Positions 1 through 64,000 of a stretch of DNA of 64,000 nucleotides are shown one piece after another (positions within the stretch are counted from its first letter, which is position 1; each line of letters starts with the position of its first letter). The DNA lies in assembly GCF_009712425.2 (NCBI RefSeq), contig NZ_VCJR02000001.1, forward strand, positions 682,001 to 746,000, read 5' to 3'. The position numbers and the translations under genes are program-made. Under the pieces are notes generated by a model. The model saw only the letters and a list, made by a program, of their open reading frames with translations, was not told where the DNA came from and searched no databases. Source of the DNA: Aquisalinus luteolus. GTDB taxonomy: Bacteria; Pseudomonadota; Alphaproteobacteria; Caulobacterales; Parvularculaceae.

Positions 1-631
1 TGCCAGCGAACGCAGGCATCGGTTCAGGCATCATGGGTAACAAGGCTATGGCTGGCAGCACGGTGATGATGCAGGCACGCAGGAAATTTCCGGCTGTCTG
101 CGCCGTCGGCTGGCGTGCGCCGCGCCCGATCAGGGAATAGACGCCCCAGGCGACGCCTGACAGTGCCATGGCGAGCATCGCAGGCAATGCCGACAGGCTG
201 GCATTGCCAGCACCCGGCGCGATCAGCCACAACAGCGCCGACACCGCCACGGCCAGGCCGATCAGCTGGACAGGGGCGAGCCGCTCACCGCGAAAGACGC
301 CCCAGCCGATCATGGTCATCTGTACGCAGGCAAAAAGGATCAGCGCCCCCAGCCCGGCGCCCAGCACGACATAGGCAAGCGAGAACAGGCCGGCATAGGC
401 GGCGAGGGAGGCTCCACCGGTCCAGCTTCCGTGTCGAAGCGGGTTCAGGCGAAAGCGCCACATTGCCAGCCCCGCCAGCACCGCTGCGCCGCTGACGAGC
501 CGGATCACCGTATAGGCAACCGGACCGATCGCGGCCCCGGCACCGCTGTCGATCAGCGCCAGTCGGGCGAACACGGAATTGGCGGCGAAGGCGATCATCG
601 CCACGATTGTGAGGGCCAGGATGCGGGTCAT
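1..631 (-). CDS. EamA/DMT-family permease, partial (C-terminus outside window)
   Basis: An open frame runs on the minus strand from an ATG at 631-629 without a stop to the window edge, giving the first 210 codons. The product is strongly hydrophobic, with at least five likely membrane segments separated by short basic loops, and includes a segment ending GLGALILFACVQMTMIGWG that fits drug/metabolite-exporter proteins. Family members have about 10 segments in two EamA repeats and roughly 290 residues, so about a quarter is missing. The substrate cannot be told. It is divergently placed to the flavoprotein gene at 732, leaving about 100 bp for both promoters. The membrane-permease call is firm; the family is inferred from hydrophobic pattern and the sequence style. 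Confidence 0.72.
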   Translation of the reverse strand, partial: MTRILALTIVAMIAFAANSVFARLALIDSGAGAAIGPVAYTVIRLVSGAAVLAGLAMWRFRLNPLRHGSWTGGASLAAYAGLFSLAYVVLGAGLGALILFACVQMTMIGWGVFRGERLAPVQLIGLAVAVSALLWLIAPGAGNASLSALPAMLAMALSGVAWGVYSLIGRGARQPTAQTAGNFLRACIITVLPAIALLPMMPEPMPAFAG

Positions 632-731
632 GCGCGCACCATGGCCTGACGCGTTATCCCCGCCAAGCCCGGATGCACTATGCTCGCTGCGCTGTGATGA
701 CATCCCTCAACCAATAGGCTAGTCAGCGGCC

Positions 732-1937
732 ATGGCCTCTAACCCTCACCACAACACCATCATCATCGGTGCCGGTGCCGCCGGCATGATGTGCGCAGCC
801 CATTCAGGCGGCGACACGCTGGTGATCGACCATGCCAAGGCGCCGGGCGAGAAGATCCGCATTTCCGGTGGCGGGCGCTGCAACTTCACCAACATGCATG
901 CGGGGGCGGACAATTTCATCTCGTCCAATCCCCACTTCGCCAAATCGGCACTGAAACGCTACACCCAGTGGGACTTCATCGGTCTCGTCGCCAGCCATGG
1001 CATTACGTATCACGAGAAGACGCTGGGCCAGCTGTTTTGCGATGACTCCTCGAAACAGATCGTCTCCATGCTGATGACCGAGATGGAGAAGGCGGGTGCG
1101 AAGCTCGTCCTGCGCACCGCTGTCGACAAGATCGAGAAGACGGAGAGCGGCTTTCGCCTGATGCTTTCCGGGGACCGGCAAGGCGCGGTGAGCTGCCAAC
1201 ACCTCGTCATTGCGACTGGCGGGCTGTCGATCCCGAAAATGGGTGCGACCGGCTTCGGCTACGATGTCGCAAGACAATTCGGACTACCGGTGACGCAGAC
1301 CCGCGCCGGGCTCGTACCCTTCACCTTCGACGAGACGGTGATGAAGAATTTCAAGCCCATGGCCGGTGTCGCCTGCGATGCGCGGGTGACGACGGACAGG
1401 ACGGCATTCGAGGAAGCCATGCTGTTTACCCATCGTGGGCTGTCGGGCCCCGCCATGCTGCAGGCATCGTCCTACTGGCGGGATGGGGAGGGCATCAGCG
1501 TTGCCCTGATGCCGGGTACGGATTTCTTCGGCCAGCTCAAGACCGTCCGCACCACCAATGGCAAGCGCGATATCTCTTCTGTCCTAGCGGAAATCCTGCC
1601 GCGACGCCTTGGCCAATATATGGCAGGCCTTGCAGGCGCCTCAGGCAATATTGCCGATTATTCGGACAAGAAGCTGCAGGCGCTTGCCGACCTTCTGTCC
1701 TGCTGGCAGCTGAAGCCAGCAGGCACCGAGGGCTATCGCACGGCGGAAGTCACTGTCGGCGGTGTCTCGACAGACGCGCTCAGTTCGCAGACAATGATGG
1801 CGCGCGATGTGCCGGGCCTCTATTTCATCGGCGAGGTCGTCGATGTTACAGGATGGCTCGGCGGCTACAATTTCCAGTGGGCCTGGTCGTCCGGCTGGGC
1901 CGCGGGCACCGCCATCGCCGCAGCGAAAGCGAGCTGA
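732..1937 (+). CDS. NAD(P)/FAD-dependent oxidoreductase, YhiN/HI0933 family
   Basis: This 401-residue protein begins with a dinucleotide-binding Rossmann motif GAGAAG at residues 13-18. It carries the family signature GGGRCNFTN near residue 50 and the C-terminal FAD-contact segment VTGWLGGYNFQWAWSSG near residues 375-391. The length matches the HI0933/YhiN flavoprotein family, which is widespread; some relatives have been linked to bile-acid reduction, but for most the substrate is unknown. It should be a soluble cytoplasmic flavoenzyme. The fructosamine-kinase-like gene follows after 27 bp on the same strand, so the two are probably co-transcribed. The family call is secure; no reaction should be assigned. 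Confidence 0.93.
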   Translation: MASNPHHNTIIIGAGAAGMMCAAHSGGDTLVIDHAKAPGEKIRISGGGRCNFTNMHAGADNFISSNPHFAKSALKRYTQWDFIGLVASHGITYHEKTLGQLFCDDSSKQIVSMLMTEMEKAGAKLVLRTAVDKIEKTESGFRLMLSGDRQGAVSCQHLVIATGGLSIPKMGATGFGYDVARQFGLPVTQTRAGLVPFTFDETVMKNFKPMAGVACDARVTTDRTAFEEAMLFTHRGLSGPAMLQASSYWRDGEGISVALMPGTDFFGQLKTVRTTNGKRDISSVLAEILPRRLGQYMAGLAGASGNIADYSDKKLQALADLLSCWQLKPAGTEGYRTAEVTVGGVSTDALSSQTMMARDVPGLYFIGEVVDVTGWLGGYNFQWAWSSGWAAGTAIAAAKAS

Positions 1938-1964
1938 CACAAACTATCCAAGGGAGGAGCCGTC

Positions 1965-2810
1965 ATGGACTATCAGCCCTTTGTCGACGACAGGATTATC
2001 AGTACAGAGAGTCTTGGCGCCGGCACGTCCGGCAGCGGCACGACGCTGATCCGTCTGAGCCTGGAAGGCGGTGGCGACCTCGTCGCCAAGGAGGCGACAG
2101 GCAAATTCTCCGGTCTCGACTTGGAGGGCTGGATGCTCGGTTATCTGGCCGAGCATGCTGATTTCCCGGTGCCCGCTGTCTACCATGCCGAGGACCGCCT
2201 GCTGATCATGGATTACCTGCCATCCGGCGGATTGATGAGCGCGTCATGCGAGGAGGAAGTGGCAGACGCCGTCGCGGCCCTGCACCGCGTGAAGGCCGAG
2301 CAGTATGGCCTTGAGCGTGATACCGTCATCGGTCCCTTGCCGCAGCCCAATGCTGAGAGCGATGACTGGCGCGCGTTCTTCGCAGAGCATCGTCTCCTGC
2401 ATATGGGTCGCAAGGCGCTGGAGGAGGGGCGGATGGATCAGGGTGTGCTCATCCGGCTGGAACGCGTCTGCGCCCGTCTCGATGACCTGATTCCCGATCC
2501 CGCCCCGCCGACGCTTATTCATGGCGATCTCTGGGGCGGCAATGTGTTGTGCGGTTCAGATGGCCTGTCCGGCTTCATCGACCCGGCGATCTATTATGCC
2601 GACCCTGAAATAGAGCTCGCTTTCATGACGCTGTTCGGCACGGTGGGGGACCGGTTCTTCCGCCGCTATGGCGCGCACCATGCGATACGGCCGGGCTTTT
2701 TCGAGATCCGCCGCGATCTCTACAACCTCTATCCGCTGCTGGTGCATGTGCGTCTGTTCGGCGGCGGCTATCTCGGCCAGGTCCAGTCGATCCTTCGCCG
2801 GCTGACCTGA
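1965..2810 (+). CDS. Fructosamine kinase family protein
   Basis: The 281-residue protein has an aminoglycoside/choline-kinase-like fold. The catalytic loop HGDLWGGNV sits near residues 186-194 and the metal-binding FIDPAIYYAD near 205-214, both diagnostic of the fructosamine/ketosamine kinase family, which phosphorylates sugar adducts on protein amines so that they can be removed. A strong ribosome site (gggaggag) precedes the ATG at 1965. It lies 27 bp after the flavoprotein gene and probably shares its transcript. Bacterial members mostly lack a proven substrate; the repair role is inferred from the family. Cytoplasmic. Confidence 0.93.
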   Translation: MDYQPFVDDRIISTESLGAGTSGSGTTLIRLSLEGGGDLVAKEATGKFSGLDLEGWMLGYLAEHADFPVPAVYHAEDRLLIMDYLPSGGLMSASCEEEVADAVAALHRVKAEQYGLERDTVIGPLPQPNAESDDWRAFFAEHRLLHMGRKALEEGRMDQGVLIRLERVCARLDDLIPDPAPPTLIHGDLWGGNVLCGSDGLSGFIDPAIYYADPEIELAFMTLFGTVGDRFFRRYGAHHAIRPGFFEIRRDLYNLYPLLVHVRLFGGGYLGQVQSILRRLT

Positions 2811-2850
2811 ACAACTGCGGCAGCGCGTCCTGCCGCCATTGCGCTTTTGA

Positions 2851-2870
2851 TTTGCAAATCATTCTCAATT
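2851..2870 (+). promoter_or_regulatory. Candidate Fur box upstream of feoAB
   Basis: The site reads tttgcaaatcattctcaatt and lies 18-37 bp before the feoA ATG. It resembles the Fur-box consensus of alternating AAT/ATT units around a central cat. Its position directly before a ferrous-iron uptake operon fits iron-dependent repression. The match was judged by eye without a scoring matrix. Confidence 0.6.
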
Positions 2871-2887
2871 GTGATTGGTACCGCGCT

Positions 2888-3130
2888 ATGACAGACACCA
2901 TTACCATCAGGGATCTGAAGCGCGGCGAGCATGCCTCTGTCACCGGCTTCACGGATGCACAAGCCCCCATCGTGCGCGAATTGCGCGAGATCGGGTTTTC
3001 GGAGGGCGACGACATCGAAGTGCTGGCGCTCGGCGCCTTCGGGGCGACACCGATCTCTGTGCGCCTCAACCGCACCATCATTGCCCTGCGCGGCGGTGAG
3101 GCGGCGATGATCGAGGTCGCGCGCCGCTGA
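2888..3130 (+). CDS. feoA: Ferrous iron transport protein A
   Basis: The 80-residue SH3-like protein starts MTDTITIRDLKRGE and contains the FeoA-type segment REIGFSEGDDIEVLALGAFG followed by SVRLNRTIIALRGGEA. FeoA is a small cytoplasmic partner of the FeoB permease. A longer in-frame start (TTG at 2852) exists, but it would lie inside the Fur-like site, so the ATG at 2888 is preferred. The stop TGA overlaps the feoB ATG by one base, which indicates translational coupling. No feoC-like gene follows. Confidence 0.95.
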   Translation: MTDTITIRDLKRGEHASVTGFTDAQAPIVRELREIGFSEGDDIEVLALGAFGATPISVRLNRTIIALRGGEAAMIEVARR

Positions 3131-5022
3131 TGACTGTACTTGAGGATATCGTCACCGACGAAAACACGTCGGGCCAAATGGATGTGCCGGAAAAGACCGG
3201 TCCGCGCACCATCGCCCTTGTCGGCGCGCCCAATGCCGGCAAGTCGACCCTGTTCAACGGGCTGACCGGCGGCAATGCCAAGGTCGCCAACTATCCGGGC
3301 GTGACCGTAGAGACCCGGGTCGGGCTGTTCGAGACGCCCGCCGGATCGCAGTTCAACCTGATCGACCTGCCGGGCATTTACGGCCTGTCGGCCCGCTCAG
3401 TCGATGCACGTGTCGCCCTGTCGGTCATCCAGGGCCAGACCGAGGCGTTCAATACGCCGGACCTGATGTTCGTCGTCATCGACGCCGCCCAGCTGCGCAC
3501 GCATCTGCAGACCGTGCTGCAGATGCAGTCCCTCGGCAAGCCGATGATCGTCGTCCTCAACATGATGGACCTCGCCACCCGCGACGGGCTGGAGATCGAT
3601 GCCGCAAAGCTTGAGGAAAAGCTCGGCGTGCCGGTCGTTGCAGCGACCTCGACCCGCAAGGCAGGCCGCGCCGATCTGCTCAAACGCCTCGACGAGGTGA
3701 TGGCTAGTGAGACGACGCTGCAGGAAAGCGCCGCCGAGGAACCGGACCTGCGCCACGTCCAGACGACGGCACGGCAGCTCGCTTCGGAAGTGATCCTGCA
3801 CGAGCCGGGTCTCAACAAGCTGACGCGTACCCTCGACAACATCCTGCTGCATCCGGTTGCTGGCACCTTCCTGCTCGCGGCGATCCTGTTCTTCGTCTTT
3901 CAGGCGGTGTTCTCCTGGTCGACAGTGCCGATGGACATGATCGACGGGTCGATCGGCGCGTTGTCGGGCTGGCTCGCCGGCGTCCTTCCCGATAACTGGA
4001 TACAGAGCCTGCTGGTCGACGGCATCATCGCCGGGGTCGGCAGCGTGGTGATCTTCCTGCCACAGATCATCATCCTGTTCCTGTTCATCCTGCTGATGGA
4101 GATGACCGGCTACATGGCCCGTGCGGCTTTCCTCATGGACGAGCTGATGCTGAAGGTCGGTCTGAACGGGCGAGCCTTCATCCCCCTCTTGTCGAGCTTT
4201 GCATGCGCCATTCCCGGCATGATGGCGGCCCGCGTGCTGGAAAGCGAGCGCGACCGGCTGACGACTATTCTCATTGCACCGCTGATGACCTGCTCGGCAC
4301 GCCTGCCGGTCTATACCCTGCTGATTGCCGCCTTCATCCCGCCGACGGCAGTAGGCGGGCTCTTCAACCTGCAGGGCATCGTCATGTTTGCCCTCTATCT
4401 CATCGGCATCCTGTCGGCCATCCTCGTTGCTTTCGTCCTGCGCAAGACACTGACGAAGGGTGAGACCCAGCCGCTGATCATGGAACTGCCGACCTACAAG
4501 ATGCCCGATCCGTGGGAGCTTCTGTTGGGCCTTTGGCAGCGCGCCAAGATCTTCCTGCGCCGCGCCGGTACAATCATCTTCGCCGTCTCTATCGTGTTGT
4601 GGGTCCTGATCTCCTATCCGGGTGATACTCTGCGCACGTCTTTTGCCGGCATGATCGGTCGGGTGATCGAGCCCATTTTTGCGCCTATCGGCTTCAACCT
4701 GGAAATGGTCATCGCGCTGGTGCCGGGCATGGCCGCTAGGGAAGTTGCCGTCGGGGCACTCGGCACGGTCTACGCTGTTGCCGACGCTGAGGAGAACACG
4801 CAAGGCCTTGCCGAGGCGCTGCAATCGGCCTGGTCGCTACCGACCGCGCTGGCCTTCCTCGCCTGGTACATCTTCGCCCCGCAATGCATCTCGACGATTG
4901 CAGTTGCCCGGCGGGAGACGAACTCGCGTGGCTGGACGGCGCTGATGGTCATCTACCTCTTTGCGCTCGCCTATATTTCGGCAGGGCTGACCTATTGGGG
5001 TGCTCGCAGTCTCGGCCTCTAG
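3130..5022 (+). CDS. feoB: Ferrous iron transporter B (GTPase permease)
   Basis: FeoB imports Fe(II) across the inner membrane. The 630-residue protein has an N-terminal G domain with G1 GAPNAGKS at residues 31-38, G3 DLPG at 79-82 and G4 NMMD at 144-147, then a membrane domain from about residue 245. Both gate regions are visible, including ARAAFLMDELM followed by AFIPLLSSFACAIPGMMAAR. It is shorter than E. coli FeoB (773 residues) but complete for the compact form common in alphaproteobacteria. It overlaps feoA by one base, and iron control through the upstream Fur-like site is likely. Confidence 0.97.
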   Translation: MTVLEDIVTDENTSGQMDVPEKTGPRTIALVGAPNAGKSTLFNGLTGGNAKVANYPGVTVETRVGLFETPAGSQFNLIDLPGIYGLSARSVDARVALSVIQGQTEAFNTPDLMFVVIDAAQLRTHLQTVLQMQSLGKPMIVVLNMMDLATRDGLEIDAAKLEEKLGVPVVAATSTRKAGRADLLKRLDEVMASETTLQESAAEEPDLRHVQTTARQLASEVILHEPGLNKLTRTLDNILLHPVAGTFLLAAILFFVFQAVFSWSTVPMDMIDGSIGALSGWLAGVLPDNWIQSLLVDGIIAGVGSVVIFLPQIIILFLFILLMEMTGYMARAAFLMDELMLKVGLNGRAFIPLLSSFACAIPGMMAARVLESERDRLTTILIAPLMTCSARLPVYTLLIAAFIPPTAVGGLFNLQGIVMFALYLIGILSAILVAFVLRKTLTKGETQPLIMELPTYKMPDPWELLLGLWQRAKIFLRRAGTIIFAVSIVLWVLISYPGDTLRTSFAGMIGRVIEPIFAPIGFNLEMVIALVPGMAAREVAVGALGTVYAVADAEENTQGLAEALQSAWSLPTALAFLAWYIFAPQCISTIAVARRETNSRGWTALMVIYLFALAYISAGLTYWGARSLGL

Positions 5023-5088
5023 GGTATCGGGCGGCGTGGCTTCGGGGAACGCCAACAGCAGGGCCGGTGTTCAGACTGCGGTATCGAT

Positions 5089-6858
5089 ATGCAGTCTACC
5101 CGTAACATCCTTCTGGCGGTCTTTCTGCCCTCCATCCTGCTGGCTGCCGCCCTGATCTGGGCGACCACGCGGCCCGCCATCATGACACCGATAACCGAGC
5201 GGGTGACCAGCCTGGTTACTGGCCACGAGACACGGATCGGAAGTGCCTGGCTCCGGTGGAATGATGGACCGGTCTATGCCATCCGCGAGATAGATATCGC
5301 CGACCGTCTTCAGGCAAGTACAATAGACCTGCGTCCGAACTGGTTCGGGTTCTTGCCAGGCATCACCATGGTTCGGTCGGTCAATGCAGACAGTGGCACC
5401 GTAATCATCGAACGCACTGGCGGCGGTTCGATGAGCACGAATTACGAAAGATATATCGACCAGGTTTCGCTCACCGGCATCGATGTCGTGATCCGGCGGG
5501 CATCAGCGACCACACGCTTTCGCATTGTCGATGGCAGCGGCTCCCTGCGCGGCGGCACACTGTCACTTGATGCGGTGGCAGGCGATGGTCGTGTCTATTT
5601 CCGCGGCGATGGCAAGCTAACTATCGTCGAGACGATTGAAGGTGATGTCACTGTCGAGGGCGATAACCTCGCCACTGTTGCTGAGGCCCTCGGTATCGCC
5701 GCGCCAGACGTACCGCCTTTCACCTTGAACGGGCGCCTCGCGGTCAATTCCGATAACTGGGACCTGACCGGCATTTCGGGCGAGATCGGTGACAGCGATA
5801 TAGGCGGTGGGCTGACGATCTATTTCGAGGAACCCCGGCCGCTCATCGAAGCGGAGCTGACTTCCGAAACGCTCGACTTCGACGATCTCGGTGTGATCAT
5901 CGGCTTGCCCAGTGCCAATGAAGATGGTGCGGAGCTGAACGAGGCTCAGGAAGCGGCCAACACCAAGTACCAGCAGAGCGACCGGTTCATACCGGATGCC
6001 AGCATTGACTTCAGCCGCCTGTCTGTCGTCGATGCAGATGTCTCTTACAGTGCTGCGAATGTTATCGATGCACCGTTCAGCATTTCCGCGTTCAACCTTG
6101 GCCTGACGATCGAAGAGAGCCTGCTGACTATCGAAGACTTCACTGCAAATATGGTGGACGGCCAGATGTCGCTGTCCGGCACGGTGAATGCCCGCGAGCA
6201 ACCGGCACGCAGTGACCTTGCAGGCACTTTCAGCAATCTGGATCTGGAAGAGATCGTGCCGGACCGGATGGCCCGCGGCAAGATCGAGGGCCGTCTCGAT
6301 CTGGCATTGACCGGTAGCGACTTCCGCACGGCGTTCGGCAATGCCAATGGCAGTGTCACTTTCTGGGCAGAGGATGCGCGGCTGGCGGCTGTGCCTGTCG
6401 AGGCAGCAGGGCTCGATCTTGGCGAGGCTGTCGTGACGCTTGCCGGGCAGGACAGGGACGATCCTGTCTATGTCGAAGCGCCATGTCTTGTGGCGAGCCT
6501 CGACATCGCCGATGGCATCGGCACGGCGAGCCCTATAGTCGCGGATACGGAAGATTCCGTCGTGCTCGCCAAGGGCACAGTCAATCTGCGCGACGAAACC
6601 CTGAACCTCGACGTGGAAGCGGACGCCAAGGACTTCTCGTGGGGCACCCTGATGGGGGACATCAATATCGGCGGCAAATGGCGCGATCCTTCGATCAGCG
6701 TCGATGCAAGCGGTGGCGCCGCGCAGGCGCTTTTTGCCGGGCTGCTGGGCACACTCGCATCCCCGCTTGCGGCGCTGCCGTTTTTCGAAACCGGCGATGG
6801 TGAGGATGTTCCCTGCCAGTCCCTGCTGCGGCGTGCCCGTTCAGGCAGCAGTGAATGA
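5089..6858 (+). CDS. AsmA-family periplasmic/inner-membrane protein
   Basis: The 589-residue protein has one N-terminal membrane segment (about residues 7-25) followed by a long beta-rich region. The C-terminal third matches the AsmA C-terminal repeat style: GKIEGRLDLALTGSDFRTA, then the ending LASPLAALPFFETGDGEDVPC. AsmA-like proteins are anchored in the inner membrane and are thought to bridge the periplasm and carry phospholipid to the outer membrane. It starts 66 bp after feoB with no obvious ribosome site and no terminator between, so read-through from feoAB is possible. Its stop lies three bases from the stop of the convergent regulator gene. The family is well supported; the exact role is inferred. 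Confidence 0.8.
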   Translation: MQSTRNILLAVFLPSILLAAALIWATTRPAIMTPITERVTSLVTGHETRIGSAWLRWNDGPVYAIREIDIADRLQASTIDLRPNWFGFLPGITMVRSVNADSGTVIIERTGGGSMSTNYERYIDQVSLTGIDVVIRRASATTRFRIVDGSGSLRGGTLSLDAVAGDGRVYFRGDGKLTIVETIEGDVTVEGDNLATVAEALGIAAPDVPPFTLNGRLAVNSDNWDLTGISGEIGDSDIGGGLTIYFEEPRPLIEAELTSETLDFDDLGVIIGLPSANEDGAELNEAQEAANTKYQQSDRFIPDASIDFSRLSVVDADVSYSAANVIDAPFSISAFNLGLTIEESLLTIEDFTANMVDGQMSLSGTVNAREQPARSDLAGTFSNLDLEEIVPDRMARGKIEGRLDLALTGSDFRTAFGNANGSVTFWAEDARLAAVPVEAAGLDLGEAVVTLAGQDRDDPVYVEAPCLVASLDIADGIGTASPIVADTEDSVVLAKGTVNLRDETLNLDVEADAKDFSWGTLMGDINIGGKWRDPSISVDASGGAAQALFAGLLGTLASPLAALPFFETGDGEDVPCQSLLRRARSGSSE

Positions 6859-6861
6859 AGG

Positions 6862-7626
6862 CTATTTGTCCTTCGCGGGCGGCAGATAGGGGAACCAGCT
6901 GATATCGATGCTCTCGAACCGGTTGATGAAGCTGACAGCCTCTCTCATATAGGCTTCATCAAGTATCTGCATCTTGCCCGTCGAGCGCTTCAGGGCGCCT
7001 TGCTCCTGCAAGCTGCTCAACGCATTGCTGACCGATACGTTTGTCAGCCCGACGGCATCGGCAAGGTCGAACTGGGTCATGGGGAAATCGAAAATGTTGC
7101 CTTCTGCCTGGTCGATCATCCGTAACCGGACAAGGGTCGAGAGCAGGAAGTGGATCACCCTGTCACGAGCGTTCATCCGCCCCAGCACACGCAGCCTGTC
7201 GGTGTGCGTTTTCTGATCGACCATCATCAGGCTCAGCAGGAAACCGGTCAGGCGCGGTGTCTTGTGGAAGATGTCCTGGATGTGGCCATGGGTCAGCATG
7301 CACAGGCTGCAGTCGGTCAGCGACTTGAGCTCATAGGTAAAGCTTGGCAGCGGCATGTCGCAGAAGCCGATGATGTCACCGGGCAGGTGGACCTGTAATA
7401 CCTGTCGGCGACCGTCCGGCATGATCGTGTAGGACAGGAGCCATCCTGACTGCACGACAAACAGATTGTCTGCGGCCCGCCCTTCGCGCACTACCTCGCT
7501 ATTGCGGGCTATGCGTCGCGGCTGGTTGTCTAGTGATCCAAGGAGCTCCCGTTCATCCTCGTTCAGGTTCAGGTATTTCCCGGCCAGTATGGCTAGGGGG
7601 CTTTCGCCTCTTCTTGTTCGCACCAT
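6862..7626 (-). CDS. Crp/Fnr-family transcriptional regulator
   Basis: The 254-residue protein has a cyclic-nucleotide-binding-type barrel at about residues 35-125, containing LPGDIIGFCDMPLPS. A C-terminal winged helix follows with recognition segment QFDLADAVGLTNVSVSNALSSL near residues 190-211. The N-terminal cysteine cluster of oxygen-sensing Fnr is absent, so an iron-sulfur sensor is unlikely; it belongs to the broad group whose effector is unknown. It is transcribed away from the nitroreductase gene, with 147 bp between them, and could regulate either itself or that neighbour. Targets cannot be assigned. Confidence 0.92.
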   Translation of the reverse strand: MVRTRRGESPLAILAGKYLNLNEDERELLGSLDNQPRRIARNSEVVREGRAADNLFVVQSGWLLSYTIMPDGRRQVLQVHLPGDIIGFCDMPLPSFTYELKSLTDCSLCMLTHGHIQDIFHKTPRLTGFLLSLMMVDQKTHTDRLRVLGRMNARDRVIHFLLSTLVRLRMIDQAEGNIFDFPMTQFDLADAVGLTNVSVSNALSSLQEQGALKRSTGKMQILDEAYMREAVSFINRFESIDISWFPYLPPAKDK

Positions 7627-7773
7627 TGTTTCCTATGAAGGTGGTAGGGGACGTCAGCGAACAGGTATCGAACAGTTGGCGAGTTTTGCCATTAAGATAG
7701 ATTAAAGGGACCCCTGAAACTGTAAAAAGGTGCTTGAGGGCAACAATCCAAGTTAAAGAAGGCCACCATTGCT

Positions 7774-8391
7774 ATGAAAGACAAACCCGTTCTGGGCGAT
7801 CCTTTGCCCGCCACTCATCCTGACGAGAATTTCTTGTCTATGCTCCAGCAGCGCAGGTCGACGACTGCTGCCATGATGACGGGGCCGGGACCCGACTCCG
7901 ATCAGTTGACTACCATTCTGGATATCGCATCGCGGGTTCCCGATCATCGCCGGGTCGTGCCATATCGATTTGTGATTTTTGAGGGAGGTGCTCGACAAAA
8001 CGCAGGCGATATCCTGTCGGCAGCCTATGGAAAGCAGAATCCCGGAGCGGAAAAGGCAGCGATGGAGTTGGAGGCCGCGCGTTTCCTGCGTGCGCCTGTG
8101 GTCGTTGCCGTCGTCGCGAGAACCGATCCCGGCCACAAGACACCGGAATGGGAACAGGTCCTGTGTTGCGGGGCTGCGTGCCACAACATGCTGCTGGCCG
8201 CGAGCGCTTCTGGTTTTGCCGCCCAATGGCTGACCGAGTGGTACGCCTATGACCGCGAGGTCCTGGCCGCCTTTGGCCTGTCGGAAGAAGAGCGCATAGC
8301 CGGCTTCATCTATATCGGCACGGCCAAGGAAGATCCGCTCGAACGCCCCCGGGTCGAGGCGTCGGATATCACTACGCACTGGCAGCGCTGA
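7774..8391 (+). CDS. Nitroreductase family protein (YdjA-like)
   Basis: This 205-residue FMN-dependent oxidoreductase resembles the compact E. coli YdjA type. It shows QQRRSTTAA near the N-terminus (FMN phosphate contact), the segment RVPDHRRVVPYRFVIFEG, and later GAACHNMLLAASASGFAAQWLTEW, all typical of the family. Physiological substrates are generally unknown; these enzymes reduce quinones or nitro compounds with NAD(P)H. It is convergent with the aminotransferase gene, with four bases between the stops. It stands alone on its transcript. Confidence 0.9.
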   Translation: MKDKPVLGDPLPATHPDENFLSMLQQRRSTTAAMMTGPGPDSDQLTTILDIASRVPDHRRVVPYRFVIFEGGARQNAGDILSAAYGKQNPGAEKAAMELEAARFLRAPVVVAVVARTDPGHKTPEWEQVLCCGAACHNMLLAASASGFAAQWLTEWYAYDREVLAAFGLSEEERIAGFIYIGTAKEDPLERPRVEASDITTHWQR

Positions 8392-8395
8392 CCGG

Positions 8396-9592
8396 CTATT
8401 TCCACACGGTGTTCAACGCCTCGGCGAGATACGTAATCTTGTCCTCGCTGAGCGCAGCGAAGTTCAGCCGCCCCGACGGCATCAGATAGACAGCGTGATC
8501 TTGTTCCAGCGTCAGCCGCTGTTCGTCGCTTAACGGCAGGCAGGAAAACATGCCTTTCTGGCGCAGCATGTATCGGCTGTCGAAATCGGGCAGGGCAGTG
8601 GTGAAATGATCGACCGTCAGCTGCCGCAGGCGCTGTACATGGGTGCGGGCCGTCTCCAGCTCTGCCTGCCAAGCCGCTTTCAGCGAGGCGTCCGACATGA
8701 TGTGGGTGATGACGGCAGCTCCGAGGTCCGGTGGCATGAAGTAAAGCCCGCGGATAAGGTCGCCCATGTGCAGCCATGCCTCTTCCGCCCCGCGTCCGCC
8801 CTCAGGGTGCAGCAGCATCAGCGCGCCGACGCGGTCGCGATAGACCGCAAAGGATTTTGAGGATGAGACGGCAATCATCATCTCCGGCATGTGGGCTGCC
8901 ATGTGACGCAGGCCCGCTGCATCCGCCTCGATCCCGTCACCATAGCCCTGATAGGCACTGTCGACGAGGGGCATGAGCTTTCTCTGCAGGCAGAACTCGG
9001 TCAGTACACGCCATTGATCGAGGGACAGGTCTGCCCCTGTGGGGTTGTGACAAGCGGCATGGATGACGACGATATCGCCCGCCTTTGCCTTGCCCAACCC
9101 ATCTAGCATCGCATCGAAATCGAGCGTTCCCGACTGCCAGTCGTAATAGGGGTGCCAGGCAACCTTCAGCCCGGCGCGGGTGAAAAAATCGACCTGGTGC
9201 AGCCAGACCGGGTCGCTGAACCAGATTGTCGTGTCCGGCGCGAGGTCGCGGATCAGTTCTGCGGCAACCCTCAGTGCCGCCCCGGCGCCGGGTGTCTGCG
9301 CCGTTTTCAGCCGACCGCTGTCGATCACGGGATGATCATCCCCCAGCACCAGCCGCTCGATGGCGCCGGCATAGGCCATATTGCCGAGTGGGCCGACATA
9401 AGCCTTCGTCTGCTGGCTGGCGATGACATCCGCCTCTGCCTGGCGCACGGCGTTCATCACCGGGGCAGCACCATGCCGGTCGCGGTACACCCCGATTGAC
9501 AGGTTCATCACCTCCGGGCGGTTGTCTGCCGCGCAACGCCGGAAGATGCCCTCGATGATGTCGTCCTGATAATCTGTCAGCTTGTCGAACAT
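8396..9592 (-). CDS. Aromatic amino acid / aspartate aminotransferase, class I
   Basis: The 398-residue PLP enzyme has the Schiff-base lysine at K246 in SSSKSFAVYRDRVG, the HAACHNPTGADLS substrate/cofactor loop, and the N-terminal MNLSIGVYRD of the AspC/TyrB group. It transfers amino groups between aspartate, tyrosine or phenylalanine and 2-oxoglutarate in the cytoplasm. The motif NLSIGVYRD and the overall length favour the TyrB-like aromatic branch, but specificity cannot be settled by eye. It is monocistronic, convergent with the nitroreductase and divergent to the YceI cluster. Confidence 0.92.
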   Translation of the reverse strand: MFDKLTDYQDDIIEGIFRRCAADNRPEVMNLSIGVYRDRHGAAPVMNAVRQAEADVIASQQTKAYVGPLGNMAYAGAIERLVLGDDHPVIDSGRLKTAQTPGAGAALRVAAELIRDLAPDTTIWFSDPVWLHQVDFFTRAGLKVAWHPYYDWQSGTLDFDAMLDGLGKAKAGDIVVIHAACHNPTGADLSLDQWRVLTEFCLQRKLMPLVDSAYQGYGDGIEADAAGLRHMAAHMPEMMIAVSSSKSFAVYRDRVGALMLLHPEGGRGAEEAWLHMGDLIRGLYFMPPDLGAAVITHIMSDASLKAAWQAELETARTHVQRLRQLTVDHFTTALPDFDSRYMLRQKGMFSCLPLSDEQRLTLEQDHAVYLMPSGRLNFAALSEDKITYLAEALNTVWK

Positions 9593-9735
9593 GCAATCGC
9601 CTTAGCCGCTTTTTCACGCTGCAAGCAATACTGCCCTTTCCTGCAGGTAATATTATCGTGAATGCCGCCGGTAACTCTGGAAGACAGGCGGCATCGCACT
9701 AGATTCTTGTGCGAACAGGAACGAAGGAAACCTCC

Positions 9736-10458
9736 ATGTCTTTACTTACAAGAACAACTTGCTCCTTTTTCGCTATTGGCTTGCTGCTCGCTGCCTGTGG
9801 CAACGAGCCTGAAGCAACGGAACCGGCGGCTGATGAAACGGTCGTTGAGACCGAAGAGGCCACTACAGAAACCCTTGAAACAGTCGCCGATGCCGACGCA
9901 GAGGCCACCCCGGCACCGGCCGGCGTCGACTACACCGCCGCCGAAAGCGGGACCTATACCGAGGATGACGGCCATGCCTATATCGTCTTCAGCTATGACC
10001 ATCTCGGCTTTTCCAAGCCGATCGTGCGCTGGGGCGACTGGGATGCCAACCTGAACTGGGATGCGGACAATCCCGAGAATTCGACCCTCGACGTCACCAT
10101 TGATGCGACAAGCGTCGATACCGGCGTTGCCGACTTCAACGACCATCTGAATTCGGCCGACTTCTTCAACACAGCCGAATATCCGCAGATCACCTTCACC
10201 ACAACGGCCCTCGAAGTGACAGGCGCCGACAGCGGTATCCTCACCGGTGACCTGACGATCAAGGACACGACGCAGCCGGTCACCATGGACGTGACGATCA
10301 ACAAGGCGGGCTTCGAGGAACGCGGCAATGTCTACAAGCTCGGCTTTTCGGGTCGCACGACGCTTCTGCGCTCCGATTTCGGGCTCGACGCCTATGTCCC
10401 GAATGTCAGTGACGAGGTTGACGTGGTTGTCGAGGCCGAATTCGAGAAGCCGGCCTGA
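9736..10458 (+). CDS. YceI family lipoprotein (first copy)
   Basis: YceI proteins form a lipocalin-like barrel that binds isoprenoid or other amphipathic ligands in the periplasm. This 240-residue copy has a lipoprotein signal ending in the lipobox LAAC (Cys21), then a Glu/Ala/Thr-rich linker to about residue 75, then the YceI domain with SVDTGVADFNDHLNSADFF and GDLTIKDTTQPVTMDV. The start at 9736 is chosen for its ribosome site (gaaggaaac) and the signal peptide; an earlier TTG in frame at 9709 lacks both. It is closely similar to the next copy, implying tandem duplication. Confidence 0.93.
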   Translation: MSLLTRTTCSFFAIGLLLAACGNEPEATEPAADETVVETEEATTETLETVADADAEATPAPAGVDYTAAESGTYTEDDGHAYIVFSYDHLGFSKPIVRWGDWDANLNWDADNPENSTLDVTIDATSVDTGVADFNDHLNSADFFNTAEYPQITFTTTALEVTGADSGILTGDLTIKDTTQPVTMDVTINKAGFEERGNVYKLGFSGRTTLLRSDFGLDAYVPNVSDEVDVVVEAEFEKPA

Positions 10459-10467
10459 TTGTGAAGT

Positions 10468-10492
10468 ATCCGGCAACGATAAGCTGCCGGAT
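10468..10492 (+). other. Stem-loop between the first two yceI copies
   Basis: The arms atccggca and tgccggat form a perfect 8-bp stem with a 9-nt loop, just after the first yceI stop. It is not followed by a T run, so it looks like a processing or partial attenuation hairpin rather than a strong terminator. Confidence 0.45.
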
Positions 10493-10598
10493 CGGCAATT
10501 AATTTACGGCTTGAGAATTGTTAGATGAAAGGCGGGGGCAGAGAAGTCGCCCTCCCACAGGATCAAACCCATTCACCAGAACACACTGGAGACCGACC

Positions 10599-11207
10599 AT
10601 GAAGAAACAGCTTTCCCTCAGCGCCGCCATCCTTGCCGGTGCGCTCGCTTTTGCCCCGATTTCCAACCTTGCCTTCGCACAGGACACGGCCCCCGCCGGT
10701 ACCTATGCCGAGGACGATGCCCACGCCTATATCTATTTCACCTATGACCACCAAGGCTATTCCGCGCCCTATCTGCGGTTCAACGACTTCGCTGTCGAAG
10801 TGAACTATGACCCGGCAAACGTTACGGCCAGCACGGTCAATGTCACCATCGATGCCGCCAGCATCGACAGCGGCGTTGCAGATTTTGACGATCACCTGAA
10901 CTCGGCCGACTTCTTCGAGACCGAGACCTATCCGGAAATCACCTTCGTCAGCACCGGCCTGACCCAGGCAACCGAGACGACCGGGACCCTGACCGGCGAC
11001 CTGACCATCAAGGGTATTACCAAGCCGGTGACCCTTGATGTTACGCTCAACAAGATCGGTACGACCATGCAGGGCGATACGCCGAAAATGGGCTTCTCCG
11101 CCAAGGGCACTGTCCTGCGCTCGGATTTCGATGTCGACGCCTATGTCCCTTACGTCAGTGACGAGGTCGACCTGATCATCGAGATCGAGCTGGAAAAGTC
11201 CGAGTAA
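10599..11207 (+). CDS. YceI family periplasmic protein (second copy)
   Basis: This 202-residue protein has a Sec signal peptide cleaved after AFA (residue 27), then a YceI domain nearly superimposable on the first copy: DDAHAYIYFTYDHQGYS, SGVADFDDHLNSADFFE and GDLTIKGITKPVTLDV. Unlike its neighbours it lacks a lipobox, so it is soluble in the periplasm. The start at 10599 is chosen because it begins the signal peptide; the frame is open further upstream without one. It is followed after 59 bp by cytochrome b561, a common partner of YceI genes. A role in carrying quinone-like ligands is inference. Confidence 0.93.
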   Translation: MKKQLSLSAAILAGALAFAPISNLAFAQDTAPAGTYAEDDAHAYIYFTYDHQGYSAPYLRFNDFAVEVNYDPANVTASTVNVTIDAASIDSGVADFDDHLNSADFFETETYPEITFVSTGLTQATETTGTLTGDLTIKGITKPVTLDVTLNKIGTTMQGDTPKMGFSAKGTVLRSDFDVDAYVPYVSDEVDLIIEIELEKSE

Positions 11208-11266
11208 GGAAGACCGGTTCAATGGGGAGGGCCTGAAACGGCTCTCCCATTTCAGGATAAACCGCC

Positions 11267-11842
11267 ATGTCGACCACAGTGCTCAATTCACCGGACCGGT
11301 ACACGACAGTCGCCGTTACCCTGCACTGGCTCATCGCCGTGCTGATCATCGGCCAGATCGCCGGTGGTCTCTACATGCACAATCTGCCTGCGACGACCTG
11401 GAAGTTCGAACTCTACCAGTGGCATAAATCCTTCGGCATCACTGTGCTGCTGCTCTCTCTTGCCCGCCTCGGCTGGCGGCTGACCCACAAGGCCCCCGCG
11501 CTGCCCGAAGGCATGAAAAGCTGGGAAAAGCTTGCCGCGCGGTTCACGCATGTTGCTTTTTATTTCCTTATCATCGCCGTACCGCTGGCCGGCTGGCTGA
11601 TGGTCTCCGCGTCGCCCTATGACTTGCCGACGGTCCTGTTCAAGCTGATACCGTGGCCGCATGTGCCCGGCATTCCGCAGGATGCAGCGCTGGAAGGCAT
11701 CTTCAAGGAAGTGCATGAGTACATGGCCTTTGCCATCATTGCCCTCCTGGTCCTGCACATTGGCGCGGCCCTGAAACATCATTTCATCAACCGGGACGGG
11801 GTATTGGCCCGCATGATCCCGTTACTGAACAAGAAAGGATAA
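11267..11842 (+). CDS. Cytochrome b561
   Basis: This 191-residue four-helix membrane protein is a di-haem b561 of the bacterial CybB type. Likely haem-ligating histidines are visible at H20 (TLHW), H53 (QWHKS), about H150 (EVHEY) and about H164 (LHIG). Such proteins pass electrons from ubiquinol across the inner membrane, often to superoxide or periplasmic acceptors. It is sandwiched between two yceI genes and only five bases before the third, so the set is almost certainly one operon. A functional coupling of quinone redox and YceI ligand binding is plausible but inferred. Confidence 0.95.
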   Translation: MSTTVLNSPDRYTTVAVTLHWLIAVLIIGQIAGGLYMHNLPATTWKFELYQWHKSFGITVLLLSLARLGWRLTHKAPALPEGMKSWEKLAARFTHVAFYFLIIAVPLAGWLMVSASPYDLPTVLFKLIPWPHVPGIPQDAALEGIFKEVHEYMAFAIIALLVLHIGAALKHHFINRDGVLARMIPLLNKKG

Positions 11843-11847
11843 GACCC

Positions 11848-12522
11848 ATGACATCCTTGTTCGCCAACTCCGCCGCTGCCTTCCTCATCCTCGCCCTTGT
11901 CGCCTGCGGCAATGCCAGCGAGACCACTGCCGAGACCGGTGAAGCATCCTTTGCGACCGACAGCGCCGGGCAGCCAGCTGCTACCGATGCCGGGGCAGGG
12001 GAGACCAGCCTGCAGGGCGACGATGTCTGGGCGATTGACCCCGCGGTATCCTCTGTCACGTTCACCGCCGAACAGCAGGGACAGGAGTTTACCGGTGAAT
12101 TCGGCAGCTTTAGCGCCGACATCCGTCTTGACCCGCAGGACCTTTCTGACGCCATGATTTCCGCGACGATCGACATGACATCCGTCGATGCCGGATCGAC
12201 TGACCGGAATGATGCCCTGCCGACCAATGACTGGTTCGCGGTGAAGAAATTTCCGGAGGCGACATTCGTGTCAGACGAGATCAACAGCCTTGGCGGCGAC
12301 CAGTATGAGGCTGTCGGTACCCTGACCATCAAGGATGTCAGCCAGCCGGCAAATTTGCCCTTCACCCTCTCAATCGACGGCGATACGGCGACAGCGTCAG
12401 GAACGCTGGATCTGACCCGTACCGACTACAATGTCGGCACCGGTGCCTACAAGGATGGCAAGTGGGTTGGGCTGCCGGTCACCGTAATGGTCGAGATCAC
12501 GGCCACCCGCCAGGCTATTTAG
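11848..12522 (+). CDS. YceI family lipoprotein (third, divergent copy)
   Basis: The 224-residue protein has a lipobox ending LVAC (Cys20), an Ala/Thr/Gly-rich spacer to about residue 55, and a YceI domain with DVWAIDPAVSSVTFTAEQQG, GEFGSFSADIRLDPQDL and VGTLTIKDVSQPANLPF. It is clearly less similar to the first two copies than they are to each other, so it arose by an older duplication or came separately. It belongs to the subtype often fused or linked to cytochrome b561. Its stop overlaps the stop of the convergent GH105 gene. Confidence 0.92.
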   Translation: MTSLFANSAAAFLILALVACGNASETTAETGEASFATDSAGQPAATDAGAGETSLQGDDVWAIDPAVSSVTFTAEQQGQEFTGEFGSFSADIRLDPQDLSDAMISATIDMTSVDAGSTDRNDALPTNDWFAVKKFPEATFVSDEINSLGGDQYEAVGTLTIKDVSQPANLPFTLSIDGDTATASGTLDLTRTDYNVGTGAYKDGKWVGLPVTVMVEITATRQAI

Positions 12523-13612
12523 TCTGCACTCAACAGTTCTGACGCGAACCACAGCAACGGTGCCTGCCCGTGCAGGTCACCGGTGACGGTCGGTCGCTCG
12601 AGATAGTAGTTCTCGTCCAGGGACTGGCCGGTACCGACGCAGACGGCAGACAGGCGGCCATCCTCCTCGATATAGCCTTGCAGTGCTGTCCACGCCTTCT
12701 CTACGGCGGGGCCATAGAGATGCTCGTCCAGCAGGCCATTATTGATTCCCGCAGCCATCGCGTAACCAAACATGGCCGTGCCTGAAGTTTCCTTCCAGGC
12801 ATCGGGATAGTCGATCAGCTGGCGCCACATGCCGTCCTCGGCCTGGTACTCGAGTAGCGCCTGCATCATCCTCTGATAGCCGCGTACGACCTCGTCGTAG
12901 TACTCATTGTCTTCCGGCAGCCCGTCGATGATCTCGGCGAGCCCCGCCGCGACCCAGCCATTGCCGCGGCCCCAATAGAACGGCGCATCCGGCCCGTGAT
13001 GGAACAGGCCGTTCGGCTGCTGCAAGCGCTCGATATAGGCTGCCGCCGTGCGCGCCGCGCGGGTCAGATAGATCTCATCGCCCGTTGCCCGGTATGCCTG
13101 CATCTGCAGAGCGCCGATCATCCAGATGTCGTCGATCCAGTAGCGGGTCTGGACAGACAGGCCGGTTCAGGGTCGGCATCTACCCACTGGCCGTCAGCCA
13201 GCGCGATGCCGCGCTCCAGATAGTCCTCGCCACCGGACTGCATGTAAAGCTCCAGCGGCCACACGCCGAGCACATTGGCATCGACGTGGTTTTCGGAGTT
13301 CGGGATCTCTTCGCTGATGGTGCGCTCGTACCGGTCGGTCAAGGCGCTGACAAAATCGTCCCGGCCCGTCAGACCTGCCAGTTCCAGCGCGCCATAGGCC
13401 GCCGCGACCTCCGCATAATGCAGGGCAATGACCGTATCGACCTCATACATCATGAAAGTCTCGCGTGAGAGCAGCTCCTCGGTGACCAGCGCGCCCGTTG
13501 CGGCTATCTCTTCGTGGTCGATGTCGAAGCCCTCCGCTGCATCTTCATCCGTGCAGGCTGTAACGGCCAGCAATGGTACCATCAGGATAGCAAGTGTTGC
13601 AGAAAGCCTCAT
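12519..13612 (-). pseudogene. GH105/GH88-type unsaturated glycuronyl hydrolase lipoprotein, frameshifted
   Basis: Two frames on the minus strand make one GH105-like protein of about 364 residues. The first (13612 to about 13160) has a lipobox VTAC (Cys20) and runs to ADGQWVDADPEP. The second continues GLSVQTRYWIDDIWMIGAL and ends at 12519 with SELLSAD. They join if one base is added near 13161-13166, for example a third C in the ccgg context. GH88/GH105 enzymes hydrolyse unsaturated uronyl residues left by polysaccharide lyases; the conserved aspartates HVDANVLG and YWIDDIW and the FYWGRGNGWV motif are all present. Both halves are otherwise well preserved, so this is either a very recent mutation or a sequencing error. 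Confidence 0.85.
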
Positions 13613-13840
13613 TCATTCCTCCGTTTTTTTCAGGCTAGCATGTATTGCCCAGTCATCCATATGCGGAAATGATCTAGCCATTGCGATGTTGTTTCAAAGG
13701 CTTATGAGGACTCCTTGCACTTAAGGGAGAGGCGGCAAGGCGGGCATTTGGGCGTGCGTCAAGCGGATGCAGACGAACAGATTGCCTATGCCGTCGAAAT
13801 GCCGGAGTAATACCATTATAAAAGCAAGAGGGAGTAGAGC

Positions 13841-14893
13841 ATGCCGGCAACCGGCCAGAGGGTGACAATTCAGACCGTCGCGGACCAGGCCGGCGTCTCC
13901 AAGAAAACCGTTTCTCGCGTCCTGAACCGCGAGAAGGGCGTCAATCCGGTTACCGAGGAAAAGGTCATGGAGGCCGTCAAGGCGCTGGGCTTCAAGCCGA
14001 ACATTGCCGCGCGCAGTCTCGCCGGGTCCCGCTCCTACAATATCGCGCTCGCCTATGACGATCCGAGTTCGGAATACATGGCCGGTATCCAGGGCGGTGT
14101 GCTCGAGATCTGCCGCCTCTATGGCTATCACCTGATGCTGGAGCCGCTGGACAAGGCAGACCTTGTCTCGGCCGGCGACGGCGAGGACCGGGAAGCCGAA
14201 AGGGGCGGTGGCCTTTTTGGCATGCGCCACTTGGACGGGGTCATTCTCATGCCGCCGCTGTCGGACAATGAACAGCTGGTCGATGCGCTGGTCGCCAGTG
14301 GCCAGCCGGTGGTGCTGATCTCCTCCGGTCTTGAGCGAGAGAACGTCCTGCATGTACGCATCGACGAGATGCGGGCCGCGCGGGAGATGACGCGGCACCT
14401 GATTGAGCTTGGCCATCGCCGGATCGCCTTCATTGTCGGGCGCAAGCACCACGGCGCGGCTTTGCGCCGGCATAAGGGCTTTCTTGCAGAGATGGAGGCC
14501 CATGGTCTTGAGGTGCCGTCCGATCTCATCGCCCATGGCGATTTCACCTTCGCCTCCGGCATGGCGGCGACGGAAATGCTTCTGGCGTCGCCCGACAGGC
14601 CGACGGCGATCTTCGCCGGCAATGACCACATGGCCGCAGGCGTGATGGCGAGCCTTTACCAGCATGGCCTGAAAGTGCCGGGCGATATCTCCGTTGCCGG
14701 ATTCGATGGCGCGCAGATCGCCGAGATGGTCTGGCCGCCGCTGACGACGGTCAACCAGCCGCTCGATGCCCTTGGACGGGCAGCGGGCGAGCGGCTCATC
14801 ACCCGCATCCAGCGTGGCGCGGGCGAAGCGGGCGGAGCGCAGACCCTGTTGTCCCGCCTGATCGTCGGCGGCACGACCGCTGCGCCACACTAA
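13841..14893 (+). CDS. LacI-family transcriptional regulator (first of two)
   Basis: The 350-residue protein has an N-terminal HTH (VTIQTVADQAGVSKKTVSRVLN, residues about 7-28), the hinge helix segment FKPNIAARSLAG, and a sugar-binding periplasmic-binding-protein-like domain. A ribosome site (gagggag) precedes the ATG. It is divergent to the GH105 gene and upstream of an M3 peptidase and a GH3 glucosidase. A perfect 14-bp palindrome of LacI-operator type stands before the GH3 gene at 17318, and a related one before the TRAP genes at 26013; this protein is the nearest candidate to bind them. The sugar effector is unknown. Confidence 0.94.
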   Translation: MPATGQRVTIQTVADQAGVSKKTVSRVLNREKGVNPVTEEKVMEAVKALGFKPNIAARSLAGSRSYNIALAYDDPSSEYMAGIQGGVLEICRLYGYHLMLEPLDKADLVSAGDGEDREAERGGGLFGMRHLDGVILMPPLSDNEQLVDALVASGQPVVLISSGLERENVLHVRIDEMRAAREMTRHLIELGHRRIAFIVGRKHHGAALRRHKGFLAEMEAHGLEVPSDLIAHGDFTFASGMAATEMLLASPDRPTAIFAGNDHMAAGVMASLYQHGLKVPGDISVAGFDGAQIAEMVWPPLTTVNQPLDALGRAAGERLITRIQRGAGEAGGAQTLLSRLIVGGTTAAPH

Positions 14894-15039
14894 CGGCCAG
14901 CCACGACGAACGGTCATCCTTCCACGACGAATGGCAGTTGCACGGTACAGAAGGGTTGGGCAGTCTCGTCGCCTGCGCCATATTGATGGCACGAAACGTA
15001 TCCCATGAAGATAACACGGGGATAACTGAAGGAATTGGT

Positions 15040-17217
15040 ATGAAACAGACATTCAAGACCAGATTGATCAGCGGTGTGTCCGCTGCCGCTATTGCGCTCA
15101 TGGCGGGCGGCCTCTCCATCACGGCGAATGCCCAGGAAGAAATGACGACCATGGCACAGGCCGACAATAATCCGCTGCTCGCCGAATGGACCGGTCCCTA
15201 TGAAGGCGTGCCGGCATTCGACCAGATGGACCTCAATGCGCTGAAGCCGGCGCTTGAGGCCGGCATGGCGATGCAGCTAGCAGAGATCGATGCGATCACC
15301 GCCAACACCGAACCGGCGACTTTCGAGAACACCATCGTTCCGCTGGAGCGGGCGGGCGCTGAGTTGGACCGTGTTTTCACCTATTACGGCATCTGGTCGT
15401 CCAACATGTCCTCGCCGGAATTCCGTGCGATCCAGCAGGAAATGGCCCCGAAACTGTCTGAGTTCTCCACGAAGATTTCCCAGAACGAAGCGCTGTTCCA
15501 GCGCATCAAGGCGGTCAAGGAAGGCGAGGGGTATGACGAGCTGCGTGATGACCAGAAGCGCGTCGTCGACCTGACCTATGACGGGTTCGTGCGCAATGGC
15601 GCAGAGCTTGATGGCGAGGCCAAGGCGCGCTATGCGGAGATCAACAAGGAGCTGTCCGTTCTGCACACGGATTTCTCCAACAATGTCCTGCATGACGAGG
15701 AATTCTACGTCACCTACCTGACGGAAGACCAGCTCGGCGGCTTGCCGGAGAGCTTCGTCAAATCGATGGCTGCTGCCGCTGAGGAGCGTGACCGTCCGGG
15801 CGAATATGCCGTCACCAACACGCGCTCGTCCATGGACCCGTTCCTGACCTTCTCGACCGAGCGCGACCTGCGCGAGATGGTCTGGCGCACCTATTACAAT
15901 CGTGGCGACAATGGCGATGAGTACGACAATAACGAGATCATCGCCAAGATCCTGCAGCTGCGCGACGAGCGTGTCGGCCTTCTTGGCTATGACAATTACG
16001 CCCAGTGGCGCCTGGAGGACCGCATGGCGAAGACACCCGAGCAGGCCTACGACCTGATGCTTGCCGTCTGGCCTGCCGCCATCGCCCGTGTCGAGGAAGA
16101 GGTCGCCGACATGCAGGCGATCGCCGACGAAGAGGGTGCCGACATCACTATCGAGCCATGGGATTATCGTTTCTATGCGGAGAAAGTCCGCAAGGCGAAA
16201 TACGATCTCGATTCCGATGAGGTGAAGCAATATCTCCAGCTCGACAAGCTGCGCGAGGCGATGTTCTACGTCGCCGGAGAGCTGTTCGACTTCGGGTTCA
16301 CGCCGGTGGAGGAGGGCAGCGTGCCTGTCTTCCATCCGGATGTGAAAGTCTGGGAAGTCACGAACAAGACCACCGGCGAGAATGTCGGCCTGTGGTATCT
16401 CGATCCCTTCGCCCGTCAGGGCAAGCGCTCCGGCGCGTGGGCGACGAGCTATCGCAGCTACACGACATTCGATGGCGAGACCAATGTCCTGTCCTCGAAC
16501 AATTCCAACTTCATCGAGGGTGCTGAGGGCGAGCCGGTCCTGATCTCATGGGACGATGCGGAGACGTTCTTCCACGAGTTCGGCCACGCGCTGCACTACC
16601 TGTCCTCGAACGTCGCCTATCCGACGCTGAATGGCGGCGTGCGCGACTATACCGAGTTCCAGTCGCAATTGCTGGAGCGCTGGCTGCTGACCGAGCCGGT
16701 GATCGAGAACTATCTGGTCCATCACGAGACCGGTGAGCCGATCCCCGACGAACTTGTCGCCAAGATCAAGAATGCCGCGACGTTCAACCAGGGCTTCGCG
16801 ACGACCGAGTATCTCGCCTCGGCCCTTGTCGACATGAAGTTCCACACGGTCGATCCGACCGGTATCGACCCGGACGCATTCGAGCGTGAGACGCTGGAAG
16901 AGCTGGGCATGCCGGATGAACTGCCGATGCGTCACCGCTCGCCGCATTTCGGGCATGTCTTCTCCGGCGAGGGCTATTCTGCAGGGTACTACGGTTACAT
17001 GTGGGCCGAAGTGCTGACTGCCGATGCGTCAGAGGCCTTCGCCGAGGCGCCTGGCGGCTATTACGATGCAGAGATGGCTCAGAAGCTGGTCGACTATCTG
17101 TTCGCCCCGCGCAACTCCATCGACCCGGCTGAGGCTTATCGCCTTTTCCGGGGCCGCGATGCCAAGGTTGATGCGCTGATGCGGGACCGCGGTTTTCCGA
17201 TCCCTGAACAGGAATAG
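15040..17217 (+). CDS. M3-family metallopeptidase, peptidyl-dipeptidase Dcp-like, exported
   Basis: The 725-residue protein has a Sec signal cut after ANA (residue 30). The zinc motif HEFGH is at residues 512-516 within ETFFHEFGHALHYL, and the third-ligand region TEFQSQLLERW follows about 25 residues later. This is the M3 oligopeptidase family; the Dcp branch removes dipeptides from C-termini. The start at 15040 is preferred because it opens the signal peptide after a ggaa ribosome site; the frame is open from 14938 without one. Why an exported peptidase lies within a glycan-use region is unclear; it may simply feed on peptides. A good terminator follows. Confidence 0.93.
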   Translation: MKQTFKTRLISGVSAAAIALMAGGLSITANAQEEMTTMAQADNNPLLAEWTGPYEGVPAFDQMDLNALKPALEAGMAMQLAEIDAITANTEPATFENTIVPLERAGAELDRVFTYYGIWSSNMSSPEFRAIQQEMAPKLSEFSTKISQNEALFQRIKAVKEGEGYDELRDDQKRVVDLTYDGFVRNGAELDGEAKARYAEINKELSVLHTDFSNNVLHDEEFYVTYLTEDQLGGLPESFVKSMAAAAEERDRPGEYAVTNTRSSMDPFLTFSTERDLREMVWRTYYNRGDNGDEYDNNEIIAKILQLRDERVGLLGYDNYAQWRLEDRMAKTPEQAYDLMLAVWPAAIARVEEEVADMQAIADEEGADITIEPWDYRFYAEKVRKAKYDLDSDEVKQYLQLDKLREAMFYVAGELFDFGFTPVEEGSVPVFHPDVKVWEVTNKTTGENVGLWYLDPFARQGKRSGAWATSYRSYTTFDGETNVLSSNNSNFIEGAEGEPVLISWDDAETFFHEFGHALHYLSSNVAYPTLNGGVRDYTEFQSQLLERWLLTEPVIENYLVHHETGEPIPDELVAKIKNAATFNQGFATTEYLASALVDMKFHTVDPTGIDPDAFERETLEELGMPDELPMRHRSPHFGHVFSGEGYSAGYYGYMWAEVLTADASEAFAEAPGGYYDAEMAQKLVDYLFAPRNSIDPAEAYRLFRGRDAKVDALMRDRGFPIPEQE

Positions 17218-17252
17218 CGAGGCGCTGGACCCGATTTGAAACCGACGATGAG

Positions 17253-17279
17253 AACCCGGCAGGAAACTGCCGGGTTTTT
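17253..17279 (+). terminator. Rho-independent terminator after the M3 peptidase gene
   Basis: A 10-bp GC-rich stem (aacccggcag / ctgccgggtt) with a 4-nt loop ends in a run of five T, 36 bp after the peptidase stop. Confidence 0.88.
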
Positions 17280-17317
17280 CCATATCATGAGAGCTGGGCT
17301 CAATATATCAATAATGT

Positions 17318-17331
17318 TGACACCGGTGTCA
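17318..17331 (+). promoter_or_regulatory. Perfect 14-bp LacI-type operator upstream of GH3 gene
   Basis: TGACACCGGTGTCA is its own reverse complement and lies 82 bp before the GH3 start. A wider, weaker symmetry (tatca at 17305 and tgata at 17338) surrounds it. The TG...CA ends and CCGG centre fit LacI/GalR-family operators. A related site is at 26013. Confidence 0.68.
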
Positions 17332-17412
17332 GACACCTTGATAATCATGGACAAAAGAATGAGAACATACAGGATGTGCAAATCCTGAAGTTTGAACCTG
17401 GGAAGGAAAACT

Positions 17413-19983
17413 GTGTCTTTTTCATTGAAAGAAATTCTGCTCGCCGGCACGGCGCTGACCATTGCCGCCTGCAGCCAGCCTGCCGATAGCAATGCTGGCA
17501 GCGAGCAACCCGAGCCAACTGATGTTGCCGAGGTCGAGAGCACCGATACCGACAGCATGGTCAATCCTGACATCTGGCCGGCACAAGAATCAGCCATCGG
17601 CCGCGACGAGGCTGTCGAACAACGGATCACGGAAATTCTTGGCCAGATGACGGTAGAGGAGAAGGTCGGCCAGGTCATTCAGGCCGATATCGCCTCCGTC
17701 ACGCCGGAAGATGTGCGTGAGTACAATCTAGGTTCCGTGCTGAACGGTGGCAGCTCCGCCCCGAACAATGATAATTACTCGCCGGCTGAAGATTGGCTGG
17801 CGCTGGCTGACGAGTTCTGGCTCGCCTCGACCGATACCTCCGATGGCGGTGTCGGCATCCCGGCAATCTGGGGCACGGACGCAGTCCACGGCCATTCCAA
17901 CATCGTCGGCGCAACACTCTTCCCGCACAATATCGGCCTCGGCGCCATGCGCGACCCGGCGATCATGGAAGAGATCGGCGAGATCACGGCCAAGGAAATG
18001 CTGGTCACGGGTCTCGACTGGACGTTTGCCCCGACTGTTGCCGTCGTGCGCAACGACCGCTGGGGCCGGACCTATGAGAGCTATTCCGAAGATCCCGCCA
18101 TCGTTGCAGAATATGCCCCCCGCATCGTCATAGGCATCCAGGGCGAGCCGGGTACGGATGATTTCCTGTCCGATGAGCACATGATCTCCACTACCAAGCA
18201 CTTCCTTGGCGATGGCGGCACCGAAGACGGTGTCGATCAGGGCTCCAACCTGTCCTCGGAGGAAGACCTGCGCGATATTCACGCTGCGGGTTATCCGGCG
18301 GCAATTGCCGAAGCAGGCATCCAGACTGTCATGCCATCATTCAATGACTGGCATGGCCGCAAGATGCACGGCTATGAAGAACTGCTGACCGACGTTCTCG
18401 TCGATCGCATGGGCTTTGACGGCTTTACTGTCGGTGACTGGAACGGTCACGGCCAGGTCGCCGGCTGTACCAACGTGTCCTGCGCACAGGCCTTCAATGC
18501 CGGCCTCGACATGTTCATGGCGCCGGACAGCTGGAAGGGGCTCTACGAAAACACGCTGGCCCAGGTTCAGGATGGCACCATCTCCATGGAGCGTCTCGAT
18601 CAGGCCGTGTCCCGCATCCTGCGCGTGAAGCTGCGCGCCGGTGTGTTCGAGGCGGGCCTGCCGTCCGAGCGGCCCTATGCCGGTGAGTGGGACCTGCTTG
18701 GCAGTGACGAGCACCGCGAGGTTGCCCGCCGCGCCGTGCGCCAGTCGCTCGTCCTTCTGAAGAACAATGACGGCACGCTGCCACTCGATCCTTCGCTCAA
18801 CATCCTGATGGCTGGTGACGGTGCCGACAATATCGGCAAGCAGTCCGGTGGCTGGACCATCAACTGGCAGGGTACGGACAATGAGAACAGCGACTTCCCC
18901 GGCGGCACCTCGATCTATGACGGTATCGCAGCGGCAGCCGAGGCAGCCGGTGGCTCTGTCACCCTGTCCGTAGACGGCAGCTATGACGAAGCACCGGATG
19001 TCGCCATCGTGGTGTTCGGTGAGGAGCCTTATGCCGAGTTCCAGGGCGACCGTGCCAATCTGGACTTTGCCGATGATGGTCCGCTCGCAACGATGCGCGC
19101 CCTGCAGGCAGAAGGTATCCCGGTCGTATCGGTCTTCCTGTCCGGCCGTCCGATGTTCACCTCGCCGGAAATGAATGCGTCCGATGCATTCGTCGCCGCC
19201 TGGCTGCCGGGTTCGGAAGGCATCGGTGTCGCCGATGTCCTGATGGCCAATGCCGATGGCAGCGTGAATAACGACTTCACCGGCACGCTCTCCTTCTCCT
19301 GGCCGAAAACGGCAATTGATGATGTGCTCAATGTCGGGGACGATGATTACGATCCGCTCTTTGCCTATGGCTATGGCCTGACCTATGGCGACGAGGAAGT
19401 GATCGGCGAACTGTCGGAAGATTCCGGTCTCGGCGAGGATGGCCTTGTCAGCCTCAACAGCCTGATCGTTGCCGGCAATGCCAGCTCGCCATGGCGCATG
19501 GTTATCACCGATGGCGAGGGCGAGAACCAGATCAGTGGCTCGACCGGCGAAACGCCGAGCGGCTCGCTGTCTGTCGTACCTGCCGATTATGAGGCGCAGG
19601 AAGATACCAGTATCGTCACATGGACGGCACCGGCGCGCTTCTACATTTCCGGCCAGCCGGTCGACCTGACACGCCAGACCAATGGCGACATGGTCGTCGA
19701 GTTTACCTATCAGGTAACCGGCGACACTGTCGGCGCAACGTCCCTGTTTGCCGAGTGCGGCACTGATTGCGGCGCGACGCTCGACCTGTCCGACCAGTTC
19801 GTCGGCCTCGCCGGGGCAGGCTGGCAGACATCCCAGGTCAAGCTCAGCTGCTTTGCCGAAGCAGGTCTCGATGTCAGCAACGTTACAGTACCGTTTGGTA
19901 TTTCGTCGGAGGGTCCGCTCACCGTGCAGATCCAGTCCGCGCAGATTGTCAGCAATGGAGGCGACGCAGATTGCAATTTGTAA
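17413..19983 (+). CDS. GH3 exo-beta-glucosidase lipoprotein with C-terminal beta-sandwich
   Basis: The 856-residue GH3 enzyme resembles exo-1,3/1,4-beta-glucan glucohydrolases such as ExoP. A GTG start at 17413 follows the site gggaaggaa and opens a lipoprotein signal ending IAAC (Cys20); an earlier TTG is unlikely. The likely nucleophile is D342 in FTVGDWNG. The N-terminal barrel has GIPAIWGTDAVHGHSN and KHFLGDGGT, and the second domain has VVFGEEPYAEFQGD. From about residue 690 an extra ligand-binding-like beta-sandwich ends with cysteines. It should remove glucose from beta-glucans or cellobiose at the periplasmic or outer surface. A LacI-type operator stands 82 bp upstream. Confidence 0.94.
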   Translation: MSFSLKEILLAGTALTIAACSQPADSNAGSEQPEPTDVAEVESTDTDSMVNPDIWPAQESAIGRDEAVEQRITEILGQMTVEEKVGQVIQADIASVTPEDVREYNLGSVLNGGSSAPNNDNYSPAEDWLALADEFWLASTDTSDGGVGIPAIWGTDAVHGHSNIVGATLFPHNIGLGAMRDPAIMEEIGEITAKEMLVTGLDWTFAPTVAVVRNDRWGRTYESYSEDPAIVAEYAPRIVIGIQGEPGTDDFLSDEHMISTTKHFLGDGGTEDGVDQGSNLSSEEDLRDIHAAGYPAAIAEAGIQTVMPSFNDWHGRKMHGYEELLTDVLVDRMGFDGFTVGDWNGHGQVAGCTNVSCAQAFNAGLDMFMAPDSWKGLYENTLAQVQDGTISMERLDQAVSRILRVKLRAGVFEAGLPSERPYAGEWDLLGSDEHREVARRAVRQSLVLLKNNDGTLPLDPSLNILMAGDGADNIGKQSGGWTINWQGTDNENSDFPGGTSIYDGIAAAAEAAGGSVTLSVDGSYDEAPDVAIVVFGEEPYAEFQGDRANLDFADDGPLATMRALQAEGIPVVSVFLSGRPMFTSPEMNASDAFVAAWLPGSEGIGVADVLMANADGSVNNDFTGTLSFSWPKTAIDDVLNVGDDDYDPLFAYGYGLTYGDEEVIGELSEDSGLGEDGLVSLNSLIVAGNASSPWRMVITDGEGENQISGSTGETPSGSLSVVPADYEAQEDTSIVTWTAPARFYISGQPVDLTRQTNGDMVVEFTYQVTGDTVGATSLFAECGTDCGATLDLSDQFVGLAGAGWQTSQVKLSCFAEAGLDVSNVTVPFGISSEGPLTVQIQSAQIVSNGGDADCNL

Positions 19984-20044
19984 GTCAGGCCTGTCTTTGC
20001 ACCGGGAAGCCGGCCTGACTGCCTTCTAGAAGCTGACTATTACT

Positions 20045-20092
20045 GCCGTGTTCCGTACTGGCCTTGCCTTACGCGGAACACGGCTTTTTTTT
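20045..20092 (+). terminator. Terminator after the GH3 gene
   Basis: An 11-bp perfect stem (gccgtgttccg / cggaacacggc) is followed by eight T. Another inverted repeat, agtcaggcc / ggcctgact, spans 19983-20020 just before it, so the GH3 transcript ends in two consecutive hairpins. Confidence 0.9.
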
Positions 20093-20168
20093 GCCTGAAA
20101 GCCCCGGCGAGCCGCCATTCCCGGCCTTTCGGAACAATCTGTTTAGGTTTCGGTGCTATCGCTTGACG

Positions 20169-21005
20169 ATGATGCTGGAACGTTTCGAATATCTCGCCGA
20201 TAGGCTGAGAGCGCTGAGTGACGGGCGGCGCCTCGTCTATATTCCCAATCCGGGCAATTATGGCGACGGCCTGATCCGCTATGCGACCAAGCAGTTCCTG
20301 GCCGATTTCGGCTTCGAACACCATGAGCTCAATATTGGCTACACCCGTGCGCGCTATCAGCTGGCGCCATGGCTGGTGAAGGGAAACGCCTGTTTTCTCT
20401 ATGGCGGTGGCGGGGCCTGGTCCGAGCATTACGGGTTTGCCCGTGACTATTGCCGTTTCATCGACCGGTTCACCGACAGGCTGATGGTGCTGCCGTCGAC
20501 CTATGCGCTCGATGGCCTGCCAAAACGTGCCGTCATGTTCCGGCGCGATGAAGCCCAGAGCGTGGACTTCGCCCCGAACTCAGAATTCTGTCACGACATG
20601 GCCCTCTATGCCGCCTGCCGAAAAAAGGGGGGCGGGCGCGTCTGGCCCGCGCCGACGCAAGGCACCGGCATGTTCCTGCGGACCGACCGCGAATCGCGCC
20701 TGTCGGCGGAGGCAGTCCCCGGTGGCAATGTCGATCTCAGCCTCGAGGGCGACCACATGTCCAATGGCGATGATTTCCTTTCCCGTATCGCCGCTTATGA
20801 GACCGTGGTCACCGACCGCCTGCATGTCGCCATCGGTGCCTGCATCGTCGGCCGTAAGGTTCGTCTGATCACCGGCAATTATTTCAAGATACGGGCGATC
20901 TACGATGCATCACTGGCGCCGCATTTCGGGGATCAGGTGTCGCTGGTCGAGGAGCCGATGTCTGTGAACGACCTCGCATCCCAGACGCTCAGCCGTGCGA
21001 GTTGA
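20169..21005 (+). CDS. Polysaccharide pyruvyl transferase family protein
   Basis: The protein (278 residues from the ATG at 20169) has the pyruvyltransferase-family pattern: YIPNPGNYGDGLIRYATKQF near the N-terminus, CFLYGGGGAW near residue 80, and ETVVTDRLHVAIGACIVGRK near residues 215-234. Members add pyruvate ketals to surface polysaccharides. The frame is open from 20064, but that start would sit in the GH3 terminator, so the ATG pair at 20169/20172 is chosen, although its ribosome site is weak. It is followed after three bases by a flippase and then a glycosyltransferase, clearly one operon for a surface glycan. Confidence 0.85.
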   Translation: MMLERFEYLADRLRALSDGRRLVYIPNPGNYGDGLIRYATKQFLADFGFEHHELNIGYTRARYQLAPWLVKGNACFLYGGGGAWSEHYGFARDYCRFIDRFTDRLMVLPSTYALDGLPKRAVMFRRDEAQSVDFAPNSEFCHDMALYAACRKKGGGRVWPAPTQGTGMFLRTDRESRLSAEAVPGGNVDLSLEGDHMSNGDDFLSRIAAYETVVTDRLHVAIGACIVGRKVRLITGNYFKIRAIYDASLAPHFGDQVSLVEEPMSVNDLASQTLSRAS

Positions 21006-21008
21006 CCC

Positions 21009-22601
21009 GTGAGCGAGCAACAGGACTATAGACAGGAAGCGGTCTTCAGGCCCCATAGCGTTGCGAAGGGGGCAGGGTGGCTTGCCGCCGCCCATGGCGC
21101 GTCGTTCCTGATCAAGCTCGCCTTGATCCCGGTACTGACCAGATTGCTGGCGCCTGAGGAGTTCGGCATCGTCGCGGCCTCCATGGCCCTGATCATGTTC
21201 ATCGCGATCCTTGGCGGGCGCGGCGGGCTGTCTGCCGCTGTCATCGTCTTTCACCGCGACAATCCTGCCGCATGGCGCACGGCCTATTCCATCACGCTGA
21301 TCATTGCCGGGCTTTGCGCCCTGATCGTCATTGCGCTTGCCCCTGCAATTGCTTCCCTTATCGGACTGCCGCAGGCCGTCCCGTACCTGCGCGCAGTCGC
21401 TCTCCTGACACCGATCATGCTGTCGGCGGAATTCATGTCGATCCTGCTGGTGGCAGACAACAAATACCGCACTGAATCCCAAGCGGGACTTGCCGCCGAG
21501 ACGACGGCTGCGGTTCTTGCCATCATCGCGGCTTTTCTCGGGGCAGGGGCATGGGCGCTGGTGCTCCAGCATTTCCTTGCACAGGGTATCCGTTTCATCG
21601 TCTTCACCCGCGCAACGAAGCTCTATCCGGCGATACGTCCCCAGCTCGCGCTCATCCGTCCGATGGTGCCTTACGCGGTCAAGTCGACCGGCGGTGAACT
21701 CGTCAATTTCTTTGCCGTCCAGGCGCCGGTCCTGCTGGTGTCCCGCGGTCTCGGGGCCGCAAGTGCAGGGCTTTACGGCGTCGCCAACCGGCTGTCCTCG
21801 TTACCGGGCGATATCATCCTGCATTCGCTCGCCCGTATGCTATTCCCGGCTTTCGCGGAATTGAAAAGCGAGGAGGAGCGCGCCCGCGCCGTCGTGTGGA
21901 GCGGTACAGCCAACACATTTCTCCTGCTGCCGATCCTTGTCGGCATTGCCGCGGTGGCTGGGCCGTTGACCAAGGTCATTCTCGGGTGGGAATTCGCCCC
22001 TGCCGCCGGCATCCTCGCCGGGCTTGCGATCTCAAAGGCGATCACCGCGCCCTGCGTCGGGCTCTATGCCTTCATGAGGGCCGTCAACAGGTCCGGCACG
22101 CTGTTCTGGCTGCTGGCGGCGCGGGCGGTTTTCATCATCGCCGGTGTCGTGATCGGCATGGCTTATGGCGGGCTTAATGGCGCTGCTGTCGGCATGGCCG
22201 CGTCCAGCCTGCCGGGCCTCCTGGCAACCTGGCTCACCGTCCGCTCGATCGTTGCCTTCAACTGGCGTGATGTGCTCGTACCGTTCACGAAGATCGCCGC
22301 CTGCGGGGCCGTCATGTTCGTGGCTGTCTCGCTGTACGTGCCTTGGGCGGAGGGGCAGGGAGCGGAAGGCCAGACCCTGCACGAAGTCTTCGTGCTCGCC
22401 TCTGCCATCGCGCTTGGCGGGGCGGTCTATGTCTCCCTTCTGGCGGGGATGTTCTTTCCAGCCGTCATGGCTTTCATCCGCAAGCCGGACACCGAGCATT
22501 CCATAAAGGGCATGATCATCCGCCTGCGCCGTCGCATCGATCGCGGCCGGGCCGCTGCGGGCAACGCACCAACAGCGAGCACTACGGGCGGGCAGGTGTG
22601 A
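21009..22601 (+). CDS. Oligosaccharide flippase family protein (Wzx-like)
   Basis: This 530-residue polytopic protein belongs to the MOP/polysaccharide-transporter group that flips lipid-linked sugar units across the inner membrane. It starts at a GTG with SEQQDYRQEAVF and VAKGAGWLAAAHGASFLIK, then runs through about 12-14 membrane segments, with the typical loop APEEFGIVAASMALIMFI. The C-terminus is a short basic tail. It starts three bases after the pyruvyltransferase stop, and its own stop overlaps the GT2 start by four bases. The lipid-linked substrate is unknown. Confidence 0.92.
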   Translation: MSEQQDYRQEAVFRPHSVAKGAGWLAAAHGASFLIKLALIPVLTRLLAPEEFGIVAASMALIMFIAILGGRGGLSAAVIVFHRDNPAAWRTAYSITLIIAGLCALIVIALAPAIASLIGLPQAVPYLRAVALLTPIMLSAEFMSILLVADNKYRTESQAGLAAETTAAVLAIIAAFLGAGAWALVLQHFLAQGIRFIVFTRATKLYPAIRPQLALIRPMVPYAVKSTGGELVNFFAVQAPVLLVSRGLGAASAGLYGVANRLSSLPGDIILHSLARMLFPAFAELKSEEERARAVVWSGTANTFLLLPILVGIAAVAGPLTKVILGWEFAPAAGILAGLAISKAITAPCVGLYAFMRAVNRSGTLFWLLAARAVFIIAGVVIGMAYGGLNGAAVGMAASSLPGLLATWLTVRSIVAFNWRDVLVPFTKIAACGAVMFVAVSLYVPWAEGQGAEGQTLHEVFVLASAIALGGAVYVSLLAGMFFPAVMAFIRKPDTEHSIKGMIIRLRRRIDRGRAAAGNAPTASTTGGQV

Positions 22602-23653
22602 CCATACTGTCTATCATCATCTCCAATTTCAATTACGCCCACTTCCTGCCGGTCGCCATCGACAGCGTGCTGTCCCAGGCGGACGATGAGGTCGAGCTTA
22701 TCGTCGTCGACGATGTCTCCTCCGATCATTCCAGAGAAATCATCGCCGGCTATGGCGAGCGCATCACGCCTGTACTGCACGAGGTCAACAAGGGCCATGG
22801 CGGCGCGTTCAATTCAGGTTTTGCGGCCTCGCGCGGCGACCTCGTCATGTTCCTTGATGCCGATGACTTCCTGTTGCCGGGGGCGATAGAGGCGATCCGC
22901 GCCAATGTCGAGCAGGGCGTCGCCATCTATCACTACCGTATGCTGATCGCTGACGAGACCGGCACCCTCGGCGACCTGTTCCCGCCGGAACAGCAGTCGC
23001 TCGCCAGTGGCGATATTGCGAGCAAACTCCTGAAACACGGCCGCTATGATGGCACGATCACCTCGGGCCTCGTCTTTTCCCGCGCTGCGCTGGCGCAGGT
23101 GATGCCGATGGATCAGGAAGCGTTCCGGCAAGGCGGGGATGGCTATCTGTCTGCCGTCGTGCCGCTCTATGGCGAGAGCCGCAGTATCGATAGGCCGCTC
23201 TCCGGCTATCGCCGCCATGGCGCGAACCATTCCAGTTTCCAGAGCAGCCTATTGAAGCGTACGCGCTGGTACCTGAACCATGACGCCGAGCGCCATCGCG
23301 AAATCATCCGCCACGCCCGCAGGCTCGGTCTTCCGGTCGAGGACACTATCTCCCGCCACGACAAGTCGCATCTGGAAAGCCGTCTCGTTTCGCTGCTGCT
23401 TGCCCCGGAAAGCCATCCATTCGCAGAGGACACGCGCGCGCGTGTTGCGGGTGATGCGCTGAAAGCCATCCCCGAGACCGCGCTGTTGCGCACGAAGATC
23501 GGCCAGCGCCTGTGGTTCGTTCTTCTCGGCTATGGCCCCAAGCCTATGGCTCGCAAGCTCATCATGTGGAAGCTGGAGCCGGACAGCCGTCCGACGGCTG
23601 TGGCAAAAACGGGCCGCTTCCTGCGCACCCGTCTCGGCTTGATGCTGCGCTAG
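22598..23653 (+). CDS. Glycosyltransferase family 2 protein
   Basis: A GTG start at 22598 overlaps the flippase stop by four bases. The 351-residue protein begins TILSIIISNFNYAHFLPVAIDS, has the GT-A nucleotide loop VVDDVSSDHS near residues 34-43 and the metal-binding DADD at D87. It is a cytoplasmic transferase adding a sugar to a lipid-linked or polysaccharide acceptor. The C-terminal 120 residues carry arginine-rich helices rather than a membrane anchor. A longer open frame upstream is only the overlap with the flippase gene in another frame. It ends the three-gene polysaccharide unit. Confidence 0.92.
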   Translation: MTILSIIISNFNYAHFLPVAIDSVLSQADDEVELIVVDDVSSDHSREIIAGYGERITPVLHEVNKGHGGAFNSGFAASRGDLVMFLDADDFLLPGAIEAIRANVEQGVAIYHYRMLIADETGTLGDLFPPEQQSLASGDIASKLLKHGRYDGTITSGLVFSRAALAQVMPMDQEAFRQGGDGYLSAVVPLYGESRSIDRPLSGYRRHGANHSSFQSSLLKRTRWYLNHDAERHREIIRHARRLGLPVEDTISRHDKSHLESRLVSLLLAPESHPFAEDTRARVAGDALKAIPETALLRTKIGQRLWFVLLGYGPKPMARKLIMWKLEPDSRPTAVAKTGRFLRTRLGLMLR

Positions 23654-23707
23654 AAATTCCCTGAATCTTCGGCAATCGATTGCACGGTTTGTCTTGGACA
23701 AGCCGCC

Positions 23708-23721
23708 TGTTACTGCTAACA
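23708..23721 (+). promoter_or_regulatory. LacI-type operator candidate upstream of GH67 gene
   Basis: TGTTACTGCTAACA has half-sites TGTTA and TAACA around four bases and lies 83 bp before the GH67 start. It matches the form of the sites at 29835 and 37775, which precede the sugar porter and the xylanase/xylosidase genes. Confidence 0.62.
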
Positions 23722-23803
23722 TTCTGGTCGTCAGCCATTAATCAGAACAATATCAGGCTGATCCGGGAAATCATGACAGGCCGGTCCGGCCGCGGAGGAA
23801 ACG

Positions 23804-25951
23804 ATGAACTACCCCATGGCGCTTCTGGCTGCCCTGATGCTGCTTACAGGTCTGACGGCAAAGGCCGAGGACGGTTACGATCTCTGGCTGCGCTATGAAC
23901 AGGCACCGGTCGAGCTGCGCGCTGACTACAACAGTCAGATTTCCTCCATCGCCGTGCTGGGGCAGGGTGCGACCATCGCAGCCGCCCGCCAGGAAATGGC
24001 AACGGGCCTTTCCGGCATTCTCGACAGGACGGTCACCGTCGGCACGGCAATGCCGCGCGGCAATGCGCTGGTTGCCGGCACCTATGATGAGCTCTCAGGT
24101 CTCGACCTAGAAAGCGCGGATGTCGGGCCGGAGGGTTATGCCATCACCCAGATGCGCCGCAACGGCCGCGTTCTGACGGTCATCGCGGCTGAGAGTGAGA
24201 TCGGCGTGCTATATGGTACATTCGCCTTCCTGCAGCACCTGCTTCAGGGTGAACCGATTGCAGGCATGGAGCTTGTCTCGCGCCCGGCGACCGAGCATCG
24301 CCTCCTCAATCACTGGGACAATCTCGACCGTTATGTCGAGCGTGGCTATGCCGGCCAGTCCCTGTGGGACTGGCACAAGCTGCCGGACTATCTCGATCCG
24401 CGTTATACGGACTATGCCCGCGCCAATGCCGCCATCGGCGTCAACGGCACGTCGCTGACCAACGTCAACGCCAATGCAGAGGTGCTGACGCCGCAATATC
24501 TCGAAAAAGCCGCCGCACTTGCCGATGTGTTCCGGCCATATGGCATCAAGGTCTACCTGACCGCGCGCTTCTCCGCCCCGATCGAGATCGGCGGGCTGGA
24601 GACGGCAGACCCGCTGGATGAAGAGGTGCAGGCCTGGTGGCAAACAAAGACTGACGAGATATACAACTACATCCCGGACTTCGGCGGCTTCCTCGTCAAG
24701 GCGAACTCCGAGGGCCAGCCGGGCCCGCAGGATTATGACCGCAACCACGCCGATGGCGCCAACATGCTGGCCGATGCTGTCGCGCCCCATGGCGGCATCG
24801 TCATGTGGCGGGCCTTTGTCTATGCCGCCGACGAGACGCAGGACCGGGCCAAACAGGCCTGGGAGGAATTCGTACCGCTCGATGGCGAGTTTCGCGACAA
24901 CGTCCTGATCCAGGTCAAGAACGGCCCCATCGACTTCCAGCCGCGCGAGCCGTTCAGCCCGCTCTTTGCCGGCGTGGAAGACACGACGCTGATGATGGAA
25001 TTCCAGATCACCAAGGAATATCTCGGCTTTGCCACCCATCTCGCCTATCTCGGCACGATGTGGGAGGAGACGCTGGACGCCCCCGCGGAGAGGACCGGAG
25101 AGGGCGAGACCCTGACCGTCACCGACATGATGGTCTCCGACAATGACGACTACACGGTCAGCGCCATGGCGGGCGTTGCCAATATCGGCACCGACCGCAA
25201 CTGGTCCGGGTCAATCTTCGATCAGGCCAACTGGTATGCCTTCGGGCGTCTCGCCTGGGACCCCGAGCAGGATGCCGAGACGGTCGCCCGCGAATGGGCT
25301 GCGATGACCTTCACACCTGAGGCAGAGTTCCTCGATCCTGTCGTCGAGATGATGATGGGATCGCGCGAGGCGGTGGTCGACTACATGACACCGCTCGGCC
25401 TCCATCACCTTATGGCGACCGGCCACCATTACGGGCCCGGCCCGTGGGTCGACGATCTCGGCCGGCCCGACTGGAACCCGGCCTATTATCACAAGGCTGA
25501 CGAGGAAGGGATCGGTTTCGATCGTTCTTCCACCGGCTCCGACGCCGTCTCCCAATATGCGCCATTCCTTCGGGAGCAGTGGGACGATCCCGCGACCACG
25601 CCGGATGAACTCCTGCTCTGGTTCCACCATCTCAGCTGGGATTACGAGATGGGTAGCGGGCGTACCCTGTGGGAAGAGATCGTTTTCTACTACGAGCGAG
25701 GCGTGCAAAAGGTCGAGGCCATGCGCACGACCTGGGACGAGATGGCGCCTTATGTGGATGCCGAACGCCATGCCCAGATTGCCGATTTCCTCGCCATACA
25801 GGAGAAGGAAGCCCGCTGGTGGCGCAATGCCTGCCTTGCCTATTTCATGGAAGTTTCAGGCCGCGACCTGCCTGACGGCTATGACGTGCCGCCCCATGAT
25901 GTAGACTATTACAAGTCACGGCATTTCCCCTCCGCTCCCGGAAATGGATAA
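23804..25951 (+). CDS. aguA: Alpha-glucuronidase, GH67
   Basis: This 715-residue enzyme removes (4-O-methyl)-glucuronic acid from the ends of glucuronoxylo-oligosaccharides. A Sec signal is cut after AKA (residue 21). The catalytic residues of the family can be placed by context: acid E303 in KANSEGQPGP, and D377 (GPIDFQPREP) and E399 (MMEFQITKEY) as the paired bases. The start follows a strong ggagg site. The operator-like site 83 bp upstream and the TRAP transporter 135 bp downstream suggest that released glucuronate is taken up by the TRAP system. Periplasmic location is inferred from the signal. Confidence 0.96.
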   Translation: MNYPMALLAALMLLTGLTAKAEDGYDLWLRYEQAPVELRADYNSQISSIAVLGQGATIAAARQEMATGLSGILDRTVTVGTAMPRGNALVAGTYDELSGLDLESADVGPEGYAITQMRRNGRVLTVIAAESEIGVLYGTFAFLQHLLQGEPIAGMELVSRPATEHRLLNHWDNLDRYVERGYAGQSLWDWHKLPDYLDPRYTDYARANAAIGVNGTSLTNVNANAEVLTPQYLEKAAALADVFRPYGIKVYLTARFSAPIEIGGLETADPLDEEVQAWWQTKTDEIYNYIPDFGGFLVKANSEGQPGPQDYDRNHADGANMLADAVAPHGGIVMWRAFVYAADETQDRAKQAWEEFVPLDGEFRDNVLIQVKNGPIDFQPREPFSPLFAGVEDTTLMMEFQITKEYLGFATHLAYLGTMWEETLDAPAERTGEGETLTVTDMMVSDNDDYTVSAMAGVANIGTDRNWSGSIFDQANWYAFGRLAWDPEQDAETVAREWAAMTFTPEAEFLDPVVEMMMGSREAVVDYMTPLGLHHLMATGHHYGPGPWVDDLGRPDWNPAYYHKADEEGIGFDRSSTGSDAVSQYAPFLREQWDDPATTPDELLLWFHHLSWDYEMGSGRTLWEEIVFYYERGVQKVEAMRTTWDEMAPYVDAERHAQIADFLAIQEKEARWWRNACLAYFMEVSGRDLPDGYDVPPHDVDYYKSRHFPSAPGNG

Positions 25952-26012
25952 GGGGCAGATAGGGCGAAGGGTGATCAGGCTAGATGTCGCTGTTGTCGGC
26001 AGCCGACAATAA

Positions 26013-26026
26013 TGTTACCGGTGGCA
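26013..26026 (+). promoter_or_regulatory. LacI-type operator candidate upstream of TRAP genes
   Basis: TGTTACCGGTGGCA is near-palindromic around ACCGGT and lies 60 bp before the TRAP binding-protein start. It shares the CCGG centre and TG...CA ends with the perfect site at 17318, so both may answer to the same regulator. Confidence 0.55.
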
Positions 26027-26086
26027 AAACTGGATAATCGGCGCTCATGAAGTGCCGGACAGGGAAGACAGGGAAGGAAGCAGCTC

Positions 26087-27100
26087 TTGCTGAACCAGAA
26101 ATCCAATCTGACCCGACGGGGGGCACTCGCCGCCTGTGCCGGGGTGGGCGCGCTCGGCCTGACCGGCTGCGGCAAGGGGCGGGAGATTCTCTACGCCGCC
26201 GACGCCCAGATCGATGGCTATCCGACAGTCGAGGCTGTTCGCTTCATGGCGCGGCGGCTGGAAGAGCTGACCGACGGCCGGATGAAGATGAATATCTATC
26301 CGGGTGCCCAGCTGGGCGCGGAGAAAGACACGCTGGAGATCACCATCTTCGGCGGGCTCGATCTAAACCGGGTCAACATCGCGCCGTTGAACTCCATAGC
26401 GCGCGAGACGTTCATCCCGGCTCTGCCCTTCCTGTACAATTCCATCGCCCATGCCCGCGCCGCGATGGACGGTGCGCCGGGGCAGGCGATCCTCGATGCG
26501 CTGGAGCCCCATGGCCTGATCGGCCTTTGCTATTACGACTCAGGGGCGCGCAGCTTCTATAATGGCCGGCGTCCGATCCACGAACCGGACGACATGAAGG
26601 GGATGAAGATCAGGGTGCAGAACTCCGATCTCTATGTCTCCCTGGTCGAGGCGCTGGGCGCCAACGCAACGCCCATGCCCTATGGCGAGATCTATACCGG
26701 CATCACGCAGGGCGTCATCGATGGGGCGGAGAACAACTGGCCGTCCTATTACACATCCCGCCATTTCGAGGTCGCTAAATACTACACGCTCGACCAGCAC
26801 GTGCTGGCACCGGAAGTGCTCGTCATGTCCGCCCATCGCTGGAACCGCCTGAGCGATGATGACAAGCAGGCAGTACTTCAGGCCGCCCGTGAATCCGTGC
26901 CCTATATGCGCCAGCTCTGGGATGCGCTGGTTGACGAGGCCCGCGAGACCGTCCTCGCCAGTGGTGTCGAGGTCGTAGAGGATGTCGACAAGTCGCTGTT
27001 TGCTGCACGGATGGAGCCGGTCTGGGACCGTTTCATCACCACACCTAAAATGCAGAATATCGTCGATGACATCCTGTCGATGGAGGAAGCCAGTGCCTGA
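26087..27100 (+). CDS. dctP: TRAP transporter substrate-binding protein, DctP family
   Basis: This 337-residue extracytoplasmic solute receptor captures a carboxylated substrate for the following permease. A TTG start at 26087 follows the site gaaggaag and gives a signal with TRRGALAAC and lipobox LTGC (Cys28), possibly Tat-exported. The family signature KGMKIRVQNSDLYVSLVEALG and the TP-MPYGEIYTGITQGVIDGAENN segment, with the substrate-carboxylate arginine in KIRVQN, are clear. The gene follows the GH67 gene, so glucuronate or aldouronate is the inferred ligand. It overlaps the small permease gene by eight bases. Confidence 0.93.
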   Translation: MLNQKSNLTRRGALAACAGVGALGLTGCGKGREILYAADAQIDGYPTVEAVRFMARRLEELTDGRMKMNIYPGAQLGAEKDTLEITIFGGLDLNRVNIAPLNSIARETFIPALPFLYNSIAHARAAMDGAPGQAILDALEPHGLIGLCYYDSGARSFYNGRRPIHEPDDMKGMKIRVQNSDLYVSLVEALGANATPMPYGEIYTGITQGVIDGAENNWPSYYTSRHFEVAKYYTLDQHVLAPEVLVMSAHRWNRLSDDDKQAVLQAARESVPYMRQLWDALVDEARETVLASGVEVVEDVDKSLFAARMEPVWDRFITTPKMQNIVDDILSMEEASA

Positions 27101-27590
27101 TTTCCTCACACAACTCTCCAAGCTGCTTAGCCGGGTCTCGCTCACCCTTGCGGCTGCCGGCCTTTGTGCGATGACGCTGATCATCACCTGGCAGGTGTTT
27201 GCCCGTTACGTGCTGAACGCCAGTCCGTCCTGGACCGAACAGGCATCGCTCCTCCTCATGATCTGGTTCATCTTTCTCGCGACCGCTGTCGGTATTCGCG
27301 AGAATTTCCATATCCGCATCACCGCCATGGTCGATCCGCTCGGCAGCAAGGCGCGCCGGACGATGGAAATCATCACCCATGTCATCGTCGGCCTGATCGG
27401 CATCGGCATGATCCTCTGGGGCGTCCAGCTGACCGGCTATACCTGGCCGCACAATATCCCGACCCTCGGCATGTCGCGCGGCTTTGCCTATATTCCTGTG
27501 ATCGTCAGTGGCTTGATGATCGCTTTCTTCGCACTCGAACACATATTTGCCGCCATAAAAGGGCAGGAGGTTGAACCACTATGGAACTGA
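27093..27590 (+). CDS. dctQ: TRAP transporter small permease, DctQ family
   Basis: The 165-residue four-helix protein starts at a GTG overlapping the dctP stop region. It has the family segments VFARYVLNASPSWTEQASLLLM and FLATAVGIRENFHI. It joins the large permease to form the sodium-driven TRAP membrane unit. A longer frame upstream is only the overlap with dctP. Its end overlaps the dctM start by ten bases, so dctPQM is translationally coupled. Confidence 0.93.
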   Translation: MPDFLTQLSKLLSRVSLTLAAAGLCAMTLIITWQVFARYVLNASPSWTEQASLLLMIWFIFLATAVGIRENFHIRITAMVDPLGSKARRTMEIITHVIVGLIGIGMILWGVQLTGYTWPHNIPTLGMSRGFAYIPVIVSGLMIAFFALEHIFAAIKGQEVEPLWN

Positions 27591-28867
27591 CACTCCTGCT
27601 TGGCGCACTCCTCATCCTCTTGCTGATGGGCGTGCCGGTGGCGTTTGCGCTTGCCGGGGCGAGCCTGCTGACCTTCATCTACATGGACATCCCGCCCATC
27701 GTCGGCCTGCAGCGCATGGCGGCGGGGATCAACACCTTTGCCCTGATGGCGATACCCTTCTTCGTCTTTGCCGGGGAATTGATGTACAGGGCAGGGATAG
27801 CCCAGAGGCTGGTGAAGGTGGCAGAGGCCATGTTCGGCCGCGCCCAGGGCGGGCTTGGCCAGGTCACCATCGGTGCCTCCATGATGTTCGGTGCCGTCTC
27901 CGGGTCTTCCGTCGCCAGCGTATCCGCCATTGGTTCGGCGCTGATGCCGATGATGCGCGAGCGCGGCTATGACGGCGATTATGCCGTCAACGTCACCGTC
28001 TGTGCGGCGGTGCTCGGCATCCTCATCCCGCCATCGCACAACATGATCATCTATGCCGCAGCAGCCGGTTCCGGCATCTCCATCGGCGAGTTGTTCCTCG
28101 CCGGTATCGTGCCTGGCATCATCGCCGGTGCCATGCTGATGGTCGCTGCATGGCTGGTAGCGAAAAAGCGCGGCTATCCGCGCGGTACGTTCCCGGGGTG
28201 GCGCAATCTCATCATCGGGCTGATCGTCGCGATCCCCGGTCTGATGACCGCCGTCATCATCGTCGTTGGTATTCTCGCGGGCGTCTTCACGCCGACCGAG
28301 AGCTCCGCCGTTGCCGTTGTCTATACGGTTATCATCGCCGGGCTCGTCTACCGCTCAATGGGGTGGAAGGAATTCGCCATGGCCGCGGCAGGTGCTGCCC
28401 GCACCACGGCGATCATCATGTTCATCATCGCCTCCGCCGGTGCCTTTGGCTGGCTGCTGGCGCTGTTGCAGGCGCCGGAAATGCTCGCCGGGCTGATCAC
28501 TGCGGCGTCGGAAAACCCGATCGTCATCTTCCTGATCATCAACCTGATCCTCCTGATCCTCGGCACCTTCATGGACATGGCGCCGCTGATCATCATCATG
28601 ACGCCGATCCTGTTGCCCATTGCCGAGAAGGCGGGCATGGACCCGACTCAGTTCGGCATGGTGCTGCTCCTGAACCTGTCGATAGGTCTCGTCACGCCGC
28701 CGGTCGGCTCGGTGCTGTTCCTCGGCTCGGCTATCGGCAAGGTGAAGGTGGAGGAGACAGTGCGCTCGATCTGGCCGTTCTACCTGGCGCTTCTTGCCGC
28801 GCTGATGCTCGTGACCTTCGTGCCGTTCCTGTCCATGGGCCTGCCGAACCTGATGAGCGGAAACTGA
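27581..28867 (+). CDS. dctM: TRAP transporter large permease, DctM family
   Basis: The 428-residue polytopic protein carries DctM features: LLLMGVPVAFALAGASLLTF at the N-terminus, MFGAVSGSSVASVSAIGS near residue 105, PPSHNMIIYA near residue 150, and GTFMDMAPLIIIMTPILLPI near residue 330. It is the transport channel, with about 12 segments, importing the substrate delivered by DctP with sodium. It ends the dctPQM operon. Substrate inferred from context is a hexuronate. Confidence 0.95.
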   Translation: MELTLLLGALLILLLMGVPVAFALAGASLLTFIYMDIPPIVGLQRMAAGINTFALMAIPFFVFAGELMYRAGIAQRLVKVAEAMFGRAQGGLGQVTIGASMMFGAVSGSSVASVSAIGSALMPMMRERGYDGDYAVNVTVCAAVLGILIPPSHNMIIYAAAAGSGISIGELFLAGIVPGIIAGAMLMVAAWLVAKKRGYPRGTFPGWRNLIIGLIVAIPGLMTAVIIVVGILAGVFTPTESSAVAVVYTVIIAGLVYRSMGWKEFAMAAAGAARTTAIIMFIIASAGAFGWLLALLQAPEMLAGLITAASENPIVIFLIINLILLILGTFMDMAPLIIIMTPILLPIAEKAGMDPTQFGMVLLLNLSIGLVTPPVGSVLFLGSAIGKVKVEETVRSIWPFYLALLAALMLVTFVPFLSMGLPNLMSGN

Positions 28868-28922
28868 CGAAACCATCACTGTGCAATGGCTTCTCACAGG
28901 GCTTCTTTAAGCCACTGTAACT

Positions 28923-29681
28923 ATGCGCCCGGGCGGGAGCATGTTAGTCAACCGGCAGTTGGGTAACGCGTGCCGGAGTTTTGTCTTGGATATTTATAAT
29001 CAGCACCCTGATTTTAAATGTCATGTCAGTTCCGTCGGGTCCGAAGGCGAGCCTGTTGTCGTTGTCGATAACTTCCTGGAAGACTCAGACGCGCTGGTCG
29101 AATCTGCGGAGCGGCTGGAGGACTGGCCGATCCGCTCACCCTTTTATCCCGGGGTGCGGGCCCCTGCCGGCGAAAAATACAGACAGACGGTCAAACAGAT
29201 TCTCGGCCCGGTGATATACGATGTCTTTGGCAGACACAAAGAGCCGGAAGTGGAGCAGTGTGCCTATTCGCTGGTCACGACCCCTCCCGACCAACTCGTG
29301 CCGTTCCAGCGCATGCCGCATTATGACGGCACATACCCGAACTCGATCGCCGTGCTGCATTACATCGCGCGCAACGAGGCGGGAGGCACCGGTTTCTTCC
29401 GGCATGTGCAGACAGGGTTTGAAACTGTCACCTCTCGGCGCGCGCCATCCTATCGCGGTACTGTCGAGGCACAGGTTCGCCACTACGGGCCACCGCCGCA
29501 GGAATACATGAAGCAGAGCAACCCCTTTTTCGAGCGTATCGCCGGCTGGGATGGCATCTTCAATCGTGTCCTGATGTATCGGGGCAATACGCTTCACTCC
29601 GGACTGATCCCCGACTGGTTCAGGTTCCCTCAAAATCCGCGCAAGGGCCGCCTGACCATGAACGCGCTGGTGACGGTCTGA
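28923..29681 (+). CDS. DUF6445 family protein with HxD...H pattern
   Basis: This 252-residue protein has the DUF6445 pattern. The central part reads PHYDGTYPNSIAVLHYIA and GGTGFFRHVQTGFETV, and the end MYRGNTLHSGLIPDWFRF. H133, D135 and H225 are placed like the iron ligands (HxD...H) of 2-oxoglutarate/Fe(II) oxygenases, though activity is not shown for the family. Relatives are common beside TonB receptors and flavin-dependent tryptophan-halogenase-like genes in polysaccharide loci, but none is present here. The ATG at 28941 is an alternative start. It lies 55 bp after dctM. No signal peptide, so cytoplasmic. Confidence 0.8.
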   Translation: MRPGGSMLVNRQLGNACRSFVLDIYNQHPDFKCHVSSVGSEGEPVVVVDNFLEDSDALVESAERLEDWPIRSPFYPGVRAPAGEKYRQTVKQILGPVIYDVFGRHKEPEVEQCAYSLVTTPPDQLVPFQRMPHYDGTYPNSIAVLHYIARNEAGGTGFFRHVQTGFETVTSRRAPSYRGTVEAQVRHYGPPPQEYMKQSNPFFERIAGWDGIFNRVLMYRGNTLHSGLIPDWFRFPQNPRKGRLTMNALVTV

Positions 29682-29834
29682 TATACACCAGTCGCCTGTA
29701 GCCAATTTGCTCGTCACACCTGTCGCGGGTCATGCCTGCTGCACCCGCAGAGTTTTCTGTTGCTTGACGCTCCCGGCCTGTGATCTTATCCCAAACTGTT
29801 GTTGATCTTGGCGGCTTAAGTGCCGTATCGTGGC

Positions 29835-29848
29835 TGTTAGCCCTAACA
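29835..29848 (+). promoter_or_regulatory. LacI-type operator candidate upstream of sugar porter gene
   Basis: TGTTAGCCCTAACA has perfect 6-bp arms around CC and lies 87 bp before the porter start. It has the same half-site form as those at 23708 and 37775. Confidence 0.66.
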
Positions 29849-29934
29849 ATAAGAAGACAAGCCAAGGGTAGACAACAAACAGGGTGCCATGTTTGCCAGA
29901 GTAGGGCAGTGGCCAGTATCGAAGGGATGGAACA

Positions 29935-31353
29935 TTGTCAGAAACAACCGCAGACGCTCCGAAGAGCGAGGGCAGCTTTGCCTACGTTCTTCTCATCAGT
30001 ATCGTCGCCACGATCGGCGGCTTTCTCTTCGGCTTCGACTCCGGCGTCATTAACGGCACCGTAGACGGGCTGCAATCCGCATTTAACTCCGACAGCGCAG
30101 GCACGGGCTTCAACGTCGCTTCCATGCTGCTCGGCTGCGCCGGCGGTGCCGCGCTTGCCGGTACGCTGTCAGATGCTTTCGGTCGCCGCACGATGATGAT
30201 CGTCGCCGCCGTTTTCTTCATTGTCTCCGCATGGGGCTCGGGTGTTGCCAACGGCTCCATCGAGTTCATCATCTATCGCGTACTCGGCGGTTTCGCCGTC
30301 GGTGCCGCATCGGTCATGTCGCCGGCCTATATCTCCGAGGTCGCGCCCGCCAAGTATCGAGGTCGCCTGTCTTCGATCCAGCAGGTCGCGATCATCACCG
30401 GCCTGTTCATGGCTTTCGTCAGCAACTACCTCGTCGCCGGTGCCGCCGGTGCCTCGACCAATGAATGGCTGATGGGCTTCGAAGCGTGGCGCTGGATGTT
30501 CTGGATGGAACTGATCCCGGCCTTCATCTTCTTCTTTGCTCTCCTGCTGATCCCGGAAAGCCCGCGCTATCTTGTTGCCAATGGCAAGGTCGAGAAAGCC
30601 CGCGGTGTTCTGGAGAAACTCTCCGGCGCGATCCGTGCCAAGACGAAAGTCACCGAGATCAAGGAATCGCTTGCCTCGGACCACAAGCCGAGCCTCGGCG
30701 ACGTGTTCGGCGGGACGGTGTTCAAGCCCATCGTCTGGGTCGGTATCGGCCTTGCCGTGTTCCAGCAGCTCGTCGGCATCAACGTCGTGTTCTATTACGG
30801 CGCCGTGCTGTGGCAGGCTGTCGGTTTCTCGGAAGCTGACGCGCTTCTCATCAACGTCATCTCCGGCGCCGTCTCCATCGGTGCTGTCATCGTGGCGCTG
30901 GTGCTGATCGATGCCATCGGCCGCAAGCCGCTCTTGTGGTTCGGCTCCATGGGCATGACCGTTACGCTCGGCCTTCTCGTCTGGTGTTTCTCCCAGGCGT
31001 CTCTGGTCGACGGCTCGGTCCGCATGCCGGAAGATGTCGGTCGTACCGCGCTCATTTCCGCGAACGCCTATGTGTTCTTCTTCAACATGTCATGGGGCCC
31101 GGTCATGTGGGTTGCCCTTGGCGAGATGTTCCCGAACCAGATCCGTGGTTCCGGTCTCGCAGTCGCCGGGTTCTTCCAGTGGATCTCGAACTTCGCGATC
31201 ACGCTGACCTTCCCGATGATGCTGGCAACGGCATGGATCGGCCTGTCGGGCGCCTACGCGTTCTACGCAGTCTGCGCGCTGATCTCGGTCTTCTTCGTCT
31301 TCTGGGCGGTCAAGGAGACGAAAGGCAAGGAACTGGAAGAGATGCAGGGCTAG
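29935..31353 (+). CDS. Sugar porter MFS transporter, likely xylose:H+ symporter
   Basis: This 472-residue major-facilitator protein has sugar-porter signatures: GFLFGFDSGVINGTV in helix 1, DAFGRR in the 2-3 loop, RVLGGFAVGAASVMSPAYISEV, LLIPESPRYLV, and QQLVGINVVFYYGAVLW in helix 7, with VKETKGKELEEM at the end. It starts at TTG 29935; no ATG is available before helix 1. Its place between the xylan genes and its XylE-like sequence support xylose uptake with protons at the inner membrane. An operator-like palindrome stands 87 bp upstream and a strong terminator follows. Confidence 0.93.
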   Translation: MSETTADAPKSEGSFAYVLLISIVATIGGFLFGFDSGVINGTVDGLQSAFNSDSAGTGFNVASMLLGCAGGAALAGTLSDAFGRRTMMIVAAVFFIVSAWGSGVANGSIEFIIYRVLGGFAVGAASVMSPAYISEVAPAKYRGRLSSIQQVAIITGLFMAFVSNYLVAGAAGASTNEWLMGFEAWRWMFWMELIPAFIFFFALLLIPESPRYLVANGKVEKARGVLEKLSGAIRAKTKVTEIKESLASDHKPSLGDVFGGTVFKPIVWVGIGLAVFQQLVGINVVFYYGAVLWQAVGFSEADALLINVISGAVSIGAVIVALVLIDAIGRKPLLWFGSMGMTVTLGLLVWCFSQASLVDGSVRMPEDVGRTALISANAYVFFFNMSWGPVMWVALGEMFPNQIRGSGLAVAGFFQWISNFAITLTFPMMLATAWIGLSGAYAFYAVCALISVFFVFWAVKETKGKELEEMQG

Positions 31354-31377
31354 CCCTCTTCTCACAGATCATTATCG

Positions 31378-31408
31378 AAAGGCCGCCTTGTGAAGGGCGG
31401 CCTTTTTT
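31378..31408 (+). terminator. Terminator after the sugar porter gene
   Basis: A 10-bp stem (aaaggccgcc / ggcggccttt) with an 8-nt loop ends in six T, 24 bp after the porter stop. Confidence 0.9.
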
Positions 31409-31447
31409 CATTAGAGTGCGGAAAAACATATCAGGGCAGGAGCGGTC

Positions 31448-32443
31448 ATGACCCACATTTCGAGAAGGACGATCCTCCAGCTGATGGCGGCAATGCCCAT
31501 GCTTGGCGCCTGCGGGGCAGGGCCATCGGACCTGCGCTCCATCCCCGTCATTTTCGACACTGATATTGGCGGCGATGTCGATGACACGTGGGCGCTTTAT
31601 TACCTGCTGCGCTGCCCGCAGCTCGACCTGAAGCTCGTTGCGACAGAGGGCAGCGCGACGCCATACCGTGCACGGCTGACGGCGAAACTGCTCCAGCTTG
31701 CCGGGCGCACCGACGTACCCGTCAGTCTCGGGCCGAACCGCGACGACTGGGACGGTCCGCAATCGGAATGGATCGGCGATTATCAGCTCACCGACTATCC
31801 AGGCGCGATCCTCGAGGATGGCGTCGCAGCAATTCTCGCGGCCATCGAAAGCTCGGAAGAGCCGGTGACTGTACTCTCCGTCGGGCCCGCGCCCGTCCTG
31901 GCTGAGGCGATCCGTCAGCGCCCTGAAGTCTTCCGTAATGCCCGGCTGATCGGGATGTTCGGTTCCATCGATGTCGGTTATGGCGGGGCTGGGGAGCCGG
32001 TCGCCGAATATAATGTCGTTGCCGATCCCGGAGCCCTGCGCACGCTCCTGTCTGCGCCATGGCGGGACATCCTGCTGACGCCGCTCGATACATGCGGGCT
32101 GATCGTGCTCGACGGCGAGGACTATCAGCGCGTCTACCGCAGCGCCGATCCGCTCGCGCGCGCGACCATCGAGAATTACGAGACATGGCTGCCCAATGTC
32201 GACTGGATGCCGGAAGGATATGACCCCTCACAGGTCAGCAGCACGTTGTTCGACGTCCTCGCAGTGGAGCTTGCCTATAATGACAGCCATGTCGAGATCG
32301 AGACCCTGCCCATCACCGTGACCGACGAGGGGATGACGCTCGTCGATGAGGAAGCTGGTACAGCTGTGCGCTGCGCCATGGCATGGCGAGACCTTGAAGG
32401 GTTCGAACAGAAGATCGCCCGCCTGCTGACGAAAGAAGCCTAG
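31448..32443 (+). CDS. Exported nucleoside hydrolase-like lipoprotein
   Basis: The 331-residue protein belongs to the inosine-uridine nucleoside hydrolase superfamily, which cleaves N-ribosidic bonds. The calcium-binding DTDIGGDVDD is at residues 37-46. The N-terminus has a twin-arginine SRRT and a lipobox LGAC (Cys22), so it is exported and lipid-anchored, unlike classical cytoplasmic members. It lies between the sugar porter and the xylose regulator; the substrate could be a nucleoside or another pentoside, and the context does not settle it. It is convergent with the LacI gene, with 15 bases between the stops. Confidence 0.88.
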   Translation: MTHISRRTILQLMAAMPMLGACGAGPSDLRSIPVIFDTDIGGDVDDTWALYYLLRCPQLDLKLVATEGSATPYRARLTAKLLQLAGRTDVPVSLGPNRDDWDGPQSEWIGDYQLTDYPGAILEDGVAAILAAIESSEEPVTVLSVGPAPVLAEAIRQRPEVFRNARLIGMFGSIDVGYGGAGEPVAEYNVVADPGALRTLLSAPWRDILLTPLDTCGLIVLDGEDYQRVYRSADPLARATIENYETWLPNVDWMPEGYDPSQVSSTLFDVLAVELAYNDSHVEIETLPITVTDEGMTLVDEEAGTAVRCAMAWRDLEGFEQKIARLLTKEA

Positions 32444-32458
32444 CCGGTCCGGACCGCG

Positions 32459-33532
32459 TCAGCCTTTCTTCGGCACACCGACCGTGTCGCGTTCGATAAT
32501 GGCGAAATCCAGCACCAGGTGATCGTGCCCGTCTGAAGACTGTTTTGCGCCATTGCCGTTGGAGCCTGCAACGCTTTCCGACAGCATGGTCACGGCAGAT
32601 TGCGCCATGTCTGCGATCGGCTGGCGGATCGTCGTCAGCTGCGGCCATATCGCGGTTGCGATCGGCGTGTCGTCAAATCCGACGACGGAAAGATCCTGCG
32701 GAATTTTCAGCCCGCGCTGGTGAGCCATGGCGATAACGCCTGCGGCCATGTCGTCGTTACTGGCAAAGATCGCGGTTGGCGGCGTAGCCTGGCCCAGGAT
32801 TTTTTCGGCCGCCTGCATGCCGGAGCGATAGGTAAACGCGCCCTGGATCACATCATCCCTGGCGATCTCCAGCCCGTGGGATTTCATCGCAGCCAGATAG
32901 CCTTCATGGCGGCGATAGGTCGATGACTGGTCCGGCTTGCCGAGAATGAAACCGATACGGGTGTGGCCCTTCTCGATCAGGTAATTGGTCATCATCTCTG
33001 CCGCCTGTCGGTCATTGATGAGGACGCTGGCATTTTCCGGCGCATTGTCGCCGGGCGAGACGAGTACGAACGGCGCCGCGATATTGCGCAGGGCCTGGAT
33101 GAAGGACGGGTTCTCGCTCAGGGGTGGTGTCACGATCATGCCGTCGAGGCCGATATTGCGCAGGTGGCGTTCGAACTCCTCCACGCTCGTATCCTCGCCA
33201 ATGACCATGTCTTCCAGCACCAGGTGGTGCGTCAGTTCACGGCACTTGTTGAGCGCGCCGACGAGGAACTCGCTGAGATAACTGCCGGACGGGTTGGCGT
33301 GCACGAGACCGATGAAGATGGAATTGCCGCCGGCAAGCCCGCGGGCAAGCATGTTCGGGCGATAGTTCAGCTCGCGCATTGCCTCTTCGACACGGGCGCG
33401 GGTTTCGTCTTTTACCACGCTCTGCTTGTTCAGCACCCGGGAGACCGTCATCAGCGAGACGCCAGCGCGTTCGGCCACTTCCTTGATCGTGACGGACTGG
33501 CGCTTGTTCATGCGGATCTGTGACTGGCTCAT
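32459..33532 (-). CDS. LacI-family transcriptional regulator (second), candidate xylose regulator
   Basis: The 357-residue protein has the HTH VTIKEVAERAGVSLMTVSRVLN near residues 13-34, hinge YRPNMLARGLAGG, and a sugar-binding domain. The ATG at 33532 is chosen; a TTG at 33562 is open but lacks support, and an ATG at 33511 is possible. It lies between the porter group and xylB-xylA, whose flanks carry operator-like sites (23708, 29835, 37775). By analogy with the XylR repressor of Caulobacter it is likely to repress xylan and xylose genes without inducer. Which palindrome it binds is inference. Confidence 0.93.
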   Translation of the reverse strand: MSQSQIRMNKRQSVTIKEVAERAGVSLMTVSRVLNKQSVVKDETRARVEEAMRELNYRPNMLARGLAGGNSIFIGLVHANPSGSYLSEFLVGALNKCRELTHHLVLEDMVIGEDTSVEEFERHLRNIGLDGMIVTPPLSENPSFIQALRNIAAPFVLVSPGDNAPENASVLINDRQAAEMMTNYLIEKGHTRIGFILGKPDQSSTYRRHEGYLAAMKSHGLEIARDDVIQGAFTYRSGMQAAEKILGQATPPTAIFASNDDMAAGVIAMAHQRGLKIPQDLSVVGFDDTPIATAIWPQLTTIRQPIADMAQSAVTMLSESVAGSNGNGAKQSSDGHDHLVLDFAIIERDTVGVPKKG

Positions 33533-33646
33533 TTTATTGTCGTTTCTTGTCCCTGCTTGCAAAGCCTATAGCGTACTGAATGCCGAGTCGACAACTCTAT
33601 GCCCCCGATGGCAATTCATGGGCAACCCGGCTGGCGGCTGGATACA

Positions 33647-33677
33647 GAAAAGCCCGCCGCGGAGGTGCGGCGGGCCT
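33647..33677 (-). terminator. Terminator after xylA (minus strand)
   Basis: Read on the minus strand, a 9-bp stem (gcccgccgc / gcggcgggc) with a 6-nt loop ends in four T, 27 bp after the xylA stop. Confidence 0.85.
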
Positions 33678-33703
33678 GTATTTCGGGTGCTGGTGTCATC
33701 TGC

Positions 33704-35017
33704 CTAGACGAACTGGTTCAGCAGGCCTTCCATATATTCCTGACGGCCGGATTTCGGCTTCGGATCGAGGCCTTCCTTCACGGCACGGTCGGCAATCTCG
33801 TCGAGAGAGCCCTGTTTCAGCAGCCACTGGCCAAACTCGCCATCCCAGCCGGCATAGCGCTCGGTGACGAAGTCCGGCATGCGGCCGTCTTCCATGATGT
33901 CGACGGCACACAACAGGCCGCGGGCCAGCGCGTCGAGGCCGGAAATGTGACCATAGAACAGGTCTTCGGCGTCGATCGACTGGCGGCGCACTTTAGAGTC
34001 GAAATTGAAGCCGCCGGTCTCGAACCCGCCATTCTTGACGATGTGATACATGGTCTTGGTGATTTCCATGTTCTCCATCCAGAACTGGTCGGTGTCCCAA
34101 CCGTTCTGTGGGTCGCCGCGGTTGGCGTCGATGGAGCCGAAAATGCCGAGCGCGAAGGCGGTGGCGACTTCATGCTCCATGGAATTGCCGGCGAGCGTCG
34201 CGTGGTTGGTCTCGATATTGACCTTCACGTCATTTTCCAGGCCGTACTTTTTCAGGAAGCCGTACACGGTCGCCGTGTCGCGGTCATACTGGTGCTTGGT
34301 CGGCTCATGCGGCTTCGGCTCGATCAGGATCGGGCCGGACAGGCCGATCTTGTGCTTGTAGTCGACGGCGAGGGAAACCATGCGGCCGAGCTGGTCCATT
34401 TCGCGCTTCAGGTCGGTGTTGAGGATCGAGTCATAACCCTCACGGCCGCCCCACATGACGTAGTTCTCGCCGTTCAGGCGCTTGGTCGCGTCCATCGCCT
34501 GACGGATCTGGGTCGCCGCGAACGCGAACACTTCCGGGTCCGGATTGGTCGAGGCGCCGGCCATGAAGCGCGGATGGGAGAAGACGTTCGCCGTACCCCA
34601 CAGCAGTTTTACGCCGGTTTCGCCCATCTTTTCTTCGACCTTGTCGAGGATCGCGGCAAAATTGTTCGTGTGCTCCTTGATGTCAGCGGCCGGGGCCATG
34701 ATGTCGATATCGTGGAAGCAGAAATAGGGCGTACCCAGCTTGGTGAAGAAGTCGAACGCGACGTCCAGCTTGGCTTCGGCCATTTCCTGGCCGTCAAGCT
34801 TGTGCCACGGGCGGTTGAACGTGCCGCCGCCGAAGACGTCGAAACCGTCCCAGCAGAAGGTGTGCCAGTAGCAGATCGCCGGGCGCAGCCAGTCTTCCAT
34901 CCGCTTGCCCATGACCATCTGGTCCTTGTCGTAATAACGATAGGCGAGGGGGTTCTTGGACTCCGGGCCTTCATATTTGATCGGGTCGATCTTGGCGAAA
35001 AATTCCGAACTGCTCAT
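33704..35017 (-). CDS. xylA: Xylose isomerase
   Basis: The 437-residue TIM-barrel enzyme converts D-xylose to D-xylulose in the cytoplasm. It has the class II N-terminus ([19 protein letters not shown]), the active-site segments [15 protein letters not shown] and [11 protein letters not shown], and metal-ligand region [15 protein letters not shown] followed by [12 protein letters not shown]. Length and sequence match the group II enzymes of proteobacteria. Its start overlaps the stop of xylB by one base, so it is the second gene of an xylB-xylA unit that may begin with the xylanase gene. Confidence 0.98.
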
Positions 35018-36477
35018 TACTGGTCTCCTTGTGGAAATACTGACTTCAAGTTCTTGTACAGGGTGCCGAAACGCTCCCGCTTGGCGGCGAGGGCGTCGAT
35101 ATCGGCCTGTTTCGGTTCAATGGTTTCGCGCACCGGCGGCGGAGCGCAGACCGTTGCCGGGTCGGCATCGGAAATGCTCAGCTGGGCCAGCTTGGCGGCG
35201 CCATAGGCCGGGCCGACCTCCGCATCGCGGCGATAGACGAGCGGCGTTTCCAGCGCTGCCGACAGGATGCGGCCCCAATAGGCAGAGCGCGATCCACCGC
35301 CGATGACGGTAACCTCGTTCAGCGTGCCACCACCTTCGACGAGGGCATCGAGCCCGTCGCGGAAGGCAAAGGCAACGCCTTCCATCACCGCCTGCCCGAC
35401 GGTTGCCGGATCTGTGTCATGGTTCAGGCCGAACAGCACGCCGCGGGCATACGGATCATTATGGGGCGTGCGCTCGCCCGACAGATAGGGCAGGAAGATT
35501 TCCGGCCCGTCGAGGCGGTCCTTCGCGGCGGCCTTGGCGATGATCTCGCCTGCATCGTGTGTGCCGGTCATCCGTGCCGCCCAGTCGACGCAGCTCGCTG
35601 CAGACAACATCACCGTCATCTGGTGCCAGGCATTGGGAAGGGCATGGCAGAAAGCATGCACAGCCCGTTCCGGGTTCGGCAGGAAGGCTTCGCCCGCAAG
35701 GAACAGCACGCCAGAGGTGCCAAGTGACAGGAAGGCCTGACCGGGTTCCGTCACGCCGACACCGACGGCACCGGCAGCATTGTCGCCGCCGCCGCCTGCA
35801 ACAGGCACGGCATCCATGCCCCAGTCTTTTGCGACTGATGCTTTCAGCGTGCCGGTAACCTCCGAGCCTTCGAACAGCTCGGGCATGTGGCTTTCATCGA
35901 GGCCGGTCGCGGCCAGCATTTCCGGCGACCATTTGCGCTTGGCGACATCCAGCCACAGCGTGCCGGCGGAATCCGACATGTCGCTGGCATAGGTGCCGGT
36001 CATCAGCAGGCGGACATAGTCCTTCGGCAGCAGCACCTTGGCTGTCTTGGCGAAGACTTCAGGTTCGTATTTCTTCACCCACACCAGCTTCGGCGCTGTA
36101 AAGCCCGGCATGGCGAGGTTGCCCGTAATCTCGCGCGATTTCGGCTCGGCTGCTTCCAGCTCCGCGCATTCGGCGGCGCAGCGGCCGTCATTCCACAGGA
36201 TCGCCGGGCGCAGCGGCTTGTCCTCGGCATCGAGGATGGTTGCGCCATGCATCTGGCCGGACAGGCCGATTGCCTCGACAGCCTTGCGCCGGTCTGGCGA
36301 CAATTCCAGTACAGCCTTGTTGGTCGCCGACCACCAGTCCGCCGGGTTCTGCTCAGACCATAGCGGCTTCGGCCGCGAGATGGGCAGGGGCGCAGTCGCT
36401 TGTTCGATCACGTCGCCATCGGCGTTAGTGATCACGGCCTTCACGCTGGACGTGCCGATATCAATACCTAGAAACAT
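35017..36477 (-). CDS. xylB: Xylulokinase
   Basis: The 486-residue FGGY-family kinase phosphorylates xylulose to xylulose 5-phosphate for the pentose phosphate pathway. It shows the phosphate motif [13 protein letters not shown] at the N-terminus, the catalytic region [13 protein letters not shown] near residue 75, and the FGGY second-signature region with [14 protein letters not shown] near residue 395. It is 39 bp downstream of the GH10 xylanase gene on the same strand and overlaps xylA by one base. Likely one transcript from the divergent promoter region at 37.7 kb. Confidence 0.97.
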
Positions 36478-36516
36478 TCAAATCCAATCCGTTCTTTCCT
36501 GCCCTGAAGTTCCGTC

Positions 36517-37677
36517 TCAGCCTTCACTCTTCCCGCGAAGGGGGTCGGCCTTGCCCGGGTCTCGAACCGGCGCCGCCTTCAGCGACTGGCCGACAGCATC
36601 GCGCATGGCTTTTGCCTTGTAGTCGGCATCATACAGAGTCGGGCGTTTTGCAACACCATCTTCGCGGGGTTTGAAGCCCTGAAGCCAAGAATATTTGTCG
36701 ACCATGCCCCAGATCAGGATTTCCTTGGTCGCCTCGTAGGACAGCATCAAGTCGAAATAGTCCTTCGTGTACGCTGCCATGATCTCGTCGCGAACCGCCG
36801 GGTCGGGGTCCATCTCCGTGTCGTTGACGTCGAACTCGGTGATGTAGATCTCCAGCCCCATGCCGATGGCTTCCTCGACAAAGGCCCGCCATGTGCGTTG
36901 CTTGTCGGCGGTGAACTCGTCCGGGTTGTTGTCGTTGGAATGGCTCTGGATGCCCAGCGCCTGGATCGGCGCGCCATTGGCAACCAGCCGCTCCAGCAGT
37001 TTCAGCACGCCGGTGCGGTGTTTCTCGTGCCCGCTCTCCCAGCTCATATAGTCGTTATAGGCCAGCGTTGCGTTCGGTGCGTATTCGCGGGCGCGGTGGA
37101 AGCAATAGTCGATCACTTCCGGCCCCATGGCGCGGGAGAACGACGTCTCGCGCAGTTCGCCCGTTTCCGGGTCGATCGTCTCGTTCACGACGTCCCAGGA
37201 ATAGAGATAGGGGGAGTAATGGGTCGCGACCCGGTCGATGTAATCATCCAGCATCGCCTCGGCCTCGGCGGCATTGGAGAACTGCTTGTTGTTGACCCAG
37301 TCGGGGAACCATTGCGGGTGATGCCAGATCAGCGTGTGGCCGCGCATCATCAGGTTGTTGGCCTTGGCGAAGTTGACCAGCGTGTCGCCGGGCGCGAAAT
37401 TCCAAACGTCCGGTTGCGGATGGATCGTGTACCATTTGTGCTCGTTCTCGGCGACGATGGTGTTGCACTCGTTCAGGACGATCTCGACATATTTCGGGTC
37501 ATTGACCTGATAGGCGGCCATGGCCGTGCCGAAACGGATGCCCTTTTCGGCGGCGATAGCGGCGAGGGAAGATGCTTCATTAGACGCAGCAAAAGCAGGG
37601 GACAGGGCACCAGCACCGGCCATTGCAGCCGTGCCGAGGGAATAGGTCAGGTACTCGCGGCGAGACCAGCGGGTCAT
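36517..37677 (-). CDS. Endo-1,4-beta-xylanase, GH10
   Basis: This 386-residue enzyme cuts the xylan backbone. It has a Tat-like signal (SRREYL at residues 5-10) followed by a hydrophobic stretch ending AFA near residue 29, so it should be exported folded. The catalytic pair is visible: acid/base E166 in DVVNETID and nucleophile E281 in ITEFDVND. Other GH10 marks include NEHKWYTIHP, MRGHTLIWH and GMVDKYSW. No carbohydrate-binding module is attached. It is divergent to the GH43 gene and shares with it an operator-like palindrome 98 bp before its start. Confidence 0.97.
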   Translation of the reverse strand: MTRWSRREYLTYSLGTAAMAGAGALSPAFAASNEASSLAAIAAEKGIRFGTAMAAYQVNDPKYVEIVLNECNTIVAENEHKWYTIHPQPDVWNFAPGDTLVNFAKANNLMMRGHTLIWHHPQWFPDWVNNKQFSNAAEAEAMLDDYIDRVATHYSPYLYSWDVVNETIDPETGELRETSFSRAMGPEVIDYCFHRAREYAPNATLAYNDYMSWESGHEKHRTGVLKLLERLVANGAPIQALGIQSHSNDNNPDEFTADKQRTWRAFVEEAIGMGLEIYITEFDVNDTEMDPDPAVRDEIMAAYTKDYFDLMLSYEATKEILIWGMVDKYSWLQGFKPREDGVAKRPTLYDADYKAKAMRDAVGQSLKAAPVRDPGKADPLRGKSEG

Positions 37678-37774
37678 GTCTTGTTTCCTCCATCACCGGA
37701 CCCCATCCAGTATTTTGTCTCAGGACAGGGGCAGAATTTTTTTGTACTTTTCGCCAGCTATACACTAGTCTGTT

Positions 37775-37788
37775 TGGTAACGCTATCA
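37775..37788 (+). promoter_or_regulatory. LacI-type operator candidate shared by xylanase and xylosidase genes
   Basis: TGGTAACGCTATCA lies in the 176-bp divergent region, 65 bp before the GH43 start and 98 bp before the GH10 start on the other strand. Ten of 14 positions are symmetric, with a central CG, like known XylR-type sites. Confidence 0.66.
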
Positions 37789-37853
37789 TAAACTAACCAT
37801 TGCCGTCCACCAAGAACAAAAACAGGGCGGCTTAACGTAACCGGGAGGAATCA

Positions 37854-39623
37854 ATGAAAGACATCAACAAGCTTGGGATTATGGCTGCCATCATGGCGCT
37901 GGGCGGGGCTGCCGCCTGCAGTGAACCGGCTGCGGAAAACAGCTCGGCTGACACAGCCGAACAAGCCGCTGGCCCGCTGACGGCCAGCTTCGACAGCTTC
38001 ACCTATACTGGCAATGACCCGGTCTATGACGGACTGGAGCCGGGGGCGAATCAGTTCCTCAATCCGGTGCTCGCCGGCTTCTACCCGGACCCGAGCGTCA
38101 CTCAGGTCGGCGGTGACTATTATCTCGTCAATTCGACCTTTGCCTATTTCCCCGGCCTGCCGGTCTTCCATTCCACCGATCTCGTCAACTGGACGCAGCT
38201 CGGCAATGTTATCGACCGGCCCGGCATGCTCGATTTCGACGGTCTCGGCCTGTCGCGCGGCGTCTTCGCCCCGACGATCGAGCATCATGACGGCACGTTC
38301 TACGTCGCCAATACCTGCGTCGATTGCGGCGGCAACTTCATCGTCACCTCGGAAGACCCGGCAGGCCCTTGGTCCGACCCGATCTGGACACCTGAAGTCG
38401 GCGGCATCGACCCGTCGCTGTTCTTTGACGATGACGGCACCGTCTACATGATCAACAATGACGCGCCGGTCGGCGAGCCGCGCTATGACGGCCACCGGGC
38501 CATCTGGATTCGCGCTGTCGACCCGGAAACGCTGCAGCCGATCGAGGAACAGACCGTGCTGCTCGATGGCGGCGTTCGTCCGGAGGAAAACCCGATCTGG
38601 ATCGAGGGGCCGCATATCTACAAGGTCGACGGTTGGTACTACCTGTCTTCGGCAGAGGGCGGCACGGCGATCAACCACTCCCAGGTCATCATCCGTTCAA
38701 GGAACATCAAGGGACCGTGGGAAGTCTATGAGGGCAATCCGATCCTGACACAGCGAGACATGGACCCGGACCGGGCCAACCCGATCACCTCCGTCGGCCA
38801 CGCCGACATGGTCATCGACAATGACGGCAAGTGGTGGGCGACCTTCCTCGGCGTTCGTCCCTATGAGGGCGATTATTACAACACCGGCCGCGAAACCTAC
38901 CTGCTGCCGGTCGAATGGCGCGATGGCTGGCCGGTGATCCTTGATCGCGGCGAACCCGTCGGCTACATGCTCGACCGCCCGGCACTGCCCGATGCCGGTG
39001 CGCCGGATATCCCTATGAATGGCAACTTCACGATCACGGAAGAGTTTGATGGTGACAGCCTTGATCCGTACTGGATGATGGTCCGTGTGCCGAAGGAGGA
39101 ATGGTGGTCGCTCCAGGATGGTGCGCTGGTTATCGAGGCCCGCGACCAGCGTCTTGGCGACATGACCCAGCCGTCTTTTGTGGCCCGCCGCCAGCAGCAC
39201 CTGCATGGCTCGGCGGAAACGGTCGTCAAATTCACCCCGCGCGATGCGGGTGATGAAGCCGGCCTCGCTGCCTTCCAGAATGATCACTACTATTACGCCA
39301 TCGGCATTACCCTTGATCAGGACGGCAACCGTCTCGTACGCCTGTCCCAGCGTGTCGGCGAAGGCGCGCCCAAGGGCGGTGTTACTGTTGCCTCTGCGCC
39401 GCTGGCGGCCAAGGGGCCGCTGCGGTTGAAGGCTGTCGCAGAGGGCGTTGACGGCTACACCTTCCACTATGCCATTGGCGGTGGCGACTGGCAGCAGCTG
39501 GGCGAGCGCCTCGATGCGAAGCCTCTCTCGACCCGCACCGCTGGCGGTTTCGTTGGCGCAACCTTCGGCATGTATGCCCAGACGTCACCGGAAACAGTTG
39601 CCGCGCCGGTCGACGCTCAATAA
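37854..39623 (+). CDS. GH43 beta-xylosidase/arabinofuranosidase lipoprotein
   Basis: The 589-residue protein has a lipobox AAAC (Cys22) and a five-bladed GH43 propeller. The catalytic residues can be placed: base D79 in FYPDPSVT, pKa modulator D186 in GIDPSLFF, and acid E251 in WIEGPHIYK. From about residue 395 a C-terminal beta-sandwich (GH43 C2 type) begins TITEEFDGDSLDPYW and includes FQNDHYYYAIGI. It likely releases xylose from xylo-oligosaccharides, or arabinose side chains, at the cell envelope. A strong gggagga ribosome site precedes the ATG. It is divergent to the xylanase. Confidence 0.95.
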   Translation: MKDINKLGIMAAIMALGGAAACSEPAAENSSADTAEQAAGPLTASFDSFTYTGNDPVYDGLEPGANQFLNPVLAGFYPDPSVTQVGGDYYLVNSTFAYFPGLPVFHSTDLVNWTQLGNVIDRPGMLDFDGLGLSRGVFAPTIEHHDGTFYVANTCVDCGGNFIVTSEDPAGPWSDPIWTPEVGGIDPSLFFDDDGTVYMINNDAPVGEPRYDGHRAIWIRAVDPETLQPIEEQTVLLDGGVRPEENPIWIEGPHIYKVDGWYYLSSAEGGTAINHSQVIIRSRNIKGPWEVYEGNPILTQRDMDPDRANPITSVGHADMVIDNDGKWWATFLGVRPYEGDYYNTGRETYLLPVEWRDGWPVILDRGEPVGYMLDRPALPDAGAPDIPMNGNFTITEEFDGDSLDPYWMMVRVPKEEWWSLQDGALVIEARDQRLGDMTQPSFVARRQQHLHGSAETVVKFTPRDAGDEAGLAAFQNDHYYYAIGITLDQDGNRLVRLSQRVGEGAPKGGVTVASAPLAAKGPLRLKAVAEGVDGYTFHYAIGGGDWQQLGERLDAKPLSTRTAGGFVGATFGMYAQTSPETVAAPVDAQ

Positions 39624-39633
39624 TCCGGCATCA

Positions 39634-39663
39634 GGGAAGGGCAGGCCGCCGCTTGCCTTTCCC
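39634..39663 (+). other. Stem-loop after the GH43 gene
   Basis: A 12-bp stem including G-T pairs (gggaagggcagg / cttgcctttccc) lies 10 bp after the GH43 stop. There is no T run, so termination may be weak. Confidence 0.45.
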
Positions 39664-39690
39664 GCCCCCATCGGCCTATTTCATGGCCGT

Positions 39691-40689
39691 ATGACTGACT
39701 ACACCAGCGACTGGAAATTCTGCATCGCGCCAATGATCGACTGGACGGACCGCCACTGCCGGTTCTTCCATCGTCAGATCACGCGCGGTGCGCGGCTCTA
39801 TACGGAGATGATCGTCGCCGATGCGATCCTGCGCGGTGATCGCGACTACCTGCTCGGCTTTGATGAAATCGAGCATCCTGTAGCTTTGCAGCTCGGCGGC
39901 AGCGACCCTGAAACCATGGCCGATGCCGCCCGCATTGGCGCCGACTACGGCTATGACGAGATCAACATCAATGTCGGCTGCCCGTCGGACCGGGTCCAGT
40001 CCGGTGCCTTCGGTGCCTGCCTGATGCGCGAGCCGCAGCTTGTCGCCGACTGCTATCGTGCCATGGCCGGGGCGGTCGATGTGCCGGTGACGGTCAAATG
40101 CCGCATCGGCGTCGACGATCAGGACCCGGAGGAAGTCCTGCCCGGTTTTGTCGACCTGTTGGCGGATGCAGGCTGCAAGGTCTTCATCATCCATGCCCGC
40201 AAGGCCTGGCTGCAGGGTCTGAGCCCGAAGGAAAACCGCATCATCCCGCCGCTCGACTATGATCTCGTCTATCGCCTCAAGCAGGCCAGGCCCGACCTGA
40301 CCATTGTCCTCAATGGCGGCATTACCGAGCCTGACGCCGCTGCCGGGCATCTGGAAAAACTCGACGGCGTCATGATCGGCCGTGCCGCCTATGAGAACCC
40401 GTATATGCTCAGCCAGCTTGATGAAAAGCTCCTTGGGCTGACGGGAGAGACAGCCTCCCGCCGCGCGGTGGTCGAGGCGATGGCCACCTATATCGACCAA
40501 CAGGCAGGGCGGGGTGTGCGTCCCCACAATGTCGCCCGCCACATGCTCGGGCTTTTCCACGGCCAGCCCGGCGCCCGCCGCTGGCGTCAGACGCTGACAG
40601 TCGAAGGCACCAGGCCCGACGCCGATGCCAGCGTGCTGCTGCGGTCGCTCGATGAATTGCCCGCTGCAGCGCTGGAGGGGGCGGCGTGA
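39691..40689 (+). CDS. dusA: tRNA-dihydrouridine synthase A
   Basis: DusA reduces uridines in the tRNA D-loop using FMN. The 332-residue protein starts MTDYTSDWKF at 39691; the frame is open far upstream but only overlaps the GH43 gene. It has the FMN-barrel start CIAPMIDWTDRHCRFF, the family segment NVGCPSDRVQSGAFGACLM with the catalytic cysteine in GACL, HARKAWLQGLSPKENR (the DusA-specific arm) and IGRAAYENPY. Its stop overlaps the next gene by four bases. It marks the end of the xylan region. Confidence 0.97.
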   Translation: MTDYTSDWKFCIAPMIDWTDRHCRFFHRQITRGARLYTEMIVADAILRGDRDYLLGFDEIEHPVALQLGGSDPETMADAARIGADYGYDEININVGCPSDRVQSGAFGACLMREPQLVADCYRAMAGAVDVPVTVKCRIGVDDQDPEEVLPGFVDLLADAGCKVFIIHARKAWLQGLSPKENRIIPPLDYDLVYRLKQARPDLTIVLNGGITEPDAAAGHLEKLDGVMIGRAAYENPYMLSQLDEKLLGLTGETASRRAVVEAMATYIDQQAGRGVRPHNVARHMLGLFHGQPGARRWRQTLTVEGTRPDADASVLLRSLDELPAAALEGAA

Positions 40690-41525
40690 TCGACCTGACC
40701 GGGCTCGACTGGGCCCTGATGTTGCTCGGCCTTGCCGGGGTCGGCCTTTTCGCCGGTTTTCTTGCCGGACTGTTCGGCATCGGTGGCGGCATCGTCATCG
40801 TGCCTGCGCTCTATGCCGTCTTCGGTCTTATCGGTGTGCCTGAGGAGGAGCGGATCAAGGTCGCCGTCGCCACATCCCTTGCCACGATCATCGTCACGTC
40901 GCTGCGTTCGGTTTCCTCGCACATGAAACATGGCGCGGTGGACATGGCGCTTCTGAAGCGCTGGGCGCCGTGGATAGGCCTTGGCGCCATCGCCGGTGCG
41001 ATCGCAGCGCGCGTCATCCCGGCGGAGGCGCTGACGCTCATTTTCGCTCTTGGTGCATTGGGCGTTGCCATCCGCAAGGGTCTGTTCCGGTCGCGGGAAA
41101 AAGAACAGGCGAGCGAGTTGGCCCCGGTGCCCGGCGGCCCAATCGCCGCAGCGCTTGGCGGTGGTATTGGCCTTTTGTCTTCGCTGATGGGCATTGGCGG
41201 CGGCGTGCTCGGTGTCATCGTGCTGACCGCCTATGGCCGCACCATCCATCAGGCTATCGCCACATCTGCCGGCTTCGGCCTCGCCATCGCCGTGCCCGGC
41301 ACGCTCGGTTTCATCGGGTCGGGGTGGGGCGTCAACGGCCTGCCGCCGCTCACTATCGGTTATGTCAGCCTCCCGGCCTTTGCCCTGATCGCTGCGATGA
41401 CGTTCCTGACGGCACCACTCGGCGCCACATTGGCCCATCGGCTCGACAAGGGCATTCTGAACCGCGTCTTTGCGATTTATCTTGGCATAACGGCGCTGTT
41501 GCTGCTGCGGGAAGCGTTGATATAG
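40686..41525 (+). CDS. TauE/SafE-family sulfite exporter-like permease
   Basis: The 279-residue polytopic protein starts at a GTG overlapping the dusA stop by four bases. It carries the family repeats LAGLFGIGGGIVIVPALYA near residue 22 and LLSSLMGIGGGVLGVIVL near residue 160. These proteins export sulfite, sulfoacetate or related organosulfur anions across the inner membrane. The substrate is not clear here, since no sulfur-metabolism gene is nearby. Coupling to dusA is seen in several proteobacteria but is probably only positional. Confidence 0.92.
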   Translation: MIDLTGLDWALMLLGLAGVGLFAGFLAGLFGIGGGIVIVPALYAVFGLIGVPEEERIKVAVATSLATIIVTSLRSVSSHMKHGAVDMALLKRWAPWIGLGAIAGAIAARVIPAEALTLIFALGALGVAIRKGLFRSREKEQASELAPVPGGPIAAALGGGIGLLSSLMGIGGGVLGVIVLTAYGRTIHQAIATSAGFGLAIAVPGTLGFIGSGWGVNGLPPLTIGYVSLPAFALIAAMTFLTAPLGATLAHRLDKGILNRVFAIYLGITALLLLREALI

Positions 41526-41540
41526 CTTGATGCGGATAGG

Positions 41541-41565
41541 TTATGCGCATAACGTATGCGCATAA
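41541..41565 (+). promoter_or_regulatory. Tandem palindromic operator of the ccdAB module
   Basis: The perfect palindrome TATGCGCATA occurs twice, at 41542-41551 and 41555-41564, with a 13-bp repeat period and a wider 12-bp form (ttatgcgcataa) for the first. The second copy ends 18 bp before the antitoxin start. Such arrays are the usual self-regulation sites of toxin-antitoxin operons. Confidence 0.78.
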
Positions 41566-41581
41566 AATTCTGGAGGGCCTC

Positions 41582-41836
41582 ATGAGCTTCTACGATCGGA
41601 AAGCCCCGAAAAAGGCGACCAATGTCACCATCAATGCCGACTTGCTGCAGCAGGCCAAGGCGCTGAAGCTTAATCTGTCTGCCCTGTCAGAGCGGGCCAT
41701 CGAGGAAGCCGTCCGCGCCGAGAAGAAACGCCAGTGGCAGGAAGATAATGCCGAGGCAATTGCCGCTCACCATGCTTTTCATGAAGAGCATGGTTTCTTC
41801 GCTGATCATGTCCGGGCGTGGCGCGACGGCAAATGA
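41582..41836 (+). CDS. ccdA: Type II antitoxin, CcdA family
   Basis: The 84-residue protein has an N-terminal ribbon-helix-helix (KKATNVTINADLLQQAKALKL) that would bind the palindromes just upstream, and a C-terminal toxin-neutralising region ending EEHGFFADHVRAWRDG, close to F-plasmid CcdA. The start at 41582 follows the site ctggagggc; the earlier ATG at 41543 lies inside the operator and is rejected. It overlaps ccdB by four bases. CcdA is normally unstable and degraded by Lon, freeing CcdB; this is known for the family, not seen here. Confidence 0.94.
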   Translation: MSFYDRKAPKKATNVTINADLLQQAKALKLNLSALSERAIEEAVRAEKKRQWQEDNAEAIAAHHAFHEEHGFFADHVRAWRDGK

Positions 41837-42144
41837 GTGATTTCACCGTTCACCAGATGCCGGTACCGTCCGTGCGCCGGATCATTCCCTATGTGGTCTG
41901 CGTTCAGTCTGATGTCTTCGCGTCACTACCGTCGCGCCTTGTTGTGCCGCTTTATGCGTCTGCGCCAGCTCGTGTGATACAGGAGCTGGCACCATCAGTC
42001 AGCTTTGAAGGACAGGACTTGCTGTTCATGAGTTACGAAATGACGTCATTCCAGACCGGCGAGTTAAGTGCCAGTCTCGGTGATCTGGAACATGACCGGT
42101 ACAGACTATTGCAGGCCATAGACCTGCTCATTACCGGTGTCTGA
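41833..42144 (+). CDS. ccdB: Type II toxin, CcdB family (gyrase poison)
   Basis: The 103-residue protein starts MSDFTVHQMPVPSVRRIIPYVV and continues with VQSDVFASLPSRLVVPLYA, matching the CcdB fold. The family traps DNA gyrase. The C-terminus LLQAIDLLITGV lacks the exact W-G-I ending of F CcdB but keeps its G-V ending, so gyrase poisoning is plausible but not sure. The ATG overlaps the antitoxin stop (ATGA). Two bases separate its stop from the arfB start region, so the module is wedged tightly between chromosomal genes. Confidence 0.93.
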   Translation: MSDFTVHQMPVPSVRRIIPYVVCVQSDVFASLPSRLVVPLYASAPARVIQELAPSVSFEGQDLLFMSYEMTSFQTGELSASLGDLEHDRYRLLQAIDLLITGV

Positions 42145-42145
42145 C

Positions 42146-42565
42146 ATGACCTTGCAGATTTCCCGCAATATCGAGATCGACGACAAATGGCTGGAGGAGG
42201 CGTTTATCCGCGCGTCCGGGCCGGGCGGACAGAACGTCAACAAGGTGGCGAGTGCCGTGCAGCTGCGCTTCGATCTGGAGGGCTGCGACACGATCCCGCC
42301 GGATGTGAAGGCGCGTGCTCGCCGCATTGCCGGATCGCGCCTGACCAAGGACGGCCACATCCTGATCGAGGCGCAGCAATTCCGCCGGCAGGAAGCGAAC
42401 CGCGAGGATGCCCGCAAGCGGCTGATCGATCTGCTGAGAAAGGCGCTCGTGCCACCCAAGGCACGTAAGAAGACGGCGCCGAGCAGGGCGCAGAAGGCAA
42501 AACGCCTCGACGCCAAGAAGCGCCGGGGCGATATCAAGAAGATGCGTGGGAAAATACCAGAATAA
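42146..42565 (+). CDS. arfB: Alternative ribosome-rescue factor (peptidyl-tRNA hydrolase)
   Basis: The 139-residue protein carries the release-factor GGQ motif at residues 27-29 in RASGPGGQNVNK and a basic C-terminal tail (KARKKTAPSRAQKAKRLD) that enters the mRNA channel of stalled ribosomes. It frees nascent chains without a stop codon. The ATG at 42146 is preferred; a GTG at 42137 in frame would overlap ccdB. It starts one base after ccdB, so it may be transcribed from the toxin operon. Confidence 0.95.
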   Translation: MTLQISRNIEIDDKWLEEAFIRASGPGGQNVNKVASAVQLRFDLEGCDTIPPDVKARARRIAGSRLTKDGHILIEAQQFRRQEANREDARKRLIDLLRKALVPPKARKKTAPSRAQKAKRLDAKKRRGDIKKMRGKIPE

Positions 42566-42569
42566 GCGA

Positions 42570-42992
42570 TCAGTGTTCGCATTTCTTGTCACCATATTTT
42601 CGGGACAGGTGATATCTGTTTTCTTCTTCCGTGTAACCCAGAAGAGTACCTTGTAACCACTCCAAATGGGAGCACCAGCCGCCGCGGTATAACAAATCAA
42701 GTAACTGGCAATATGCCTCAACACGCCATTCTTCCCCGGCTTTGGTATAAAACCAGTAGTCGATTGTTGATGGCATACCTCTCAGCGAACATGCATATGT
42801 TCGCTTGTGTTCGGAGAAGGTGCCGTCGAGAACATACGGATCGAAATCCTGCGAGGCCAAAGCATCTGACTTCTCCCAACCTGCCACTTTTTCATGCGTA
42901 AAGACCGCAAGGGGTTTCTTACCCTCAAGCATGAGTTCCAACTCGCGGTTGGTATGCATCAAGTAGGGATATTTTTCATCTTCAGGAAGCAT
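42570..42992 (-). CDS. Hypothetical protein, AT-richer orphan
   Basis: I do not recognise a function for this 140-residue protein. It begins MLPEDEKYPYLMHTNRELELML and ends with EWLQGTLLGYTEEENRYHL, a tail seen in several small uncharacterised bacterial proteins. It has no signal peptide or membrane segment. Its base composition is visibly richer in A and T than its neighbours, and codon choice differs, which suggests transfer. It stands convergent to arfB with four bases between the stops, and just before the amidohydrolase on the same strand. Downstream of a toxin-antitoxin pair, an imported defence or immunity role is possible but unproven. Confidence 0.75.
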   Translation of the reverse strand: MLPEDEKYPYLMHTNRELELMLEGKKPLAVFTHEKVAGWEKSDALASQDFDPYVLDGTFSEHKRTYACSLRGMPSTIDYWFYTKAGEEWRVEAYCQLLDLLYRGGWCSHLEWLQGTLLGYTEEENRYHLSRKYGDKKCEH

Positions 42993-42993
42993 A

Positions 42994-44286
42994 TCAGTCT
43001 ACGGACTTATAGACGACGCCTTCCTTCATCACGAAGTCGACGCTTTCCAGGATCGAGATATAGTCCAGCGGGTTGCCCTGAACGGCGATGATGTCTGCGA
43101 AATAGCCCGGTGCCAGCTTGCCGATCGTGTCGCCTTTGCCGAGCGCGTCAGCGGCGTTGACGGTGGCGGCCTGCAGAGCTTCGGCAGAGGTCATGCCGAA
43201 ACGGGTCATGCGTGACAGCTGCCGGGCGTTCTGGCCATGGGGATAGACCCCGGCATCGGTGCCGAGCACCATTTTCACGCCGGCTTCATGGGCTTTCCGG
43301 AAATTGTCGCGCTGGGTCTGGCCGGTCATGCGCTCCTTCTCCAGCGACTCTTCAAGGATCCCCGCCGCTTCGCCTTCGCCGAGGATATATTCGGTCACAT
43401 AGATATCCATGGACAGGTAAGCGCCGTTCTTCTTGGCGAGGCGGATGCCTTCATCGTCGATGAAGCTGGCATGCTCTATCGTGTCGACACCGGCCATAAG
43501 CGCGTTGCGGATACCTTCGGCGCCATGGGCGTGGGAGGCGACCTTCAGTCCATGGCTGTGGGCTTCTTCTGTCAACGCGGTCAGCTCTTCGACCGTGTAT
43601 TGCGGCGCACCGACCTTTGTGCCCTTGGACAGGACGCCCCCGGTCGAGCAGGTCTTGATCAGGTCAGCGCCATACTTGATGTTCTTGCGCACTGCGCTGC
43701 GCGCCGCCCACGGGCCATCGGCCACGCCTTCACCCTCCAGCTTATATTCCTCCGGCAACAGATTATTATCGGAACAGTGCCCGCCTGTGATCCCGATGGA
43801 CGGGCCGGACACAAACATGCGCGGCCCGGGGATCATCCCCTGATTGATCGCATCGCGCAGGGCGACATCGCCGAACGACCCGGCGCCGACATTGCGCACC
43901 GTGGTGAAGCCTGCGTCGAGGGTCGTCTGCGCATTCACGACACCGATGATCGCACTCATCTCGTCGGACAGGGCGAGACCCCGATAGCCGTGATAGTCCG
44001 ATGAACTCGTCAGATGGACATGCATGTCGATCAGCCCCGGCAGGAGCGTGTAGCCGGAAAGATCGATACGCGTCGCATCCTCGGGGATCGCCATCCGGAC
44101 CGTCGACATGTCCCCGGCAAATTTCACCTTGCCATCCTCGATCAGCACCGCAGCATTCTCGATCAGGCGACCGCTCTCCACATCGACCATACGGTCGGCG
44201 GTCACAAACGCGTTCTGCGCGTGCGCGGTGCCGGTAATGGCGAAAACGGCAGCAGCGGCAGTCAAAAGCCGGGACATCAGTGTCAT
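42994..44286 (-). CDS. Exported amidohydrolase, imidazolonepropionase/prolidase-like
   Basis: The 430-residue metal-dependent hydrolase has a Sec signal cut after AHA (residue 23) and then the amidohydrolase barrel: first metal motif DMHVHLTSS near residue 90, KICSTGG-like DLIKTCSTGG near residue 213, VASHAHGAEG near 250, HASF near 274, and VLGTDAGVYPHG near 350. Related enzymes cleave Xaa-Pro dipeptides or act on other small amides in the periplasm. Specificity cannot be read from sequence. It starts 30 bp before the GST gene's end on the same strand and may share its transcript. Confidence 0.9.
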   Translation of the reverse strand: MTLMSRLLTAAAAVFAITGTAHAQNAFVTADRMVDVESGRLIENAAVLIEDGKVKFAGDMSTVRMAIPEDATRIDLSGYTLLPGLIDMHVHLTSSSDYHGYRGLALSDEMSAIIGVVNAQTTLDAGFTTVRNVGAGSFGDVALRDAINQGMIPGPRMFVSGPSIGITGGHCSDNNLLPEEYKLEGEGVADGPWAARSAVRKNIKYGADLIKTCSTGGVLSKGTKVGAPQYTVEELTALTEEAHSHGLKVASHAHGAEGIRNALMAGVDTIEHASFIDDEGIRLAKKNGAYLSMDIYVTEYILGEGEAAGILEESLEKERMTGQTQRDNFRKAHEAGVKMVLGTDAGVYPHGQNARQLSRMTRFGMTSAEALQAATVNAADALGKGDTIGKLAPGYFADIIAVQGNPLDYISILESVDFVMKEGVVYKSVD

Positions 44287-44316
44287 GCGGAAAACCCCTT
44301 CAGGATGGCGAGGGGA

Positions 44317-44955
44317 TCAGGCGGCCTTTGCGGAAACGGTTTTCCAGGCCTCGCGCCCCCTCAGGCGATCGAAATAGGCTTGCACATTTTCAGGTGTGCC
44401 GTCCAGACGGCCCATGACCTTGAGCAGCAGCAGCATGTACCCGATGGAGATATCAGCCGCAGTAAAGGTCTCGCCGCAGATAAACGGCTTGTCGCCCAGC
44501 CCGTCGCCGATGAAATCGACGCAGGTGTAGACTTCCTTTTGCGCCCACTCGGCGATTGCAGGGTTGCGGTGCTTCTCCGGGAGGATCAGCGCATGGGCTA
44601 GCAGCATGTTCATGTATGGCCCCATGCCGGCCTCGCCATATTCGAACCATTGCAGGTAGCGGCCATAGTCGTGCGTGCCGGGTTCCGGCTTCAGCCCGCC
44701 CGCCGTCGACCCATCGCCATAGCGGCTCATCAGGTATTCCATGATCGCGGTCGACTCTACCATGGTGAAGTCGCCATCCTGGATCGCCGGATATTTCCCT
44801 GTCGGGCTGATCTTGCGATATTCCTCGCTGCGCGCGAACTGGCGGAATGTCGCCTGCGGCACGAGTTTCAGCTCATGCTCCAGTCCCATTTCCTCCAGCA
44901 GCCAGGCGATGCGGAACGAGCGCGAATAAGGGGCGTGATACAGCGTGATGGTCAT
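44317..44955 (-). CDS. Glutathione S-transferase family protein
   Basis: The 212-residue protein has an N-terminal thioredoxin-like domain (ITLYHAPYSRSFRIAWLLEEMG, then SPTGKYPAIQDGDFTMVESTAIMEYL) and an all-helical C-terminal domain with ADISIGYMLLLLKVMG. It would use glutathione to modify or isomerise small electrophiles in the cytoplasm. The catalytic Ser of bacterial beta/theta-like forms may be within APYSRSFR. It precedes the amidohydrolase on the minus strand. Confidence 0.93.
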   Translation of the reverse strand: MTITLYHAPYSRSFRIAWLLEEMGLEHELKLVPQATFRQFARSEEYRKISPTGKYPAIQDGDFTMVESTAIMEYLMSRYGDGSTAGGLKPEPGTHDYGRYLQWFEYGEAGMGPYMNMLLAHALILPEKHRNPAIAEWAQKEVYTCVDFIGDGLGDKPFICGETFTAADISIGYMLLLLKVMGRLDGTPENVQAYFDRLRGREAWKTVSAKAA

Positions 44956-45011
44956 GGGCAGTCTCTCCTGTCTCTCTCAACTCTTGCCGACATGAGAACC
45001 GGATACAAGAA

Positions 45012-45038
45012 CGGCGGACAGTCCGGGACCGTCCGCCG
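45012..45038 (-). terminator. Stem-loop downstream of phosphomannomutase gene
   Basis: On the minus strand an 8-bp stem (cggcggac / gtccgccg) with an 11-nt loop lies about 40 bp after the mutase stop and is followed by ttcttgt. The T run is short, so termination is only likely. Confidence 0.5.
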
Positions 45039-45079
45039 CTGCATAGTCACTATGCGCCAAAAAGATAAAACAGGGGAAA

Positions 45080-46579
45080 TCAGAGCTTCTGGTTGAACTC
45101 GCCGACTTCCGGGTAGCCCTCGAGGATCGCTTCGATCTCCCGGAACATCTCGTTGCGGTTCTCTTCCGATGTCGGGCTCTCGACCACGACCACCAGCTCC
45201 GGCTTGTTGGAGGAGGCGCGGATCAGGCCCCAGGTGCCGTCCTCGACGGTGAAACGCACGCCATTGACCGTGTTCACGTCGCGCAGCTTCTGGCCGATGA
45301 ACGTACCGTCGCCATCGGCGTGCTTCTGCACCTGCGCGACGATGCGGTCGAGCACTTCGTATTTCTTCTCGTCATCGCAATGGGGCGACATGGTCGGCGA
45401 CTGCCAGGTCTTGGGCAGGTCTGCGCGCAGCTGCGCCATCGACTTGTCCGGGTTGCGGTCGAGCATTTTCAAGAGTGCGATGGCGGCAACGAGGCCGTCA
45501 TCATAGCCACGGCCATAGGGCTCGCGGAAAAAGAAGTGGCCGGATTTCTCGAAGCCGGCAAGCGCGCCGATCTCGTTGGAATAGCGCTTGATATAGGAAT
45601 GGCCGGTCTTCCAGTATTTGGTCGTCGCGCCATTTTCCTGCAGCACCGGATCGGTCAGGTAGAGGCCGGTCGATTTCACATCTGCGACGAAAACCGCATC
45701 GTCATGCAGCGCAGACAGGTCCCGGGCGATCATCACACCGATCACGTCGGCGAAGATCTCGTTGCCCTCATTGTCAACGACGCCGCAGCGGTCGCCATCG
45801 CCGTCAAAGCCCAACGCCACATCCGCGCCATGCTCTTTCACCGCATCGACCATGGCATGAAGCATCTTCATGTCTTCCGGGTTCGGATTGTATTTCGGGA
45901 AGGAGTGGTCAAGCTCCGCATCCATGGGGATGACCTCGACGCCCATGCGCTCCAGCGCTTCCGGGGCGAAGGCGCCCGCCGTGCCGTTGCCGCAGGCCGC
46001 GACGACCTTCATCTTGCGGGTGAACTTCACGTCCTTGACGAGGTCGTCGATATAACGCTCGCGCATGCCTTCGACATATTTGTAGGCGCCGCCATCCTGC
46101 GGCTTGAACTCGCCGTTGAGCACGATTTCCTTCAGGCGGCCCATTTCCTCCGGCCCGAAGGTCAGGGGGGCTTCGACGCCCATCTTCACGCCGGTCCAGC
46201 CATTGTCATTGTGGCTGGCGGTGACCATGGCGACGCAGGGGATATCGAGGTCGAACTGGGCAAAATAGGCGACAGGCGACAGGGCAAGGCCGATATCGTT
46301 GACTTCGATGCCCGCGCTCATCAGCCCGACGATCAGCGCCTGCTTGATCGAGGAGGAGTAAGAGCGAAAATCATGGCCAACGACGATGCGCGGCTCCTTG
46401 CCCAATTCGTGGATCAGCGTGCCGAGGCCCGCGCCGAGGGCCTGGATGCCCAGCAGGTTGATCTCTTTTTCGAACAGCCATCGCGCGTCATATTCCCGGA
46501 ATCCGGTCGGTTTGACCTTCGGGATGATCTCATACTCAAGCGTATTTGGCTCAAGATCGGTACGCGGGGTTGGCAGCAT
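45080..46579 (-). CDS. Phosphomannomutase/phosphoglucomutase
   Basis: The 499-residue alpha-D-phosphohexomutase interconverts hexose 6- and 1-phosphates. It has the phosphoserine loop TASHNDNGWTGVKMG near residue 124, the magnesium loop GFDGDGDRCG near residue 265, and the sugar-binding GFEKSGHFFF and C-terminal phosphate site GTWGLIRASSNKPEL. It should supply mannose or glucose 1-phosphate for nucleotide sugars, and so for the two polysaccharide loci in this window. It is AlgC/ManB-like. It is monocistronic and divergent to the nucleoside transporter. Confidence 0.94.
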   Translation of the reverse strand: MLPTPRTDLEPNTLEYEIIPKVKPTGFREYDARWLFEKEINLLGIQALGAGLGTLIHELGKEPRIVVGHDFRSYSSSIKQALIVGLMSAGIEVNDIGLALSPVAYFAQFDLDIPCVAMVTASHNDNGWTGVKMGVEAPLTFGPEEMGRLKEIVLNGEFKPQDGGAYKYVEGMRERYIDDLVKDVKFTRKMKVVAACGNGTAGAFAPEALERMGVEVIPMDAELDHSFPKYNPNPEDMKMLHAMVDAVKEHGADVALGFDGDGDRCGVVDNEGNEIFADVIGVMIARDLSALHDDAVFVADVKSTGLYLTDPVLQENGATTKYWKTGHSYIKRYSNEIGALAGFEKSGHFFFREPYGRGYDDGLVAAIALLKMLDRNPDKSMAQLRADLPKTWQSPTMSPHCDDEKKYEVLDRIVAQVQKHADGDGTFIGQKLRDVNTVNGVRFTVEDGTWGLIRASSNKPELVVVVESPTSEENRNEMFREIEAILEGYPEVGEFNQKL

Positions 46580-46733
46580 CGCTTCTCTCCTCTAGCAAAA
46601 GACCTTTCGTTCCTACCGGTACACAGTTACAGGGGCAAGCGCCCAGACATGACAAAACCATGAAAACGGTATTTCATGGTGGGAATCGCGGCAGGCCGGT
46701 CGTCAGGGTATCCGGTTGGGGCAGATAGAAAGA

Positions 46734-48017
46734 ATGAGTATGGAATTGGGGCTCAGAGGGCAGTCACTGCTCGGAATTTTCGCGTTTATGGCAATCGCCT
46801 GGCTTCTGTCGGAGCGAAAGACAAAATTTCCTTTCATGAGTGCGATCTGGGCGGTGGCGATCCAGATGGGGATTGCAGCTTTTTTCCTGCAGTTCGATCC
46901 GGCCCGCCGGGCCCTGCGCGGTCTGAATGGCCTTGTCGATGCCCTGCAGGCAGCAACAGGCGAGGGCACATCCTTCCTGTTCGGCTATCTCGGCACCAGC
47001 GACACTGCATCCATGCCGTTCGAGGTGACCAATGAAGGGGCGCTTTTCATCTTTGCTTTCCAGGCCCTGTTTCTTGTGGTGTTCATCTCGGCCTTGTCCG
47101 CCGTCCTCTGGCACTGGGGCGTTCTGAAATGGCTCGTGCGCGGCTTTGCGATCGTGCTGACGAAGATCTTCGGCACAGGCGGCGCGGTTTCGCTCGCCGC
47201 CGCAGCGAACGTCTTCCTCGGCCAGACCGAAGCGCCCCTGCTGATCCGCGCCTATCTCGATCGGGTCACCCGGTCGGAGCTGTTCACCATCATCACCTCC
47301 GGCTACGCGACGGTCGCCGGCTCTGTCATCGTGCTCTATGCGACGATCCTCTCGCCGATCGAACCATCGATCCTCGGCCACATCATTGTTGCCTCGATCA
47401 TCTCTGTTCCGGCCGCACTGCTGATCGGTCGTATCATGGTGCCGTATTCCGATGAGGAAACGCCGACGCCGACCAGTGCAGGCGATGATTTCCAGTATGA
47501 AGGCTCCATGGACGCGTTCATGCATGGCGTCACCGAGGGCGGCAAGCTGTGGTGGAACATCATCATTTCCATCCTCGCTTTCATCGCGCTCGCCGCGCTC
47601 ATCAACATCATGCTCGACAGCTTTATACCGGATATCAACGGTGCGCCGCTGACGATCGAGCGCATGCTCGGCTGGGTCTTCATGCCGCTGGTCTGGCTTG
47701 CCGGCGTCCCGTTCGAAGAAGCGTTTCATGCAGGCCAGCTGATGGGCATCAAGACCGCCTTGAACGAGGTGATCGCCTATATCAACCTCGCCAGCCCGGA
47801 ATATGCCGATCTCAGCGAGCGCACCAAGCTGATCATGGTCTATGCCCTTTGCGGCTTTGCCAATATCGGCTCGCTCGGCATCGTCATTGGTGGCCTGTCC
47901 AGCCTCGTGCCGAACCGGCGCAAGGAGATCATCCAGATCACACCAAAGGCGCTGGTCGGCGGCACGCTTGCCACCCTGATGTCCGGCGCCGTCATCGGCG
48001 TAATCTGGATGGGATGA
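46734..48017 (+). CDS. Concentrative nucleoside transporter, NupC family
   Basis: The 427-residue membrane protein has NupC-family features: GEGTSFLFGYLG near residue 80, SLAAAANVFLGQTEAPLLIRAYL near residue 155, FTIITSGYATVAGSVIVLY near residue 190, and CGFANIGSLGIVIGGLSSLVP near residue 382. It imports nucleosides with protons or sodium. The ATG at 46734 is preferred over a TTG at 46716 and an ATG at 46740. The exported nucleoside hydrolase lies far away at 31.4 kb, so they do not form one operon. Confidence 0.95.
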   Translation: MSMELGLRGQSLLGIFAFMAIAWLLSERKTKFPFMSAIWAVAIQMGIAAFFLQFDPARRALRGLNGLVDALQAATGEGTSFLFGYLGTSDTASMPFEVTNEGALFIFAFQALFLVVFISALSAVLWHWGVLKWLVRGFAIVLTKIFGTGGAVSLAAAANVFLGQTEAPLLIRAYLDRVTRSELFTIITSGYATVAGSVIVLYATILSPIEPSILGHIIVASIISVPAALLIGRIMVPYSDEETPTPTSAGDDFQYEGSMDAFMHGVTEGGKLWWNIIISILAFIALAALINIMLDSFIPDINGAPLTIERMLGWVFMPLVWLAGVPFEEAFHAGQLMGIKTALNEVIAYINLASPEYADLSERTKLIMVYALCGFANIGSLGIVIGGLSSLVPNRRKEIIQITPKALVGGTLATLMSGAVIGVIWMG

Positions 48018-48021
48018 CCCG

Positions 48022-48555
48022 ATGACCATACTGAGTGCTGAGAAGCTGTTCATGGTCTATGTCGGCGGCATGGCCGAGGGCTGCCACGTCGAGCTGCACG
48101 ATGTCCGCTTCGTCATCGGCGAGAGCATCGAGGCCTGCTATGACGACCTGCGCGCGCAATGGTGGGGCACGCCTGAGAGCCTGCATCTCGACTGCTGGGG
48201 CGAAATCCACTGGGCCGACGGCCATGTCGTTGAGTTGCGCAATGAGCCTCAGGAGGGCGGGGCGTCATTATGGTTCGTCAATCTCGGCGGCTATGACCCG
48301 AAACTCTTCACCGAACTGCACGAAAACCTGCTGGTCGTCGCTAAGGATGGCCGTGAGGCAAAGAAACACGCGCTGGCGCAGATCGAGAACTGGGTCTCTC
48401 CGCACAAGGACAATGTTCTGACAGTCGAAGCGAGCGTCGATGTCAGCGCCAATCTAGCGGGGCAGGGGCGGTATGTGCACCTCACGCCCGGCGTCGAAAA
48501 ACACCCCTTCGCGTTCGAAGCCCGCTATGTTCCCATCGGGAAGAAAAAATCATGA
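48022..48555 (+). CDS. DUF1543 domain-containing protein
   Basis: The 177-residue soluble protein has the DUF1543 pattern: MVYVGGMAEGCHVELHDVRFV near the N-terminus, then LHLDCWGEIHWADGH and FVNLGGYDPKLFTELHE. Its function is unknown. It follows the nucleoside transporter by four bases and its stop overlaps the DUF3253 gene by four, so the three genes probably share a transcript. It has no signal peptide or metal motif that I can see. Confidence 0.85.
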   Translation: MTILSAEKLFMVYVGGMAEGCHVELHDVRFVIGESIEACYDDLRAQWWGTPESLHLDCWGEIHWADGHVVELRNEPQEGGASLWFVNLGGYDPKLFTELHENLLVVAKDGREAKKHALAQIENWVSPHKDNVLTVEASVDVSANLAGQGRYVHLTPGVEKHPFAFEARYVPIGKKKS

Positions 48556-48788
48556 GCAAGGCGCGCGATGCAATCCTGACGCTGCTGGACAAGCGCGACC
48601 CCGGTAAATCCATCTGCCCGTCGGAAGCCGCCAAGGCTCTCTCGCCAGACAACTGGCGCCCGGAAATGCACAAGGTCCGCGAAGCGGGCAGGGCGCTGTC
48701 CGACGAAGGCCTGATCGAGGTCACCCGCAAGGGCAAGCCGGTCAATCCGCACACGGTCAAGGGCGTGATCCGGTATCGGTTGAAGTAG
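48552..48788 (+). CDS. DUF3253 domain-containing small protein
   Basis: The 78-residue protein reads like a winged-helix: AILTLLDKRDPGKSICPSEAAKAL followed by MHKVREAGRALSDEGLIEVTRKG. This is the DUF3253 family, of unknown function and possibly DNA-binding. It overlaps the DUF1543 gene by four bases and ends the operon. A nested palindrome begins three bases after its stop and may serve as its terminator. Confidence 0.88.
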   Translation: MSKARDAILTLLDKRDPGKSICPSEAAKALSPDNWRPEMHKVREAGRALSDEGLIEVTRKGKPVNPHTVKGVIRYRLK

Positions 48789-48790
48789 GA

Positions 48791-48925
48791 CCCTCACCCA
48801 AAATCAGCAGGCTGATTTTGACATCTCCCAGAGGGAGAGGTAGGGCGCCGTAAAATATCTGAGAGTTGGCTTTACCTCTCCCTCTGGGAGAGGTCGAAAT
48901 TCCTGCAGGGAATTTCGGGTGAGGG
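48791..48925. repeat. 135-bp nested inverted repeat (REP/MITE-like)
   Basis: The outer arms ccctcaccc (48791-48799) and gggtgaggg (48917-48925) enclose inner arms agagggagaggta and tacctctccctct. Each half also has its own hairpin: aaaatcagc/gctgatttt (48800-48819) and gaaattcc/ggaatttc (48896-48916). The middle holds about 30 bp of unpaired DNA. Elements with this tctccc..gggaga core are common in intergenic DNA of alphaproteobacteria. It may act as a two-way terminator. No coding frame is credible. Confidence 0.8.
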
Positions 48926-48959
48926 CAAAACTTATCCCCACACTCTCACCAGCACTTAT

Positions 48960-49228
48960 AACCCCCCCCAAGCCCGGTGAGAACCGGGCGGAGGTCTCGG
49001 GTCTGCGGGTGATCTGTCCGCCAGCCCGGAGACAACAGGCATTCCTGCCGCCGGGAGGAGCGAGCGCGCGTCGGCGCCCGTGGCAGGGATCGGCATTCCG
49101 CCCAGACGGGTGGACGCGAGAGCTCCCTTAGGGCCGCGCACCAGAATGCCGCCGTGGAGAGTGAATAGCTGCTTCCAGCTTGTCAGCTCTCAATGCTCAT
49201 ACAGCTCTGGATAATACTCTCCACGGGC
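48960..49228. other. Gene-free structured region, candidate non-coding RNA
   Basis: No credible gene lies here. Several hairpins do: gcccggt-gaga-accgggc (48972-48989, a 7-bp stem with a GNRA-like loop), cggcattc/gaatgccg (49091-49098 with 49144-49151), and ccgtggagagt/actctccacgg (49152-49162 with 49216-49226). On either strand the gcccgtgg at 49076-49083 could instead pair with ccacgggc at 49221-49228, closing a 150-nt domain. This density suggests a structured RNA, but I could not match it to 6S RNA, tmRNA, RNase P, SRP RNA or a known riboswitch. Strand unknown. Confidence 0.42.
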
Positions 49229-49292
49229 CTTCCTCTCTTCTCTCACGCTCGCACTGGCACAGTGGCGGCGACAAACCTATATCGTCACGACC

Positions 49293-49922
49293 ATGAGCCT
49301 CAGCACCCTCAGAAAAGACCTTGCCGGCTGCCGACACTGCGAAGAAGTCGGCCTGATCCCCGAGGCGCGGCCAATCTTCCAGCTGCCCTCGAAGGCGCGG
49401 ATCGGCCTGTTCAGCCAGGCACCCGGCAATCTCGCTCATATAAATGGCAAACCATTCTATGATCCGTCCGGCGTGCGCCTGCGCGAGTGGATGGGCGTTA
49501 CGGAAGAAGAATTCTACGACTCAGGTCGCATCGCCATTGCGCCGATGGCGTTCTGCTTCCCCGGCTATGACGGCAAGAGCCCGACAGGCAAGGGTGGTGA
49601 CCTGCCGCCACCAAAGGTCTGCGCGGAGATCTGGCGTGCGCGGATCATGAAGGAGATCGAAAGCCGGCTGAAACTCGTCCTGCTCGTCGGCGGCTATTCC
49701 CAGAAATGGCACCTCGGTGACCAGATGGGGCGTACCCTGACGGAAACGGTGAAGATGGCGCGGGACAGGATAATCGATGGGGAAGCGGCGATGGACTCCC
49801 CCATCTATCTACCGCTTCCCCATCCCTCTTGGCGGAACAATGCGTGGCTGCGCAAGAACACTTGGTTCGAAGAGGACGTCGTGCCCTTCATGCAGGACAT
49901 CATCCGCCGAGAGTTCTCGTGA
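49293..49922 (+). CDS. Uracil-DNA glycosylase family protein
   Basis: The 209-residue protein has the UDG-superfamily fold: LAGCRHCEEVGLI, then GLFSQAPGNLAHINGKPFYDPSG for the water-activating/uracil-binding loop region, and the late LPLPHPSWRNNAW loop that contacts DNA. The N-terminal two cysteines CRHC recall the iron-sulfur types, but a four-cysteine cluster is not visible. It may remove uracil or another base from DNA, but this uncharacterised subgroup lacks the exact catalytic motif of UNG. It stands alone; no clear ribosome site precedes the ATG. Confidence 0.85.
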   Translation: MSLSTLRKDLAGCRHCEEVGLIPEARPIFQLPSKARIGLFSQAPGNLAHINGKPFYDPSGVRLREWMGVTEEEFYDSGRIAIAPMAFCFPGYDGKSPTGKGGDLPPPKVCAEIWRARIMKEIESRLKLVLLVGGYSQKWHLGDQMGRTLTETVKMARDRIIDGEAAMDSPIYLPLPHPSWRNNAWLRKNTWFEEDVVPFMQDIIRREFS

Positions 49923-49925
49923 GGC

Positions 49926-51803
49926 TTACCAGCTCTTGCCGATCGTAAAGACCAGCCTCTGGTCCAGCTCATCCTCGCTGGAAAGCCTTGTCGGCTGGTT
50001 GTCGACGAACAGATCGTCGCCGCTTTCCGGGTTATCGATCGCGGCCCTGTCGGCTCGCCAACGCGCGCCATACAGCAGGCCTATATCAACCCCATCGGCT
50101 ATTTGGGCACTCAAGCCGGCGTCGAACGAAACGCCGTAAGTCAGGCCTGAATCGTCATCTTCCAGATGGATCGGGACATTCTGGGAATAGTAGCACGCTC
50201 CGCAGAAAGTATCCTCCTTCGCATCAAGGTCTGCTTCGCGATAGCCGATATTGACCAGTGGGCGGGCAAAGGTATTCACCTTGCCGAACTTGCGCCCGAA
50301 GAACGGACCGACTTCAACACCGGCATAACGTTCCGTCAGGTCCTGAAGGCCGAATGTGTAAATATCCGGGTAGGTCGGTGTCGTGATCCGGAACTCGTGT
50401 TCCGTGCCGGAATAATCAAAGAAAAAGCCGTGATAGCAGCCCCAATACCAGTCCGGCGAAATGCCGTGATAAACCTTGCGCCCGGCGGCGAAGCGGAAGT
50501 TTTCATAATCTGTATGCGTCTCGACATCCGATCCGGCGCTGCCATAGAACAGTCCCGTGGCGTCGTCATCGGCAAAGTCGAAATAGACGACACCTGTGCC
50601 GTTACCACCGGCGGGAACACTGCCAAAGGATGACCCTTCAGCTTCAGTGTAGGACAATGAAGCGGCAAAGGCGCTCGCCCGGCCACGCCATTTTCGTTGC
50701 ATGTATGAGAACCGCTCAAATTCATCCCTGGGGGTGAAAACAGTACCGCCCAGATAGGCCCCGCCGAATGTGGTGCCCGAAAGATGGTCGTCGGTTTCCG
50801 CCACGAACTGTTCATCGTCCGCTGTCACCTCGACGCCGTAGCCAGCCTGGGGCAGGCTTGTCTGCGACGCGCCGACAAAGAACCACAGCCTGTCCTTGAC
50901 GATAGGCCCACCGAGGGTTTTGTCGTAGGCGTCTTCCGGTGAGTCAGTTCCCGGAAGAGCGCCCTGTACGTCTGACGTATCGAGACCATCATACCATTGG
51001 CCTCCGTCGGACTTTTCTCCAGAAGCGGTGGGACGCTCTTTGCCGACGTCTTCATCCTCGACGATCAATCCGCCAGTATCGCTGCCGACAAACCGTGCAC
51101 CGTCCCGGCTTGAAACCGCGCCCTTTTCCGCCGCATAGAGATTCGCATCGGCATAGGCTGCGTCGACCGGCTCACCATCGTCGGCATCTTTGCTTTTGCC
51201 GGTAGAGTGAGGCGGATAAGAACCATCTGACCCTTCGCGCTCTTCCGTGAAACTCCTGATCACGAAATTGTCTTCGACAGCAGCCTCATCCATCGGTTCG
51301 GAAAAAGTCAGTACAAAAGACGTGCCGGGATCAACTCCGTCTGCATTCCGCGCCGGGCTTGTCCTGGCGACCTCGGGAAGATCCCCTGGCTGATGATCCG
51401 GAGCATACGCATCTCTCACCTCATCAAGCGTCTGGTTTGCTTCTGCACTGAGTTTTTCCCGGTCAAAACCGAAATAGACAATATTCGCGTCTCCGGCGGG
51501 TTGCCCACCTGGACTGTCTTCGGCCTTTGTTGTCTGCACTGGCTTGGGAAAATTCTGGAACCTGTTCAGCTGATCGGCAGTTGGCTTGCTTTCCATTCGG
51601 ACTTTCAGTTCCCGGTAGGTCTGTGCGTATGCTTGGGTGGAGGCAGCTGCCTGCCCGTCCGCGAGCATCATCCCTGTCAATCTGTCTTCAAGCTGGGTTA
51701 CACTAAGCGAGTCCATTGCCTGGGCGTGGGCGGGCGTCAAGACAACAGGAATAGCGCCACAGATGGCAATGGCGGCACATGCCGCGAGTAATGTACGTTT
51801 CAT
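49926..51803 (-). CDS. Outer-membrane beta-barrel protein with mosaic N-terminal half
   Basis: I do not recognise this 625-residue protein as one family. A Sec signal ends AHA (residue 26). Residues 108-129 resemble the first strand and helix of an OmpA-like domain (VYFGFDREKLSAEANQTLDEV), residues 144-183 a bacterial Ig-like domain start (GTSFVLTFSEPMDE), and residues 296-313 a TonB-receptor (Oar-like) segment (TLGGPIVKDRLWFFVG). Residues about 320-625 alternate like a beta-barrel and end in W, as outer-membrane barrels do. None of the three N-terminal domains is complete. The gene lies 92 bp downstream of a LuxR-type regulator on the same strand. Confidence 0.75.
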   Translation of the reverse strand: MKRTLLAACAAIAICGAIPVVLTPAHAQAMDSLSVTQLEDRLTGMMLADGQAAASTQAYAQTYRELKVRMESKPTADQLNRFQNFPKPVQTTKAEDSPGGQPAGDANIVYFGFDREKLSAEANQTLDEVRDAYAPDHQPGDLPEVARTSPARNADGVDPGTSFVLTFSEPMDEAAVEDNFVIRSFTEEREGSDGSYPPHSTGKSKDADDGEPVDAAYADANLYAAEKGAVSSRDGARFVGSDTGGLIVEDEDVGKERPTASGEKSDGGQWYDGLDTSDVQGALPGTDSPEDAYDKTLGGPIVKDRLWFFVGASQTSLPQAGYGVEVTADDEQFVAETDDHLSGTTFGGAYLGGTVFTPRDEFERFSYMQRKWRGRASAFAASLSYTEAEGSSFGSVPAGGNGTGVVYFDFADDDATGLFYGSAGSDVETHTDYENFRFAAGRKVYHGISPDWYWGCYHGFFFDYSGTEHEFRITTPTYPDIYTFGLQDLTERYAGVEVGPFFGRKFGKVNTFARPLVNIGYREADLDAKEDTFCGACYYSQNVPIHLEDDDSGLTYGVSFDAGLSAQIADGVDIGLLYGARWRADRAAIDNPESGDDLFVDNQPTRLSSEDELDQRLVFTIGKSW

Positions 51804-51895
51804 GGGTTCTCTCCTCTTCGAAAGTTGTGAACGAGGAGGAGGGTGCCGCTATGCCCGGCACTCCACATGATGCAATAGGACTAGGTGGGCCTAAA

Positions 51896-52342
51896 TTATC
51901 CGGCAAGGAGCATTTTGATCAGGTCGACCTGCCCACCGGCACCGGTCTTGTCGAGCAGGTTCTGCATGTGTACCCGTGCGGTATTCACCGAAATGCCGGT
52001 GCGGCGGGCATGGTCGGGCACGGAAAAGCCGCCGGCAAGGCTGACCAGCAGCTTTTTCTCCGACACAGTCAGGTTATAACGTTGTGAAAAGGCATGATAA
52101 TCCGTCAATTCCCCCGGTGCGGCGTGGCGCATTCGGTCGGTCAGTGCTTTGACCGTTTCTTCCGGCAGGTGCTGCGCGATTTCCCGCATCCGCTGCTGCC
52201 AGATAGGCACGTCCCCCAGCCGTTCGCCGTCGAATTCGAATAGCTGGGCATAGGTCAGGAACGCCTCCACGGTGTCCGTTTCGTCATTCTCATCGTCATT
52301 TCTGTCCTGCTCTTTGGCCATTTTCTCTCCGGTGGTCATCAT
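51896..52342 (-). CDS. LuxR-type HTH regulator, stand-alone
   Basis: The 148-residue protein has a C-terminal LuxR/GerE-type HTH (YNLTVSEKKLLVSLAGGFSV, then ARRTGISVNTARVHMQNLLDKTG). Its N-terminal 80 residues are acidic and match no receiver or autoinducer domain that I can identify, so its signal input is unclear. Starts at 52342, 52339 and 52321 are possible; the last has the ribosome site ggagag. It is upstream of the mosaic outer-membrane gene and divergent to the HSL-like gene, with 87 bp between. Confidence 0.88.
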   Translation of the reverse strand: MMTTGEKMAKEQDRNDDENDETDTVEAFLTYAQLFEFDGERLGDVPIWQQRMREIAQHLPEETVKALTDRMRHAAPGELTDYHAFSQRYNLTVSEKKLLVSLAGGFSVPDHARRTGISVNTARVHMQNLLDKTGAGGQVDLIKMLLAG

Positions 52343-52429
52343 GCCTTGCCCGGGCAGTCCTGTGAAGCATTCAGGTTTTCCTGATTTATGCTATACTCTG
52401 CAGGCAAATTTCAGGGGCGGGAGAGGCTC

Positions 52430-53485
52430 ATGACGGCAGGAACCTATACCGAACGCATGCATCCGGCAGCCCGTCTTTCGGCGCTCGAGGCTGGCAGGCT
52501 CGCTCAATTCGTCCGCTCCGAGGCGGGGGTGATTGGACGTCTCGCTGATCACACCCTGGCCCGTTTTGAGAACATGCTGATCGAATTCGTTTTCATCAGT
52601 CGGCTGAGGAAGACGTTTCGCGACTTCGCCGATCCGTCAAAACCGACCAAAAACATGATGGACGACCTGCGCCAGCAACAGAGCGAGGGCAAGATGGCCG
52701 GCCTGTCCATGATGGCCTCGGCTGACGGCACGCCGCATATCGATACCGATGAGACCTCCAGCGCCGATGTCTGGCGGCTGAGCCGTCAGGGCGGCGAACG
52801 CGTCCTCTTCTACGTGCCCTGCGGTGGCTTCATCCTGCCCCCATCGCCGAAACAGCTGTCGACGGCTGAACGCCTCGCCAGTGCCTGCGACAGCCGCCTT
52901 GTCATCGGCCGCCACAGGCTGGCGCCGGAACATCCGTTCCCGGCGGCGATCCACGATATCGCCGATCATTACGAGGCGCTGCTGTCCGAGGGTCACCATC
53001 CCGGCAACATCATCGCCGGTGGTGACACCTCCGGTGCGGCCATCATGCTCGGTGCCCTGATGGAATTGCGCCGCCGCGGTGTGACCATGCCGGCGGGGGC
53101 GTTGCTGTTCTCGCCTTGGGCGGATCTTTCCCTGTCCGGCTGGTCCTACATCACTGGCAGCGTCTCCGCGACGAGCCCGTACCGAATGGAAATCGCTGCC
53201 TTCTGCGCGCGTCTGTACCTGCAGGATACGCTGCCGACAGATCCGATGGCCTCGCCAGTTTATGGCGAAATAAAGGGATTACCGCCCATGGCGATCCATT
53301 CCAGCCGGTATGACATTCGCTTCGATGATGCCCTGCGGCTGGTGGAAAAGGCAGAAAAGGCCGGTGTGCCGTGTCGCATCAATTACTGGGACTCGCCGCG
53401 CCACCATCTCGAAAGGTTCAAGTCCCGCGATGCCGACAAGTCTTTCGAACTTGCTGCCGTCTTCGTCGAGGAGGTGATGGCCTAG
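52430..53485 (+). CDS. Alpha/beta-hydrolase fold protein, HSL-like, altered active site
   Basis: The 351-residue protein resembles the hormone-sensitive-lipase group: FYVPCGGFILPPS in place of the oxyanion HGGGF, HRLAPEHPFPAAIHDIADHYEALL, and SRYDIRFDDALRL. The expected nucleophile motif GDSAGG reads GDTSGA at residues 198-203, so the serine position is T200 with S201 beside it. The oxyanion histidine is replaced by cysteine. A histidine pair near the C-terminus (RHHLERF) keeps the third catalytic site. It may be non-catalytic or use a shifted serine. The start at 52430 has the site gggagagg. Confidence 0.82.
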   Translation: MTAGTYTERMHPAARLSALEAGRLAQFVRSEAGVIGRLADHTLARFENMLIEFVFISRLRKTFRDFADPSKPTKNMMDDLRQQQSEGKMAGLSMMASADGTPHIDTDETSSADVWRLSRQGGERVLFYVPCGGFILPPSPKQLSTAERLASACDSRLVIGRHRLAPEHPFPAAIHDIADHYEALLSEGHHPGNIIAGGDTSGAAIMLGALMELRRRGVTMPAGALLFSPWADLSLSGWSYITGSVSATSPYRMEIAAFCARLYLQDTLPTDPMASPVYGEIKGLPPMAIHSSRYDIRFDDALRLVEKAEKAGVPCRINYWDSPRHHLERFKSRDADKSFELAAVFVEEVMA

Positions 53486-54756
53486 CGTTCTTCCGTGGGG
53501 AGTGGCGTTGCCATGATAAGCACCGGCTTGCGCGGACTTTCAGGTGCGCTGCCATCCTCCGGGAAGCTCGGCCATTGCGAATTGGCGATGAAAGCGAACT
53601 GACCGTCCCTGACAAACCCCAGTGTCGGATCGTCGAATTCGGGCATGCCTGTCGCCAGTGGCGTGACAGTTTCTATGGCGGATCCATTCTCTGTCAGGGA
53701 GAGATGCAGCACGCCATGGGGGCGTGCGCCGTTACGGATGGCGACCAGCCCGCCATTTCCATCAGCTGTCAGGCCATCGATGCCGATCAGCGATGCGTTG
53801 TCCGTCATCAGGCGTAATGCGGTGCCTGTCGATAGATCAACGCGCCATATGCCGGTCGCATAATCCGCCGCATACAGAAAGCTGTGACTGACCGTGATAC
53901 CCTGCAGGGAGGCGAATGTGCCGGGGGCGACAACAGTCGTGAGCTCGCCAGTCTCGATATCCGCCTTGTAGATCGCACCGCCTGCCTGATCGGTGAAATA
54001 AACGATATCCTCGTCATGCGCGAGATCGGTGATCTGGGCATTGTTGGCAGGGGCCTCGAAGCGGTAAATAACCTGCTCTGTCTGCGGATCGATCGCCAGT
54101 AGGACAGTGCCTGCCTTGCGATGGCTTGCGGCTGTCTGCGGCACGATGGCCGTCGCCGCCCAGATCAGGCCATCCGCAGCAACGATCTCGAAAACACTGC
54201 CGATAGACTTGTCCTCCAGAAGGTTTTCCAGTGTATCATCGTCAAGGCGATAAAGGCCGGGCTGTGCAATGCCGCTGACATACCAGGTGCTGTCGACTTT
54301 CGCGACGCTTTCGATCAGTATGTCGAGGTAGGGGATGGTCACCAGCGCTTCCACTGTGCCGGTCGGGGCTCCATTCTCTTCAATCAACTGAAGCAGCACA
54401 GAAAGGTTATTACGCGCGTCTTCCGGCATTGCGGCGGCTAGGGCGCTGGTCGGATAGGAGAGGCCGAGACGATTGACCTCAGTCAACCATTTCTCGGCAG
54501 TATCCATGTCACCCATCCGGGCACTGAGGATTGCCAGGTTGACGAGAATGCTGCCATGACCGGGTTGATGGAAAAGGGCTGCCTCAAGGGCAGAAATGGC
54601 GGAAGGGGTATCGCCAGCATCGATGAAACCTGCCGCTGCCTGTCTGTGTTCCAGTGCCGCTTCATAGTGTTGTGCGGGTGTCAGGCTCGCGCTCTCCTGC
54701 GCAAGGGCACTCGTCCCGCCCCATAAAGCGAAGAGAAATATCAGGCAAAGATGCAT
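53482..54756 (-). CDS. Secreted TPR plus beta-propeller (SMP-30/NHL-like) protein
   Basis: No exact family is recognised. The 424-residue protein starts at the ATG of MHLCLIFLFALWGG (ribosome site gggag) with a signal ending ALA near residue 20. TPR-like helices (QHYEAALEHRQAAAGFIDAGD, SILVNLAILSARMGDMDTAEKW) fill residues about 28-90. From about 120 on, repeats such as LYRLDDDTL, AIDPQTEQVIYRF, IYKADIETGELTTVV and IWRVDLSTGTAL fit a six-bladed propeller. Such proteins often sense or bind in the periplasm. It is convergent to the HSL-like gene with a four-base overlap. Confidence 0.75.
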   Translation of the reverse strand: MHLCLIFLFALWGGTSALAQESASLTPAQHYEAALEHRQAAAGFIDAGDTPSAISALEAALFHQPGHGSILVNLAILSARMGDMDTAEKWLTEVNRLGLSYPTSALAAAMPEDARNNLSVLLQLIEENGAPTGTVEALVTIPYLDILIESVAKVDSTWYVSGIAQPGLYRLDDDTLENLLEDKSIGSVFEIVAADGLIWAATAIVPQTAASHRKAGTVLLAIDPQTEQVIYRFEAPANNAQITDLAHDEDIVYFTDQAGGAIYKADIETGELTTVVAPGTFASLQGITVSHSFLYAADYATGIWRVDLSTGTALRLMTDNASLIGIDGLTADGNGGLVAIRNGARPHGVLHLSLTENGSAIETVTPLATGMPEFDDPTLGFVRDGQFAFIANSQWPSFPEDGSAPESPRKPVLIMATPLPTEER

Positions 54757-54813
54757 CGGCTTGCTCCCGGCATTCCAGCATTTGCTGACCAACCGGGTAC
54801 GTGCCGTTGCAGG

Positions 54814-55944
54814 CTAGCGCTTGTGGTTCAGCCAGTCGTCGATACGGGCATAGATGATGTACAGCACCGCGATCACGATGATGACGCCGATGGCGACTTG
54901 GAAGGCGAGGGTATAATCCTCCCGCGTGATCTCCGGGTCGGTCACTGGCGGCGTGCCGACTTCCGTTCCCGTGCCGGTATCATCACCAGCCGTGTCGTCG
55001 CTCGCAACGTCATCGGTCGCGCCGGTCGAACCGTCCGTCGACGTATCACTGGAGGTATCGTCAGTACTGTCTTCGGTCGCGTCATCAGTATCGGTGTCAT
55101 CAGTCCCGGTATCGTCAGCTGGCTCACCATCGGCTGGCTCGTCCGTCGAACTATCCTCTTCGCCGGGGGCATCGGTCGTCGTGCCGCTATCGGTATCAGT
55201 CCCTGTATCCGTGCCAGTGTCGCCGGTCGTATCACCGTCGTCACCGCTATCGGGTTCGCCGTCTTCGCTACCTTCCTCGTCCTTGTCGCGGTTCATCCAT
55301 GCCGCACCGGCACTGGCTGCGCCGCCCGCGCCGGCAACCACCGCGCCCTCCATGGTCCGCGAGGAGCCGATATTCTTGCGCCGGGGTGAATTCTCCTCCG
55401 GTGTGACGCGGCTGGAATCCTCGTCAGTATCGCCCAGCTCGTTGCTGTCCATCGGCTGCAGGAACAGTGCTTTCTCGGCAGCGCGGCGATTTACGAGGCC
55501 CTGCACGACCTGTTTCTGGCCGTTCACGGTCGCCTTGTTCCACCAGGTGATGGCATCTGCTGCTTCGGTGATCTTCCCCTGGTTGAAGAATTTCAGGGCA
55601 CTCGACCCGCGAAAAGCGCTGACGCCGATATTGTAGGACAGCGATACGAAGGCATCGAACTGGTTCTGGTTGATGTCGCGTTTGAGGCCGCCCGAGACAC
55701 CTTCCTCGAAGCGCTGCAACTCGTCGCGCAGCAGCTCCTCGGCATAGCCCTGGCTGATGCGCACGGGCTGGCCGCCATTGGCCGCGACGGCGGCAGCAAC
55801 GCTGTCATAGCGCCTGCCGTCTATGCTGATCGGACCGATATGGCCGTAGCCAATGGTCCAGATACCGGCCACATCCTTGTAGGCATCGAGGCGAATGCCC
55901 TCGAAATGCTTGATCAGGTCGATCCCAGTTTGCGAAGCCCTCAT
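54814..55944 (-). CDS. GH24 lysozyme domain with acidic linker and C-terminal membrane anchor
   Basis: The 376-residue protein begins with a phage-type lysozyme domain (GH24, residues about 1-160). The E15-D24-T30 catalytic triad appears in HFEGIRLDAYKD and WTIGYGH. There is no N-terminal signal peptide. Residues about 215-340 form a very acidic Asp/Thr/Ser/Gly-rich linker, and residues about 345-367 a hydrophobic helix followed by ARIDDWLNHKR. The start at 55944 has the site ggaagggg; an ATG seven codons earlier is possible. No phage genes are nearby. It would act on peptidoglycan if exported by the C-terminal segment, which is inference. Confidence 0.85.
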   Translation of the reverse strand: MRASQTGIDLIKHFEGIRLDAYKDVAGIWTIGYGHIGPISIDGRRYDSVAAAVAANGGQPVRISQGYAEELLRDELQRFEEGVSGGLKRDINQNQFDAFVSLSYNIGVSAFRGSSALKFFNQGKITEAADAITWWNKATVNGQKQVVQGLVNRRAAEKALFLQPMDSNELGDTDEDSSRVTPEENSPRRKNIGSSRTMEGAVVAGAGGAASAGAAWMNRDKDEEGSEDGEPDSGDDGDTTGDTGTDTGTDTDSGTTTDAPGEEDSSTDEPADGEPADDTGTDDTDTDDATEDSTDDTSSDTSTDGSTGATDDVASDDTAGDDTGTGTEVGTPPVTDPEITREDYTLAFQVAIGVIIVIAVLYIIYARIDDWLNHKR

Positions 55945-56257
55945 ACCATCCCCTTCCGGCGCCATTTGAGGCTAACCGGCCTTTCGCTGCCTGCAGTCTA
56001 GACCAGCCTGTGTTGCCCAACAATGGCGGCGTTAACTTTTTGTTCAATGCTACAAACGCCTGAGACGGGGAAAAGATCGCAAACCGGGCCTGATTTTTGC
56101 TTCTGTCCCAACCAGTTGGCGAAATGACACGGAAGAGTCTCTTTTTCGTCACACAAATTTTATGCAATGGGGAAGGTCTCGCCTTGCTGAATCAGGCCGT
56201 TTTGCCTATGACGCACATGCATTGCCATGGGTCGGGACATCATTCAGGGAGTACAGG

Positions 56258-56674
56258 ATGTCGGCAACTGAAACTGAAGAATATCGTCCGTCAGACGACG
56301 AGCCCTTCATGAACGAGCGCCAGCTCGAATATTTCCGCAAGAAGTTGCTCGACTGGAAAGAGGACATCCTGCGGGCCAGCAAGGATACGCTGGGCCAGCT
56401 TCAGGAAGACAGTCTCCACCTGCCGGATGCCGCTGACAGGGCCTCGAGCGAGAGCGACAAGGCACTGGAACTGCGCACCCGCGACCGCCAGCGCAAGCTG
56501 ATCTCCAAGATCGATGCTGCCCTGCGTCGGATCGATACCGGCGAATACGGGTTTTGCGAAGATACTGGTGAGCCGATCAGCCTTGGCCGTCTCGAAGCCC
56601 GCCCGATCGCGACCCTGTCGCTGGAAGCGCAGGAACGCCACGAGCGCCAGGAAAAAGTCCACAGGGACGATTGA
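56258..56674 (+). CDS. dksA: RNA polymerase-binding transcription factor DksA
   Basis: DksA binds the polymerase secondary channel and, with ppGpp, adjusts transcription during stress. The 138-residue protein has the coiled-coil tip region DAADRASSESDKALELRTRDRQ and the C-terminal GFCEDTGEPISLGRLEARP. Only one of the four zinc cysteines remains, the form usual in alphaproteobacteria. The ATG at 56258 with its ggag site is chosen; the frame is open further upstream without support. It stands alone between convergent and divergent neighbours. Confidence 0.95.
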   Translation: MSATETEEYRPSDDEPFMNERQLEYFRKKLLDWKEDILRASKDTLGQLQEDSLHLPDAADRASSESDKALELRTRDRQRKLISKIDAALRRIDTGEYGFCEDTGEPISLGRLEARPIATLSLEAQERHERQEKVHRDD

Positions 56675-56701
56675 CAGGGCGACGATTAGAGCGACGACTG
56701 A

Positions 56702-58885
56702 TCAGGCAGCGTCGGCTTTTCCGAGAGCGATAAAATCATCAAGGGTGGCGAATGTGCCGCCCTTTTCATTTTTGAACCAGGTGAAATAGGCATCTGACCG
56801 CGCCAGCAAGGCGTCGACCATCTCGGCGGTTTCGCTGTAGGGTGTCGCGCCTTCGGTCAACGAGGTCGAATGCAGGCTGAAGGTCATGATGCTGACCTTT
56901 TCGCGTATGAGCGCGTGGGTCAGGCTCTTCAGATCGTCAATCTCATAACCTTCGGGCGACAGGCGCACCGGCGCTGTCATGTGCTTGAGCAGGGTGGGCA
57001 GGGGGCCATTCCCGTCCGGCGCGCCCTTGGTACCGGGCAGTATCAGCTGTGTGCCGCGCAGCACGCGCCCGCCGGACACAGGCAGGCACAGCATCGCCGT
57101 GCCGTTCTCGTCCGGCTTGCGCCACCATGCCTTTGCCGAATGACCGGTGAAGTCCGGACCGCCATCGCCGCCCTGATCGAAGCCTGCGGAGGGCGATGAA
57201 TCCAGCCACACGCCTTGCGCTAGCAGGTCCGCCTGCACGGCGGGCGACACGCCATACCGTCCCGCCCGATGGGCAATCGGGTTGATGCCAAAAACCTGAT
57301 GGAAAGTTTCGATCAGGGTGCCCAGCTTTTCGCGATGCAGGTCCGCCGGCAGGTTCGCCTGATAGGAGGTGCGCGGCGTGTTCTCAGTCGTGTGCGGTGG
57401 TGTCACCCATTGGTGCAGGTGCAGGCCTAGGCTGGCCCTGCCACTGTCCTGCAACTCGCGGAAATAGCGCGCTGTCGCTTCATCCTGCATCAGCGGCCAG
57501 GTGATGAAGTAAATCGGCTTGATGGAATGGCTCTCGCACAGCATCTGGAAGCGGGCAATGCCTAACGGATCGGCGATCGAATGGCTGGCGAAGTCATTGG
57601 CCGACCAGTCGAAGATTTCCTCCGTATCCACCGTCACCACCATGGCTGGCGCGGTGCCATGGATATAGGGGCGGTCATACTGCCAGTCAGGCTTTGCCGT
57701 ATGCGATGCGGTGGGCTGTGTTCCCGTCATACTGTCGAATAGCGATTTCAGGCCCAGCGACGTTTCCTTCCAGGAGAACTGTTCCGCATAGGCCCTTGTC
57801 CTGATCCGGGCGGGTGGATTGTCCAGCAGGTCTTTCACAGCGGTCACGATGCTCTCGGCACTGCGGTTCTCCGTCAGCCGGCCCGCTTCTGGCGCTGCGA
57901 CCACTTCACCGGAACCCCAGACAGGTGTTGCAACACAGGGCGTGCCGCAGGCCATCGCTTCCAGCAGCACATTGGGCCAGCCCTCGCGCGAAGACGCGAG
58001 CACCAGCACGTCGGCAGCACTATAGAGGGCGGGTAGTTCTTCATGGGGCAGACCGCCGGTGAAAATCACACGTTCTGTCAGGCCCGACTTATCCGCCTGT
58101 GCCTCAAGCATGCTACGATCCGGCCCCGAACCGGCGATCACCAGCGTTGCGCCGGGCAGGTCTTTCAGCGCTTCAATGACGAGGCCATGTCCCTTGCGCT
58201 CGATCAGGTGACCGACAGAAAGAAGGACAGTGCCTGACAGGCCAAGGCGCTTGCGCGTCTCTTCCCGTTCAGTCTCGTGGAACAGGTCGAGGTCGACGCC
58301 ATTGCGCAGTACATGGATTTTCCCATCCTCCGCGCCCAGTGTCGCCATCTCGTCCTTCAGGGCACGGCAGACGGTGATCGACGCATCGGCCTTTGCCGCC
58401 GCATCGAGGATCATCCGCTTCTGGCGCGGATATGACGGGATCAGGTTGATGTCGGTACCCCGTGCGGTCACCGTTACAGGCTTGCCGAGACGGCGGGCGA
58501 CCTCCACGGCGGCGACACCGTCAGGGTAGTAGTAATGCGCATCGATCAGGTCAAAGTCCCAGCCTTGCGCGATCAGGCGGCGTGCCTCGCGCTCAAAACA
58601 GCGGGTCAGGGCGCTCGCAGCCCATGTCATGCCGATCTTCGGCGGCAGCGGATAGCGCGGGTGGACGACCTCGATCCCATGGCGGGTCTCGGCCTGCGGG
58701 GCTGCGGCGAAGGCGGCATACTTGCCGAAAACGGGCTGCCTGAACGGAAACCACGGCACCGGCGCGATGACTTTCGCCTCGACACCGCCTTCCTTCAGCA
58801 AGGCGCGCAGACGGTTCTCCACGAACACGCCATGGGTCGGCATGGCGGCGTTGGGATAGAGTGTCGTCAGGGTCAGGATACGCAT
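56702..58885 (-). CDS. Fused GT4 glycosyltransferase and polysaccharide deacetylase (WalW-like)
   Basis: The 727-residue protein joins two enzymes. Residues about 1-385 are a GT-B transferase of family 4: TLYPNAAMPTHGVFVENRL at the start, VGHLIERKGHGLVIEAL near 220 and SSREGWPNVLLEAMACGTPCV near 300, whose glutamate binds the nucleotide sugar. A linker (TGTQPTASHTAKPDWQ) leads to a deacetylase-like barrel from about 410: VVTVDTEEIFDW, LGLHLHQWVTPPH and HRAGRYGV. The family known as WalW deacetylates cell-surface glycans. The gene is divergent to the sugar transferase, so it belongs to the adjacent exopolysaccharide locus. Confidence 0.9.
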   Translation of the reverse strand: MRILTLTTLYPNAAMPTHGVFVENRLRALLKEGGVEAKVIAPVPWFPFRQPVFGKYAAFAAAPQAETRHGIEVVHPRYPLPPKIGMTWAASALTRCFEREARRLIAQGWDFDLIDAHYYYPDGVAAVEVARRLGKPVTVTARGTDINLIPSYPRQKRMILDAAAKADASITVCRALKDEMATLGAEDGKIHVLRNGVDLDLFHETEREETRKRLGLSGTVLLSVGHLIERKGHGLVIEALKDLPGATLVIAGSGPDRSMLEAQADKSGLTERVIFTGGLPHEELPALYSAADVLVLASSREGWPNVLLEAMACGTPCVATPVWGSGEVVAAPEAGRLTENRSAESIVTAVKDLLDNPPARIRTRAYAEQFSWKETSLGLKSLFDSMTGTQPTASHTAKPDWQYDRPYIHGTAPAMVVTVDTEEIFDWSANDFASHSIADPLGIARFQMLCESHSIKPIYFITWPLMQDEATARYFRELQDSGRASLGLHLHQWVTPPHTTENTPRTSYQANLPADLHREKLGTLIETFHQVFGINPIAHRAGRYGVSPAVQADLLAQGVWLDSSPSAGFDQGGDGGPDFTGHSAKAWWRKPDENGTAMLCLPVSGGRVLRGTQLILPGTKGAPDGNGPLPTLLKHMTAPVRLSPEGYEIDDLKSLTHALIREKVSIMTFSLHSTSLTEGATPYSETAEMVDALLARSDAYFTWFKNEKGGTFATLDDFIALGKADAA

Positions 58886-58912
58886 AGGGATCAGTCAGTC
58901 CGGTCCGAAACG

Positions 58913-58925
58913 GCAGTAATACTGC
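58913..58925 (+). promoter_or_regulatory. 13-bp palindrome in the divergent exopolysaccharide promoter region
   Basis: GCAGTA-a-TACTGC is a perfect palindrome 28 bp before the deacetylase-fusion start and 175 bp before the sugar transferase start. Binding protein unknown. Confidence 0.35.
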
Positions 58926-59099
58926 TTGTCTTCAGGTAATAGCAGGCAACCGTTTCCAGAACTTCAACGCAATACAAGAGCTTTGCCGCCCTCCGCAAAC
59001 ACACTTCAGGGGCGAGTGGCATGCTTCCTGCTAGCCAGATGTGCGGCATTGCCATGATCTGTCACAGTGAGTAACAAGGCGCCGCGTGAGGGTTGTATA

Positions 59100-59978
59100 G
59101 TGAGTAGTCTAACAGACATCTGGGGCATTCCTGTTACTGTCCTGTTTATACAAGTCATCCTGTCGGGATGTCTTGCCCTCCTTTATCTGGGCTCCTTGCA
59201 CCGTTCTGCGCGAAAAGCGCTCTTTTTTGCTGTTCCCGGGCGCCTCTGGCGGAAACCTTTCACTCACTTGCTGCGTAAGTCCATCATTATGGATGCTGAC
59301 AAGTCTGGGGTTGAGCATTTGGACGGGCGGGTAAATCTGGAGTTGTTCGCCGAGCAGGAGATCGACGGTATTCCCGTCGTTCGCGGCGATCTGTGGGTGC
59401 GTGGCGGCAAGCGGCTCAGCGATATCATCATCAGCCTGGCGCTCATCCTGTTCACGCTGCCGCTGCTGTTGACGGTCGCCGCGCTGATCAGGCTGACCTC
59501 TCGCGGACCTGTTTTCTACAGCCAGACCCGTGTCGGGCGTCATGGGCGCCATTTCCGCATCCTGAAATTCCGCTCCATGACAGTCGATGCAGAGCGCGAT
59601 GGTGCCAAATGGGCAGGAACGAACGATGCGCGCGTTACCTGGATCGGCAAGATCATCCGCAAGACACGGATCGACGAGATCCCGCAGGCAATCAACATCC
59701 TCCGTGGTGACATGAGCTTTGTCGGCCCGCGCCCGGAACGGCCTGAATTCACGGCCATCCTGAACGAACAGATCCCCCATTACGAGGAGCGCCACCGGGT
59801 CAAACCGGGCCTGACCGGCTGGGCGCAGATCAATTACGAATACGGGGCATCGGTCGAGGATGCGCGCATGAAGCTGCGCTATGACCTTTATTACATCAAG
59901 AACCACAGCCTGATCCTCGATCTGTTCATCATCGTGCGCACCGTATCGGTCGCGCTTCTGGGGACGGGCAGCCGATAG
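59100..59978 (+). CDS. Exopolysaccharide priming sugar transferase
   Basis: This 292-residue polyprenol-phosphate sugar transferase starts sugar-unit assembly at the membrane. It has an N-terminal membrane segment and, from about residue 100, the bacterial-transferase domain: RLSDIIISLALILFTLPLLL, ILKFRSMTVDAERDGAKWA, LRGDMSFVGPRPERPEF and KPGLTGWAQINYEYG. The GTG at 59100 has the site gaggg seven bases upstream and is preferred to a GTG at 59067. It opens the plus-strand export operon after a long leader. Confidence 0.92.
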   Translation: MSSLTDIWGIPVTVLFIQVILSGCLALLYLGSLHRSARKALFFAVPGRLWRKPFTHLLRKSIIMDADKSGVEHLDGRVNLELFAEQEIDGIPVVRGDLWVRGGKRLSDIIISLALILFTLPLLLTVAALIRLTSRGPVFYSQTRVGRHGRHFRILKFRSMTVDAERDGAKWAGTNDARVTWIGKIIRKTRIDEIPQAINILRGDMSFVGPRPERPEFTAILNEQIPHYEERHRVKPGLTGWAQINYEYGASVEDARMKLRYDLYYIKNHSLILDLFIIVRTVSVALLGTGSR

Positions 59979-60204
59979 GACCAGCAGGAAATTGTGCCGT
60001 TTTGTGACGGCGGGGGATGTTTCTTAACGGGCCATAAAGAATAAAGGCGTTAATTTCCGCCCGTCTGGAACGAGCCCCATTCGTGCCGGCGGGTCCTGAA
60101 CGCGAGTAATGAAGCGGTTTGCACCAGAAAGATGTGCAAAATCGTTGGTTAAGCCGAGATTCGGCACAGACCTCGCACCTGCAGGGCGAGGAGAGGACTG
60201 ACAG

Positions 60205-60903
60205 ATGACGAGTATGAAGTTTTTTGTATCGAAACTGGGGGCGGCACTGTTGTTGTTGCTCGTGGCTGCCTGCAGTTCGACACCACCGGGATCGATCAGC
60301 GATTCCCTCGGGCGCGGGCCAATTCCCGGACAAGGTCCCGGCCAAGCTTCGCAAGCAGCCGTTCAACAACAGTCCCAGGGCACGCTTCTACAGGCATCGC
60401 CTGAATATCTGATCGGCCCCCTCGATGAACTGAACATTTTCGTCTGGCGCGCGCCGGAGCTGTCCGGCGATGTTACCGTCCGTCCGGACGGGCGCATCTC
60501 CACACCGCTGGTGCAGGACATGCAGGCCGCCGGCAAGTCGCCGACACAGCTCGCCGTCGACCTGCAGCGTCAGTTGTCTGAATATGTCCGCAATCCGGAA
60601 GTCACCGTCAGCGTAAAGAAATTCTCCTCGACCTTTGACCAGCAGGTCAGGGTGCTGGGCGAGGCGCAGCGCCCTGTCGCGCTGCCCTATCAGGCCGGCA
60701 TGACCGTGCTTGATGTCATGGTTGCCGTCGGCGGACTGACGGAATTCGCCGCCGGCAACAAGGCGGTTCTGATCCGCGGGCAGGGCGAGAACAAGCGCAG
60801 CTATCGTCTGCAGCTCGACGACCTGATGCGCCGTGCGGATGTGAAAGCGAATGTGCCGGTGCTGCCGGGCGATGTCATCCTGATCCCTGAAAGCATTTTC
60901 TAG
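60205..60903 (+). CDS. Polysaccharide export lipoprotein, XrtA/PEP-CTERM type (Wza-like)
   Basis: The 232-residue outer-membrane export lipoprotein has the lipobox VAAC (Cys23) and the Wza pattern. PLDELNIFVWRAPELSGDVTVRPDGRI matches the PEP-CTERM/XrtA subfamily, as do GMTVLDVMVAVGGLTEFAAGNKAV and LPGDVILIPES. It should form the channel for the polymer. The 226-bp gap before it, which has no gene, probably holds a promoter. It is the first of the export-chain-kinase triad. Confidence 0.95.
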   Translation: MTSMKFFVSKLGAALLLLLVAACSSTPPGSISDSLGRGPIPGQGPGQASQAAVQQQSQGTLLQASPEYLIGPLDELNIFVWRAPELSGDVTVRPDGRISTPLVQDMQAAGKSPTQLAVDLQRQLSEYVRNPEVTVSVKKFSSTFDQQVRVLGEAQRPVALPYQAGMTVLDVMVAVGGLTEFAAGNKAVLIRGQGENKRSYRLQLDDLMRRADVKANVPVLPGDVILIPESIF

Positions 60904-60962
60904 ATCAGGCAATAATATGCCGGCCCTTCGGGAAGGGCGACGGCGAGAGGGTAACGAGTACA

Positions 60963-62519
60963 GTGCTGACCTTGAACGATCTTCCCGGACCGATTGTCCG
61001 CTATGCCGTGGGGTTATGGACCCGCCGCTGGCTGGTCCTGTCCGTCGCTTGGTTGCTGGCCGCCATCGGTTGGCTCGCCATCATCCTGATGCCGGACAAT
61101 TACGAATCCCGCGCGCAGATCTATGTCGACACCGACACGGCTCTGAACGAGACGCTGGAAGAAAGCGCCCGACGCGCCGATTTCGAAAAGCGCGTGCGGG
61201 TCATGACGCTACAATTGCTGTCACGTGAAAACCTCGAACAGGTCATTGCCGAAGTCGGTATCGATCAGGAGATCGCTACTGCTGCCGCGGAACGCGCGCC
61301 GGGCAATGCAGCCGAGCAGGAGCGTATCCGCAATGTCCTCCTGCAACGGAAGATCCAGTCGCTTGGCGAAGGCATCAAGATCTCCAGTTCCGAAGAGCAG
61401 TATTATACGATCTCCTACATGGACAAGAGCCCGGTAATGGCCCAGCGCATCGTCGCTGCTGTTGTCGATCAGTTCATCGAGAAGGATGTGGGGACTGCCA
61501 TTTCCCAGAGCGAGACGGCCCTGTCACGCCTCGACCGGGAGATTCAGCGCTATGAAGCGCTGCTTTCGGATAAGGACCAGGAAATCGCCGCCTTCCGCAG
61601 GGAGAATGCGGACGAGCTGACGGGCAATGAAAACCAGACCCGCCGCCTTGATCAGAAAGAGGGTGAGCTGTCCGGTATCGAATTTTCCATCGAACAGTCG
61701 ACCCGCCGCCGCCAGACACTGATCGGCGAGCTTGCTACGACGCCGCGCAATTCGTCGGGTACGGAGCTTGACCAGCTGAAGCTGCAACTTGCCCAGCTGC
61801 AAAGCCAGTACCGCGACAATTACCCGGACATCATCGCCCTGAAGGCGCGTATCGCCGAGCTTGAAAATGGCGGCGCCAGCCTGCCGAACAATCCGGAGTA
61901 CCAGCGCCTCGAAGCGTCCATTCGCGTTGTCGAGGATGAACTTGCCGTGCTGCGCCAGCGCCAGGCTGACCTTCGCACGGAGATCGAGCAGCTGACCCTG
62001 ACGGCAAGCCAGGTACCGGCCGTGCAGGCCGAGCTGCAGGAGATCATGCGCAATTACGAGCAGATCGAGTCCAGCTACAAGGACCTCCTGTCCGAGCGTG
62101 AGCGCCAGTCGATCACCGCCTCCCTGTCGGAGGGTGGTGGCACTGTCGACTACAATCTCTACGAAGCGCCGACAATCGCAGCAGAACCGACCTGGCCGCC
62201 GCGCGGGTTGATGAGCCTTGCGGTGTTCGTGCTTGCCCTTGGTGCCGGTGTGGGTGTTGCGTTCCTGCTGGCCCAGATCGACCGCACCTATACCCAGGCC
62301 AGTGACCTTGAGAAGGCGCTGGGCCTGCCTGTCCTCGGCGCCATTTCGCCGGCGCAGACGCCGGCCCGCCGCCGCGAAAACTTTTTTGACCAGACCGCCA
62401 TTGTCGGTGTTGCAGGGTTGCTGTTCGTGACCGCCTGCGCCCTGTTCTGGCTCCATGAAATCCATGTCGATGCGGACGACACCAGACCCGGCCTTCTGGC
62501 CGCAAGCGAGGCTGTATGA
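60963..62519 (+). CDS. XrtA-type polysaccharide chain-length determinant (Wzz/GumC-like)
   Basis: The 518-residue protein starts at a GTG and has a first membrane segment near residues 20-42 (RRWLVLSVAWLLAAIGWLAII), then the YESRAQIYVDTDTALNE segment of this subfamily. A long coiled-coil spans about residues 180-400, with repeats of Glu/Gln/Leu (LKLQLAQLQSQYRDNYPDIIALK). Membrane segments follow near 418-440 and 480-500. It sets polymer length and links the kinase to the export channel. It overlaps the kinase gene by four bases. Confidence 0.94.
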   Translation: MLTLNDLPGPIVRYAVGLWTRRWLVLSVAWLLAAIGWLAIILMPDNYESRAQIYVDTDTALNETLEESARRADFEKRVRVMTLQLLSRENLEQVIAEVGIDQEIATAAAERAPGNAAEQERIRNVLLQRKIQSLGEGIKISSSEEQYYTISYMDKSPVMAQRIVAAVVDQFIEKDVGTAISQSETALSRLDREIQRYEALLSDKDQEIAAFRRENADELTGNENQTRRLDQKEGELSGIEFSIEQSTRRRQTLIGELATTPRNSSGTELDQLKLQLAQLQSQYRDNYPDIIALKARIAELENGGASLPNNPEYQRLEASIRVVEDELAVLRQRQADLRTEIEQLTLTASQVPAVQAELQEIMRNYEQIESSYKDLLSERERQSITASLSEGGGTVDYNLYEAPTIAAEPTWPPRGLMSLAVFVLALGAGVGVAFLLAQIDRTYTQASDLEKALGLPVLGAISPAQTPARRRENFFDQTAIVGVAGLLFVTACALFWLHEIHVDADDTRPGLLAASEAV

Positions 62520-63523
62520 GTCTGATCGAACGCGCCACAAACGCACAGCGCAATACACGTAACGAAGACGACACCCGGCATGAGGCTGCTGGAGATCGGT
62601 CAGAGAGCCGGGCGACCAACCGCGCCAGTGCCGATCGCAACCTGCCGGTGGTCCAGCCACAAGAAGAGCAGTTCTCCGAGGACGATCTCGACCTCGATCT
62701 GGACAATACCGATTGGAGCCGGGTGTTCGAACTGAACAAGGATTTGCTGGCCAGGCAGGGCTTCCTCGTGCCGGATACGAAAGACAAGCGGCTGGCGCTT
62801 GAAATGCGGGCGGTCAAACGCCGCCTCCTGCGCCGTCTCAATTTCTATCGCACCGAAAACTCCAGCCGCCGCCGCCCGACACCCCGCGGCCCGGTGCGCA
62901 ACACCGTTCTGTTCACCTCTACGCGTCCGGCAGAGGGGAAGACCTTTTCTGCCATCAACCTCGCGCTCAGCCTGGCGCTGGAAGACAATATCAGTGTGCT
63001 GCTCATCGATGCCGATGTGCCGCGCCCGAAAGTCTTTCATCATTTCGGGCTTGAGGCGGGCGAGGGGCTGACAGACCGGGTGCTCGATTCTTCGACACCG
63101 ATGGAAGAGCTGATCGTAAGAGAGGGCACTTATCCGCTGTCGCTGCTCAGCCAGGGCAGGGCGAAGGTCAATCCGATCGAGCTTTTCGCCAGCGAGGAAA
63201 TGGCTGAGTTTGTTGAGGAAGTCTCCCGCCGTTATCCGGACCGCATCATCATTTTCGATGCACCCCCGGTGCTGGCGACGCCAGAGGCGGTCGTTCTCGC
63301 TCGCCATGTCGATGAGACCATCTTCCTCGTCGAGGCCAATGAAACGCCGGAACCGGCTGTGGCGATCGCTCTGGAAGAACTGCTCGATAACAACGAGAAC
63401 ATCTCGCTTATCCTGAACAAGTGCCTCGCACCGCAGGCTGCGGCTCATTACGGTTCCTATGAGGAATATTACACAAAGGGTTCTGAACTGAAATCCAGCC
63501 ATTTGAACCGCAGGGAGCGGTAG
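62516..63523 (+). CDS. CpsD/CapB-type tyrosine-kinase-like ATPase, XrtA-associated
   Basis: The 335-residue protein has an acidic N-terminal extension to about residue 110, then a MinD-like ATPase: Walker A RPAEGKT with K142, Walker A' LLIDADVPRPKV near 163-174 and Walker B IIIFDAPPV near 245. A C-terminal tyrosine-rich segment (AHYGSYEEYY) should be the autophosphorylation site. Such kinases control chain length by phosphorylation cycles with the Wzz protein. It starts at the last four bases of that gene. Confidence 0.92.
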   Translation: MSLIERATNAQRNTRNEDDTRHEAAGDRSESRATNRASADRNLPVVQPQEEQFSEDDLDLDLDNTDWSRVFELNKDLLARQGFLVPDTKDKRLALEMRAVKRRLLRRLNFYRTENSSRRRPTPRGPVRNTVLFTSTRPAEGKTFSAINLALSLALEDNISVLLIDADVPRPKVFHHFGLEAGEGLTDRVLDSSTPMEELIVREGTYPLSLLSQGRAKVNPIELFASEEMAEFVEEVSRRYPDRIIIFDAPPVLATPEAVVLARHVDETIFLVEANETPEPAVAIALEELLDNNENISLILNKCLAPQAAAHYGSYEEYYTKGSELKSSHLNRRER

Positions 63524-63526
63524 GAC

Positions 63527-64000
63527 ATGATGGCGCGGCTCCTCAGGCTCTCCCTGCTGGCTGGCGTTGCCGCCGGCAGCGTTGTGCCGTCAGCCTACGC
63601 ACAAAGCCAGGATACCCGCGAGAGATTGTCCGAGCGCTATCTCGAAGGTCGCCAGAATACGACAGCTCTCCCGGAAACTGCGGGAACCCAGCCGGGCGAC
63701 CGTGCAAGCCGCCAGGCCTATGAGGCAAGGCCGCTCTCCTATGTGCTGCGGGTCAGCCCAAGGGTGACGTATTCGGACAATGTCGAGCTTGCCCCTGAGG
63801 GCTTTGAACAACAGGATGCGCTCGCCTCCGTTTACATGTCGGGCGGGGCGCTGGTCGATCGCGTTCGGTTCAAGGGCATCGTCAATGGCTCGATCGAGGT
63901 TGGCAGCTATCTAAATCCGCCGGAAGTCGGCGGCGAGGCCCTCTACGACCGCACCGTCTTCAGCCCGAACGTGATTGCGGGCGGCACGACAAAGCTGGTC
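63527..64000 (+). CDS. XrtA/PEP-CTERM-associated outer-membrane beta-barrel protein, partial
   Basis: An ATG at 63527, preceded by the site gggagcgg, opens a frame that continues past the window edge; 158 codons are present. A Sec signal is cut after AYA near residue 24 (LLAGVAAGSVVPSAYA). After a polar linker, beta strands begin: SYVLRVSPRVTYSDNVELAPEG and DRVRFKGIVNGSIEVGSY. This order and pattern fit the PEP-CTERM-system outer-membrane barrel that follows the kinase in XrtA loci. The C-terminus is missing, so the call rests on gene order and the beta pattern. Confidence 0.78.
   Translation, partial: MMARLLRLSLLAGVAAGSVVPSAYAQSQDTRERLSERYLEGRQNTTALPETAGTQPGDRASRQAYEARPLSYVLRVSPRVTYSDNVELAPEGFEQQDALASVYMSGGALVDRVRFKGIVNGSIEVGSYLNPPEVGGEALYDRTVFSPNVIAGGTTKLV

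Follow-up and report, generated by a model that had tools for sequence, protein, structure and literature searches.

The locus of Aquisalinus luteolus studied here raises the question of whether one predicted outer-membrane protein was put together from pieces of OmpA-like, Ig-like and Oar-type proteins or belongs to a new family in which any likeness of the pieces to other families is accidental, the two options offered by a preliminary description made from the letters of the DNA. Positions are those of the window, that is, the whole stretch of 64,000 nucleotides analysed (contig NZ_VCJR02000001.1, positions 682,001 to 746,000). The second option came closer, with the qualification that the Ig-like (Big_5) piece is real and the Oar-type piece probably so, whereas the OmpA-like one is indistinguishable from chance. 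The reading preferred here, with a probability of about 0.6, is that of a genus-restricted outer-membrane barrel protein carrying an eroding Ig-like stub and linker, and not of a recent assembly of three domains.

As previously described, a single ORF of 625 aa spans exactly positions 49926-51803 of the minus strand in the ORF list of the window. It is flanked by a gene at 49293-49922, which we take to be of the uracil-DNA-glycosylase type, and by a LuxR-type regulator at 51896-52342. It is a real gene, with a putative signal peptide (basic start, hydrophobic core and AHAQ end, as read by eye) and purifying selection. The features of the locus are the following:

49926-51803, minus strand: whole ORF, a lineage-restricted predicted outer-membrane protein with a full-length A. 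flavus orthologue (62% identity over aligned columns)
51720-51803, minus strand: putative signal peptide, residues 1-28, MKRTLLAACAAIAICGAIPVVLTPAHAQ, read by eye from the sequence
51534-51716, minus strand: conserved N-terminal segment with predicted helices, residues 30-90 (76% identity to A. flavus; Nei-Gojobori dN/dS 0.10)
51363-51536, minus strand: residues 90-147, without counterpart in the A. flavus orthologue in the alignments
51414-51482, minus strand: OmpA/Pal-like stretch, residues 108-130, not significant
51252-51377, minus strand: Big_5 Ig-like stub, residues 143-184, matching profile positions 5-46 of 105
50955-51245, minus strand: fast-evolving linker, acidic and Ser/Gly-rich, residues 187-283, with gaps against A. 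flavus (Nei-Gojobori dN/dS about 0.56 for residues 191-316, where the alignment is uncertain)
50856-50954, minus strand: Oar-like hairpin, residues 284-316, including YDKTLGGPIVKDRLWFFVG
49929-50855, minus strand: conserved C-terminal half, a predicted barrel, residues 317-625 (71% identity to A. flavus; Nei-Gojobori dN/dS 0.15; amphipathic pattern)
51896-52342, minus strand: small LuxR-type regulator, a neighbour syntenic in A. flavus (GerE, Pfam E=1.3e-5)
52388-53485, plus strand: Abhydrolase_3 esterase, a neighbour syntenic in A. flavus (Pfam E=1.5e-32)

A single full-length relative of the protein was identified, in Aquisalinus flavus (NZ_CP042288.1, L002:5001-6563, 520 aa). This was the sole match in a peptide-pattern scan of 84,980 species and again in a whole-genome search of 62 genomes of the family, among them G004, which judging from position is in all likelihood the same strain. 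No further relative was identified by whole-genome search among 385 genomes of the class, nor in plasmids or viral contigs, and literature searches returned nothing on this protein. A 323-aa candidate from another genome (G026, L045) was discarded, having the look of a chance ORF. Across its full length the protein fits no single known family, and it forms with its orthologue a two-member family of its own.

The A. flavus orthologue, itself uncharacterised, occupies the same locus with the same regulator and esterase as neighbours, and has in common the putative signal peptide, the N-terminal segment and the C-terminal half. It lacks residues 90-147, 208-228 and 270-297. Both ends are conserved and the linker changes fast; saturation of synonymous sites affects the Big_5 stretch. 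For both the Oar-like and the OmpA-like piece, the corresponding part of this only orthologue is either missing or diverged, the OmpA-like one falling within residues 90-147. In the A. flavus copy Pfam detects neither Big_5 nor OMP_b-brl_4 (Oar), and none of the three fragments is matched. The edges of the 174-bp segment were inspected for microhomology and showed no clear pattern either way. Internal duplication was rejected, the single repeat found within the gene (a 16-nt pair, VYFDF/VYFGF, 88% identical) being too short to mean anything.

Each segment was also searched separately, and the Ig-like piece is the one solid fragment among the three. Its match to Big_5 (PF13205) has an E-value of 4.1e-6 in the Pfam scan of the whole protein and of 1.4e-7 when the segment is scanned alone, and its score of 27.9 bits exceeds the gathering cut-off of 23.6. 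Judged by this match the fragment is genuine and, as had been claimed, incomplete: it covers 42 of 105 profile positions, and the second half of the domain is missing from the 625-aa protein. Residues 143-147 (profile positions 5-9) contribute 5.6 bits (32.3 against 26.7) and fall inside the segment missing from A. flavus. Since the match spans the edge of the gap, the more economical event is a deletion in A. flavus rather than an insertion in A. luteolus, and A. flavus would most simply have lost these residues. That this choice between loss and gain concerns few residues and one relative counts against the preferred reading.

The Oar-type fragment is probably real at the sequence level, although as one hairpin rather than as a domain. 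Residues 296-320, scanned alone with Pfam, match OMP_b-brl_4 (PF25183) at positions 46-70 of 838 (E=4.6e-4), that is, over 25 positions and with 19.1 bits against a family cut-off of 30, well short of a large barrel. A profile of nine Oar-type proteins from the same family gave 20.0 bits at residues 284-316, a score somewhat flattered by the choice of these proteins partly for their resemblance to the query; none of 5000 shuffles scored as high, the best values being 4.8 bits in 2000 shuffles and 4.6 in the 5000 more. The match is limited to 22-33 residues. Profile-profile comparison with the Oar proteins (hhalign) aligned 22 columns with a probability of 41%, with nothing convincing elsewhere and nothing above chance in the C-terminal half, and no Plug match was identified by Pfam in the 625 aa. 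In TonB receptors GGPI.KD.LFFF is a strand-turn-strand unit that opens the barrel, so on the simplest reading the stretch would be a hairpin belonging to the barrel of this protein itself, most likely the first, and not a domain. The likeness to Oar-type TonB receptors and OMP_b-brl_4 is a single hairpin stretch, LGGPIVKDRLWFF, whereas the 625-aa protein has no plug, shows no match to the remainder of the receptor barrel and is about half as long.

The OmpA-like fragment did not hold up. The OmpA domain (PF00691) had no Pfam match in the whole protein or in the segment scan, and Pal was reached with E=0.13 in NCBIfam and E=0.8 in PDB. Against a profile built from 34 OmpA domains of relatives, 23 residues scored 3.5 bits, a value that 8 of 5000 shuffles of the whole protein also reached; the 58-residue segment alone scored 8.8 bits, which is not fairly compared with shuffles of the whole protein. 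These 23 residues resemble the first strand and helix of the peptidoglycan-binding OmpA/Pal domain without significance, whereas the remainder of this domain of about 98 positions is missing. Once many families are allowed for, such scores are not evidence of homology, and the stretch is probably a chance resemblance within the linker. A match of another kind, to phrog_7897 (PHROG, unknown function; E=8.6e-4), covers residues 70-134 (window 51402-51596) and overlaps both the last part of the helical segment and the OmpA-like stretch.

That a barrel follows these stretches is plausible from several features of the sequence. The C-terminal half of the A. flavus copy matches OMP_b-brl (E=0.0017), whereas the A. 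luteolus copy has no such match. Alternating hydrophobicity is raised in both (z 2.0 in A. luteolus, 3.2 in A. flavus), the controls giving 3.0 for an OmpA barrel and at most 0.5 for soluble neighbours; an Oar control is only weakly distinct (1.6), so the test is blunt. The last residue of the C-terminus, LVFTIGKSW, is aromatic. Neither the whole protein (mean pLDDT 29.8) nor the C-terminal half (26.4) could be usefully modelled with AlphaFold, so that these predictions support neither the barrel nor a fold of the stub, which speaks against the preferred reading and leaves the barrel to be argued from sequence. The poor models are attributed to the lack of relatives; a block with pLDDT of 50-68 appears only in the N-terminal helices (residues 35-55, 57-70 and 76-83). 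A PDB profile search with the C-terminal half returned nothing better than weak hits on Rab GTPases and one channel, which were taken as chance.

Under the preferred reading, the protein would be exported by means of its signal peptide; the conserved helices would lie in the periplasm, followed by a largely disordered linker, and the C-terminal half would form a barrel of some 12-14 strands in the outer membrane, where the protein would probably act as a channel or surface protein under control of the neighbouring LuxR-type regulator. The Big_5 stub would be the remnant of a domain that lost its second half, with erosion continuing in A. flavus. A further point against this reading is that three resemblances to outer-envelope proteins within a single linker are slightly unexpected if due to chance. 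An orphan outer-membrane protein of this kind would be a modest example of fast divergence of envelope proteins within a genus; a true patchwork would mean that short domain fragments are reused in bacterial surface proteins.

Such a mosaic, in which illegitimate recombination would have brought OmpA-, Big_5- and Oar-type gene fragments one by one into a barrel protein's linker, is unlikely. It would account for Big_5 and Oar matches above chance, for pieces lying in or beside an indel-rich linker and for each piece covering the start of its profile, but the own genome offers no donor at the DNA level (a search with the whole gene at E<=1e-3 returned only itself, and recent copying within the genome was rejected on this result), its protein matches are weak (E=0.84 for the OmpA segment, 0.0086 for Oar and 0.94 for Big_5), and the OmpA piece is not significant. 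The patchwork is left with one firmly supported fragment, no donor and no outgroup. The most speculative idea, and the least probable considered here, is that the linker would serve as a landing site for short in-frame fragments of other envelope-protein genes, which would be taken up and afterwards lost again, the patchwork differing in each species.

Ranked below the mosaic is a degenerate Oar-type TonB receptor that would have lost the plug and most of the barrel, the Ig-like stub being its N-terminal domain and the GGPIVKDRLWFF stretch the start of its barrel. The order of Ig-like piece and Oar hairpin recalls Oar proteins, and sister species have TonB receptors at this locus; these, however, are co-oriented with the glycosylase-type gene, which the 625-aa gene opposes, and the brevity of the profile-profile match, the silence of the C-terminal half and the missing Plug match argue in the same direction. 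Less probable again is an orphan protein in which the three resemblances all arose by chance or through convergence of strand and turn patterns. The low complexity of the linker and an A. flavus copy that matches none of the three would fit, but the Big_5 match (E=4e-6) lies above a curated cut-off and the Oar score exceeds all 5000 shuffles.

Three further species of the genus (L082, L084 and L085) have a TonB-receptor-like protein of 729-735 aa, on two of which Pfam was run, next to the glycosylase-type gene, in the place taken in A. luteolus and A. flavus by the barrel protein, the LuxR-type regulator and the esterase (window 49926-53485). A fourth species (G005, L083:1360-3534) has the receptor interrupted by one in-frame TAG at 2122-2124, with separate ORFs for plug and barrel, the interruption being either a broken gene or a sequencing error. 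Beyond the esterase, the window contains a TPR and propeller-like protein (53482-54792), not found there in A. flavus, followed by a phage-type lysozyme (54814-55965) that carries a long tail rich in Asp, Thr and Gly as well as a hydrophobic segment at the C-terminus. Other species of the genus also have the lysozyme, with a tail that varies.
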